DNA of 33,020 bases, from contig JAFAHI010000690.1 of assembly GCA_019237325.1 (NCBI GenBank), positions 1-33,020 of the forward strand. The letters are read 5' to 3'. Shown in pieces: positions 1-33,020 of this stretch. The notes beneath the pieces were generated by a model. That model made no database searches and was not told the origin of the DNA. It worked only from the letters and a program-made list of their open reading frames with translations. Numbering within the stretch: the stretch's first letter is position 1; every line of letters starts with the position of its first letter. The DNA comes from Verrucomicrobiota bacterium. Its GTDB lineage: Bacteria > Verrucomicrobiota > Verrucomicrobiia > Chthoniobacterales > JAFAMB01. A program made the position numbers and the translations under genes.

Positions 1-52
1 TGACTCACCGATCTCATTTCTGAAAAACTCCCAAGGGGCACTGGAAAACCGC

Positions 53-1030
53 ATGCAACATGAAGTCCAGGTCGGGGATGTGCTAGACAGCCGCTTTCGC
101 ATTGAGAGCGTGGTTAATAGAAGCGGGATGGCATCGATCTATAGGGCCACAGACCTCACCAATGGAGATACGGTTGCGGTCAAAGTTCCCTACATGCAGT
201 ACGAGTCCGATCCCGGATCGTTTGCGCGATTCCAGAGAGAGGCAGAGATCGGCAAACGCCTGAACCATCCCAATATTCTACGGTTTGTCACGGTACCGGA
301 TCAGAGTCGTCCGTACATCGTGATGGAGTATTTGCAGGGGCGGACCCTGAGTGAGGTGATGAACGAAATCCGTCCGCTTCCGATCGCGGATGCCGTTCAG
401 ATCGCCAGTGCCCTGTGCGATGCGCTTTCTCATATGCATCAGCAAAAAGTGGTGCACCGCGATCTGAAACCGCAGAACGTGATGATCTGTGATGACGGTT
501 CGATTCGCATCATGGATTTCGGAATTGCTAAAGCGACCGAGATGAGGCGCATCACGTTCGCTGGGTTAAGTCCCGCCATGGGGACGCCGGATTATATGGC
601 TCCCGAACAGGTGAAAGGTCGCCGGGGAGACGAGCGAACTGACATCTATAGCCTCGGCGCAATGCTGTACGAGATGACAACCGGACGAGTTCCTTTTGAA
701 GGACCGAATCCGTTTATTGTCATGAACTCGCGGATCGCCGGCGATCCAGTCGCACCGCGTAAACGGAATCCGCAAATTAGCGAGCAGCTCGAGGAAGTTA
801 TTCTTCATGCGATGGAGCGCGAACCTGCCAAGCGTTATCAAACCGCGGCCGACATGAAAGCGGAGCTGGATGACCCGGACTCCGTCCGGGTGACTGGCCG
901 GAGCCATCGGCTTCGTTCGCCTAAAATCTGGAAGACGCGCTGGCAAGGTGTACGCCTGATCGTGATCTCCGCGATTATCCCGGTAGCCGCTTTTGCGGTG
1001 GCGCTAGTGGTGGCACGATGTCATCACTGA
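53..1030 (+). CDS. Membrane-anchored Ser/Thr protein kinase (Hanks type)
   Basis: A 325-residue eukaryotic-like Ser/Thr kinase that would phosphorylate protein Ser/Thr using ATP. The kinase domain fills about residues 16-275. Visible motifs are the ATP-binding Lys in VAVK (Lys44), catalytic HRDLKPQN (135-142), the magnesium-binding DFG (155-157), and GTPDYMAPEQ with APE at 183-185. The glycine loop is degenerate (NRSGMASIY, with only one clear Gly where GxGxxG is usual). After a short basic linker a single hydrophobic segment (about 302-322) ends the protein, leaving only a few residues outside, so there is no external sensor domain such as PASTA or TPR. The gene stands alone; its substrate is not evident. 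GTGAGAC-type micro-repeats begin directly after the stop codon. Confidence 0.93.
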   Translation: MQHEVQVGDVLDSRFRIESVVNRSGMASIYRATDLTNGDTVAVKVPYMQYESDPGSFARFQREAEIGKRLNHPNILRFVTVPDQSRPYIVMEYLQGRTLSEVMNEIRPLPIADAVQIASALCDALSHMHQQKVVHRDLKPQNVMICDDGSIRIMDFGIAKATEMRRITFAGLSPAMGTPDYMAPEQVKGRRGDERTDIYSLGAMLYEMTTGRVPFEGPNPFIVMNSRIAGDPVAPRKRNPQISEQLEEVILHAMEREPAKRYQTAADMKAELDDPDSVRVTGRSHRLRSPKIWKTRWQGVRLIVISAIIPVAAFAVALVVARCHH

Positions 1031-1095
1031 GTGAGACGTGAGACGTGAGAAGTGATTAGTGAAAGGTGAAGAGGGCGTGGCCTATCAGTCAATTC

Positions 1096-1390
1096 TTACC
1101 TCTGACCGAAATGAATGATCAAATCGCCAGCGATGATGATCAAAAGGCCGATCCAAATGCTGAGCGGAATTTGTTCCCGGAATACGAATTTGCGAACAGA
1201 ACGGCAACTAAAGCAAACGCGCCGACATAGACGCCGAAAATCTTTGCGAAGTTCCAATCAACCGAGTTTACGATCAAGCCGTAGCCGCCCAAGGTAGCGC
1301 GCCAAGCAACATCAGGAGGATATTGTTGCTCTTTATCCCCAGCCGAACGATGGCGTCGCCGCCCACCTCAAAAATCGCCGCGAAAGGGCG
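1096..1390 (-). pseudogene. Frame-shifted small DMT/SMR-like transporter remnant
   Basis: Reading the minus strand across two frame changes gives a continuous small membrane protein. It starts with FEVGGDAIVRLGIKSNN, continues in another frame with GGYGLIVNSVDWNFAKIFG, and ends in a third frame with FVFREQIPLSIWIGLL and a TAA at 1096-1098. Together this is about 95 residues with three hydrophobic segments, which fits the four-helix small multidrug resistance / YnfA-like branch of the DMT superfamily with its first helix missing. The shifts lie near 1290-1296 and 1191-1200, and each behaves like loss of one base. The N-terminal part runs into the GTGGAC palindrome at 1388-1535, which may have replaced the start. 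Either a decayed gene or sequencing errors; the truncated start favours decay. The exact family is inferred from memory of the sequence pattern. Confidence 0.6.
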
Positions 1391-1535
1391 AATGGGCGAG
1401 GCGGCGAGTGGACTTAGTGGACAGAGTCGACGAAGTCGACTGAGTGGACGGTCTACCTGATCCAGGGACGATCCACTACGTCTACTCAGTCCACTAGGTC
1501 CACTTCGTCCACTCTCGCCGTATCGCCCATTCGCC
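1388..1535. repeat. Micro-repeat palindrome of GTGGAC words
   Basis: The left arm is made of loosely tandem AGTGGAC/GTCGAC words and the right arm of their complements (GTCCACT). The arms are flanked by GCGAATGGGCGAGGC on one side and GCCCATTCGCC on the other. The whole can fold into one long imperfect hairpin. It lies between the transporter remnant and the start of the class III aminotransferase. Confidence 0.75.
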
Positions 1536-1600
1536 TCATCACGTCTCACCTTGCGATTGCGAGGAACTCGCCTACGGTTCATCATCTCATAACGAAGAAA

Positions 1601-3037
1601 ATGTCCTTTGACCTTAAGAGCCTGGTGTCGTCACGCATGGGTGACAATTATCAGCTTCACGCCAAGCACCTGAATCCCACGCTGGTTGAAGTTCTGCGTA
1701 TCACCGGGTTTGACCGAGTTTATACGCGAGCAGAGGGAGCCTACCTCTATGATGCCGCCGGCAATGCTTACCTCGATTTTTTAAGCGGTTACAGCGTCTA
1801 TAATATGGGGCGCAACCATCCGGTGATTAAGCAAGCAATCCGGGACGCTCTGGATATGGACCTGCCCAATATGGTCCAAATGGATTGCTCGCTATTGAGC
1901 GGGCTGTTAGCGGAAGCGCTGTTAAAGAAGACACCGCCACATCTTGAGGCCATCTTTTTCTGTAACTCCGGCACCGAGGCGATTGAAGGGGCATTGAAAT
2001 TTGCGCGGGCTGCGACTGGCCGTCCCGGGTTGGTTGCTCTCCATGGAGGTTACCATGGGCTGAGTTATGGCTCACTCTCGGTGACCGGCATCACGAATTT
2101 CCAGGAAGGATTCGGTCCGTTAATGCCCAATGTCGAGCGCGTCAAGATGGGAGACCTGGCCACTCTCGATCGGCTTCTGCGCGGAAAGAACGTGGCCGCT
2201 TTTTTGGCCGAGCCGGTCCAGGGTAAAGGAGTCAAATTCCCTAAAGACGATTTTTTTATTCAAGCCCAGATCCTTTGCCGGAAGTACGGGACGTTATTCA
2301 TCAGTGACGAGATTCAAACCGGCCTAGGACGCACCGGTAAATGGTGGGCTTTTGAGCACTGGGGGCTCGAGCCTGACATTGTTACGGTGGCAAAAAGCCT
2401 AAGCGGCGGCTATGTGCCGTGCGGTGCGATCATCACGCGGCGAGCGATCTACCAAAAAGTATTCAGCCGGCTTGATCGTTGCGTCGTTCATTCTAGTACG
2501 TTCGGACGTAATAACCTGGCCATGACTTGCGGCCTGGCGAGTCTGGCGGTGTTAGAATCAGAAAACCTGATTGAGAATTCCGCGCGCATGGGAGATTTGC
2601 TGATCGAACGTTTGGATGCGCTTCGCCGTAAACATACGTTCCTAAAAGAGGTGCGGGGTAAAGGCCTCATGATCGCGATCGAATTCGCCGAGCCTCCGGA
2701 GATTAGCCTAAAATTGGCTTGGCGCTTATTGCACAAAATCGACCGAGCGCTTTTCCCGCAGATGGTGGTGGTGCCTTTGGTGAGCAAACACCGAGTGCTC
2801 ACTCAGGTGGCTGGACATAACATGGACGTGATCAAAATACTGCCACCCCTCATGATCGGTGAAAAAGAGATCGATTATTTTGTAAACGCATTCGATGAGA
2901 CGCTGAAAGCCTGCCGGCAATTCCCCGGCCCAATGTTAGAGCTCGCCCTAAACACGGCCAAATCAAAGAGCGCAAAACGGGCCGACAGTAGGAACGGCGC
3001 TCACCCGGAACCGGCAACAGCCGGGGTTAACAGTTAG
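1601..3037 (+). CDS. Class III PLP-dependent aminotransferase
   Basis: A 478-residue fold-type I aminotransferase of the acetylornithine/ornithine/putrescine (class III) group, transferring an amino group between an amine or omega-amino acid and a 2-oxo acid. Seen in the sequence: the phosphate-binding NSGTEAIEGALKFAR (122-136), the HGGYHG aromatic cofactor stack (148-153), the PLP-nitrogen Asp in ISDEIQTGLGRTGK (Asp236), and the Schiff-base Lys in VAKSLSGGY (Lys265). The N-terminal extension of about 45 residues before the usual core is longer than in ArgD. The last residues (GVNS) are encoded by the start of the next repeat. Substrate cannot be fixed from sequence. No argB/argF-type neighbours occur, so arginine synthesis is not supported; a role in polyamine, lysine or lipid-headgroup metabolism is equally possible. 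Confidence 0.9.
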   Translation: MSFDLKSLVSSRMGDNYQLHAKHLNPTLVEVLRITGFDRVYTRAEGAYLYDAAGNAYLDFLSGYSVYNMGRNHPVIKQAIRDALDMDLPNMVQMDCSLLSGLLAEALLKKTPPHLEAIFFCNSGTEAIEGALKFARAATGRPGLVALHGGYHGLSYGSLSVTGITNFQEGFGPLMPNVERVKMGDLATLDRLLRGKNVAAFLAEPVQGKGVKFPKDDFFIQAQILCRKYGTLFISDEIQTGLGRTGKWWAFEHWGLEPDIVTVAKSLSGGYVPCGAIITRRAIYQKVFSRLDRCVVHSSTFGRNNLAMTCGLASLAVLESENLIENSARMGDLLIERLDALRRKHTFLKEVRGKGLMIAIEFAEPPEISLKLAWRLLHKIDRALFPQMVVVPLVSKHRVLTQVAGHNMDVIKILPPLMIGEKEIDYFVNAFDETLKACRQFPGPMLELALNTAKSKSAKRADSRNGAHPEPATAGVNS

Positions 3038-3213
3038 CGGTTTGCCGTTGGCAGCTCCGCCCATCGACCGCTGTGGCGCAGCGATCGTTGTCCCATAAGT
3101 CCTATTGGTCCCATAGGTCCCATCCGTGCTACCGCCGAACCGCGCGGTTCGACTCTGAAGCGTCTACACTCCCGCGGCACTCGACCGCCAACCGCCAACT
3201 GCCAACCCCGAAC
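3038..3213. repeat. Intergenic palindrome, copy A of the CCCATAAGTCC type
   Basis: The core at 3087-3127 begins GTTGTCCCATAAGTCC and is nearly identical (one difference in 41 bases) to 5019-5059. Around it are GCGGTTTGCCGTTGGCA on the left and repeated CCGCCAAC/TGCCAACC words on the right, giving an imperfect inverted repeat between the convergent aminotransferase and DUF2726 genes. Confidence 0.75.
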
Positions 3214-3738
3214 CTAATACGGCTGGAACCGCCGTCTCAAAGCTTGTTCGAGAGCATCCACTAACGCTCTTCGGTTGTAAGTAGCGGAAGCCTTGATGCG
3301 CAACAAAGGGAACCGGACGGTTTGGAACAATTCCTCGAGGTACTCATCTCGCTCTCTCCGGTCAGCTCGTTCATGCGAGCTATCATCCAGTTCAATGGCG
3401 AGCATTGGCGCCAGAGTGCCCGGTTCGGCTAGGACGAAGTCGATGTGCTTCGAAGAGATCCGGCGAAAAACCCGGTTTCGTTCTTCCGGTTGCCGGCTTT
3501 CAACTTCGATCAAGTCCGCCAATCTAACCTTGCAAAGAATTTGTAGCCGTCCATCGATAACCAGGTCTAGCTGCTCATAGAAGAGCTTTTCTGCTGGCGT
3601 CAATAGACTGTCCACAACGGACAAATAAACTGTCGGTTTGCCTGAACCCCGGAATACCCAGATCAGAACTATCACGCAGCCCAGCACGAAAACAGCAGCC
3701 AAAGCAATCGTGATAGGCGAAAGCAGCAAAGTTTCCAC
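3214..3738 (-). CDS. Membrane-anchored DUF2726 protein
   Basis: The DUF2726 family is recognised from the order LLTPAEKLFYEQL, a KVRLADLIEVE stretch, KHIDFVLAEPGTLAPMLAIELDD, and FPLLRIKA. This fold resembles restriction-endonuclease-like nucleases, and a nucleic-acid role is often suspected but unproven. A single N-terminal transmembrane helix (LLLSPITIALAAVFVLGCVIV) anchors it. I chose the GTG at 3738 just before this helix. The reading frame stays open to a TTG at 3885, but those 49 extra codons run through the palindromic element at 3781-4169, whose sequence recurs between genes elsewhere in the window. The extra N-terminus may nevertheless be translated. C-terminal residues are basic (LRRRFQPY). 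Confidence 0.72.
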   Translation of the reverse strand: METLLLSPITIALAAVFVLGCVIVLIWVFRGSGKPTVYLSVVDSLLTPAEKLFYEQLDLVIDGRLQILCKVRLADLIEVESRQPEERNRVFRRISSKHIDFVLAEPGTLAPMLAIELDDSSHERADRRERDEYLEELFQTVRFPLLRIKASATYNRRALVDALEQALRRRFQPY

Positions 3739-3780
3739 AACTTCTGCAAATGTTACCGCAAATGAGAAAAGGAGTACAGA

Positions 3781-4169
3781 GTGGAGCGCTGCTTTCCCGC
3801 GGCCACGGGACGAGGCCGACCGGGTCGCGGCCCATGGAGGGGAGCCGCTTTTGAACGTTGCCCGTAACCTGAGCTGATCACGCAAATAACCGTCGTATTT
3901 CTGAGAGGTTGTCTAACAGGCGGCTCCCGAAAACGCCCCACGATTCCGTTTGGCCTTATCGTGTTGCATTGGTAGGAAACGAAGTGAATCGCGTGGCTTC
4001 TAGGGGCGTCAGGAGACGTTCGCGGGAGCCGCCTGCTCGCGCACGCCCACCTGGTAAACGCGAGGTTTCAAGAATGCGCGTCCAAACGGGGTCCGGTTAA
4101 AAGCGGCTCCCCTCCAGGGTTCCGACCGAATCGCCCTCGTCTCACGGCCGCGGGAAGGCAACGCTCCAC
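3781..4169 (-). mobile_element. ~390 bp nested palindromic element, copy 1 (MITE-like)
   Basis: Begins GTGGAGCGCTGCTTTCCCGC and ends with the near complement GGGAAGGCAACGCTCCAC. Inside are a second inverted pair (GGAGGGGAGCCGCTTTT / AAAAGCGGCTCCCCTCC) and a third (AGGCGGCTCCCG / CGGGAGCCGCCT), so the element folds as nested hairpins. It has no coding capacity of its own. Copies 2 (18842-19203) and 3 (32059-32437) share the same internal sequence in the opposite orientation. No clear target duplication was seen. Confidence 0.85.
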
Positions 4170-4212
4170 TGTTCAGGGAATAATAGTTCGTCTGTTTACA
4201 TCAACTTTGTAG

Positions 4213-4932
4213 GTGAGAACGCTACTTTTGCTGACCGTTTCGATTCTCGGCCTTGGAATTAAGTTGCAGGCACAGACAGCGCGGTTCGAAAGCGGGCCGG
4301 CGCAGGTCTCGTTGTTGGAGCTTTATACCTCGGAAGGGTGTAGCAGTTGTCCGCCGGCGGAAGCCTGGCTGAGCTCGCTGTCTCAAAACCCGGAACTATG
4401 GAAGGCGGTGGTTCCGGTAGCTTTCCACGTAGATTATTGGGATAACCTTGGTTGGAAGGACGAGTTTTCGAGCCGAGAATTCACGCAACGTCAACGCTAT
4501 TATGCAGCCAACTGGGGATCAGGGTCAGTCTATACCCCGGCCTTTGTTTTGAACGGCGCCGAATGGCAAGGGTGGGGGCGCGCGATTGCAGACAACGAGA
4601 ATCTCCCGCCAGGCAAATTAGTCGTTCTCGCAACGGGCAGCCAAATAAAGGTCACCTTTTCGCCGTCACGACCCGGCGGACCTTATTCAGTGGAGATCGC
4701 TCCTCTCAAGATGAACGCGACTTCCCGGGTTACCGCCGGAGAAAATCGGGGTCGAACGCTCACCCATCAATTCATTGCCATGAATCTCGTGAAAACAGAT
4801 CTCAGCCAATCGGGAAAAAATTTCGGCGCCGACGTCTCCTGTTCAATTGATAAGGCGGATGCCGTGGCCGTTTGGATCACTCGCTCGGGTTCATTAACCC
4901 CAATCCAAGCCGCCGGCGGGCTCCTGCATTAG
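4213..4932 (+). CDS. Secreted DUF1223 thioredoxin-fold protein
   Basis: A 239-residue DUF1223 family protein. A signal peptide (MRTLLLLTVSILGLGIKLQA) is followed by LLELYTSEGCSSCPPAEAWL with a redox-type CxxC (Cys43 and Cys46), then FHVDYWDNLGWKD and the family-typical RQRYYAANWGSGSVYTPAFV and LNGAEWQGW. The N-terminal half is a thioredoxin-like fold; family function is uncertain, probably envelope redox. The start is GTG at 4213, giving a complete signal peptide; no strong Shine-Dalgarno sequence is seen. The gene sits alone between two repeat regions. Confidence 0.88.
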   Translation: MRTLLLLTVSILGLGIKLQAQTARFESGPAQVSLLELYTSEGCSSCPPAEAWLSSLSQNPELWKAVVPVAFHVDYWDNLGWKDEFSSREFTQRQRYYAANWGSGSVYTPAFVLNGAEWQGWGRAIADNENLPPGKLVVLATGSQIKVTFSPSRPGGPYSVEIAPLKMNATSRVTAGENRGRTLTHQFIAMNLVKTDLSQSGKNFGADVSCSIDKADAVAVWITRSGSLTPIQAAGGLLH

Positions 4933-5137
4933 GCAGTTCACTGTTCACCGTTCGCGGTTGGCCGTTCAGAGTTATCGGTCCACGGTTTCGCGACCGTGCC
5001 GCGCACGGAGAAACACCGGTTGTCCCATAAGTCCTATTGGTCGCATAGGTCCCATCCGTTCCAACGCCGAACCGTTCGCAGACAACGCCGACGGTGAACC
5101 GCGAACCGTGAACTGCTAACTACCAACTGCCAACCGT
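4933..5137. repeat. Intergenic palindrome, copy B of the CCCATAAGTCC type
   Basis: Contains the 41-bp core at 5019-5059 shared with 3087-3127. Flanks are GTTCACCGTTCGCGGTT-type words on the left and GGTGAACCGCGAACCGTGAAC-type complements on the right, forming a long imperfect hairpin between two convergent genes. A further small hairpin (CACGGTTTCGCGACCGTG) lies on the left arm. Confidence 0.75.
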
Positions 5138-5605
5138 TCACCAACCCGTCCCGACGTAGACCGCTCGGGTTCCATCGAACATGCCGACGGTATTGACAGC
5201 GGGGGTATCGGTAACCAAGACACCGTCCTCACCGACTAATTGTTGGGTTCGAGAGTCGTAAATGAGAAGAAACTTCACCTGAACGTTGGCGCCGCTTCGA
5301 ATATCCTGTCCGAACTGGGTCGATGATACGCTCCCTTTGCCGAGGCGGAAGGTGAGACCTGGAACTTCTCCCGCGTTCAGGATGTAAACTTCAATCGCGA
5401 CGTTGGGCGTCTGATCTAATAGAGCCCTGCGTTTTGGGTTCAGACGAGACAAAAACTTCGCCAAACGTTGTTGGCCCCGCTCAACTTCGGCCCGATACGG
5501 TTTCGCGGTCATGATAGAATAGTCTCTCTCCGGCAGAGGCGGTTTCGCAGCCAAAGCAGAAAGAGCTAGGGAACTCAATGCCAGAAAAATCGCGATACGC
5601 TTCAT
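5138..5605 (-). CDS. Exported hypothetical protein, paralogue of the upstream lipoprotein
   Basis: 155 residues with a clear signal peptide (MKRIAIFLALSSLALSALAA). The mature part aligns along its length with the product of 5602-6060. Shared features are an RDYS/RDYT start, QxRLAKFLSRLNPKRR versus QDRVNKYLARLKPEKR, a GEVPGL / SEVPGL motif, (F)LLIYDSRTQQLVG versus FIMIFDAKTGKPVG, and VGMFDGTRAVYVGTG versus LGIFGGYTAVYIGNG at the end. The start codon overlaps the stop of the upstream gene (ATGA at 5602-5605), so the two are translationally coupled. The family is not recognised; probably periplasmic or outer-membrane associated. Confidence 0.8.
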   Translation of the reverse strand: MKRIAIFLALSSLALSALAAKPPLPERDYSIMTAKPYRAEVERGQQRLAKFLSRLNPKRRALLDQTPNVAIEVYILNAGEVPGLTFRLGKGSVSSTQFGQDIRSGANVQVKFLLIYDSRTQQLVGEDGVLVTDTPAVNTVGMFDGTRAVYVGTGW

Positions 5606-6060
5606 TTGCCGTTCCCAATGTAGACCGCAGTATAACCGCCAAAAATGCCGAGCGTTCCTTTTGGCGGGGTATCGACCGAAATGTACCCTTCGTTGCCCAC
5701 AGGTTTACCGGTCTTCGCGTCGAAAATCATGATGAATTTTGTCATTTGAGAAGCCCGATCGGTTAATCCACCGGTTTGACCCGGAATTCGGCTGGCTAAG
5801 CCGGGCACCTCGCTGACTGGCACCTCCGTTGCCTCAACCGCGAGATATTCATTCTGAGCGATTTTTTCTCTCTTCTCAGGTTTCAGCCGCGCAAGGTACT
5901 TATTCACCCGGTCTTGCGCGAGGTTCGCTTCGTTTGGATACGCTGCTCCTACGGCCACGGTGTAATCGCGATAGGCCGAATTTGCTGAGGAAGCGCATCC
6001 ATTCAGAAAGACAACCGCCAGACACGTGAACAAAAAAGGGAAAAAAGGATGGGGGATCAT
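5602..6060 (-). CDS. Predicted lipoprotein, first gene of a paralogous pair
   Basis: 152 residues from ATG 6060. The N-terminus MIPHPFFPFLFTCLAVVFLNGC is a lipoprotein signal with a lipobox (LNGC, Cys22). The frame stays open upstream to 6177, but that extension is translated GTGAGAA micro-repeat and is not credible as protein. The mature domain carries the same pattern as its downstream partner, with an extra insertion (GQTGGLTDRASQMT) before the FIMIFDAKTGKPVG strand. The pair looks like a tandem duplication, one copy lipid-anchored and one soluble. Function unknown. Confidence 0.8.
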   Translation of the reverse strand: MIPHPFFPFLFTCLAVVFLNGCASSANSAYRDYTVAVGAAYPNEANLAQDRVNKYLARLKPEKREKIAQNEYLAVEATEVPVSEVPGLASRIPGQTGGLTDRASQMTKFIMIFDAKTGKPVGNEGYISVDTPPKGTLGIFGGYTAVYIGNGK

Positions 6061-6245
6061 TGATTGAAGTATCGGAGGATAGATCGAGACGTGAGAAGTG
6101 AGAAGTGAGAAGTGAGAAGTGATCGGTGAACAGCCTGCCCTGAGCATCTCGACAAACTCGATACAGGCAAGCATCAAGCGCGTCGAGCGGGTGAAAGGCG
6201 CTGGACCGACTTCTCACTTCTCACTAGTCACCTCTCACCTCTCAC
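6061..6245. repeat. GTGAGAA/CTTCTCAC micro-repeat palindrome
   Basis: At 6088-6125 the heptamer GTGAGAA is repeated in tandem, and at 6209-6244 the complementary CTTCTCAC/CTCTCAC words appear, so the region can fold back on itself. The right arm overlaps the last codons and the stop of the SDR gene: its final residues and TGA are encoded by GTGAGAGGTGAGAGGTGA. Confidence 0.8.
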
Positions 6246-7124
6246 GGTATCAGTGCCTTTGACGGCACTGATACCCAGGTATTTGTTCATGAAGTAATCG
6301 AGCGTCCGGGCCGGTAGAAGGCGTGGGATTGTGAATTCCACGAAATGCTTCGGAATCATTGTATACCGGGCCTTTGTTTTTTTTGCTGAGAGGATGCGTT
6401 CAATTAGCTCCGCCACTTTACTGGCCGGAAAACCTTCCCGTCCCGACTTCATGGCCGTTTCCACAAACTTTCTCAGTGAGCTCTGATACGGTGTGTCGGG
6501 ATAATCCTGGAGCATCTTACCCTCCGCTTTATCCCAGATTGGTGTGATTATCGCTCCCGGCTCCACCACAATGACGTCGATACCAAACAGCTTCATTTCG
6601 CGGCGGAGAGTATCGGAGAAGCCTTCAAGGCCGAACTTGGATGCGCAATAAGCTCCAACGAAAGGAACAGCTAGCCGGCCCAACATGGAACTGATGTTGA
6701 CGATCCTGCCCGGGCTGCCGATGCGACCAGCCTCAGTGCCTAATAACGGCAAAAATGCTTGGATGACCGAGAGCACACCAATCAAGTTCACTTCGAGTTG
6801 GGTGCGGAACCGTTCGACTGGTAAATAGGCTAGCGGACCGGCCATCTCGATACCGGCATTATTAATCAAGGCGAACAAGCGACTTTGCCCGAGTCTTTCC
6901 CGGACCAGGTCGGCTGCGTTGTGAACCGACGGCTGATCCGTCACATCAAAGATCAGAGGGCAAAAATTGGAGCCAAGCGTCTTGCTTGTATGCTTGGCGT
7001 CCTTTTCCGATCGCACGCTACCAAACACTTGAAAGCCGCGTTCGGCCAGCAGCTTAGCTGTGGCGTAGCCGATGCCGGTTGAGGTGCCAGTGATAACAAC
7101 GGAACGCTTCAATGCGTCAGACAT
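6228..7124 (-). CDS. Classical short-chain dehydrogenase/reductase (SDR)
   Basis: A 298-residue NAD(P)-dependent oxidoreductase with a Rossmann fold. Seen: the cofactor loop TGTSTGIG (12-19), the acidic/adenine region IFDVTD (58-63), NNAG (88-91), catalytic Ser in NISSM (145/146), and YCASK (Tyr159, Lys163). A VEPGAIITPIW stretch follows, as in the classical subfamily that acts on steroids, retinol-like or short alcohol/ketone substrates. Arg38 after the second strand (GSVRSEKD) suggests NADP(H) use. The C-terminus (TVRGER) is encoded by a GTGAGAG micro-repeat and may differ from the ancestral end. Substrate unknown; no linked pathway genes. Confidence 0.9.
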   Translation of the reverse strand: MSDALKRSVVITGTSTGIGYATAKLLAERGFQVFGSVRSEKDAKHTSKTLGSNFCPLIFDVTDQPSVHNAADLVRERLGQSRLFALINNAGIEMAGPLAYLPVERFRTQLEVNLIGVLSVIQAFLPLLGTEAGRIGSPGRIVNISSMLGRLAVPFVGAYCASKFGLEGFSDTLRREMKLFGIDVIVVEPGAIITPIWDKAEGKMLQDYPDTPYQSSLRKFVETAMKSGREGFPASKVAELIERILSAKKTKARYTMIPKHFVEFTIPRLLPARTLDYFMNKYLGISAVKGTDTVRGER

Positions 7125-7144
7125 GATGAAAGCAGACCGAAATA

Positions 7145-7283
7145 CTCACGCAAAGGCGCAAAGACGCCAAGGAAAGACAGAAATAAATTCACAACAAGAT
7201 CGGTGCGGCCACAAAGTCTAAGCAATTCAAGCTGCCCGTGACTTCGGCATGTCTTACCTTTGCGGCTTTGCGTCTTTGCGTGA
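7145..7283. repeat. Inverted micro-repeat of GCAAAGACGC words
   Basis: The left arm (7145-7171) reads TCACGCAAAGGCGCAAAGAC and onward. The right arm (7252-7283) is its near complement, ending GCGTCTTTGCGTGA. The spacer is about 80 bases. It separates pdxY from the SDR gene. A half copy with the same right-arm words (TTTGCGTCTAGGCGTGAG) lies near 23090-23113. Confidence 0.8.
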
Positions 7284-7306
7284 GATTTTCTTCTTTGGCT
7301 GCGTCG

Positions 7307-8158
7307 TTACCGCACCCTAACCGCCTTAAACCTTGCCGGCGGATTGGCGATCTCTTCCTGTGCGCCCACGAGCTGGATCTCCCTCGCGTTTTTTTCTGCG
7401 GTTAGCGCGAGCACAGCGAAAATCGAGTTTACCGTTTTCTCGAGAGCCACCGGGAGTGAGGCGCCCATTAGCCACTGTGCAAAGAAAATCGCAGCGGTGG
7501 CGTCCCCGGCTCCGTTGACGGACAGAGGCAGCCGCGGCGTGGCAATCAGATAAGCGGATTGTTCGTCCGCACCGAGCACTTCGATCGTGTTAGGATCGCC
7601 ATCGGGCCGAGATAAACTGGTCACCAAAACGACCCTCGGACCGCGATCGCGAAGGATGTTCACTGCAGAGATTGTGGACTCAAGATCGACCACTGGACGG
7701 CCCGTCAAATATTCGAGCTCGAATTGGTTCGGGGTGATGACGGTTGCTAAAGGGAGCGCCTCGTCTCTCATCAACTCGCTAATCCCTGGGCGCACATAGA
7801 AACCGCTATCGGTATCGCCCATTACGGGGTCTAGACAGTAAGCCGCCGATGGGTGCACGGCCCGAACCTTTTGCACTAGGTCGAGGATAACTCGACCAAG
7901 GGACACGTCTCCCATGTACCCGCTTAGTAAACCGTCGCAACGCGTTAAGACCCCGCGCTCACTCAATCCGCGGACGATATCCTCAACCACCGGCGTCGGT
8001 AGAACCGCTCCACCCCAACTGCCGTATCCGGTGTGATTAGAGAAGTGAACTGTATTAATAGGCCAGACCTCGACGCCCAGCCGCTGCAAAGGGAATACCG
8101 CTGCACTGTTTCCGACGTGCCCGTAAACGACGCTGGATTGAATGGATAGGATGTTCAA
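7307..8158 (-). CDS. pdxY: Pyridoxal kinase PdxY
   Basis: 283 residues, close to the usual 285-290. A ribokinase-superfamily enzyme that phosphorylates pyridoxal with ATP in vitamin B6 salvage, feeding PLP-dependent enzymes such as the two aminotransferases in this window. Seen: MNILSIQSSVVYGHVGNSAA at the N-terminus, the substrate-contact stretch FSNHTGYGSWGG (39-50), CLDPVMGD (108-115), TPNQFELEYLTG (142-153), and the anion-hole/catalytic motif NGAGD (215-219, base Asp219). The ATG at 8158 matches the family N-terminus exactly. Just upstream lies a GTGTTGGA micro-repeat (8168-8190). Confidence 0.93.
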   Translation of the reverse strand: MNILSIQSSVVYGHVGNSAAVFPLQRLGVEVWPINTVHFSNHTGYGSWGGAVLPTPVVEDIVRGLSERGVLTRCDGLLSGYMGDVSLGRVILDLVQKVRAVHPSAAYCLDPVMGDTDSGFYVRPGISELMRDEALPLATVITPNQFELEYLTGRPVVDLESTISAVNILRDRGPRVVLVTSLSRPDGDPNTIEVLGADEQSAYLIATPRLPLSVNGAGDATAAIFFAQWLMGASLPVALEKTVNSIFAVLALTAEKNAREIQLVGAQEEIANPPARFKAVRVR

Positions 8159-8314
8159 ACGGAACGGAGTGTTGGAGTGTTGGAGTGTTGCCGCGGATGA
8201 CTATTCGGCAAAGGTCAACAAACCTGACTATATCAAATTAAGCAACGAGCTTAACCCTCCATGACTTCGATTCTCCGTTTGCCGCGGTGGGTTTGGGTGA
8301 GTTATCGGTTTCAA

Positions 8315-9319
8315 ATGAAGGACGCGAACTTGTCGGTACCTAAGCGAACGTTGGGCAGGAATGGGCCAACCGTTTCTGCGATCGGCCTGGGGTGTATGGG
8401 AATGTCTGGTGTCTACGGACCGTCTGATGAGCAGGAGAGTCTTCGCACGGTCAACGCCGCTCTGGATGCTGGAATCAACCTGCTGGATACGGGTGACTTT
8501 TACGCCATGGGGCACAATGAAATGCTTTTGAGCCGCGTGCTGAAGGATCGCCGGCAAGAAGCGTTTGTCTGCGTCAAGTTCGGTGCTTTGCGCAGCCCTG
8601 AGGGAGCGCTTGTTGGAATAGATGCAAGGCCTGCGGCTGTGAAGAATTTCTTGGCCTACTCACTAAAACGGTTGGGGATTGATTACGTAGATCTGTATCA
8701 GCCGGCGCGCGTGGATCCAAACGTTCCCATAGAGGATACCGTGGGCGCAATGGTCGAACTGAAAGACAAAGGTTACCTCCGGCACATCGGGTTGTCCGAA
8801 GTTGGACCCGAAAACATCCGGCGAGCGGCGAAGACTCATCCGATCGCGGCGCTCCAGATTGAGTACGCCGTTGTTTCCAGGTCGATCGAACAACGAATTT
8901 TGCCGGTAACGCGTGAGCTAGGGATCAGTATCACCGCTTACGGGGTGCTCTCCCGTGGACTCCTCAGTTCCGGCCACATCCAACCTTCGCCCGGTGATTA
9001 CCGAGCTCATCTTCCCAGGTTCCAGGCCGAAAATCAGGCTCAAAACCAGAAACTGATCTCGGCTTTGCGTTCAATCGCGGATCGGAAAAAATGTTCGCTG
9101 GCTCAACTGGCCATTGCTTGGGCCTACAGTCGGGGGAATGACATTGTCCCGCTAATCGGCGCTCGCAAAGTTGAGCGCTTAAACGAGGCGTTAGGCGCTC
9201 TTCAAGTGGAATTGACTCCGCAAGATTACGAAGAGATTGATCGCGAGGTTCCGATCGGATCGATAGCAGGAGATCGCTACCCGGCGGAAGGAATGAAGGC
9301 GCTGGATAGCGAGCGATAA
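8315..9319 (+). CDS. Aldo/keto reductase lacking the catalytic His
   Basis: A 334-residue TIM-barrel NADPH-dependent oxidoreductase. The start at ATG 8315 places KRTLGRNGPTVSAIGLGCMGMSG at the usual position; the frame extends to 8261 with no homologous sequence. Seen: GINLLDTGDFY with Asp58 and Tyr63, and VKFG with Lys88. The position normally holding His (LHRxD) reads QPARVDP, with Ala131. This QPAR form, from my memory of the family, occurs in a subgroup of AKRs, so it need not mean inactivity. The cofactor end PLIGARKVERLNEALGAL is intact. Physiological substrate unknown. Confidence 0.9.
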   Translation: MKDANLSVPKRTLGRNGPTVSAIGLGCMGMSGVYGPSDEQESLRTVNAALDAGINLLDTGDFYAMGHNEMLLSRVLKDRRQEAFVCVKFGALRSPEGALVGIDARPAAVKNFLAYSLKRLGIDYVDLYQPARVDPNVPIEDTVGAMVELKDKGYLRHIGLSEVGPENIRRAAKTHPIAALQIEYAVVSRSIEQRILPVTRELGISITAYGVLSRGLLSSGHIQPSPGDYRAHLPRFQAENQAQNQKLISALRSIADRKKCSLAQLAIAWAYSRGNDIVPLIGARKVERLNEALGALQVELTPQDYEEIDREVPIGSIAGDRYPAEGMKALDSER

Positions 9320-9682
9320 AGGGTGAGCGAGTGGGTGACACGGGTTGAAAAGGTTGAACGAAGCTGCAGACCGGTAGGGCGCGAAGAACTCAGCGCGGGT
9401 GACGCTGGCCACCACTCTCGGATTTGTCCGCGCCGGTTTTGAGCCGCGACCCGCAGATAGCCACCCGCGGAAAACTCCGACGAACCTAAGGACGGTACTA
9501 ATCGGAGCGGTTCGTCGAAACCTTGCCACGCGTGACGGCTCAAAACCGGCGCGGACCAATCGAAAGACATGGTAAGCGTCACCCGCGCCGAGTTTTTCGC
9601 CCTACCGGTCGGCAGCTTCGATCAGGCCCTTCGCCCACGTCGCCCATTCGCCGTTTCGCCCACTCGCCCATTCGCACTTCTC
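9320..9682. repeat. 262-bp nested palindrome plus GCCCATTCGCC micro-repeats
   Basis: Outer arms 9359-9406 and 9575-9620 share CGAAGCTGC, ACCGGTAGGGCG and GCGCGGGTGACGCT in inverted orientation. Middle arms are 9426-9446 (GTCCGCGCCGGTTTTGAGCC) and 9536-9556, and inner arms are CCGACGAACC and GGTTCGTCG near 9477 and 9509. Distal to it (9630-9682) are tandem CGCCCATTCGCC/GTTTCGCC words. It lies between two convergent genes and could also act as a bidirectional terminator. Confidence 0.85.
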
Positions 9683-10429
9683 CTATCTCCGCACGAACCC
9701 AACCCGCAACGAGAGCGGCCAACGAATCGTCCGCTTCTCATCCGCCGAGCCCCAGGCTTCGCCGAGCTCCTGGCTGAATCGTTCGCGCGGTTCTGGGCCG
9801 GTCGCTCGTTCCATGGCGGCCACGGCTGACCACGTATTCATGTACCCAATAAAATCCGGAAGCGTCCAAGAGGCGCTCATGGCCATGTCCGGCGCTTGGA
9901 TTTCGGTGAAAGGGAAATCGAGTGAGCGATAACCATCCTCGACATGTTTGCGTTCAGGTGGCCAATAGGCGCCGATAACGTCCCAATAAAATCGTCCAAT
10001 GATGGAATCCAATTGTTCGTCGACCTTAACGATCCCGTAAGACACCAATCCGATGACCGATCCGGAACGTCCCACGCGACATACCTCTCGATAAAAAGCG
10101 GCCAGATCGAACCAGTGCGCTGCTTGCGCGGCAACGATCAGATCGGCAACCTGATCGTCGAGTCCGCTGGTTTCAGCCGGCGCGCAAGCATAACGGACTT
10201 GCGGATGATGGACGGCATTTTCGATCTGCTTAGCGCTGGCATCCGTTGCGTACACGTGAGCAAACTCTTCGGCCAGCAAGGTCGACAGCTGCCCGGAACC
10301 ACAGCCGCAATCCCAAGCAAATTCCTTTTGGGCAACAGTATCAGCGAGAAATCTCACCAATTCGATCGGATACGTCGGACGATAAGCAGCGTAGCCAACT
10401 GCCGACTGTGAGAAATGATCTTTAAACAT
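9683..10429 (-). CDS. Class I SAM-dependent methyltransferase
   Basis: 248 residues. The N-terminus MFKDHFSQSAVGYAAYRPTYP is characteristic of the methyltransferase-11 group that resembles trans-aconitate and ubiquinone-type enzymes. The SAM-binding motif I is AWDCGCGSGQLSTLL (38-52). The acidic ribose-binding strand follows as VYATDASAKQI, motif II as DLIVAAQAAHWFD, and later RVGRSGSVIGLVSYG. The start at ATG 10429 gives the canonical N-terminus; the eight codons upstream are palindromic repeat sequence. The methyl acceptor cannot be predicted. Confidence 0.88.
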   Translation of the reverse strand: MFKDHFSQSAVGYAAYRPTYPIELVRFLADTVAQKEFAWDCGCGSGQLSTLLAEEFAHVYATDASAKQIENAVHHPQVRYACAPAETSGLDDQVADLIVAAQAAHWFDLAAFYREVCRVGRSGSVIGLVSYGIVKVDEQLDSIIGRFYWDVIGAYWPPERKHVEDGYRSLDFPFTEIQAPDMAMSASWTLPDFIGYMNTWSAVAAMERATGPEPRERFSQELGEAWGSADEKRTIRWPLSLRVGFVRR

Positions 10430-10514
10430 CGGTAGGGATGAGCTCCTGCTCATCCGCGTTTGGGTTGCGGCGTTGCTGGTTAATAACCGGACGAGCCGGA
10501 GCTCGTCCCTACCG
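10430..10514. repeat. Palindrome with GGTAGGGAYGAGCTC arms
   Basis: The left arm CGGTAGGGATGAGCTCCTGC begins at 10430 directly before the methyltransferase start. The right arm ends CGAGCTCGTCCCTACCG at 10514. On the minus strand the right arm starts at the GNAT stop codon, so the TAG of GNAT (10509-10511) is part of the repeat. Related single arms occur at 11695, 11755, 12101 and 13222. Confidence 0.85.
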
Positions 10515-11078
10515 TATCACCTTGTACATAATAGTCGTCCCCACAAACCGTTCCTCGTGTGGCTCGCGCGCATAACCCGGGATGTGGCCGGCGCGTTCGT
10601 ATCCAAGTGAAATATAGAGTTTTTCGGCAATATCAGTAGCGGTATCGAGGGTCAAAAGCCGGCGGCCCGCATTTAAACCATAAGATTCTATTTGCTCCAT
10701 GAGAGCACGGCCAACGCCCAGCATTCGATATTTGGGATGAACCAGAAGCTTGGAGACGTCTGCCCGGTGCGGTTGGTTCGGCGGTGTATCGAGATTCAGC
10801 TGAACTGTGCCCGCCACTTGGTCGTTGACCTTTGCTGCCAACACAACGCGGGTGTTGGCAACTAAGCCGGGCGCGATCTTTTGTACCCAAAAGGCGCGAG
10901 CTTGATTCAGGTCGAATGGACTAACAAAACCAACATTCGCGCCATCGTGAACGCAAGCGAGAAGAATTTCGGCGATACTTTCCAAATGTTGTGCCAGCCC
11001 ATCTCTATCGAGCCTGAAGATTTCGATGCTATGGAGTGTGCCTCGCTTGCGAAGCGGGTTTGTCCCTGTCGAGTTCAT
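10509..11078 (-). CDS. GNAT family N-acetyltransferase
   Basis: 189 residues, transferring an acetyl group from acetyl-CoA to an amine. The acetyl-CoA loop is seen as LLVHPKYRMLGVGRALMEQI (111-130), followed by LLTLDTATDIAEKLYISLGYERAGHIPGYA, typical of the C-terminal half. The start at ATG 11078 overlaps the stop of the XRE-cupin gene by four bases (ATGA), so they form a coupled operon. Residues 8-16 (PLRKRGTLH) are encoded by a GCCTCGCTTGCGA-type hairpin word that also occurs inside DUF1643 and in the large palindromic element, so the N-terminus appears repeat-derived. The TAG stop lies in another palindrome. The substrate may be the ligand sensed by the partner regulator (inference). Confidence 0.88.
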   Translation of the reverse strand: MNSTGTNPLRKRGTLHSIEIFRLDRDGLAQHLESIAEILLACVHDGANVGFVSPFDLNQARAFWVQKIAPGLVANTRVVLAAKVNDQVAGTVQLNLDTPPNQPHRADVSKLLVHPKYRMLGVGRALMEQIESYGLNAGRRLLTLDTATDIAEKLYISLGYERAGHIPGYAREPHEERFVGTTIMYKVIR

Positions 11079-11647
11079 CGGATGACCAGGAAGTATCGGG
11101 CCGGATGCCGGTGGAGCACCCTGAATGAGCTTGCTCCGTGCAGCCGGTAACGCAGACAATCGCCTTCGGCTAATCGATGACTCGATCCGTCGACGTGCAA
11201 TTCCAAGGCGCCCGACTCTAAGTACAAGTGGTGTTCCAATCCTTGTCGCGGCGGAAGTGGATAATCGATTTGAGCGCCGGCCGGCAATTCACATTGGAGA
11301 AGCTCGCACTCAAAATCTGGCGAGGGAGGTGAAATGGAGCGCCTGCGAAAACCGGTCTCGGGATCGATCCAGACGGGCTGCGCGTTTCGCTGAACCAGCG
11401 CAGGCAGATCAGATTCTACGTAGGCCAGCAGCCGGGACATGGTCAGCTCGAATGCTGCGCACAGTTTGCCGAGCACGGAAGCGGTAGGGCTGACTTCGTT
11501 GTTTTCGATCCGGGAAAGAGTTGCGCGACTGACCCCGCTTTTTGTGGCCAGCTCTTCTAGAGACCACGAGCGTCGCATCCGGAGTTGATGCAGGCGCTGC
11601 GCCAAGCGGGTATCGGTATCGGAATGGTCGATAGCCGTTTGTTCCAT
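11075..11647 (-). CDS. XRE-cupin transcriptional regulator
   Basis: 190 residues: an XRE-type helix-turn-helix (about 14-72, including LEELATKSGVSRATLSRIEN) joined to a small cupin domain (about 110-188, with LEHHLYLESGALELHVDG and EGDCLRYRLH). Such regulators usually bind a small ligand in the cupin and control adjacent metabolic or acetyltransferase genes. It is the first gene of an operon with the GNAT at 10509-11078. A perfect 16-bp palindrome (11660-11675) sits 12 bases before the ATG and is the likely autoregulatory operator. Confidence 0.92.
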   Translation of the reverse strand: MEQTAIDHSDTDTRLAQRLHQLRMRRSWSLEELATKSGVSRATLSRIENNEVSPTASVLGKLCAAFELTMSRLLAYVESDLPALVQRNAQPVWIDPETGFRRRSISPPSPDFECELLQCELPAGAQIDYPLPPRQGLEHHLYLESGALELHVDGSSHRLAEGDCLRYRLHGASSFRVLHRHPARYFLVIR

Positions 11648-11659
11648 ATACGGGATATA

Positions 11660-11675
11660 TTCTCATATATGAGAA
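11660..11675 (-). promoter_or_regulatory. Perfect 16-bp palindromic operator candidate
   Basis: TTCTCATATATGAGAA is an exact dyad located 12 bases upstream of the XRE-cupin start codon. Its position, overlapping any promoter for a short or leaderless transcript, suits autorepression by the XRE-cupin protein. Assignment of the binding protein is inference. Confidence 0.6.
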
Positions 11676-12125
11676 CAAAGACAAGGCGAGAAAACGGTAC
11701 GGATGAACTCCTGCTCATCCGCGATCTATCCAAGATCGTCCCTTCGCCCGAATCCCGGATGAGCACGAGCTCATCCCATTGGAGTTTGGATACTTGGGTG
11801 GCGATAGCCAAAGCTCCGTAGGAGCGAAATTTTGATAGTTACCGAGACCCCCAATTGCGGTTAGCTCCGTAGGAGCGACATCGGGTTGTGATCATGCAGG
11901 CAGCCAGGGGCCTCAACGGTCGCTAACAGGGCATAGCTTGCGGCACGCCACGTTTAAAGCGCCAAAAGGCCAGGCAAAAGTCGCGCGAATCCCTCGATAT
12001 GCCGCTCCTACGGAGCTATACCGCTATTTGTACGCCGATAGCTATAAAGATTTCGCTCCTCTGGAGCTGTTTCCCGAAGCCCAAAATGTCCAAACTCCAG
12101 AGATGAGCAGGAGCTCAACCCTACC
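11676..12125. repeat. Cluster of GAGCTCCTGCTCATCC and GCTCCGTAGGAGC palindromes
   Basis: This gene-free stretch holds two arms of the GAGCTC palindrome (11695-11721 and 11755-11777), two copies of AGCTCCGTAGGAGCG (11812-11826, 11863-11878), their inverted forms (CGCTCCTACGGAGCT at 12003-12017; CGCTCCTCTGGAGCT near 12055-12069), and a further GAGCAGGAGCTC arm at 12101-12127. The copies can pair across the region. No convincing gene is seen. Confidence 0.75.
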
Positions 12126-12142
12126 GGACCGAAAGCCGGTCC
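12126..12142 (-). terminator. Hairpin directly after the stop codon
   Basis: GGACCG and CGGTCC arms around a five-base loop follow directly after the TAA of the exported protein at 12143-12493 on the minus strand. No T-run follows, so rho-independent function is uncertain. Confidence 0.4.
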
Positions 12143-12493
12143 TTACTGCGATTGCGATACGGCGGAAATCTTTTGAGCGCAGGAGGTAACGAAAGTGTTG
12201 AATTTGTCGGTCTCGTCAGGTTTGAGTTTACCGGTGACCGGGGCGGCCTGTGTTTCCAGATCGCTAGACTTCGATTGAAGCTCCTGGATTTTTGACCTGT
12301 CACCCGCCTTCATCGCTTTGTACGCAGCCACGTACTCGTCAGCGAAGTCGGAGTAGGATTTCACAAAAGTATTTACTTCCGGTGCGCTGAAGGTTGGGAT
12401 TTCCTCGGCCAACACCCTGTCGGCCGCCGTTAATACAAACAAAGCAGATAAACCTGCGACGACGGTTCTAATGAGAGACGTCCATTTCCTCAT
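12143..12493 (-). CDS. Small exported hypothetical protein
   Basis: 116 residues with a signal peptide ([29 protein letters not shown]). The mature part is about 85 residues, helical and charged ([21 protein letters not shown], then [15 protein letters not shown]), ending in [19 protein letters not shown] with one cysteine. It looks like a short periplasmic helical-bundle protein. No recognised family and no operon partner. Confidence 0.75.
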
Positions 12494-12683
12494 GGGAAGC
12501 GGCTATCATAGAGGTACCGGAAGGTCAATGACTCAAACGTCTTCACGATTTGGACCGCTCTATTTTATCGAGTTAAGATCTGATTCTATGCGCGTGCGAC
12601 AGCGTCTATTTTCGGTGGTGCCTCAAAACGGCCAGAATCTGCGTGCTCCGCGCAAAGCGCCATGAAATCGTGGACGGTAAACT

Positions 12684-12818
12684 AAGAATCTCTTACAGAA
12701 GGCAACGAAGGCAACGAAGGTAACGAAGGTAACGAAGAAGAAGAGCAGGCGAGGTGCTTGACCGAAGTTCAGCCGGTTTTTCTTCGTTTACTTCGTTAAC
12801 TTCTGTAAAAAATTCTTC
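12684..12818. repeat. AACGAAGG tandem words forming an inverted repeat
   Basis: The left arm reads AAGAATCTCTTACAGAAGGC followed by tandem AACGAAGG words. The right arm carries the complements (CTTCGTTTACTTCGTTAAC, then TTCTGTAAAAAATTCTT). The right arm overlaps the predicted N-terminal codons of the DUF1801 gene. Confidence 0.8.
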
Positions 12819-13227
12819 TGTGAAACCCGAGAAGCCTGCTCGCCGCAAAGCTGCGGAGAAAACCAGTCACACTCCGAAGAGCATTGATGAGTATCTGGCT
12901 GGTGTTCCCGAACCGGCCCGGAGCGCCTTGAACAAGATCCGGGCAACGATTCGCTCTGTCGTGCCACCGGAAGCCTCCGAAGTCATTAGTTATCGAATCC
13001 CAGCTTTCAAGTACAAGGGAATGTTAGTCTGGTTCGGCGCATTTTCTGATCATTGTAGTTTGTTCCCGGGTGCCGGAATCATCGAAGCCTTCAAGGACGA
13101 GCTGAAGCGCTACCCAATCGCAAAAGGGACGATTCAATTCCCTTTAGACAAGCCGCTACCAGTTACGTTGCTTAAGAAAATCGTAAAGGCCCGAGTTGCA
13201 GCAAACGAGGCGAAGAAACCTCGGTAG
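12754..13227 (+). CDS. DUF1801 (YdhG-like) protein
   Basis: A 157-residue DUF1801 protein. The domain spans about residues 42-150: SIDEYLAGVPEPARSALNKI, then ASEVISYRIPAFKYKGMLVWFGAF, CSLFPGAGIIEAF, and IQFPLDKPLPVTLLKKIVKAR. This small fold includes frataxin-like iron-chaperone-related proteins, but function is generally unknown. The first 20 codons (from GTG 12754) lie in the right arm of a micro-repeat palindrome; a GTG at 12820 is an equally plausible start. The stop TAG (13225-13227) is part of the GGTAGGGACGAGCTC hairpin. Confidence 0.82.
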   Translation: MLDRSSAGFSSFTSLTSVKNSSVKPEKPARRKAAEKTSHTPKSIDEYLAGVPEPARSALNKIRATIRSVVPPEASEVISYRIPAFKYKGMLVWFGAFSDHCSLFPGAGIIEAFKDELKRYPIAKGTIQFPLDKPLPVTLLKKIVKARVAANEAKKPR

Positions 13228-13248
13228 GGACGAGCTCCTGCTCGTCCG
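13222..13248 (+). repeat. GGACGAGC hairpin carrying the DUF1801 stop codon
   Basis: CGGTAGGGACGAGC, TCCT, GCTCGTCC: eight-base perfect stem (13228-13235 / 13240-13247) with a four-base loop. The TAG at 13225 ends DUF1801. Same unit and same orientation relative to the gene as at the end of GNAT (10509). Confidence 0.8.
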
Positions 13249-13271
13249 GCGGCTGTCATTGAAAACGTCGC

Positions 13272-13481
13272 ATGAGCCGGGTAGCCGTTGAGCTCGAGCA
13301 GGACGTCGTCAATTTCGTCCGCTTTCTTCCGCCTCAGCCGAGACAGGCCCTGTGGCGAGCCCTGAAGAATTTGCAACTGGAGCAAGGCGATATCAGAGCC
13401 CTTGAAGGAGACCTGGAGGGATTTTACCGCTTCGAGGCCGCCAGCTCCCATCCCACGCGCATTACTTTCGCTGCGGACTTT
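13272..13481 (+). pseudogene. Truncated RelE/ParE-family toxin remnant
   Basis: The first 70 codons of the open frame read VELEQDVVNFVRFLPPQPRQ, ALWRALKNLQLEQGDIRALE, then GDLEGFYRF and RITFAADF. This follows the layout of a ParE/RelE-like mRNA interferase or gyrase-poison toxin: an LPP..RxALxxAL helix pair, then a (D/E)LxGxYR strand. The final strands with the catalytic C-terminus are missing; the frame passes into TTTTCAC micro-repeats and on into the aminotransferase. No antitoxin gene precedes it. Most likely a dead toxin fragment. A translated toxin-aminotransferase fusion is unlikely because the aminotransferase has its own strong ribosome site. Confidence 0.55.
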
Positions 13482-13540
13482 TCACTTTTCACCTTTCACT
13501 TTTCACCTCTCACTCTAAGCTGCCATCCTGGAACTGTACC

Positions 13541-13549
13541 TAAGGAGGT
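13541..13549 (+). promoter_or_regulatory. Strong Shine-Dalgarno that fixes the aminotransferase start
   Basis: TAAGGAGGT lies seven bases before ATG 13557. It is the best ribosome-binding site in the window and shows that translation starts here, although the frame is open to 13272. Confidence 0.8.
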
Positions 13550-13556
13550 TACAAAC

Positions 13557-14687
13557 ATGCCCTCTCTACCCGATTTCCGTCTTGAGACTTATCTTGCTCG
13601 CTGGGAATTTGCGGCTCGATTTCATATGACCGCCTCGGATGCCGAGAGCATGTCGCTTTCGGACTTGCTGAGGCTGGCTGAACCCGCCGATCGCGAGGCG
13701 TTCGAGCACCTATGGCTAGGATATGTTCCGACCTTCGGCGGCGAAGCATTTCGCAACACGGTGGCCTCTGCTTACGCAAGCGTGTCCCCGGATAACGTCC
13801 TCGCTTTTGCCGGGGGCGGAGAAGCCATCTACGTCGCTCTACACGCCTTACTGGGACCGGGTGATCATGCCATTGTTGTCACTCCGACTTATCAGTCGCT
13901 TGAGACGGTTACTCTATCGCTCTGTGCGGCGACGGGTATCGCCCTCGATGGAGATAACGGATGGAAACTCGACTTGGATGAGGTTCGCGATCAGGTTAGG
14001 CCCAACACCAAGCTAATCGCGGTTAATTTTCCCAACAATCCGACCGGCAGATTGCTGTCAGCAGCCGAATTCGACGAGCTCATCAAAATCTGCCGTGAGC
14101 ATGGCTTATGGCTGTTGTCGGATGAGGTCTATCGGCTAATCGAACGCTCGCCGTCGTTGCGGTTGCCGGCGGCGGTTGATCACTATGAGCGTGGTCTCTC
14201 GATTAGTGTGGTTTCTAAGGTCTACGGTTTGCCCGGGCTACGCATCGGTTGGATCGCTGCGCAGCACCACGATCTATTGGAACGAATGGAGAGAATAAAA
14301 CACTACCTCTCTATCTGTAACTCTGGTCCGGGCGAGGCGCTCGCCGTCATTGCGCTCAAAGCGAGGGAGCAAATCCTTGATCGAAACCTTGCCCTGATCA
14401 ACGCAAACCTGAAATGTGTTGGCGAGTTTTTCACGGATTTCCCGGATCTATTTGAATGGGAAACACCGGACGCCGGTACCGTCGGTTATCCACGTTATAA
14501 AGGTGCGGATGGCATAGAAACATTCGCGCGTCGGTTAGTCGAAGAAGCGAACGTCCTGCTCTTGCCGGCAAGCATCTTTTGGTCAGAACTTACGCCGCTA
14601 CCCGAGGATCGGTTTCGAATCGGGTATGGCAGATCTTACGTGCCGGCCGGGCTCGAGGCGATGCGTGGTTGGTTGGCAAGGCGGTAG
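13557..14687 (+). CDS. Class I/II PLP-dependent aminotransferase
   Basis: 376 residues, fold-type I. Seen: AGGGEAIYVALHALLGPGDH for phosphate binding (83-102), VNFPNNPTGRLLS (157-169) with the conserved Asn, LLSDEVYR with the PLP Asp and Tyr, VVSKVYGLPGLRIGW with the Schiff-base Lys, and near the end FRIGYGR with the carboxylate-binding Arg. It belongs to the aspartate/tyrosine/alanine-type group. The length is slightly shorter than typical AspC, as in many small class I/II enzymes. Amino donor is not predictable. The stop TAG abuts a GTAGCTCCG repeat word. Confidence 0.9.
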   Translation: MPSLPDFRLETYLARWEFAARFHMTASDAESMSLSDLLRLAEPADREAFEHLWLGYVPTFGGEAFRNTVASAYASVSPDNVLAFAGGGEAIYVALHALLGPGDHAIVVTPTYQSLETVTLSLCAATGIALDGDNGWKLDLDEVRDQVRPNTKLIAVNFPNNPTGRLLSAAEFDELIKICREHGLWLLSDEVYRLIERSPSLRLPAAVDHYERGLSISVVSKVYGLPGLRIGWIAAQHHDLLERMERIKHYLSICNSGPGEALAVIALKAREQILDRNLALINANLKCVGEFFTDFPDLFEWETPDAGTVGYPRYKGADGIETFARRLVEEANVLLLPASIFWSELTPLPEDRFRIGYGRSYVPAGLEAMRGWLARR

Positions 14688-14710
14688 CTCCGTCGATGAC
14701 AGATGAAGAG

Positions 14711-14794
14711 GAATAGCCGCAAAAGAGCGCAGAGAACGCAAAAATTGTACCACAAAGTTTTTTTCCGTTTTTTGCGCCTTTTCGCCGCTATTTC
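14711..14794. repeat. GCCGCAAAAGAGCGC inverted micro-repeat
   Basis: The left arm GAATAGCCGCAAAAGAGCGC (14711 on) pairs with the right arm GCGCCTTTTCGCCGCTATTTC (to 14794) around an A/T-rich middle. The same words recur at 19891-19955 and 20055-20092. Confidence 0.75.
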
Positions 14795-14854
14795 GCTTCC
14801 CTGTTGCAAGCCCCGCTAAGTAGCCGCAGGTTCCCTTTTGGCAGGGAGGTAAGT

Positions 14855-14947
14855 ATGATTCGGTTTCTGGTTCTGTTATATGGGTTATTCGCGACGATCC
14901 TGTTCTGTGCCTTAGGAATCAGTTTAGTTGCTCAATTTCGGATCTGA
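14855..14947 (+). CDS. 30-aa membrane peptide, possible NnrU/MddA-like N-terminal remnant
   Basis: An ORF of 30 codons (MIRFLVLLYGLFATILFCAL, then GISLVAQFRI) with a good ribosome site (GGGAGG, seven bases upstream). It is a single hydrophobic helix. The first dozen residues resemble the start of NnrU / methanethiol S-methyltransferase-like membrane proteins (xRFLVLLYG), so it may be a truncated remnant or a genuine small membrane protein. The last 16 bases overlap the convergent DUF1643 gene. Confidence 0.4.
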   Translation: MIRFLVLLYGLFATILFCALGISLVAQFRI

Positions 14948-15651
14948 TCCAGTCTGAATGGCTTAGGCCTGATCCTCGACTTTAAATAGAGGGGATGATG
15001 CGGTGCTCCGGTCCTGTTTCTAAGCAGGCATTCAAACGAAACGTTGAGCAAAGCCGATACCTGTCTATCGCGCCCTAGAAATCTGCCGTGGTCGCCCCAA
15101 CAAGCGATAACCCGGTCAACATTACGAACCTCTGCCAGTAAATGTTCGTTGTTATCCGGTCCAATTGGATCGCTCGCACGTTGCAGGTCGCGCGGATCAG
15201 TGGCGCGAAACGCGAACAGATTGAGCATCACCACCTCAGAGAAACCCCACTTTCTCGAATAACGGCATACTGACGCCAAGGTCTGATCAAGGCTAATTTC
15301 ATCCGCAGTACTTGGGTTTAAGCCGATCCACGCGATCCTCCTGCGCTTCACTCTCGTCCTGGTACTCGTCGTTGTCCTTCCAACTTCGCCAACGGTCTGG
15401 TTGTGGAGCGTGCCTCGCTTGCGAGGCCGAGTTGGGCGGTCGGCACTGTAGAGCTCAGGCTTCGTCGGACAGGACGTCCTCAAATCCGGGTGGGCGGCGT
15501 AGTGCATTGCGGGTGTGTTGGAATACTGAGCTCCGTCGGAGTTCGGCTCCGCATACGTGGGGGTTGGCGCGGTTTCTGCTGATAGAGGACCGCATTGGCA
15601 TCGTAAGACATAGCGATAAATGCGGTCCGGGCTAAAGACGCATGCGTTCAT
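14932..15651 (-). CDS. DUF1643 protein with a large internal insertion
   Basis: 239 residues. The N-terminal CVFSPDRIYRYVLR (4-17) and the core IAWIGLNPSTADE (106-118), SLDQTLASVCRYSRKWGF, VVMLNLFAFRATDPRDL and DPIGPDNNEHL are all DUF1643. In the family these two parts are normally about a dozen residues apart, whereas here about 88 residues separate them. The extra part (about 21-104) is low-complexity, rich in Pro/Thr/Arg, and is encoded by repeat words found elsewhere (PRPRKRGTLH from the GCCTCGCTTGCGAGGC hairpin). The frame is kept throughout. Family function is unknown; whether the product is active is uncertain. Confidence 0.78.
   Translation of the reverse strand: MNACVFSPDRIYRYVLRCQCGPLSAETAPTPTYAEPNSDGAQYSNTPAMHYAAHPDLRTSCPTKPELYSADRPTRPRKRGTLHNQTVGEVGRTTTSTRTRVKRRRIAWIGLNPSTADEISLDQTLASVCRYSRKWGFSEVVMLNLFAFRATDPRDLQRASDPIGPDNNEHLLAEVRNVDRVIACWGDHGRFLGRDRQVSALLNVSFECLLRNRTGAPHHPLYLKSRIRPKPFRLDQIRN
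15340..15591 (-). mobile_element. Putative in-frame palindromic insertion in DUF1643
   Basis: This part of the DUF1643 frame has no counterpart in the family. It contains GTGGAGCGTGCCTCGCTTGC (from 15403), matching the left end of the 32059 element copy, a GAGCTCCGTCGGAG dyad near 15528, and GGACAGGACGTCC near 15469. No stop codon arises in the coding frame. Edges are approximate and judged from where DUF1643 similarity stops. Confidence 0.55.
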
Positions 15652-15689
15652 TAATACACGTCATCAGAAAAAGGGATAAAAAGGCTGGG

Positions 15690-15741
15690 ATTGCAAGTAA
15701 TCGCTTGCAATCGCTTTAATAGCGTGCAAGTGCTTGCTTGC
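15690..15741. promoter_or_regulatory. Three consecutive GCAAG/CTTGC dyads
   Basis: ATTGCAAG-N6-CTTGCAAT (15690-15711), CGCTTTAATAGCG (15712-15724) and GCAAGTGCTTGC (15726-15737) follow one another. They lie between the divergent DUF1643 and 66-aa genes. The site could be a multi-site operator or another small repeat; which one cannot be decided here. Confidence 0.4.
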
Positions 15742-15824
15742 ATGGAAAATTACCCGCAATTCGCTCTTCAGGAATCCAACGAAGACCGGATACAGGCGGG
15801 CAGGCATGCGGAAAGGATGGGATT

Positions 15825-16025
15825 ATGAGTGAATTAGTACGTTGGAAGGAATACCGAGTGCGTCAGGAAATCTATAAAGAGCGCCTCAAGCAAAGTGAGA
15901 CATCGGCTGATAGGGTCAATTCAAGCGAAGCGAGCGAGGAGGAGTTGAACCGAATATCGGTCGCTTTCTTCGAGCAAATATTCGGCGAGCGACGGCAGCC
16001 GATCTCATTGTCTTCGAACACCTAA
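15825..16025 (+). CDS. Hypothetical 66-aa charged protein
   Basis: From ATG 15825, with AAGGATGG about six bases upstream as a ribosome site. The protein (MSELVRWKEYRVRQEIYKER, then LKQSETSADRVNSSEASEEE, LNRISVAFFEQIFGERRQ) is charged and mostly helical, without signal or membrane segments. The frame is open to 15738 but the extension lacks a ribosome site. No family recognised. Confidence 0.5.
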   Translation: MSELVRWKEYRVRQEIYKERLKQSETSADRVNSSEASEEELNRISVAFFEQIFGERRQPISLSSNT

Positions 16026-16079
16026 CGGCAATTAAGTGCGGGCTTTTTCCCGATCTATTTGAAGCTCTACGTGACCGGA

Positions 16080-16110
16080 GCAGCTTCGCAGCGGACGGCT
16101 GCGAAGCTGC
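16080..16110 (+). terminator. Perfect 12-bp stem hairpin
   Basis: GCAGCTTCGCAG and CTGCGAAGCTGC around a seven-base loop, 55 bases after the 66-aa gene. The stem is perfect but is not followed by a T-run, so it may be a terminator or one more small palindrome. Confidence 0.45.
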
Positions 16111-16452
16111 TGCCGGCTATCCGGTAGTGAGACACATCCATAAGATTCGCAAAAATTCAGTTTGCGAACACGGCAAGAAAAGGAGACCGATTGGGGCGTT
16201 CACGACGAACGTTTACCAACTTAGCCGGTCCATGGAGGGGTCGAGCCGGTTTCGTCTCCTTCTCTGGACCTGCGTCCCCCAGAGAATGAATCAAGTCCGC
16301 TGCGCATACGCAGGAGCTCTCCTCAGCTCAGGTCTCACTCCTGCCGCGAACGAAAACGCGTTGCCCCAGGTGTCGCCCGACAAGGTGATCCCTTCCTTCA
16401 GGTCACGTCGTTTCCGTATCAACAACGCGAAGCGGCAAAAAGCCTCCCTCCT
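16111..16452. other. Gene-free leader before the glycoside hydrolase
   Basis: About 340 bases with no convincing gene. An open frame (16127-16456) has no recognisable protein character. One stretch (GTCCATGGAGGGGTCGAGCC, near 16229) faintly recalls the large palindromic element. The bases just before ATG 16453 (CCTCCCTCCT) are the complement of a ribosome site, not a ribosome site. Confidence 0.5.
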
Positions 16453-18708
16453 ATGAAGATGCCAACTGTTACCGCATCCCATTGCTTCCTGCTCACTTTG
16501 CTGATTGGAAGCGGGGCGATCGCGCCCACACTATACGGCGACAACGCCGTTCCGCCGTCCGCAGTCGTTCTCGGTCTGAAAGCGCCGCCACCTAATCTGG
16601 TTATTTCGGATCCAACCAAAAATCTTCCACCATACGTTCCCCCACAGCCGCCGACGCTTCAGAAATCGGTTACGCTGACATTCAGCGATTTCAATCAGTA
16701 CCTGTCCTCCGGTACGACCCAAGGTTGGCAACAGGGTTCTACACCAGAGACGATTATGATTCCGCCGCAGCCGAATAGCAGTACCGGGCTGGGAGACAAG
16801 GCAGTCGCTAATAAGCAGGTCGCTGATACCTCGTATGATACTGCTTCTTATGAGGCTGATGTAACGGTCGGTTCGTCGGCGCCCGGAGATACGGGTAATG
16901 CCGGCTTCATCGTGCATGTAACGAACCCGTCAAAAGGTGGCTATGACAGTCTGACCGGCTACTACGTCGGACTCGATGTTAGCGGGAACCAACTCGTGGT
17001 CGGGCGCGAAGATTATAGTTGGACGAATTTCATTGAGTATCCGGCTGCCAGTGTCACTCCCGGAAGCACACACCATTTGAAAGTTACTACCGAGGGAAAC
17101 GCGCTCCTGGTCTACCTCGATAACGTGCAGATCATTAGTATTAACGATGCGACCAACAACTTGAAGCCGGAGTTCCTGGCGGGCGCCTTTGGCCTTCGCC
17201 GGTTCGGCCCGAGTATGAGTGCCAGCAACATTACCATCAATACCTATCCAAAAGTCACCTCGCCTATTTACGACTTCTCGAAGATCGTCGGGGCCGTCTA
17301 CAACCCTTACAGCGCGGATAATGCCATTGATTTCTGGAACAACTACAATCCTGTGGAGGTCGATCGTGAATTACGGTACGCGGAAGCCTACGGGATGAAC
17401 ACGATTACCGTGTATCTCCACTATTTTAGTTGGCTGGCGGATCGAGTCGGTTTGCTGAGCAAGTTTGAGAATCTGCTCGAGATCGCCACCAATCACGGCT
17501 TGAAGGTTGCCCCGATTTTTTATGACGACTGTTGGAACTATGATCCGGCTCCCGGTCCGCAGCCCCCGCCAATTTGGGGCGTACACAACAGCCAATGGGT
17601 AGAATCCCCGGGTCACCCAGTCGAAGAAAATTATTTCAACCCGGTCTCAACCTCCAGTAGCACGACTTATAAAACCAGCCTGCAAAATTATATTACCGAC
17701 TTCGCTTCGGTTTACCGCAATGATCCGAGAATACTCTATTGGGAGATTATGAACGAGCCGGGGTGCAGCGGCGATGGTTCAATGCAAGAGAGACGGGCCC
17801 AATTGATGAACGATGGACGTATGGCCATCCTGGCAGCCGGCGCCATCCAACCGATCAATTCTCCGCAGGTGCAGGAGGATGAAGGAACCTATTTCTCCGA
17901 TTTCTACGCCTTCCATCCTTATGGTGGTTACGCCGGACCAATCAATGGCAGCGACGTCAATGCGCTAAACTCAGAAACGCTGGAAAGAGGATTCAATGAC
18001 GCCTGGGGCTACGCCTTTCCCATGACCATGGCAGGTGTCGTCAGTAACTATGGTGGGAAGACCGGATTTCTCGTATGGGAGTTGATGATTGGAGATACGA
18101 ACACCCGGTTTCATTGGGGACAAGTTCCTTCCAATCCGGCTACCGTCGAACCCGCCACTCCTTTCCAAGGAACCATCTATCCGGACGGTCACCCTTGGCA
18201 GACTGCTGAAGTCCAAGCGCTCACTGGCAACGGCTACAACAGTCTGCCTGTGCTGAACGTGAGTTATTACAACAACACCACGTTTACGGGGACCCCGGTG
18301 AAAACCTCGATTACTCCGGCGCTTAGCTTTGATTTGAATACGTACAAAGGCACGAACTCACCCGACGCATCCGCTGGGGTTCTATCAACCGGTTACGGCA
18401 TTCGTTGGACCGGAGAAATTGAGGATGTTGAGGCCGCACAGACAGCTGCTTCTGGCGGAAATCCCTTCATCTTCTTTCTAACTTCCGACGACGTGGCTCG
18501 CGTTTGGATTGGTTCGACGGAAATTATCAACAAGCAGTCGCCGGGGTTAGCAACTCTCGCTGGTCAGTACAAACTAAATCCGAATCAACCAGTCCCGGTT
18601 ACCGTTGAATATACGCACAGCTCGACCAACGCCGCGAGCATGCATCTGTATTGGATGAGTCCATCCCGCAAAGGAGCAATACAGATTGTTTCCAGGCCGA
18701 GCCAGTAG
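16453..18708 (+). CDS. Secreted GH5-like glycoside hydrolase with PA14 domain
   Basis: 751 residues. A signal peptide (about 1-29) and a Pro-rich linker lead to a jelly-roll, laminin-G/DUF1080-like domain (about 70-268, with GFIVHVTNPS and YYVGLDVSGNQLVVGRED). Next is a TIM-barrel catalytic domain (about 275-590) with NTITVYLHYFSWL and the clan-A acid/base in WEIMNEPG (Glu435); a likely nucleophile is GFLVWELMIG (Glu543). The C-terminal PA14 domain (about 598-751) has VSYYNNTTFTG, GIRWTGEIE and FFLTSDDVARVWIG. The layout fits an exported enzyme that binds and cuts plant or microbial polysaccharide; cellulose, mannan or a related beta-glycan cannot be told apart. It stands alone, followed by a strong hairpin. 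Confidence 0.88.
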   Translation: MKMPTVTASHCFLLTLLIGSGAIAPTLYGDNAVPPSAVVLGLKAPPPNLVISDPTKNLPPYVPPQPPTLQKSVTLTFSDFNQYLSSGTTQGWQQGSTPETIMIPPQPNSSTGLGDKAVANKQVADTSYDTASYEADVTVGSSAPGDTGNAGFIVHVTNPSKGGYDSLTGYYVGLDVSGNQLVVGREDYSWTNFIEYPAASVTPGSTHHLKVTTEGNALLVYLDNVQIISINDATNNLKPEFLAGAFGLRRFGPSMSASNITINTYPKVTSPIYDFSKIVGAVYNPYSADNAIDFWNNYNPVEVDRELRYAEAYGMNTITVYLHYFSWLADRVGLLSKFENLLEIATNHGLKVAPIFYDDCWNYDPAPGPQPPPIWGVHNSQWVESPGHPVEENYFNPVSTSSSTTYKTSLQNYITDFASVYRNDPRILYWEIMNEPGCSGDGSMQERRAQLMNDGRMAILAAGAIQPINSPQVQEDEGTYFSDFYAFHPYGGYAGPINGSDVNALNSETLERGFNDAWGYAFPMTMAGVVSNYGGKTGFLVWELMIGDTNTRFHWGQVPSNPATVEPATPFQGTIYPDGHPWQTAEVQALTGNGYNSLPVLNVSYYNNTTFTGTPVKTSITPALSFDLNTYKGTNSPDASAGVLSTGYGIRWTGEIEDVEAAQTAASGGNPFIFFLTSDDVARVWIGSTEIINKQSPGLATLAGQYKLNPNQPVPVTVEYTHSSTNAASMHLYWMSPSRKGAIQIVSRPSQ

Positions 18709-18748
18709 GGCGAGCTGGATGCATACCGCGAAGCGGTAATAGATTATA

Positions 18749-18778
18749 CGCCAGGGCCGAACGCTTTCGGCCCTGGCG
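18749..18778 (+). terminator. 13-bp perfect hairpin after the glycoside hydrolase
   Basis: CGCCAGGGCCGAA, CGCT, TTCGGCCCTGGCG: a perfect GC-rich stem 40 bases after the stop codon. A T-run is missing, yet position and stability suit a transcription terminator. Confidence 0.6.
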
Positions 18779-18841
18779 CGGTCCTTAGCCGCTTCACGGC
18801 AGCGTTGACAGCAAAGCTGCTACTGGTAAGGAGCCGTACGC

Positions 18842-19203
18842 ATGCGAGGCCGAAGCGCTCGGCGCCCCCTGGAGGGGAGCCGCTTTTACCCGGACCCGGT
18901 TTGCATGCACGTTCTTGAAAACCCGCGTTTACCAGCTGGGCGTGTGCGAGCAGGCGGCTCCCGCGAACGTTTCGTGGTGCTGCCGTGAACCATCGCGATT
19001 CGTTTTGTTTCCGATCAACGCGATAAGGCCAAACCACGCCATGAGACGTTTCCGGGAGCCGCCTGCTAGACAACGTCTCAGAAATACAATGGTTGTTTGC
19101 GCGATCAGCTCAGGTTACGGGCAACCTTCAAAAGCGGCTCCCCTCCATATGGGTCGCGACCGCATCGGCCTCGTCCCGCTGCCGCGGTAAAGCAGCGCTC
19201 CAC
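18842..19203 (+). mobile_element. Nested palindromic element, copy 2
   Basis: The copy runs from a degenerate left end (ATGCGAGGCCGAAGCGCTCG) to the right end AAAGCAGCGCTCCAC. It contains GGAGGGGAGCCGCTTTTACC, GAGCAGGCGGCTCCCGCGAA, CGATAAGGCCAAACC, CGGGAGCCGCCTG, AATACAATGGTTGTT, GATCAGCTCAGGTTACGGG and AAAAGCGGCTCCCCTCC in this order, as in copy 3. No coding content. Confidence 0.85.
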
Positions 19204-19225
19204 ACTCCGGTGTTGCCCTGCAAGC

Positions 19226-19606
19226 TTAACATTTCCCCGCTAACGGATTCGGAAAGGTATCGGCGTTTTGTTCGTCGCTAGCATCGATACAAGCAAAGTC
19301 CTTTTCGATCAGGATCCGCAAGCTCGTCTGGTGCTCGACTAGCTGTTCGCTTTCGATTCCAATCTGATCGCTGGAGGCCCATCGCGTTACGGCCTCCGGC
19401 GGAACCTGAACGAGGATACTGTGCGGCGTCAACGTCGCCGATACTGAAGAAACCGAGTCTGCTGATTCAAGCACGTAACGAAACGTTTTATCGTCACCGC
19501 TTCCAGAAATGATCTTCTCTTCAACTCTTCTGGTCCGGGCGAACTCTTCTACTTCGCTTCGCCTCAGCCGGAAACGAATTGAATTGAATTCTAGTCGTAA
19601 TTTCAC
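19226..19606 (-). CDS. DUF7009-like small protein
   Basis: 126 residues beginning MKLRLEFNSIRFRLRRSEVE, with VEEKIISG, then FRYVLES, an ILVQVPPEAVTRWASSDQIG stretch, and RILIEKDFACID followed by DTFPNP near the end. I recognise the pattern as the small soluble family recently named DUF7009, common in Bacteroidetes and Verrucomicrobia-type genomes; function unknown. No signal peptide or membrane helix. The gene lies between two large palindromic regions, with no operon partner. Confidence 0.75.
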   Translation of the reverse strand: MKLRLEFNSIRFRLRRSEVEEFARTRRVEEKIISGSGDDKTFRYVLESADSVSSVSATLTPHSILVQVPPEAVTRWASSDQIGIESEQLVEHQTSLRILIEKDFACIDASDEQNADTFPNPLAGKC

Positions 19607-20285
19607 TGCTCAATGAAGTTAACAGTATTTCGCGCCGAAGCCATCGTGACGATTTGTGAATCTATTTCATTTTGACCATGAAATGGTCTGACAAAATAGC
19701 CCGGGGCTTCAGCCCTGGGTTCGTCGGGTATCGAAAAGTGCCCTGAAAGTGGCACCCGATTTTTTGGGCGCGGTGGTCGAAAAACGGGCCGCCATGCTAA
19801 AAACGCGCCTCGGTCGCCACTTTCATAGCGTGTCTTGCGCCATCCACACCCAGGGTTAAAACCCATAGGCGCTAAGATAAGACACAGACAGGGATAGCCG
19901 CGAAAGAACGCAAAGAAAGCAGGAATAGCCGCAAAAAGGCACAAAAATCGCAAAAAAACACGAAAAATTAAGGGATCAACTTCTACGTAATCGCGATTAT
20001 CGGCCCAAGGCTCGCATCGAATTTCTACCCATTTTAGCAGCTTCTTATCTCGCTCTTTTTTGCGATCCTTGCGCTCTTTTGCGGCTATTCCCGTCTTATC
20101 TTAGCGCCTATGGGTTAAAACCCTGGGCTGTTCTCTCGGACCATTTCATGGTCAAAGAGCCGACAGCCCAGTCTTTTCACGCCCTAGCCGAAGAACCCGC
20201 CCTGGCTCTCCACCAATCACCAATCACCGATCACCAATCACGTCTCACGTCTCACGTCTCACGTCTCACGTCTCACTTCTCCTGG
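19607..20285. repeat. ~490-bp nested palindrome plus tandem GTGAGAC/AATCACC words
   Basis: Outer arms are GACCATGAAATGGTC (near 19674) and GGACCATTTCATGGTC (near 20138). Inner 35-bp arms at 19849-19883 and 20093-20127 differ at only two positions (CCCAGGGTT...ATAAGAC). Between them are GCCGCAAAAAGGC-type words in both orientations. A CCCGGGGCTTCAGCCCTGGG dyad lies at 19700-19719. From about 20205 to 20282 tandem CCAATCA and CGTCTCA words follow, ending at the stop of the aldo/keto reductase gene. No gene is supported. Confidence 0.85.
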
Positions 20286-21251
20286 TCACCCTTGCCCAGT
20301 CAAAAACGCAAGATTGTCCGCGCTCAACTTCGCTTTGGTCGCTTCGAACGATTCGAGGAGATCAGCGCTTTGCCTTGGCCCGATGATTGGAAAGACGGGG
20401 AACGGCTGGCTGAGCAAATAGCCTAGTACGATCGCCCCAGTGCTCAGCCCGGTCTCCGATTGGACCGTCTTGATTCGTTTATAGCGCTCGCGATTCTCCG
20501 GACTGTCAAATAGCGCCTTCACCAATTCCCGCGCTTGATCGAGGTTGTCATTTTCCAGCCGCCGGAAATATCCATTCGCCTGCGTGGTATACGGAAACGC
20601 TGCAACGTTATGATCTGCGTGCCATTGAGCAAAAGAATCGTCGGTATATGCCCAGGTCGGATCCCCTTTCGAGGCGTCCGCTTTCGCCAAGCTCCACTGA
20701 TTTTGCACCCCGATGATGGGCTGCACTCCCAGTTTCTCCGCCGCCGTTCTAGCTGCCTCAGCACGCCTTTGAGTCCAATTCGATAAGCCGCCGTATCGGA
20801 TCCTTCCTGCTTTGCGGAAGTCTTCGAGCATCAAAACGATCTCCTCGACAGGCGTGTTGGGGTCGTCGCGGTGCAGCCAGTAAATGTCTGCGTAATCAAT
20901 CCCTAGGCGCTGCAGACTTGAATTGAGATCGGACTCGACGATCGGCTTCGACATGCGGGGTTTGTCCATATTATCGAGCCGGGGATGAGCCCCTTTTGTC
21001 GAAATGATCAGTTGATCCCGGTTTTTATTTTTTCTCAACCAGTTGCCAAGAAAGGTCTCACTCCGATGCTCGCCGTTCGGGAGCCATGCGGCGTAAATCT
21101 CAGCGGTGTCCAACACGTTTCCACCAGCATCAAGATAGGTCTTGATGATTTCTTCCGAGACCGAGTCATCAATGGAAGAACCAAACTCAGCGGTGCCAAG
21201 GCAAAGCTCTGACGCCTTAAGATTGGTGTGCGGGATAGGGCGCGTTTTCAT
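20286..21251 (-). CDS. Aldo/keto reductase with intact catalytic tetrad
   Basis: 321 residues from ATG 21251 (the frame extends nine codons further without homology). NADPH-dependent TIM-barrel oxidoreductase: NVLDTAEIY gives Asp48 and Tyr53, IISTKGAH gives Lys86, and IYWLHRDDP gives His127. The cofactor end is FPIIGPRQSADLLESFEA. It resembles the YajO/IolS-like group. In contrast to the other reductase at 8315 it keeps the histidine. Micro-repeats start directly after its stop. Substrate unknown, possibly a sugar or aldehyde. Confidence 0.9.
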   Translation of the reverse strand: MKTRPIPHTNLKASELCLGTAEFGSSIDDSVSEEIIKTYLDAGGNVLDTAEIYAAWLPNGEHRSETFLGNWLRKNKNRDQLIISTKGAHPRLDNMDKPRMSKPIVESDLNSSLQRLGIDYADIYWLHRDDPNTPVEEIVLMLEDFRKAGRIRYGGLSNWTQRRAEAARTAAEKLGVQPIIGVQNQWSLAKADASKGDPTWAYTDDSFAQWHADHNVAAFPYTTQANGYFRRLENDNLDQARELVKALFDSPENRERYKRIKTVQSETGLSTGAIVLGYLLSQPFPVFPIIGPRQSADLLESFEATKAKLSADNLAFLTGQG

Positions 21252-21274
21252 CTTCGCTGAAAAGTACAGAGAAT

Positions 21275-21374
21275 CCACAATACGGAAAGGACACAGAGGA
21301 CACGAAGACAGAACCTAAATAACCGGATTCATTGCCTCAGTCTTTGTGTTCTTCGTGGTCTTTCCGTATTGTGG
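21275..21374. repeat. CCACAATACGGAAAG inverted repeat
   Basis: The left arm CCACAATACGGAAAGGACAC (21275 on, continuing with GAGGACACGAAGACA) pairs with the right arm 21341-21374 (TCTTTGTGTTCTTCGTGG..., ending TTTCCGTATTGTGG). It separates two minus-strand genes. Confidence 0.8.
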
Positions 21375-21441
21375 TCGTTCCGGTAAATGTGGACCACGGC
21401 ATGATGAGGGTGAGCGGATTGCGCTTTAGATCACTACTCCG

Positions 21442-22329
21442 TTACGTTTGTGGCCCCGCTGCTTTGAAGAACGCTTTCAACTCCCGCGCCAATCGGTCGG
21501 GTTCCTCTTCCGGAACATAATGACCGCACGGAAACATTAGACCGCGCGTGTTCGGTGCGATCGGCAAGAGGTCGTCACCGATATTTGGAGTAGAACCTCG
21601 TTCACCTCCGATTGCCAGAACCGGGAATGAAAGTTTCGTTGCGGCCAGCGCTCGATTCTGTTCCATCGATTCCGGAACGGCCTGATAGAACTTGAAACTT
21701 GCTGCCATTGCGCCCGGGGCGGAATAGACTCGGGTGTACTCCTTGATATCTGCGTCAGTGAAGACATCCGGCCGCGCCGCCTTATTCTTAAAGAACCAGG
21801 TTATATAGGCTTCTTCACGCCCAGCGACCAGAGATTCCGCTAGCTCCGGCACCTGCTGGAAAAGAAAATGCCACCGGTTACGCGCCTCTGGTAGGCGGAT
21901 TTCAGGCCGAAGGCTGACTCCCGGGATGCCGGCGTCGATAAGAGTAAGCGTCTCAATTTTGGAGCGGAAGGTAGCAGCGCAAGTAAAGGCAACCCAAGCG
22001 CCGACGTCGTGCCCAACCAGGTGAAAACGATCAAGACTGAGCTCTGAAAGGAAAAGATCCAATCGTTTGGCGACAGTGGCGGTATCATAGCCATCGGGTG
22101 GGAGATCGGAATCGCCTTGGCCGGGTAGGTCGGGAGCGATTACGCGATAGTTGCCGGCTAGTGCAGGGATCACTTTGCGCCACGCATAAGAGCTCTGCGG
22201 GAAGCCCGAGAGCAGGATCACTGGGAACCCGGCGCCTTGAGACAAGTAATGGAAACGGAGGCCGGCGCTCACAACATCGGAATGCCGAAACGCTCCGGAA
22301 TGGTCAGCAGAAAGAGGATTAGTGCTCAT
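21442..22329 (-). CDS. Alpha/beta hydrolase, epoxide hydrolase/haloalkane dehalogenase type
   Basis: 295 residues. The oxyanion loop is LSGFPQSSYAWRKV (40-53), followed by APDLPGQGDSDLP, the nucleophile elbow GHDVGAW with Asp108 (aspartate rather than serine, as in epoxide hydrolases and dehalogenases), and the catalytic His in FPCGHYVPEEEP (His270). It would hydrolyse epoxide, halide or a similar ester bond through an aspartyl-ester intermediate. It is divergent from a CGNR regulator, and the 67-bp gap holds two similar dyads, so this hydrolase is probably that regulator's target. Confidence 0.88.
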   Translation of the reverse strand: MSTNPLSADHSGAFRHSDVVSAGLRFHYLSQGAGFPVILLSGFPQSSYAWRKVIPALAGNYRVIAPDLPGQGDSDLPPDGYDTATVAKRLDLFLSELSLDRFHLVGHDVGAWVAFTCAATFRSKIETLTLIDAGIPGVSLRPEIRLPEARNRWHFLFQQVPELAESLVAGREEAYITWFFKNKAARPDVFTDADIKEYTRVYSAPGAMAASFKFYQAVPESMEQNRALAATKLSFPVLAIGGERGSTPNIGDDLLPIAPNTRGLMFPCGHYVPEEEPDRLARELKAFFKAAGPQT

Positions 22330-22337
22330 TGGATTAT

Positions 22338-22354
22338 AACCTGTTAAACCGGTT
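22338..22354. promoter_or_regulatory. Operator 1 in the hydrolase/CGNR divergent promoter
   Basis: AACCTG-TTAAA-CCGGTT, one mismatch from a perfect dyad, nine bases before the hydrolase ATG. It overlaps the likely -10 (TATAAC on the minus strand, 22352-22357), which lies 15 bases from a consensus -35 TTGACA (22373-22378, minus strand). Confidence 0.6.
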
Positions 22355-22376
22355 ATATGACTAGCGGATTGCTGTC

Positions 22377-22393
22377 AACCAGTTATACTGGTT
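22377..22393. promoter_or_regulatory. Operator 2 in the hydrolase/CGNR divergent promoter
   Basis: AACCAG-TTATA-CTGGTT is a perfect dyad with the same layout as operator 1, centred 39 bases away. It ends three bases before the CGNR ATG and contains a TATACT -10-like sequence, so the CGNR transcript may have almost no leader. Confidence 0.6.
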
Positions 22394-22396
22394 TTT

Positions 22397-22990
22397 ATGA
22401 GTCAACCCGCAACCAGCCCGGGCCGCCCCCGTTCAATGGAATTCCGATTGGGCGACCGCAGACCCTGCATCGCTTTAGTCGCGACTTTAGGGGACCGCGG
22501 AATGCCGGAGCCGTTGGAGCGGATTCCTGATCCGGAAACCCTGGCTCGCTGGTGTGTGGAAGGCGGATTCTTGCCGCTATCGCCAAGAATCTCCGTGGCC
22601 GAATTGGCTTCGGCGCGCCTACTGAGAGAAGCAATCTATCGCGCTGCTTGTGCCGTGCGCCAGGCGCATAAACCTTTGTCGGAAGATGTCGCGACGATCA
22701 ACATCTGGGCAACGCGAGGCACCTTGGTGCCGGTGCTGACTTCCGATGGGCGGTCCGCGGACTGGAAAAGCGAGCGAACGCTTTCACCTGTCCTTGCCAC
22801 GATTGCCAGAGACGCCATTGACATGCTGACCGGCACCCCTGCAGCCCGGATCAAACTGTGTGCGGACTCGACCTGTCGCGGGCTATTTGTGGATGAATCC
22901 CGACCCGGTAAACGCAGGTGGTGTTCGATGAATTTTTGTGGGAATCGAGCCAAAAGCAGAACGTTCGCTCGGCGGCACCGCGAGGCGTAA
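22397..22990 (+). CDS. CGNR zinc-finger transcriptional regulator
   Basis: 197 residues. The N-terminal ABATE-like ligand-binding domain (about 20-145) is followed by the C-terminal CGNR zinc finger: LCADSTCRGLF (Cys155, Cys160), then RWCSMNFCGNRAKSRTF (Cys176, Cys181, CGNR 181-184). These proteins are thought to sense small molecules and bind DNA through the finger, where CGNR lies at the turn. Divergent from an alpha/beta hydrolase, with shared dyad operators between them, so it likely controls both itself and that gene. Confidence 0.92.
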   Translation: MSQPATSPGRPRSMEFRLGDRRPCIALVATLGDRGMPEPLERIPDPETLARWCVEGGFLPLSPRISVAELASARLLREAIYRAACAVRQAHKPLSEDVATINIWATRGTLVPVLTSDGRSADWKSERTLSPVLATIARDAIDMLTGTPAARIKLCADSTCRGLFVDESRPGKRRWCSMNFCGNRAKSRTFARRHREA

Positions 22991-23136
22991 GAGGGCGGAG
23001 CGAGCACGATCGGGGACCGTCTCGTTTTAAACTATTCCCTCTTTGCGGCCCGCCAGATTGTCGTAAACTTAATTTAGTCTTTCGTTGGCGTGTTTGCGTC
23101 TAGGCGTGAGATTTTCCCATTGGTCGGAGTCGAAGT

Positions 23137-23520
23137 ATGGCAAGGTTTTCGGAGTCACATTCCTGGATTTTTCGCGGCTTTCCGGACCTCGACCCAGATG
23201 CGATTCTGAGGCAACATCCCGACAACGAGCCTTTGGTGACCGAAGAAGAGAGGCAACGGGCTTGGTGGCTTTGGCAACGACGTCCGCGCGGGATGAATAT
23301 CTTCGTCTACGGCATACTGCTAGGGGTTGGAGCGATGGCCCACACACCCTTTCTGATCCTCGGCTCTCCGCTGCTATTCTGCATATTTCATTCGATATAC
23401 ATCCTTTTTGTTCTTCGGGTAGTGGGAGTCTACTATTTCAAGGAAAGACGCTATCGGCGCTGGAAAAAGGATTATATGCGCGCAGTCGCCCGGCTAGTAC
23501 GGGATGAAAGTAATCAGTGA
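23137..23520 (+). CDS. Hypothetical membrane protein, two helices
   Basis: 127 residues. A soluble N-terminus (FPDLDPDAILRQHPDNEPLV) leads to GMNIFVYGILLGVGAMA and an FLILGSPLLFCIFHSIYILF hairpin of two or three membrane segments. The C-terminal tail is strongly basic (YFKERRYRRWKKDYMRAVAR). The last codons and TGA are part of a CAGTGATCAGT micro-repeat. The family is not recognised. The 5' flank carries half of the GCGTCTTTGCGTGAG repeat. Confidence 0.6.
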   Translation: MARFSESHSWIFRGFPDLDPDAILRQHPDNEPLVTEEERQRAWWLWQRRPRGMNIFVYGILLGVGAMAHTPFLILGSPLLFCIFHSIYILFVLRVVGVYYFKERRYRRWKKDYMRAVARLVRDESNQ

Positions 23521-23575
23521 TCAGTAGGTCAGTGATCAGTTTAGGAGCTAGAATCTAGGAGCTAGGAGACGGGAC
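23521..23575. repeat. GTGATCAGTNNGTCA and TAGGAGCTAG micro-repeats
   Basis: TCAGTAGGTCAGTGATCAGT, then AGGAGCTAGAATCTAGGAGC: short words repeated in tandem and partly palindromic, beginning at the stop codon of the preceding gene. Confidence 0.65.
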
Positions 23576-23617
23576 GGCTTGTTGCCAGCCGCGCGCGATA
23601 TCCCGCTCGTTGAATGA

Positions 23618-23941
23618 CTACACTAACCATGCCTTCAACTGTCCTCGAGTTAGTTCGGGAGGTTCGCGTTCAATTTCTGGCGGAAGCGTCTTGGTGAAGG
23701 AATAAGCAACGCGAAACCGGCCAAAGGTCGGTCGATGTGTAAAGACATAGCTCGCCACAGGATCAGCCAATCGTCTGGCGATCGCCTCATCGTCTTCTTT
23801 ACTCAAGTGAAGCGTCGACTTGTATTTCTCGATGGCGTTTTGTGGGACTAAGACGACAATTGATTTCGAACGACCGGACTGGCCCGAGGTTGCGGTTATT
23901 TGGACGTAGACATCACAGGAAGTCATCTTAGCCAGCTCCAT
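23618..23941 (-). CDS. Hypothetical 107-aa protein
   Basis: MELAKMTSCDVYVQITATSG at the start, then SKSIVVLVPQNAIEKYKSTL, EDDEAIARRLADPVASYVFT and HRPTFGRFRVAYSFTKTLPP. Pattern and composition look like a real alternating alpha/beta soluble protein. An alternative start is ATG 23926 (MTSCDVYV). No family recognised, no operon partner. Confidence 0.55.
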   Translation of the reverse strand: MELAKMTSCDVYVQITATSGQSGRSKSIVVLVPQNAIEKYKSTLHLSKEDDEAIARRLADPVASYVFTHRPTFGRFRVAYSFTKTLPPEIEREPPELTRGQLKAWLV

Positions 23942-24079
23942 GGAGATACGCCGAGCCCCGGTTGGGGTAGTCAGCGCCGTGTCGTGCCTGGCCTTTGGAC
24001 CGATAAAACCTCTTCGAGATAGGAAGTGTTTTTCTAATCCTGTTTTTTCCGATCCGTTTTTCTCAACATCCTTTTGTTC

Positions 24080-24649
24080 ATGTCTGACCTTTATCTCGAT
24101 TCACGAAAAATCGCCCTGGTCGCTATCGATCTGCAAAACGCAATTGTGGAGATCAATGGTGCCCCCTATCCGGTAACCGAAGTGATAAAGAAAAACCGGC
24201 AGATTGTGGGCGAGTTACGCGCTTGGGGCGGCCTGATTGTGTGGGTGCGGGTTAATCTCAAAGACTTGCTGGAGCTTCCAGTAGATCGGCCGCCATCCTT
24301 CAAAGACAAACCGCTGCCGGATGAGCTTTCGGAAATTGCACCGTCGGCGGGGTTCCAGGAGGGTGATCTGTTAATCACCAAGCGCCATTGGGGCGCGTTC
24401 GCCGGTACTGCTCTTGAAGAACAACTCTCGATTCACAAAATCGACACGGTTCTGCTGACCGGTGTGTCAACCAACGCCGGGGTCGAATCAACGCTGCGGC
24501 AGGGGACTGGGTTGGGCCTTGGCTTCGTCGTAGTCGAAGACGCTTGCTCCGCCCAGGACGCCGAAGAACATCGCTTTGCCTTCGAGAAAATTTTCCCGCG
24601 CTTGGCCCGAGTCCGTACCACAGAGGAGGTCCTGAAAGCGCTTGCCTGA
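24080..24649 (+). CDS. Isochorismatase-fold hydrolase without the catalytic Cys
   Basis: 189 residues from ATG 24080. Cysteine-hydrolase (isochorismatase-like) Rossmann fold: IALVAIDLQNAIV gives Asp17, and LITKRHWGAFAGT gives Lys101. The nucleophile segment, normally TNxCVEST, reads TGVSTNAGVESTLRQG with Gly134 in the cysteine position. Thiol-based amide hydrolysis is therefore not expected; the fold may act by water as in true isochorismatase, or bind without catalysis. The 3' end overlaps the truncated MFS gene by eight bases, which suggests the two once formed an operon. Confidence 0.88.
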   Translation: MSDLYLDSRKIALVAIDLQNAIVEINGAPYPVTEVIKKNRQIVGELRAWGGLIVWVRVNLKDLLELPVDRPPSFKDKPLPDELSEIAPSAGFQEGDLLITKRHWGAFAGTALEEQLSIHKIDTVLLTGVSTNAGVESTLRQGTGLGLGFVVVEDACSAQDAEEHRFAFEKIFPRLARVRTTEEVLKALA

Positions 24650-24908
24650 GCAGACAATAGAGCAAGATCGGCTCGATCCGCGACTGTGGAGGATCGTCTG
24701 GGTGGCGATCCTGGGATCCCTGCTCGCGCGATTAGATGCGACCGTTGTCAATGTCTCGCTATCCAGTCTGGCCGGGGAACTGCATAGTGGCTTGTCCGTC
24801 ATCCAATGGGTTACCAGCGGCTATCTTCTGGCGTTAGCTCTGGCGTTGCCCTTGAACGCATCGGTCGGACAGACCTACGATGAACCGCGTTTTCCGCTCT
24901 TTCGATAG
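24642..24908 (+). pseudogene. Truncated DHA2-type MFS transporter (N-terminal fragment)
   Basis: From TTG 24642 the frame gives WRIVWVAILGSLLARLDATV, VNVSLSSLAGELHSGLSVIQ, WVTSGYLLALALALPLNASV, a good match to helices 1-2 of DHA2 drug-efflux transporters (14 helices, about 500 residues). Similarity stops near 24865, and the frame ends after 88 codons inside the 3' end of the convergent small membrane gene. The downstream 400 residues are absent. Probably a deletion junction joined to the 24875-26909 operon. Confidence 0.75.
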
Positions 24909-25084
24909 GCGGCAAAAAACATCAACCCCCCGAAAATCAGCATGATCAGGCCCCACCACAAGTTAACGTTGATACCGAGGGACCGAGAATAATCGGCGGT
25001 TCCGCCTAACAGCCCGTAAAGCACTAACAACACACCGAAGACTGCAAAGAGAAGACCGATTGGGTAACGAAGATCAATTCCCAT
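24875..25084 (-). CDS. Small two-helix membrane protein linked to the SSS symporter
   Basis: 69 residues: MGIDLRYPIGLLFAVFGVLL, VLYGLLGG, then a polar loop, LWWGLIMLIFGGLMFFAAY and a basic tail (RKSGKRGSS). Two membrane helices. It starts four bases after the symporter stop, so it belongs to the same operon and may be an accessory subunit. Function unknown. Confidence 0.75.
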   Translation of the reverse strand: MGIDLRYPIGLLFAVFGVLLVLYGLLGGTADYSRSLGINVNLWWGLIMLIFGGLMFFAAYRKSGKRGSS

Positions 25085-25088
25085 AGGC

Positions 25089-26909
25089 TCAAAAGAAAAT
25101 GATGTTGAGGATCAGGGTGAGAATCAGTACTCCGATCCCAAGAGGAACGGGGCGCGTATACCAACGGCCACGGGCGGAAGTGTCTTTCTCGGTTAAGCTG
25201 TAGACTAGACCGCGTAGCTCGTTATCTGGTCGCGGTTGAGTGAATAAGCTGACCACAATCGTTACGACAAAACAGACCACCCAGGCGTAGATCGCGGTCC
25301 AGAAATTCTGCGCCATTTCGCTAGGATAACTGTGCAGAAGCGCTATCCAGGCGCCTTTAACCCCTGGCGTTGCGCCCTCGCTCAGAGTAAGACCCTGGTG
25401 CAATGCCGCTGCCAACGTGCCGATCACGAGACCGAAAAATGCTCCGTGTCCAGTGGCTCGCTTCCAAAACATCCCGAGCAAAAACGTGGCGAAAAGCGGG
25501 GCGTTAACAAACGCGAAAACCAGTTGGAGCACGTCCATGATATTGTTAAACGCCGCGACGAAATAGGCCACTGCGACAGAAGCGGCGACCCCGAAAACGG
25601 TGGCAAACTGAGCCATCCGCAAATAGTGCCGGTCGTCCTCACCTCGCCGGATGTAAGACTGATAGATGTCATACGTCCAAACCGTGTTGAAAGCCGTCAC
25701 ATTCCCCGCCATGCCGGACATGAAACTGGCTAGTAACGCCGTTAATCCAATTCCCAGCATTCCGCTGGGAAAGTAACGGAGCAGCATGTTCGGGATGACC
25801 ATATTATAGTTCAGGACCGGCTCGCCTTTCTCGTCCTTTACTATTTGCCCGGTCTCCGGGTTGGTCTGCGGCGGGATCAAACTGACTGGGTTTGTGGCGT
25901 TGGCCGAAGCAGCCGGAGGACTGCCTTTAGCCGCATCCGGTCCACCCGTGTTAACCGGACTTGTTAAAGCCAGCGCGAGAAGGCCTGGCAGAATCACCAG
26001 GAAGGGAAATAGCATCTTTGGAACAGCCGCTATCAGTGGAGTGCGCCGGGCTGAGGCCATCGAATCGGCTGCCATGGCGCGTTGGACAACAAGAAAATCG
26101 GTACACCAATAGCCAAACGAAAGGACAAAACCGAGTCCCATTATCAAGCTGAACCATTCGACACCCAGCGGATTATGTTGAGGATTGTCCAGGCCCGCCC
26201 ACGCATGAAGGTAGGCAGGCTTTAACTTTTCTTTCAGGCCTTCCCAACCTCCAACGTTAATTAGGCCCAATGTAACCAACGGTAAAAAGCCGGCCACAAT
26301 CAGAAAGAATTGTATAACCTCGTTGTAGATCGCGCTGGTTAGTCCCCCGAGAAAGATATACCCCAACACGATTATCGCCGAGACGATGATGCTGATGTGG
26401 AAAACCCAGGTATTGGGTAGCCCGAGCGCTCCGACCAACGAATCGAAGATGTGCAACGTCTGAATGAGCAACGCCATCGCGTACATCGAAATTCCAGACG
26501 ACATCACTGTCATCACGGCGAAGGTAATCGCGTTGAAGCCGCGCGTCTTTTCGTCGAAACGAAGCGATAGATAATCAGGTACCGATCGAGCCTTGGAGCC
26601 GTAATAGAACGGCATCATAAAAATTCCGACGAAAACCATGGCGGGGATTGCGCCCAGCCAATAGAAATGGCTGGTGGCAATTCCATATTTCGCCCCGGAA
26701 GCAGCCATTCCGATCACTTCTTGGGCGCCCAGGTTAGCTGATAGGAAGGCGAGTCCGGCTACCCAAGCTGGTATGGATCGTCCAGAGGCCAGAAAATCTG
26801 AACTAGTCCTGATGAAACGGCGAAGAATGAAACCAATCGCAAGAACAAAGCCGAAGTAGATCAGAATAACTAGGTAATCGATCCAATGAAGCTCAGTTGA
26901 TTGGTGCAT
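25089..26909 (-). CDS. Sodium:solute symporter (SSS/SLC5 family)
   Basis: 606 residues with about 14-15 membrane helices (LeuT fold), an Na+-coupled importer. Seen: FLASGRSIPAWVAGLAFLSANLGAQEVIGM in TM1-2 (residues 39-68), RSVPDYLSLRFD, YIFLGGLTSAIYNEVIQFF, and FMSGMAGNVTAFNTVWTYDIYQ. The FMSGMAGNxTAFNT stretch matches the SSS sugar/myo-inositol branch (SglT/SGLT-like) more than proline or pantothenate carriers. A soluble Pro/Ala/Asn-rich loop lies near residues 320-365. It is followed by the 69-aa membrane protein. The exact substrate is unknown, perhaps a sugar or polyol. Confidence 0.92.
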   Translation of the reverse strand: MHQSTELHWIDYLVILIYFGFVLAIGFILRRFIRTSSDFLASGRSIPAWVAGLAFLSANLGAQEVIGMAASGAKYGIATSHFYWLGAIPAMVFVGIFMMPFYYGSKARSVPDYLSLRFDEKTRGFNAITFAVMTVMSSGISMYAMALLIQTLHIFDSLVGALGLPNTWVFHISIIVSAIIVLGYIFLGGLTSAIYNEVIQFFLIVAGFLPLVTLGLINVGGWEGLKEKLKPAYLHAWAGLDNPQHNPLGVEWFSLIMGLGFVLSFGYWCTDFLVVQRAMAADSMASARRTPLIAAVPKMLFPFLVILPGLLALALTSPVNTGGPDAAKGSPPAASANATNPVSLIPPQTNPETGQIVKDEKGEPVLNYNMVIPNMLLRYFPSGMLGIGLTALLASFMSGMAGNVTAFNTVWTYDIYQSYIRRGEDDRHYLRMAQFATVFGVAASVAVAYFVAAFNNIMDVLQLVFAFVNAPLFATFLLGMFWKRATGHGAFFGLVIGTLAAALHQGLTLSEGATPGVKGAWIALLHSYPSEMAQNFWTAIYAWVVCFVVTIVVSLFTQPRPDNELRGLVYSLTEKDTSARGRWYTRPVPLGIGVLILTLILNIIFF

Positions 26910-27317
26910 AGGACCTGGGAATGCAACCGTTGCTTGCCTTGAGCGAAAGAACCATGGTCTGCTTTGGTGGTTATGCTAACGTTCGTAAAAATTCCTTTTT
27001 ACGGATGTATCAGCCGGATCGTTTTGGACGAAACGGCGAATAGGCGCTAGGGAGCGGACCGTGCTTGCAAGGGCATTAAGCACGCAACTGCTGTCACGTG
27101 GAGTTAAAACCGATTCGCAAGGCAGTGACGGAGATGTTGGACTCCATCCCTCGCAAAACGGCAAGCAAGGCAAAGTTAGCGCTGCTATAATGCTGCCAAG
27201 TTGTCCCTAGCGGAATTGATCAAGGCTTGACAATCACTGCGGGAGTTGTTGCATGGGTCAGTGCCTGCGCTACGAAGGCGCTTTTGGTCAGGGCCGTAAG
27301 GGCGACCATTCTCCCCA
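26910..27317. other. Intergenic region between divergent transporters
   Basis: About 400 bases without supported genes and without the palindromes common elsewhere. A TTGACA at 27227-27232 could be a -35 element for the MFS gene, but no good -10 follows. Short open frames on both strands have no protein character. Confidence 0.45.
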
Positions 27318-28619
27318 ATGGACACGCTCGAACAACGTACGATGGCAAGGGTGTCTGCGCGCCTCATTCCCTTCCTGGTCGTCTGTTACTTTGTCGCTTA
27401 TCTCGACCGGGTGAATGTCAGCTTCGCGGCACTGACAATGAATAAGGATCTCAACCTGTCTGCCTCGGCCTATGGTTTGGGTGCCGGTATCTTTTTTCTG
27501 GCCTATGGCGTCTTGGAAGTACCATCCAACCTGCTTCTGGCCCATTTTGGCGCACGACGCTGGATCGCCCGCATCATGTTCACCTGGGGCATCATGTCGG
27601 GGGCGATGGCATTCATAGGCAACGAGACTTCGTTCTATGTAGTCCGATTTTTATTGGGCGCCGCAGAAGCCGGTTTTTTCCCTGGAATGATCTTCTACCT
27701 GACGCTCTGGTTTCCGGCGGCGTATCGCGGTCGGGTTATCGGCTATTTCATGGCGGCAATCCCGCTTTCCACGGTCGTCGGTGGGCCGGTATCTAGCGCG
27801 CTGCTGGGGTTGGATGGAGTTTTCGGTATGCATGGCTGGCAGTGGCTGTTCATCTTGGAAGCCGTGCCGGCGCTCCTGTTGTCGCTCGTTGTGCTGTTCT
27901 ACCTGACCGACAAGCCCGGGGATGCCGCATGGTTGCGCGACGACGAACGGCGATGGCTGGTTGACCGGTTGGCGGCCGAGGAGCGGCAGCGCATGGCCGC
28001 GCGACACTATGAAGTGCTTCAGACTTTACTGAACCCACGGGTGCTGGCGCTTAGCCTGGTCTATTTCGGCGCCGTTGCGGCCAACTATGGATTAAGCTTT
28101 TTCCTGCCTCAGATTGTAAAAGCGTTCGGCATGTCTAACCTCCAAACTGGATTCGTCTCTGCTATCCCTTATGTGGTGGGCGTGATCGGCATTGTCTGGT
28201 GCGGCCGTCGTTCAGACGCGAAGCTGGAACGGCGTTTCCACACCGGCTTCGCTTTATTCATCGCCGCGGCCGGATTGACTGTGGGCGCATTTCTAAATGA
28301 TCCAACCGCAAAGATGGTGGCGTTTAGTGTGGCTGGGTTCGGCATCTTTGGCTCTCTGCCGGTATTCTGGACCTTGCCGACTGCGTTCCTGTCCGGAACT
28401 GGCGCGGCTGGCGGTATCGCGATCATCAATTCAATTGGTAATCTCGCAGGCTTCGTTGGCCCATCGGTGATGGGCATGATCAAGGACGCGACCGGTAGCT
28501 TTACCAACGGTCTGCTGGTGCTGGTTGGAGTCGCCTTTGTCGCATTGATGATTGTGCTTCTGCTCCGCCATGACACGGCATTGGAGCGCGTTCCTGAACT
28601 TGGGTCGTCGCGGGAATGA
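27318..28619 (+). CDS. MFS permease, anion:cation symporter (ACS) type
   Basis: 433 residues, 12 membrane helices. The start MDTLEQRTMARVSARLIPFL, with CYFVAYLDRVNVSFAALTM, is diagnostic of the ACS group (tartrate, phthalate, 4-hydroxyphenylacetate, glucarate carriers). Also seen are the GARRWIAR loop after helix 2, RFLLGAAEAGFFPGMIFYLT in helix 4, and a central linker with DKPGDAAWLRDDERRWL. Imports an organic acid anion with protons. The GC-rich codons and close likeness to proteobacterial members suggest horizontal transfer (inference). No catabolic gene sits beside it. Confidence 0.9.
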   Translation: MDTLEQRTMARVSARLIPFLVVCYFVAYLDRVNVSFAALTMNKDLNLSASAYGLGAGIFFLAYGVLEVPSNLLLAHFGARRWIARIMFTWGIMSGAMAFIGNETSFYVVRFLLGAAEAGFFPGMIFYLTLWFPAAYRGRVIGYFMAAIPLSTVVGGPVSSALLGLDGVFGMHGWQWLFILEAVPALLLSLVVLFYLTDKPGDAAWLRDDERRWLVDRLAAEERQRMAARHYEVLQTLLNPRVLALSLVYFGAVAANYGLSFFLPQIVKAFGMSNLQTGFVSAIPYVVGVIGIVWCGRRSDAKLERRFHTGFALFIAAAGLTVGAFLNDPTAKMVAFSVAGFGIFGSLPVFWTLPTAFLSGTGAAGGIAIINSIGNLAGFVGPSVMGMIKDATGSFTNGLLVLVGVAFVALMIVLLLRHDTALERVPELGSSRE

Positions 28620-28953
28620 GGCAGGTCCCGAGGAGCGCTTCGCAGCTTCGGACAGGCTCCGCACTATTATCTATTCGTTCTATTACCTATGCCATCGAAA
28701 TGGTGCCAGCAGTGAATGGCTGCATCTGCGTCATATCCGAAATTCTTCGGCTAACTGTTAGAAAATCGACCCTAATGTGATGTTGCCTGTCAGTAGGCAC
28801 TGAGCATGAAGATGGGTCGGTCAATCCACGTGTAAATCAACGACTTCGTTCAAGCATTCGTGCCGCAGTCGTTTGAATTCCTGAAACTCTGTCCACGCAA
28901 TCCTTTTGTAGCTCAATGAATGTCCACAGTTGAATAATCCAGGACAAACTAAT
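28620..28953. other. Gene-free stretch
   Basis: About 330 bases between the ACS permease and a small exported protein. No gene, palindrome or clear terminator was recognised. It presumably holds the promoter of the small-protein genes. Confidence 0.4.
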
Positions 28954-29304
28954 ATGAAGAAGTTACTTATCGCCCTTGCCGCAGGCCTATTTGCGGTTAC
29001 ATCGTACGCCAACAGTAGCGACGATTTTGTCTTCGAAAACGACACCCACGGTGACGTCATCGCACTGTATGTAAGTCCACACGCTTCCTACCTCTGGGGA
29101 AATAACGTGTTGCATCATGCTTTGCGCCAAGGTCAGTACACCCCAGTTTACTGGACGGTTGAGCCGGACTATGATGTCTACGATATCCGGGTGGATTTCA
29201 CTGACGGCAGCTTCGATTTCACCGAGGGCTACGATTTGTCCACCATCGGCAAAGTGTGGATCACTTATAACGGAGGAAGCGTTCTCAGTCTGCACTGGCG
29301 ATAA
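28954..29304 (+). CDS. Small exported hypothetical protein
   Basis: 116 residues from ATG 28954 (the frame is open to 28930, but the signal peptide begins here). MKKLLIALAAGLFAVTSYA is a clean Sec signal. The mature part is aromatic and acidic: DDFVFENDTHGDVIALYVSP, SYLWGNNVLHHALRQGQYTP, VYDIRVDFTDGSFDFTEGYD and VWITYNGGSVLSLHW. It looks like a small beta-sandwich protein; similar sequences tend to carry NxTxxxI/VxxLYVSP starts, as in secreted argininosuccinate-lyase-annotated short proteins. Possible operon with the next gene 43 bases downstream. Confidence 0.7.
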   Translation: MKKLLIALAAGLFAVTSYANSSDDFVFENDTHGDVIALYVSPHASYLWGNNVLHHALRQGQYTPVYWTVEPDYDVYDIRVDFTDGSFDFTEGYDLSTIGKVWITYNGGSVLSLHWR

Positions 29305-29347
29305 CCCGCATTCACGGGAAAGGGAACTTTACAAGAGAGAACCACAC

Positions 29348-29746
29348 ATGAAAAGATTGGTTACCCTCCTCGCAGTCACCACGGCACTTTCACTGTTGTA
29401 CGCCAATCGGACAGATGCCGGGGATATCTACCGCGTACTAAACACTGATACGCTGGTCACCGCACGTCGAGCTGATCTGCTCACGTTCATTTACCTGAAC
29501 TCATTGCACAATAAAGCTGCAGTGCGAGCACTGTACCGTTCACTCGCGGCTCAAGGACTGCTGGTCAATTTCCAGCCTGGGGCCGTGGTCGAGGTAACCA
29601 AATACTATGGTGACGGCACTGCCCAGATCACGGGCAGTGCCCTCATCGGCTATATTGCCACTAACGATTTAACGTTATTTATGGGTGTTCGACCGACGCC
29701 CGGTTTTCAAACCGTGCCGGCGACACAACCTGACGCCTCCTTTTAA
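29348..29746 (+). CDS. Small exported hypothetical protein
   Basis: 132 residues from ATG 29348, with MKRLVTLLAVTTALSLLYA as the signal peptide. The mature domain has DIYRVLNTDTLVTARRADLL, TFIYLNSLHNKAAVRALYRS, and VVEVTKYYGDGTAQITGSAL. The last part may be an SH3-like or beta-barrel strand set. The frame is open upstream to 29117, but that region overlaps the previous gene. Not recognised. It probably forms a unit with the 28954 gene. Confidence 0.65.
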   Translation: MKRLVTLLAVTTALSLLYANRTDAGDIYRVLNTDTLVTARRADLLTFIYLNSLHNKAAVRALYRSLAAQGLLVNFQPGAVVEVTKYYGDGTAQITGSALIGYIATNDLTLFMGVRPTPGFQTVPATQPDASF

Positions 29747-29976
29747 CGCTCCGACTAATGAAAGCGCATGGTTAGAACATCGACTTACAGATTGAGCGAA
29801 CCTTGCAGGTCTGATCTCATTTATCGGGGTAAGTTAGAGCACTCTATCTCACGCGTGCTGCGACCCGCACACGTCAGATTGTGTATAGAGGGTCTTTCCT
29901 AGGCCTTAAGGTACACCGTTAGTAAACAGTAGATTCGGATTCTCGCCATCCCTTGTCAAAAAATGGCGGACAAAGC

Positions 29977-30219
29977 ATGATAGAAATACTCGAATTCCTA
30001 GCGAAAGTTGCAGGACACAACCCGTTTTGTTTGCTGGTCATTGTAATCCTCGCGGTGGTGCTCGTCTTGGGCAAAGCCTTGCTTCATGTTCTGGAGGCAA
30101 CACCTCCGTTTGTACGCATCGTGATTCTAGTAATCATCGTTGCGGGGTTTGTCGGTTTTCTCATTCTGCAGGGCTCGATTGTGAACGGCGGTTTTCACGT
30201 ACTCACTGGATCGGAGTAG
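29977..30219 (+). CDS. Small two-helix membrane protein
   Basis: 80 residues from ATG 29977 (an upstream TTG at 29953 is less likely). MIEILEFLAKVAGHNPFCLL, VIVILAVVLVLGKALLHVLE and FVRIVILVIIVAGFVGFLIL show two hydrophobic helices separated by a short loop. No recognised family. Third small gene in the repeat-poor block. Confidence 0.55.
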   Translation: MIEILEFLAKVAGHNPFCLLVIVILAVVLVLGKALLHVLEATPPFVRIVILVIIVAGFVGFLILQGSIVNGGFHVLTGSE

Positions 30220-30439
30220 GTCAGCGGATGAAAAGAGGAGGCCCATTGAAATGCCGGAACGCATTGAATTTGCCGCCGATGGCGATAGCAGAGATGGCCC
30301 GTGGTGACAATGGCCTTGCGAAGAAGCGGGAACTCCGCCCGCGGTAGGCCACGCCACCTGCCGAAGAGTGTCCGCGAAGCACCAGTCGCGCTAAAGAGTG
30401 GCGTTCCTGCCTATCAAGTTGAAGACGAAGCAGAGAGAA

Positions 30440-31909
30440 TCACTTCGCACTCTCCCCCCGCAGCGGTTTCTCTTCCATCAAAAGAAGAAACACGTTAGTG
30501 ATCACCAGCCCTATTCCGGCGGCTAAGAAAATCGTGGCAAAAGCGGCGCTACCCTTTGGACCGAGATCGCTGAGCCCCTTGGCCGCCTGGCCATTTTGAG
30601 CAAACCCGTAACTGAGAAAAACAGTGCCGAGAATTGACACACCCATGGCGCCACCGAGGGCGCGCAGAAAAGTGGCTGCGCCGGTCGCCACACCGAGGTG
30701 ACTAGGGTCTACTGCGTTTTGCACACAAACGATCACTAAAGGAAATGAAGTCCCGACTCCGACGCCGATCACCATTAGGACCGCTTCCAGGCCGAGATAC
30801 GATAATGTGCTGGCCCAAACTGCTAGCGCGAAAAGGGCAATCGCCGCGATGGTTACTCCTATCAAGGCTACCCGTTTGTAGTGTTTTAATCGGGTTGTCA
30901 TCCATCCAGAGAACGCGGCCCCGCATACCATACTAAGCATCAGCGGGACCAAGCTCATACCGGCGCTACTGGGGTCCAGGTGGCGAACCCCCTGTAAATA
31001 AAGCGGAATGTACACACCGAGACCCAGGTTCACCCCCATCGAAAAGAAGTTCGAAATGGTTGCCGTTGCTACGACTGGATTCTTCAACACCTCAATTGGA
31101 AGAATCGGCTCTTCACAATGATAAATCCGGAGCCCGAATAGTCCCCAAAATACCAGCGAAACGAACGTTAAGCCGAGAATTTGGAACGATATCCACCCGT
31201 ACCGCGAACCACCCCAAGTCAGCACGAGCATCAAAGAAGTTGTTGCCAGGATCACCAGACTCGCACCGATCAAGTCCAGTCGGTGGTCGTTGCGGACAGG
31301 CGGCAACTTTTTTAGCGGATTGTTCAAAACCGCGATGGCTACCGCCGCTAATGGTAAGTTAATCCAGAAGATCATTGACCAATGGAACTTGTGCGCGAGG
31401 AAACCACCCACAACCGGTCCCGCTAAACTAGCGATGCCCCACATCCCCGAAATGTATCCTTGGTATTGCCCTCGTTCCCGAGGAGGAACCACATCGCCAA
31501 TCACGGTCATCGCTAGAGCACCCAAACCACCACCACCGATCCCTTGAATTGCTCGACCGATGATGAGCATCAACATCGATGGAGCCAAAGCCGAGATGAC
31601 CGATCCTGCGACGAAAATTCCAATTGCTCCGAAGATAACCGGTCGCCGTCCTCTGATATCTGCCAGCTTTCCGTAGAGTGGCGTCACTGCCGTTGCCGTG
31701 AGGAGATAAGCGGTGACGATCCAGGAAAGATATTCCGTGTTGCCTAAAGCGGAGCCAATGGTGGGTAACGCGGGCGCGACGATCGTTTGATCAAGCGCCG
31801 CCAGGAACATCGCGAGGAGGACACCGACGATGATCTCTGTTCGTGCGGCCGGATCGATGGTTTGGCTTGGGCGCGGCTGGGTGCGTTCGGTTTGTAGTTC
31901 GCGGTTCAT
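30440..31909 (-). CDS. DHA2 family MFS multidrug efflux transporter (EmrB/QacA type)
   Basis: 489 residues, 14 membrane helices, proton-coupled drug efflux. Seen: LAALDQTIVAPALPTIGSAL (motif D1, helix 1), YLSWIVTAYLLTATAVTPLYGKLADIRGRRP (motif A, helices 2-3), GRAIQGIGGGGLGALAMTVIGDVVPPRERG (motif B), and GPVVGGFLAHKFHWSMIFWINLP (motif C, typical of antiporters). The start MNRELQTERTQPRPSQTIDP is polar and cytoplasmic. A TetR-type regulator is encoded upstream on the same strand (32613 onward), a common partner, though the palindromic element lies between them. Confidence 0.93.
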   Translation of the reverse strand: MNRELQTERTQPRPSQTIDPAARTEIIVGVLLAMFLAALDQTIVAPALPTIGSALGNTEYLSWIVTAYLLTATAVTPLYGKLADIRGRRPVIFGAIGIFVAGSVISALAPSMLMLIIGRAIQGIGGGGLGALAMTVIGDVVPPRERGQYQGYISGMWGIASLAGPVVGGFLAHKFHWSMIFWINLPLAAVAIAVLNNPLKKLPPVRNDHRLDLIGASLVILATTSLMLVLTWGGSRYGWISFQILGLTFVSLVFWGLFGLRIYHCEEPILPIEVLKNPVVATATISNFFSMGVNLGLGVYIPLYLQGVRHLDPSSAGMSLVPLMLSMVCGAAFSGWMTTRLKHYKRVALIGVTIAAIALFALAVWASTLSYLGLEAVLMVIGVGVGTSFPLVIVCVQNAVDPSHLGVATGAATFLRALGGAMGVSILGTVFLSYGFAQNGQAAKGLSDLGPKGSAAFATIFLAAGIGLVITNVFLLLMEEKPLRGESAK

Positions 31910-32058
31910 GCCTGGCGGTTCCCTGTTCGCAGTTTACGGTTCTCGACAAAACCGCGTTCTCCAGTATTTATATCGTTTCGGCCGGGTGTGCACTTCCTGC
32001 TTACAAGCGTCAATTGACCGATTCGTCTACTTTTTTTTGAGGCCGATGCGGTTGGCCC

Positions 32059-32437
32059 GTGGAGCGCTGCCTCGCTTGCGAGGCCGATGCGGTCGGCACC
32101 CTGGAGGGGAGCCGCTTTTACCCAAACCCGGTTTGCACGCACATTCTTGAAACCCCGCGTTTACTAGGTGGGCGTGTGAGAGCAGGCGGCTCCCGCGAAC
32201 GTTTCGTGACGCTGCCATGACCCATCGCGATTTCGTTTTATTTCCGAAGAACGCGATAAGGCCAAACCGCATCGTGAGAGGTTTCCGGGAGCCGCCTGTC
32301 TACCCGAACCCTTTCGGTGGCTAGACAACGGCTCAGAAATACAATGGTTGTTGGCGCGATCAGCTCAGGTTACGGGAAACAGTTAAAAGCGGCTCCCCTC
32401 CATCGGGTCGCGAACCGCATGGGCCTGGCTCCGCGCC
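32059..32437 (+). mobile_element. Nested palindromic element, copy 3
   Basis: Begins GTGGAGCGCTGCCTCGCTTG, including the GCCTCGCTTGCGAGGC dyad (32069-32084), and runs through the same ordered blocks as copy 2 to GGCTCCCCTCCATCGGGTCG. The last part of the right end (GCAGCGCTCCAC) is missing. One internal difference is an insertion of TACCCGAACCCTTTCGGTGG near 32301. The flanking stretch 31910-32058 holds no gene. Confidence 0.85.
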
Positions 32438-32444
32438 TTCACAT

Positions 32445-32609
32445 TCAGAACGAAAACATCACCCGCGTATCCACATACGGCGCATTGTCCACCTTCAGAT
32501 TCTCGTGAATACGATAGTAATCGAAGTCTCGACCCAGCGTTTCTCCCGCTTCCGCCTGCACGGCGGCAAACGGCAGAAGTTTCAACCGTAAACCTCTTCC
32601 AAGTGCCAC
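32445..32609 (-). pseudogene. Possible C-terminal protein fragment
   Basis: A minus-strand frame directly after the TetR stop, without a good start codon, reads VALGRGLRLKLLPFAAVQAE, AGETLGRDFDYYRIHENLKV and DNAPYVDTRVMFSF before TGA. Composition looks protein-like, and the final strand ending in Phe recalls outer-membrane beta-barrel C-termini. It may be the stump of a gene cut when the adjacent palindromic element or the TetR gene arrived. Family not recognised. Confidence 0.35.
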
Positions 32610-32612
32610 TCG

Positions 32613-33020
32613 CTATCGCTCTCGCCGCGCCGCCGCGTCGGTGCTTTTCACCAACAATCGACCGGCGAGACCGCTCCGCGCCAATCTGGCAATGGTGCTG
32701 GCAAGCTGGTCAGGGATCTCATCATGTTCGATCTGTCTCGTAATCATGCGGAAAGTTGAATAGCCGTACATGAGATCCATTAGCAGCTTGATATCTGTGT
32801 CCGGCGGAATTTCTCCGCGATCGATTGCCGCTTGAAACACGAGTGCGGTAAAAGCCTGACGTCTCGGAATAAAGACCTCGCGTAAGTACTGGGCCCCTTC
32901 CTCTTCGAGGATCATTTCGGATAGAATTAGTCGATACATCGAGCCCATCGACTCAGTTCGCCAGAATCGCCAAACTTGTCGGATCATAGCTGCTAGATCT
33001 TTTGCCAGATCCTTTCCTTC
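32613..33020 (-). CDS. TetR/AcrR family regulator, 5' end outside the window
   Basis: 136 codons are visible, and the frame is open to the window edge (EGKDLAKDLAAMIRQVWRFW). The visible part is the ligand-binding domain: RLILSEMILEEEGAQYLREV, RRQAFTALVFQAAIDRGEIP, DTDIKLLMDLMYGYSTFRMI. It is typical of TetR C-terminal domains; the DNA-binding helix-turn-helix must lie beyond 33020. An internal ATG at 32987 would skip that domain and is not a likely start. It probably represses the DHA2 efflux gene at 30440-31909. Confidence 0.82.
   Translation of the reverse strand, partial: EGKDLAKDLAAMIRQVWRFWRTESMGSMYRLILSEMILEEEGAQYLREVFIPRRQAFTALVFQAAIDRGEIPPDTDIKLLMDLMYGYSTFRMITRQIEHDEIPDQLASTIARLARSGLAGRLLVKSTDAAARRER

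Follow-up and report, generated by a model that had tools for sequence, protein, structure and literature searches.

Nearly half of the Rickettsia palindromic elements (RPEs) are located in open reading frames, and a conserved peptide is encoded (Ogata et al., 2000, 2002; summarised in PMC10969869). The GTAG/CGTC survey of Di Nocera et al. (2013; PMC3733652) identifies RPE-4 and RPE-6 as CGTC repeats and reports in-frame intragenic REPs from many bacteria, the GTAG cases being most numerous in the verrucomicrobium Opitutus terrae, whose GTAG-20 elements are there described as mostly carrying GTGG. The phenomenon as such is thus already known, both from the RPEs of Rickettsia and from intragenic REPs including those of O. 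terrae; the novelty that the original prediction for the locus described here had seen in such a process outside Rickettsia is already in print, a verrucomicrobium included (Di Nocera et al., 2013).

The window, namely the whole stretch of 33,020 nucleotides that was analysed, belongs to a fragmented and incomplete MAG of 785 contigs (G000), and it was compared with two sister MAGs of the same genus and of the same sort, G005 and G006 (the latter with a contamination of 9%). Its minus strand carries an ORF of 239 amino acids that starts at MNACVFSPDRIYRYVLR and runs in one frame, free of stop codons, into RIAWIGLNPSTADE. Residues 101–221 match Pfam DUF1643 (PF07799; E 6.7e-35, 120.5 bits, cut-off 22.5), the match beginning at model position 10; the prediction that the N-terminal motif and the core of the family lie in one frame was borne out. 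The distance between YRYxL and xLNPS amounts to 94 residues in this protein and to 15–25 residues in each of nine other DUF1643 proteins, recovered partly from the family and order to which G000 belongs and partly from named genomes. Within counting conventions, this agrees with the earlier estimate of about 88 residues where a dozen is usual. The same long linker in distant homologues would have spoken against an insertion, and distant homologues have short linkers.

An uninterrupted orthologue in a sister genome had been proposed as a check, and G006 provides it: its syntenic DUF1643 gene (locus L032, JAFAZK010000126.1, a Verrucomicrobiota MAG) lacks the insert, has a spacing of 19 residues and reads SPDRAYRYVLRHRCADMTCEIGKRIAWIALNPSTADE. 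The G005 orthologue (L036) contains the insert in frame but in a shorter form, with a spacing of 60 residues, and reads SPDRIYRYVLRCRCADSASENSPSPISVGYNSERAHYSNTQALRKPACQYSRTRTTTRTRTITKRIAWIGLNPS. These two loci supply the empty site and INTERMEDIATE. Most of the 12–17 kb taken from each sister is syntenic with the window on both sides of the locus. Alignment, also suggested as a check, placed the right border exactly, since blastn similarity to G006 ends at position 15344, and the left border to within several nt; at the DNA level the insert comprises about 225 nt and adds a net 75 codons relative to G006. The inserts of G000 and G005 differ by a large indel, yet the frame is kept in both. In the G006 gene, CTC (upstream of 1471) takes the place of the usual ATG, and the open frame extends upstream of it to begin within an apparent further dispersed repeat; this gene may therefore possess a repeat-derived N-terminal extension of its own.

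At least three types of repeat are nested in the insert (Table 1): an ACTCC/ACGAG-tailed element (level 1) encloses a palindrome with a covarying stem (level 2), and this in turn encloses a GTGGAGCG-GCCTCGCTTGCGAGGC unit (level 3). The prediction of an in-frame palindromic insertion therefore holds with regard to the frame and to the multi-copy palindromic repeat, while the idea of one single palindrome had to be rejected. On the minus strand, level 1 opens with a 5' module (..ACGCGGGTGCAATTCGGAGAATGCGCA), continues with the ACTCCAAY array and CCAGGATTCGAGGACGAG, and closes with a tail of the ACGAG type, whose end is GAAGC. The level 2 palindrome (GTCCGCCGTAGC...GCGAAGGCGGAAGGAC) is placed between GAGGAC and GGACGACGAG; copies of it that lack the level 3 unit have a head-to-tail spacing of 45–57 nt. 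GTAG occurs inside its left arm, at neither end, and CGTC adjoins its stem on the opposite strand as part of the simple-sequence tail. The level 3 unit, GTGGAGCG(C)TGCCTCGCTTGCGAGGC, is nested in the level 2 loop, forms the stem GCCTCGC-TT-GCGAGGC and ends in GTGG, 6 nt away from the stem.

Table 1. Coordinates in the window of the DUF1643 ORF, the parts of its insert and the related unit in the GNAT ORF.
Feature	Positions	Strand	Basis
DUF1643-family ORF with insert (239 aa)	14932–15651	−	ORF translation, Pfam
N-terminal motif of the family, SPDRIYRYVLR (first beta strand of the model)	15601–15633	−	Homologue alignment, model
Inserted composite repeat in full, lacking in the syntenic G006 orthologue	15345–15570 (left border ambiguous by several nt)	−	blastn/alignment
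5' module of level 1, a degenerate form related to ..CGATACGCGGGTGCAATTCGGAGAATGCGCA; shared with G005 and further copies	15526–15570	−	Copy comparison
Level 1 degenerate ACTCC array, CCGGATT at its end	15483–15525	−	Copy comparison
Level 2 palindrome, left arm GTCCGACGAAGC	15458–15475	−	Stem alignment
Level 3 unit CTCGGCCTCGCAAGCGAGGCACGCTCCAC inside level 2 loop, peptide PRKRGTLH	15403–15431	−	Pattern search
Level 2 palindrome, right arm GCGAAGTTGGAAGGAC	15374–15390	−	Stem alignment
Level 1 ACGAG tail, GAAGC at its end, peptide RTTTSTRTR	15345–15373	−	Copy comparison
DUF1643 core, syntenic with G006 and G005, omega 0.12–0.19	14932–15344	−	Synteny, omega
In-frame level 3 unit near N-terminus of GNAT ORF, peptide RKRGTLH	11032–11062	−	Alignment with sisters

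Over 22 copies of level 2, 94.3% of the stem cells are paired, compared with at most 48.5% in slid controls, and 14 cells with double changes were counted against 5.1 in shuffles, a sign of compensatory change. The support for folding pertains to this stem, since the insert as a whole, folded as single-stranded DNA, gained no stability over shuffles (z 0.17). Level 2 copies are stop-free in a mean of 3.2 of the six frames, versus 2.3 in dinucleotide shuffles; these extra open frames aid tolerance, but the effect is modest.

That the extra segment corresponds to a unit found elsewhere was confirmed. The GTGGAGCG/GCCTCGCTTGCGAGGC pair in the insert has relatives in the window at the start of the GNAT gene and at 32068–32096, and a 26-bp version of the level 3 unit (up to two mismatches) occurs in 165 copies in G000, while the reversed control yielded none, so that its abundance greatly exceeds chance. 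With the same pattern and threshold, a class-wide sample of 383 further genomes gave no copy; this sample omitted G005 and G006, both of which have close variants of the unit. Copies of the head motif number 11, 23 and 8 in G000, G005 and G006, respectively, with none in other members of the family; the tail motif is represented by 62 distinct copies across the three genomes, nearly all of them apparently outside convincing genes; and short forms without the palindrome stand alone (up to three mismatches) in 7, 7 and 5 copies in G000, G005 and G006. The reversed controls gave no match in any of these searches. The census, like the scan for further in-frame cases, relies on pattern matches and is incomplete. 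The window holds additional repeats: GTAG-type REP-like palindromes (GGTAGGGAYGAGCTCCTGCTCRTCCG) at 10424–10456, 11689–11721 and 13216–13248 resemble the in-frame palindrome of PBP1C from G006, and a composite repeat of about 350 bp (GGAGGGGAGCCGCTTTT ... GGGAGCCGCCTGCT) is present at 3778–4139, 18862–19206 and 32059–32434. Some copies of the latter have GTGGAGCG-type ends, and it also precedes many level 2 palindromes elsewhere.

Several further genes of the genus hold the same repeats in frame. An MFS transporter contains the full insert in G000 and G005, a short form in G006 and none in G009 and G010. In the transpeptidase domain of PBP1C (L213/L214/L215), about 26 residues of the G000 protein are added by two level 3 units arranged as an inverted pair, another palindrome (GGACGAGCAAGAGCTCGTCCCTACCG) occupies the same site in G006, and G005 has nothing there. 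MnmE (L221/L222/L223) carries a level 3 unit between DAS and the NKVDL motif in G000; in the same loop, the insert of G006 is longer and includes a degenerate level 2 palindrome, and G005 has a short native linker. The GNAT ORF of the window (10509–11159, minus strand) has a start codon that overlaps the upstream stop (ATGA), with the level 3 unit close after it (11032–11095 region); the unit is shared by G000 and G006, and an unrelated in-frame filler is found in G005. A kinase/AAA protein of G005 contains the repeat in frame in a linker, and its paralogues have other linkers. In the large paralogous family of such kinase-AAA proteins, linkers contain other repeat-like in-frame segments (DSTELAEVLS; RRIRHSRSISSQNPASAESAT; L167, L166, L156, L157). 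ORFs for HypB, CoxA, AcrB and AtpR with apparent terminal repeats were left out of the in-frame count because their true start may lie downstream, or because the repeat merely provides a new end; the C-terminal 65 or so residues of the AtpR-like small membrane protein (L016, on contig C669 of G000) are read from a level 1/2 composite. Several unrelated proteins bear related peptides. The frame in which the repeat is read differs among genes (DUF1643, MFS and kinase copies), so that the encoded peptides differ as well, and a directed reading frame, or one preferred frame with a conserved peptide, was rejected for this reason.

Between G000 and G005, omega is 0.10 for the DUF1643 N-terminus (20 codons; 6.5 changes at 11.7 synonymous sites versus 4.5 at 48.3 nonsynonymous sites) and 0.12 for the core. 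In the MFS transporter, the flanks have omega values of 0.12 and 0.08, while the insert, compared over 59 codons and free of indels, stands at about 1.1; the frame is therefore kept while the peptide drifts. The divergence of the MFS insert (L135/L136; dS 0.18, dN 0.21) is below the flanking dS of 0.46–0.62, and gene conversion between copies or a later re-insertion may account for this. In the core of DUF1643, dS is 0.33 between G000 and G006 and about 0.9 otherwise, which yields the tree ((G000,G006),G005); in contrast to the core, the N-terminus and the insert of G000 resemble G005. With this tree, the insert shared by G000 and G005 requires its loss from G006, recombination or two insertions, and the conflict within the gene suggests recombination or loss. 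The AlphaFold model of the 239-aa protein is of modest quality (seven sequences, mean pLDDT 57). In it, residues 23–98 have pLDDT values below 50 with the exception of one residue, lack secondary structure and lie between a strand at 14–19 and a strand at 105–110, so that the insert is predicted to form a disordered loop. A search of solved structures with the DUF1643 protein gave no match.

We consider it probable, at roughly 0.87, that genus-specific, non-autonomous hairpin repeats have spread and that one composite copy lies in frame in a loop of the DUF1643 protein, where it is tolerated. The observed basis consists of the empty, partial and full sites in G006, G005 and G000, the multi-copy nature of the repeats, the covarying stem, the open frame and the constrained flanking domains. 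Judging from purifying selection, the DUF1643 protein is probably functional. The composite copy would have entered the loop that connects strands 1 and 2 at the protein surface, and this loop would tolerate some 75 added residues as a disordered segment free of sequence-specific function; selection would therefore keep the frame and not the peptide. Insertions that break the frame or strike structured regions would be lost, while in-frame loop insertions would survive as neutral extensions, and such losses would explain why nearly all other copies are intergenic. Growth was possibly stepwise, the ACTCC/ACGAG-tailed element being the earlier arrival and the palindrome, with the GCCTCGC unit nested in it, being added afterwards at GAGGAC; in the mirror alternative, the short form of G005 would result from deletion of the palindrome between GGAC repeats. 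As the mover of these repeats, our most likely guess is an HUH Y1 (RAYT/IS200-type) enzyme that would act in trans on the hairpin. Y1_Tnp genes are present in G000, G005 and G006, and the repeats were found within about 1.5 kb of none of the ten best Y1_Tnp loci in the family.

The core might instead be translated from the GTG upstream of it (VKRRRIAW...), with the N-terminal part and the repeat left untranslated or persisting as a separate remnant, so that the repeat would in effect lie 5' of the gene. The insert ends GGACGAGAGTGAAG, with an SD-like AGGA a few bases ahead of this GTG, and the Pfam model matches solely downstream of its first nine positions, both of which fit such a start. We nevertheless regard it as unlikely: the N-terminal motif is conserved in the family and is kept beyond the insert in G005 and G000 with mostly synonymous changes, the frame of both genes is intact despite the indel between their inserts, and the repeats in MFS, MnmE and PBP1C lie in the middle of the gene, so that internal initiation is no rescue for those proteins. 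A chance N-terminal match, which the original prediction had named as fatal to an insertion, does not agree with the conservation of the motif in both sisters and its low omega between G000 and G005; since the N-terminus is conserved in orthologues, neither chance nor an internal start was retained as the main explanation.

In our judgement it is improbable that the peptide encoded by the repeat, instead of being tolerated, has acquired a function, for instance in regulation, binding or multimerisation. The near-neutral omega of the MFS insert (about 1.1 versus 0.08–0.12 in the flanks), the variation of the frame and hence of the peptide from gene to gene and the predicted disorder of the insert in the window outweigh the retention of the DUF1643 insert in two species, its distinctive composition rich in Arg and Thr and the related peptides in several unrelated proteins. 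Repeats provoke misjoins, the assembly of G000 is fragmented, and a chimera from assembly or binning could have put repeat DNA into the gene; as synteny with two independently assembled sister MAGs spans the locus on both sides and G005 has a shorter form of the insert, also in frame, at the corresponding position, such an artefact is highly improbable.

With tolerated insertion of mobile repeats as the preferred reading, a broader picture can be offered tentatively, and we would bet against it more readily than for it. In housekeeping proteins, some surface loops (the G domain of MnmE, the PBP1C transpeptidase domain, DUF1643, the central MFS loop and kinase-ATPase linkers) might be repeated landing sites in which sister species hold different nested palindromic repeats in frame; mobility would then be a steady source of species-specific segments, and the repeats would be biased to multi-frame readability. 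In an uncultivated, apparently free-living soil lineage, the birth of a protein segment from mobile palindromes can be traced stepwise, from the empty site via the short insert to the full nested insert in syntenic orthologues, and the same protein loops capture different repeats in sister species. This makes it testable, also for Rickettsia RPEs and intragenic REPs, whether loop insertions are tolerated by chance or favoured there.

Among known systems, bacterial MITEs with coding capacity (ERIC, BOX, Correia; PMC2229807, PMC10969869) resemble the repeats described here in being non-autonomous and multi-copy, with some fused in frame to host ORFs. The ends of the present repeats, however, are ACTCC and ACGAG simple-sequence arrays, and clear terminal inverted repeats that would match a transposase of the genome were not found. 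Intragenic GTAG/CGTC REPs are, like some of the repeats here, short palindromes that occur singly or as inverted pairs, in frame in verrucomicrobial housekeeping genes. The PBP1C insert of G000 is such an inverted pair of level 3 units, and the level 3 unit is, like GTAG REPs, a short palindromic stem-loop in high copy (165); it carries GTGG, as most GTAG-20 elements of O. terrae are described to do. Unlike GTAG REPs, the level 2 palindrome does not end in GTAG; the full element, moreover, is nested and greatly exceeds them in length, and a RAYT flanked by the level 3 unit was not found among the ten best Y1_Tnp loci in the family. The repeats differ from RPEs in that they are mostly intergenic, lie in a frame that varies by gene and consist of smaller repeats nested in one another, the ends being simple sequence. 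New are the sequences of the elements, the nested anatomy, the sister-species intermediate and the different repeats in the same loops of sister species. As a kind, RPEs resemble the present case: they too are dispersed palindromes, on the order of 150 bp long, that have entered unrelated protein-coding genes in frame and add tens of residues at tolerated positions. An in-frame dispersed palindromic repeat in genes presumed functional from purifying selection is seen here as well, together with uninterrupted orthologues in relatives for DUF1643 (G006), MFS (G009, G010), and PBP1C and MnmE (G005).

Follow-up and report, generated by a model that had tools for sequence, protein, structure and literature searches.

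Two dyads between a CGNR regulator gene and a divergent hydrolase gene

The window, by which we mean the whole stretch of 33,020 nucleotides analysed here (contig JAFAHI010000690.1 of a Verrucomicrobiota bacterium), carries a leftward alpha/beta hydrolase gene and a rightward CGNR regulator gene on either side of an intergenic gap of 67 bp, 22330-22396 (Table 1). The regulator combines an ABATE domain (84.3 bits against a cut-off of 24.4, residues 22-146) with a putative zinc finger of the four-Cys treble-clef type (zf-CGNR, 60.5 bits against a cut-off of 24, residues 151-194), the cysteines of which are invariant in A2 and A3. Its only solved sequence relative found was 3h0n (Jann_2411), with an E-value of 0.0027 and an aligned part covering residues 129-194.

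Table 1. Features of the divergent gene pair and its intergenic gap (positions in the window).
Feature	Position	Strand	Remarks
Alpha/beta hydrolase (295 aa), predicted Cif-like epoxide hydrolase	21442..22329	-	Pfam Abhydrolase_1/_6
Distal dyad O1, AACC-N9-GGTT	22338..22354	.	Adjoins hydrolase start; conserved in 4/4 copies
Proximal dyad O2, AACC-N9-GGTT	22377..22393	.	Conserved in 4/4 copies; layout in 12/14 clade loci
TATACT, -10-like hexamer within O2	22384..22389	+	7 nt before CGNR ATG; same place in 3 relatives
CGNR regulator, 197 aa	22397..22990	+	ABATE domain (PF07336) and zf-CGNR (PF11706)

The best solved match of the hydrolase was Burkholderia Cfl2 (7jqz, E 1.3e-80), followed by Cfl1 and Cif (the latter with E about 1e-45), and judged by sequence its closest named kind is the Cif-like epoxide hydrolase. 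Alignment with Cfl2 placed the GHDVG motif at 106, WHF at 153 and FKFYQAV (FYQAV) at 212; with the Asp of GHDVG aligned, the first-pass annotation of this DNA was right, at the level of the motif, to call the protein an aspartate-nucleophile hydrolase. The HGXP motif reads SGFP, while Cfl2 has AGFP at that position (PMC8244358). On its other side, towards an aldo-keto reductase gene, the hydrolase gene is flanked by a long, imperfect inverted repeat (21275-21374), the 38-nt arms of which are 82% complementary and enclose a loop of 24 nt; it may be a small mobile or repetitive element.

Both dyads of the gap, O1 (AACCTGTTAAACCGGTT, centre 22346) and O2 (AACCAGTTATACTGGTT, centre 22385), had zero mismatches, and their centres lie 39 bp apart. 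The arms of O1 extend to TATAACC/GGTTATA (22335-22357), and O2 ends 3 nt 5′ of the CGNR ATG. The first-pass annotation had thus located both dyads exactly, including the three bases between the second one and the CGNR start. Of its consensus, AACCNG-N5-CNGGTT, the outer AACC/GGTT arms were retained, but the inner NG/CN proved too strict and inessential, because the first dyad reads AACCTC... in relatives; the corrected unit is AACC-N9-GGTT.

Single matches to that original motif occurred at 18 places in the 6.05-Mb genome of origin versus 19 for the reversed control, so the motif alone, being at genome background, proves nothing. With one mismatch allowed, the window contained 4 matches versus a shuffle mean of 1.07, a value of 4 being reached in 3 of 100 shuffles. 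The paired arrangement (AACCNG-N7-GGTT, 22 bp apart) was found in one of 387 listed Verrucomicrobiota genomes, namely this one, and its reversed control in 0; that list does not include G002, G003 and G007, which are close relatives.

Conservation of the dyads with the gene pair

A protein search of 147 related genomes yielded three further copies of the CGNR gene, which were 83% (G003), 73% (G007) and, over the 48 residues of a contig-edge fragment used solely in this ortholog comparison (L015 of G002), 88% identical to that of the window. In all four copies of the gene pair, the gap carries two AACC-N9-GGTT dyads at precisely the same distance of 39 bp, and none of the 16 outer-arm columns varies. 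Pairwise identity amounted to 88-97% in the dyads versus 55-91% in the 22 bp between them, and the fourfold-degenerate sites of the first codons were identical at 6/19 (32%) to 16/22 (73%). Looking for loss of the dyads or of their 39-bp phase in relatives that keep the gene pair therefore failed to refute the operator reading. The notion of chance palindromes, with which the background level of single sites would agree, is already refuted by this conservation and is further countered by the recurrence, hold-out and controls described below, so that we give it practically no credence.

Within the own genome, the two window sites were the only ones with at most one mismatch to the ortholog consensus. 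A regulon extending beyond the gap was rejected, as sites with at most two mismatches were at background in this genome (12 forward and 3 reverse versus 10 and 12 for the control).

Promoter elements and the start-codon layout

A sigma-70 scan of 22280-22460 returned 0 promoter-like sites and no -35/-10 pair, and a terminator scan of the gap found none. Because of this result, promoters were guessed from -10-like hexamers that are present without a good -35, such as TATAAT on the hydrolase side and TATACT on the CGNR side. In view of the scan, the hydrolase -10 that the earlier statement places under one of the dyads is no more than putative. On the CGNR side, all four copies have TATACT 7 nt upstream of the start codon (ATG, or GTG in G003). 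As the usual distance from a -10 to the start point is 6-8 nt, the message would start at the start codon itself.

The same layout of half-site, N9, half-site, 2-3 nt and in-frame start codon occurred in 12 of 46 CGNR loci (sampled as described below) versus 3 of 1227 control frames, a count that leaves out L027 and L116 (contig ends). In the clade of the window's protein it was present in 12 of 14 loci, the exceptions being L044 and L051. The last six bases of the N9 spacer are mostly -10-like (TATACT, TATAGT, TAAGGT, TATATT, CAAACT, CAAGAT). This layout predicts that the CGNR messages of the clade would be leaderless and self-controlled.

The position of the proximal dyad also bears on the direction of control. 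CGNR might bind the dyads but activate, or activate the hydrolase gene while repressing itself, thereby opening promoters that have no good -35. Such a role would fit the outcome of the sigma-70 scan, as well as the several long-type loci (4/49, control 0.0) in which a dyad spans a -35-like GTCA and a -10-like hexamer. In 12 of the 14 clade loci, however, the proximal dyad lies over the predicted -10 and transcription start and runs up to the start codon, which is the usual place of a repressor site, and we regard activation as unlikely.

Similar dyads at other CGNR genes

Upstream AACC-N9-GGTT dyads were also found at CGNR genes with 36-42% identity on plasmids of Streptomyces, Tsukamurella, Sphingomonas and Sphingobium, often as two dyads of which one directly precedes the start codon, and likewise at a paralog in G003 (L022). 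A Sphingomonas morindae plasmid (L043) has four AACC-N9-GGTT sites upstream of 2001 (-176, -138, -60 and -19), in a region bounded by the CGNR gene on one side and, on the other, by a divergent lipocalin gene that is followed by SDR and alpha/beta hydrolase genes, which would make it a natural region with four operators.

The wider sample was drawn from PF11706 searches of Verrucomicrobiota genomes and plasmid records and from tblastn hits, and comprised 73 distinct genes, 48 of them less than 60% identical and 46 after dropping L087 and L079 (improper CGNR frames); L011 and L013, apparently the same contig (both 34604 bases), were counted once. A scan of IMG/VR for CGNR relatives found none. 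CGNR genes are rare in Verrucomicrobiota, with 8 of 387 genomes at E 0.001 (5 above the cut-off), and this genome has five.

In the roughly 200 nt upstream of the domain in the 46 loci, AACC-Nk-GGTT occurred at k=8 in 3, k=9 in 7 and k=18 in 5 loci, with single loci at k=17 and k=19, two at k=28 and few elsewhere, versus 0.0-0.4 per spacing in 487 control windows of the same loci. Half-site variants at N9 were TCACC-N9-GGTGA (L059 group), TCACG-N9-CGTGA (L047) and CCACC-N9-GGTGG (L042). AACC-N8-GGTT was present in L061, L066 and L016, and wider spacing in TTACC-N19-GGTAA (L024 group) and in the AAC-type half-sites of L052, L036 and L035. Moreover, L105 and L085 have a divergent finger type together with wide-spaced CTCACGG/CCGTGAG dyads, possibly a third half-site specificity.

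With the half-site model (H)AC(C/T/G), peaks appeared at k=9 (12 loci, control 1.0) and k=18 (12 loci, control 0.9), with k=8 and k=19 raised (4 loci each). A dyad at k=8, 9 or 18-20 was found in 31 of 46 loci versus 4.7 expected from controls, a count that is partly circular because the model was drawn from most of the scored loci. In a raw ranking of tetramer dyads over 48 loci, GCCG-N6 (9 loci) and CGCC-N8 (8) came before AACC-N9, which was third with 7 (shuffle mean 0.33, largest 3 in 60 shuffles); as GC-rich dyads top such raw counts, the comparison with controls was made by motif and spacing. Sequence-blind 6-bp arms were in excess at k=18 (15 versus 4.9), k=5 (11 versus 4.4) and k=20 (10 versus 4.4), smaller elsewhere, and at 177 versus 128.4 over all spacings. 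Without the half-site model, the excess is thus spread over more spacings and the spacing signal becomes much weaker.

Loci fetched after the rule had been fixed were scored with the rule unchanged. All three unrelated ones (33-48% identical to the nearest earlier locus) had a dyad at N18 or N19, namely two N19 dyads in Pantoea (L141), N18 in L138 (with a second, weaker N18 that scores 4.6) and N19 in L139, and both related ones (L137, 71%, and L134, 83%) fitted as well. Non-evaluable were L136, with a truncated frame and no fitting dyad, and L135 and L140, which gave no gene. The 87-aa open frame of L136 (G675) that holds the CGNR finger has no intact ABATE part and appears to be a copy that was truncated or broken. 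The half-site continued as NGTCA in 15 of 49 loci (the 46 plus the three unrelated hold-out loci; control 0.78) and did so in both spacing classes, as if one kind of half-site served both.

Dyads like those of the gap therefore occur at CGNR genes that are unrelated and lie beside other genes. Neighbours across these loci include hydrolase, epoxide hydrolase, MFS transporter, aminotransferase and ectoine hydroxylase genes, and because they differ from locus to locus, what the loci have in common is the CGNR gene. In 6 of 22 annotated CGNR regions the next gene is an alpha/beta or epoxide hydrolase, divergent in L046, L067, L128, L129 and L141 and downstream in L049, and a divergent hydrolase frame is also present in L052 and L053.

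Dyad spacing and the CGNR protein tree

The spacing class of the dyads follows the CGNR protein tree. When 49 proteins were labelled short, long or none, the tree required 15 changes versus a shuffled mean of 23.0, and a value as low was reached in 0 of 200 shuffles; support is low for many of the inner branches (24 of 46 drawn open). By the automatic rule, the 14-row clade of the window's protein (support 91/89, drawn open) held 10 short, 2 none and 2 long, and a nine-row clade (98/90) in which most fingers read D.TK held 6 long and 3 none. The rule called the dyad absent in 15 of the 49 rows. Its labels were kept for L045 and L062 (long) and for L065 and L126 (none), though each has a start-codon N9 dyad.

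These patterns weigh against two further readings. Dyads alone do not identify the protein that binds them, and a regulator encoded elsewhere might have the CGNR gene as a mere target. Yet the same kind of dyad recurs at CGNR genes in several phyla with different neighbours, its spacing tracks the CGNR phylogeny, and the only good matches in the own genome are the two window sites, all of which makes a foreign regulator improbable. Alternatively, the dyads might act as RNA hairpins in translation control or decay, since their folding energies of -7.0 and -5.5 kcal/mol are more favourable than those of almost all shuffles, and since their arms co-vary across the family (AACC/GGTT, CACC/GGTG, CACG/CGTG). 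Spacings of N8/9 and N18/19, which are one helical turn of DNA apart, have no reason in RNA, and O2 itself would not be transcribed because the likely -10 lies inside it, upstream of the predicted start point; a role as hairpins therefore seems even less probable than a foreign regulator.

A model for control by the CGNR protein

The proposal that the gap offers a DNA target for a CGNR protein is supported, as a prediction, by conservation and by recurrence at unrelated CGNR genes, and the dyads are very probably docking sites of the CGNR zinc-finger protein. Given their place and conservation, a dimeric repressor is the simplest account, and we think it likely that they are operators through which a dimer of the neighbouring CGNR protein represses both its own gene and the divergent hydrolase gene until a ligand releases it.

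Specifically, we infer that a CGNR dimer would use its two zinc fingers to read inverted AACC half-sites some 13 bp apart. On O2, this dimer would cover the start point and the -10 of a leaderless promoter that drives its own gene, leading to autorepression, while on O1 it would lie over the start region of the divergent gene for the predicted Cif-like epoxide hydrolase and repress it. A small molecule, probably an epoxide or a related electrophile removed by the hydrolase, would then bind the ABATE domain and free the DNA.

With somewhat less assurance, but still on balance, we favour extending this reading to ABATE-CGNR proteins as a whole, which would be local self-regulators with a readable operator code around the promoter -10, in which inverted (H)AC(C/T/G) half-sites, often continuing as NGTCA, are set at N8/9 or, exactly one helical turn wider, at N18/19 depending on the clade, and with leaderless messages in the short-spacing clade. 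If true, the operators, and hence the target genes, of most members would be predictable from sequence. As the same kind of site recurs at distant CGNR genes in several phyla, the family gains predicted, testable targets, and a predicted operator at a fixed place beside the start codon opens it to direct bench tests. The two spacing classes in turn raise the structural question of how one dimer fold spans half-site distances of 13 bp and 23 bp.

Comparison with known systems

Self-repressed divergent local repressors of the TetR or MarR type have two dyads in a short divergent gap, and the logic of the system in the window is the same. Its DNA-binding fold is a different one, one of its operators is joined to the start codon of a gene whose message is predicted to be leaderless, and the dyads of the CGNR family come in two spacing classes that differ by one helical turn.

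The structure of Jann_2411 (PDB 3H0N) gave the CGNR/ABATE family its name in 2009; the dimer has a putative joint DNA site, DNA binding itself being a proposal (PMC2954205). Jann_2411 has the same two domains as the regulator in the window, but the part of that report drawn on here gives no operator, target gene or ligand for it. No operator of a CGNR/ABATE/DUF1470 protein is named in the open-access PMC literature searched, where the matches were the Jann_2411 structure paper, related papers from structural genomics and unrelated ones.

The closest parallel is the CifR-cif system of Pseudomonas aeruginosa, in which a divergent TetR repressor gene, sites in the gap and release by epoxide are described (PMC8244358), two sites being used according to the title of a work cited there; Burkholderia cfl1 and cfl2 likewise lie near TetR genes (PMC8244358). 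Both systems combine a divergent regulator gene with sites in the gap and a Cif-like epoxide hydrolase, the sites and the kind of enzyme being predictions in the case of the window. CifR, however, is a TetR protein, whereas the regulator in the window is of the ABATE-CGNR type, and the epoxide response described for CifR is only inferred for the window's gene pair. By analogy, the circuit is thus predicted to work like CifR-cif without being a member of that TetR circuit, which suggests that at Cif-like epoxide hydrolases a second regulator family has stepped into the role of the TetR proteins.
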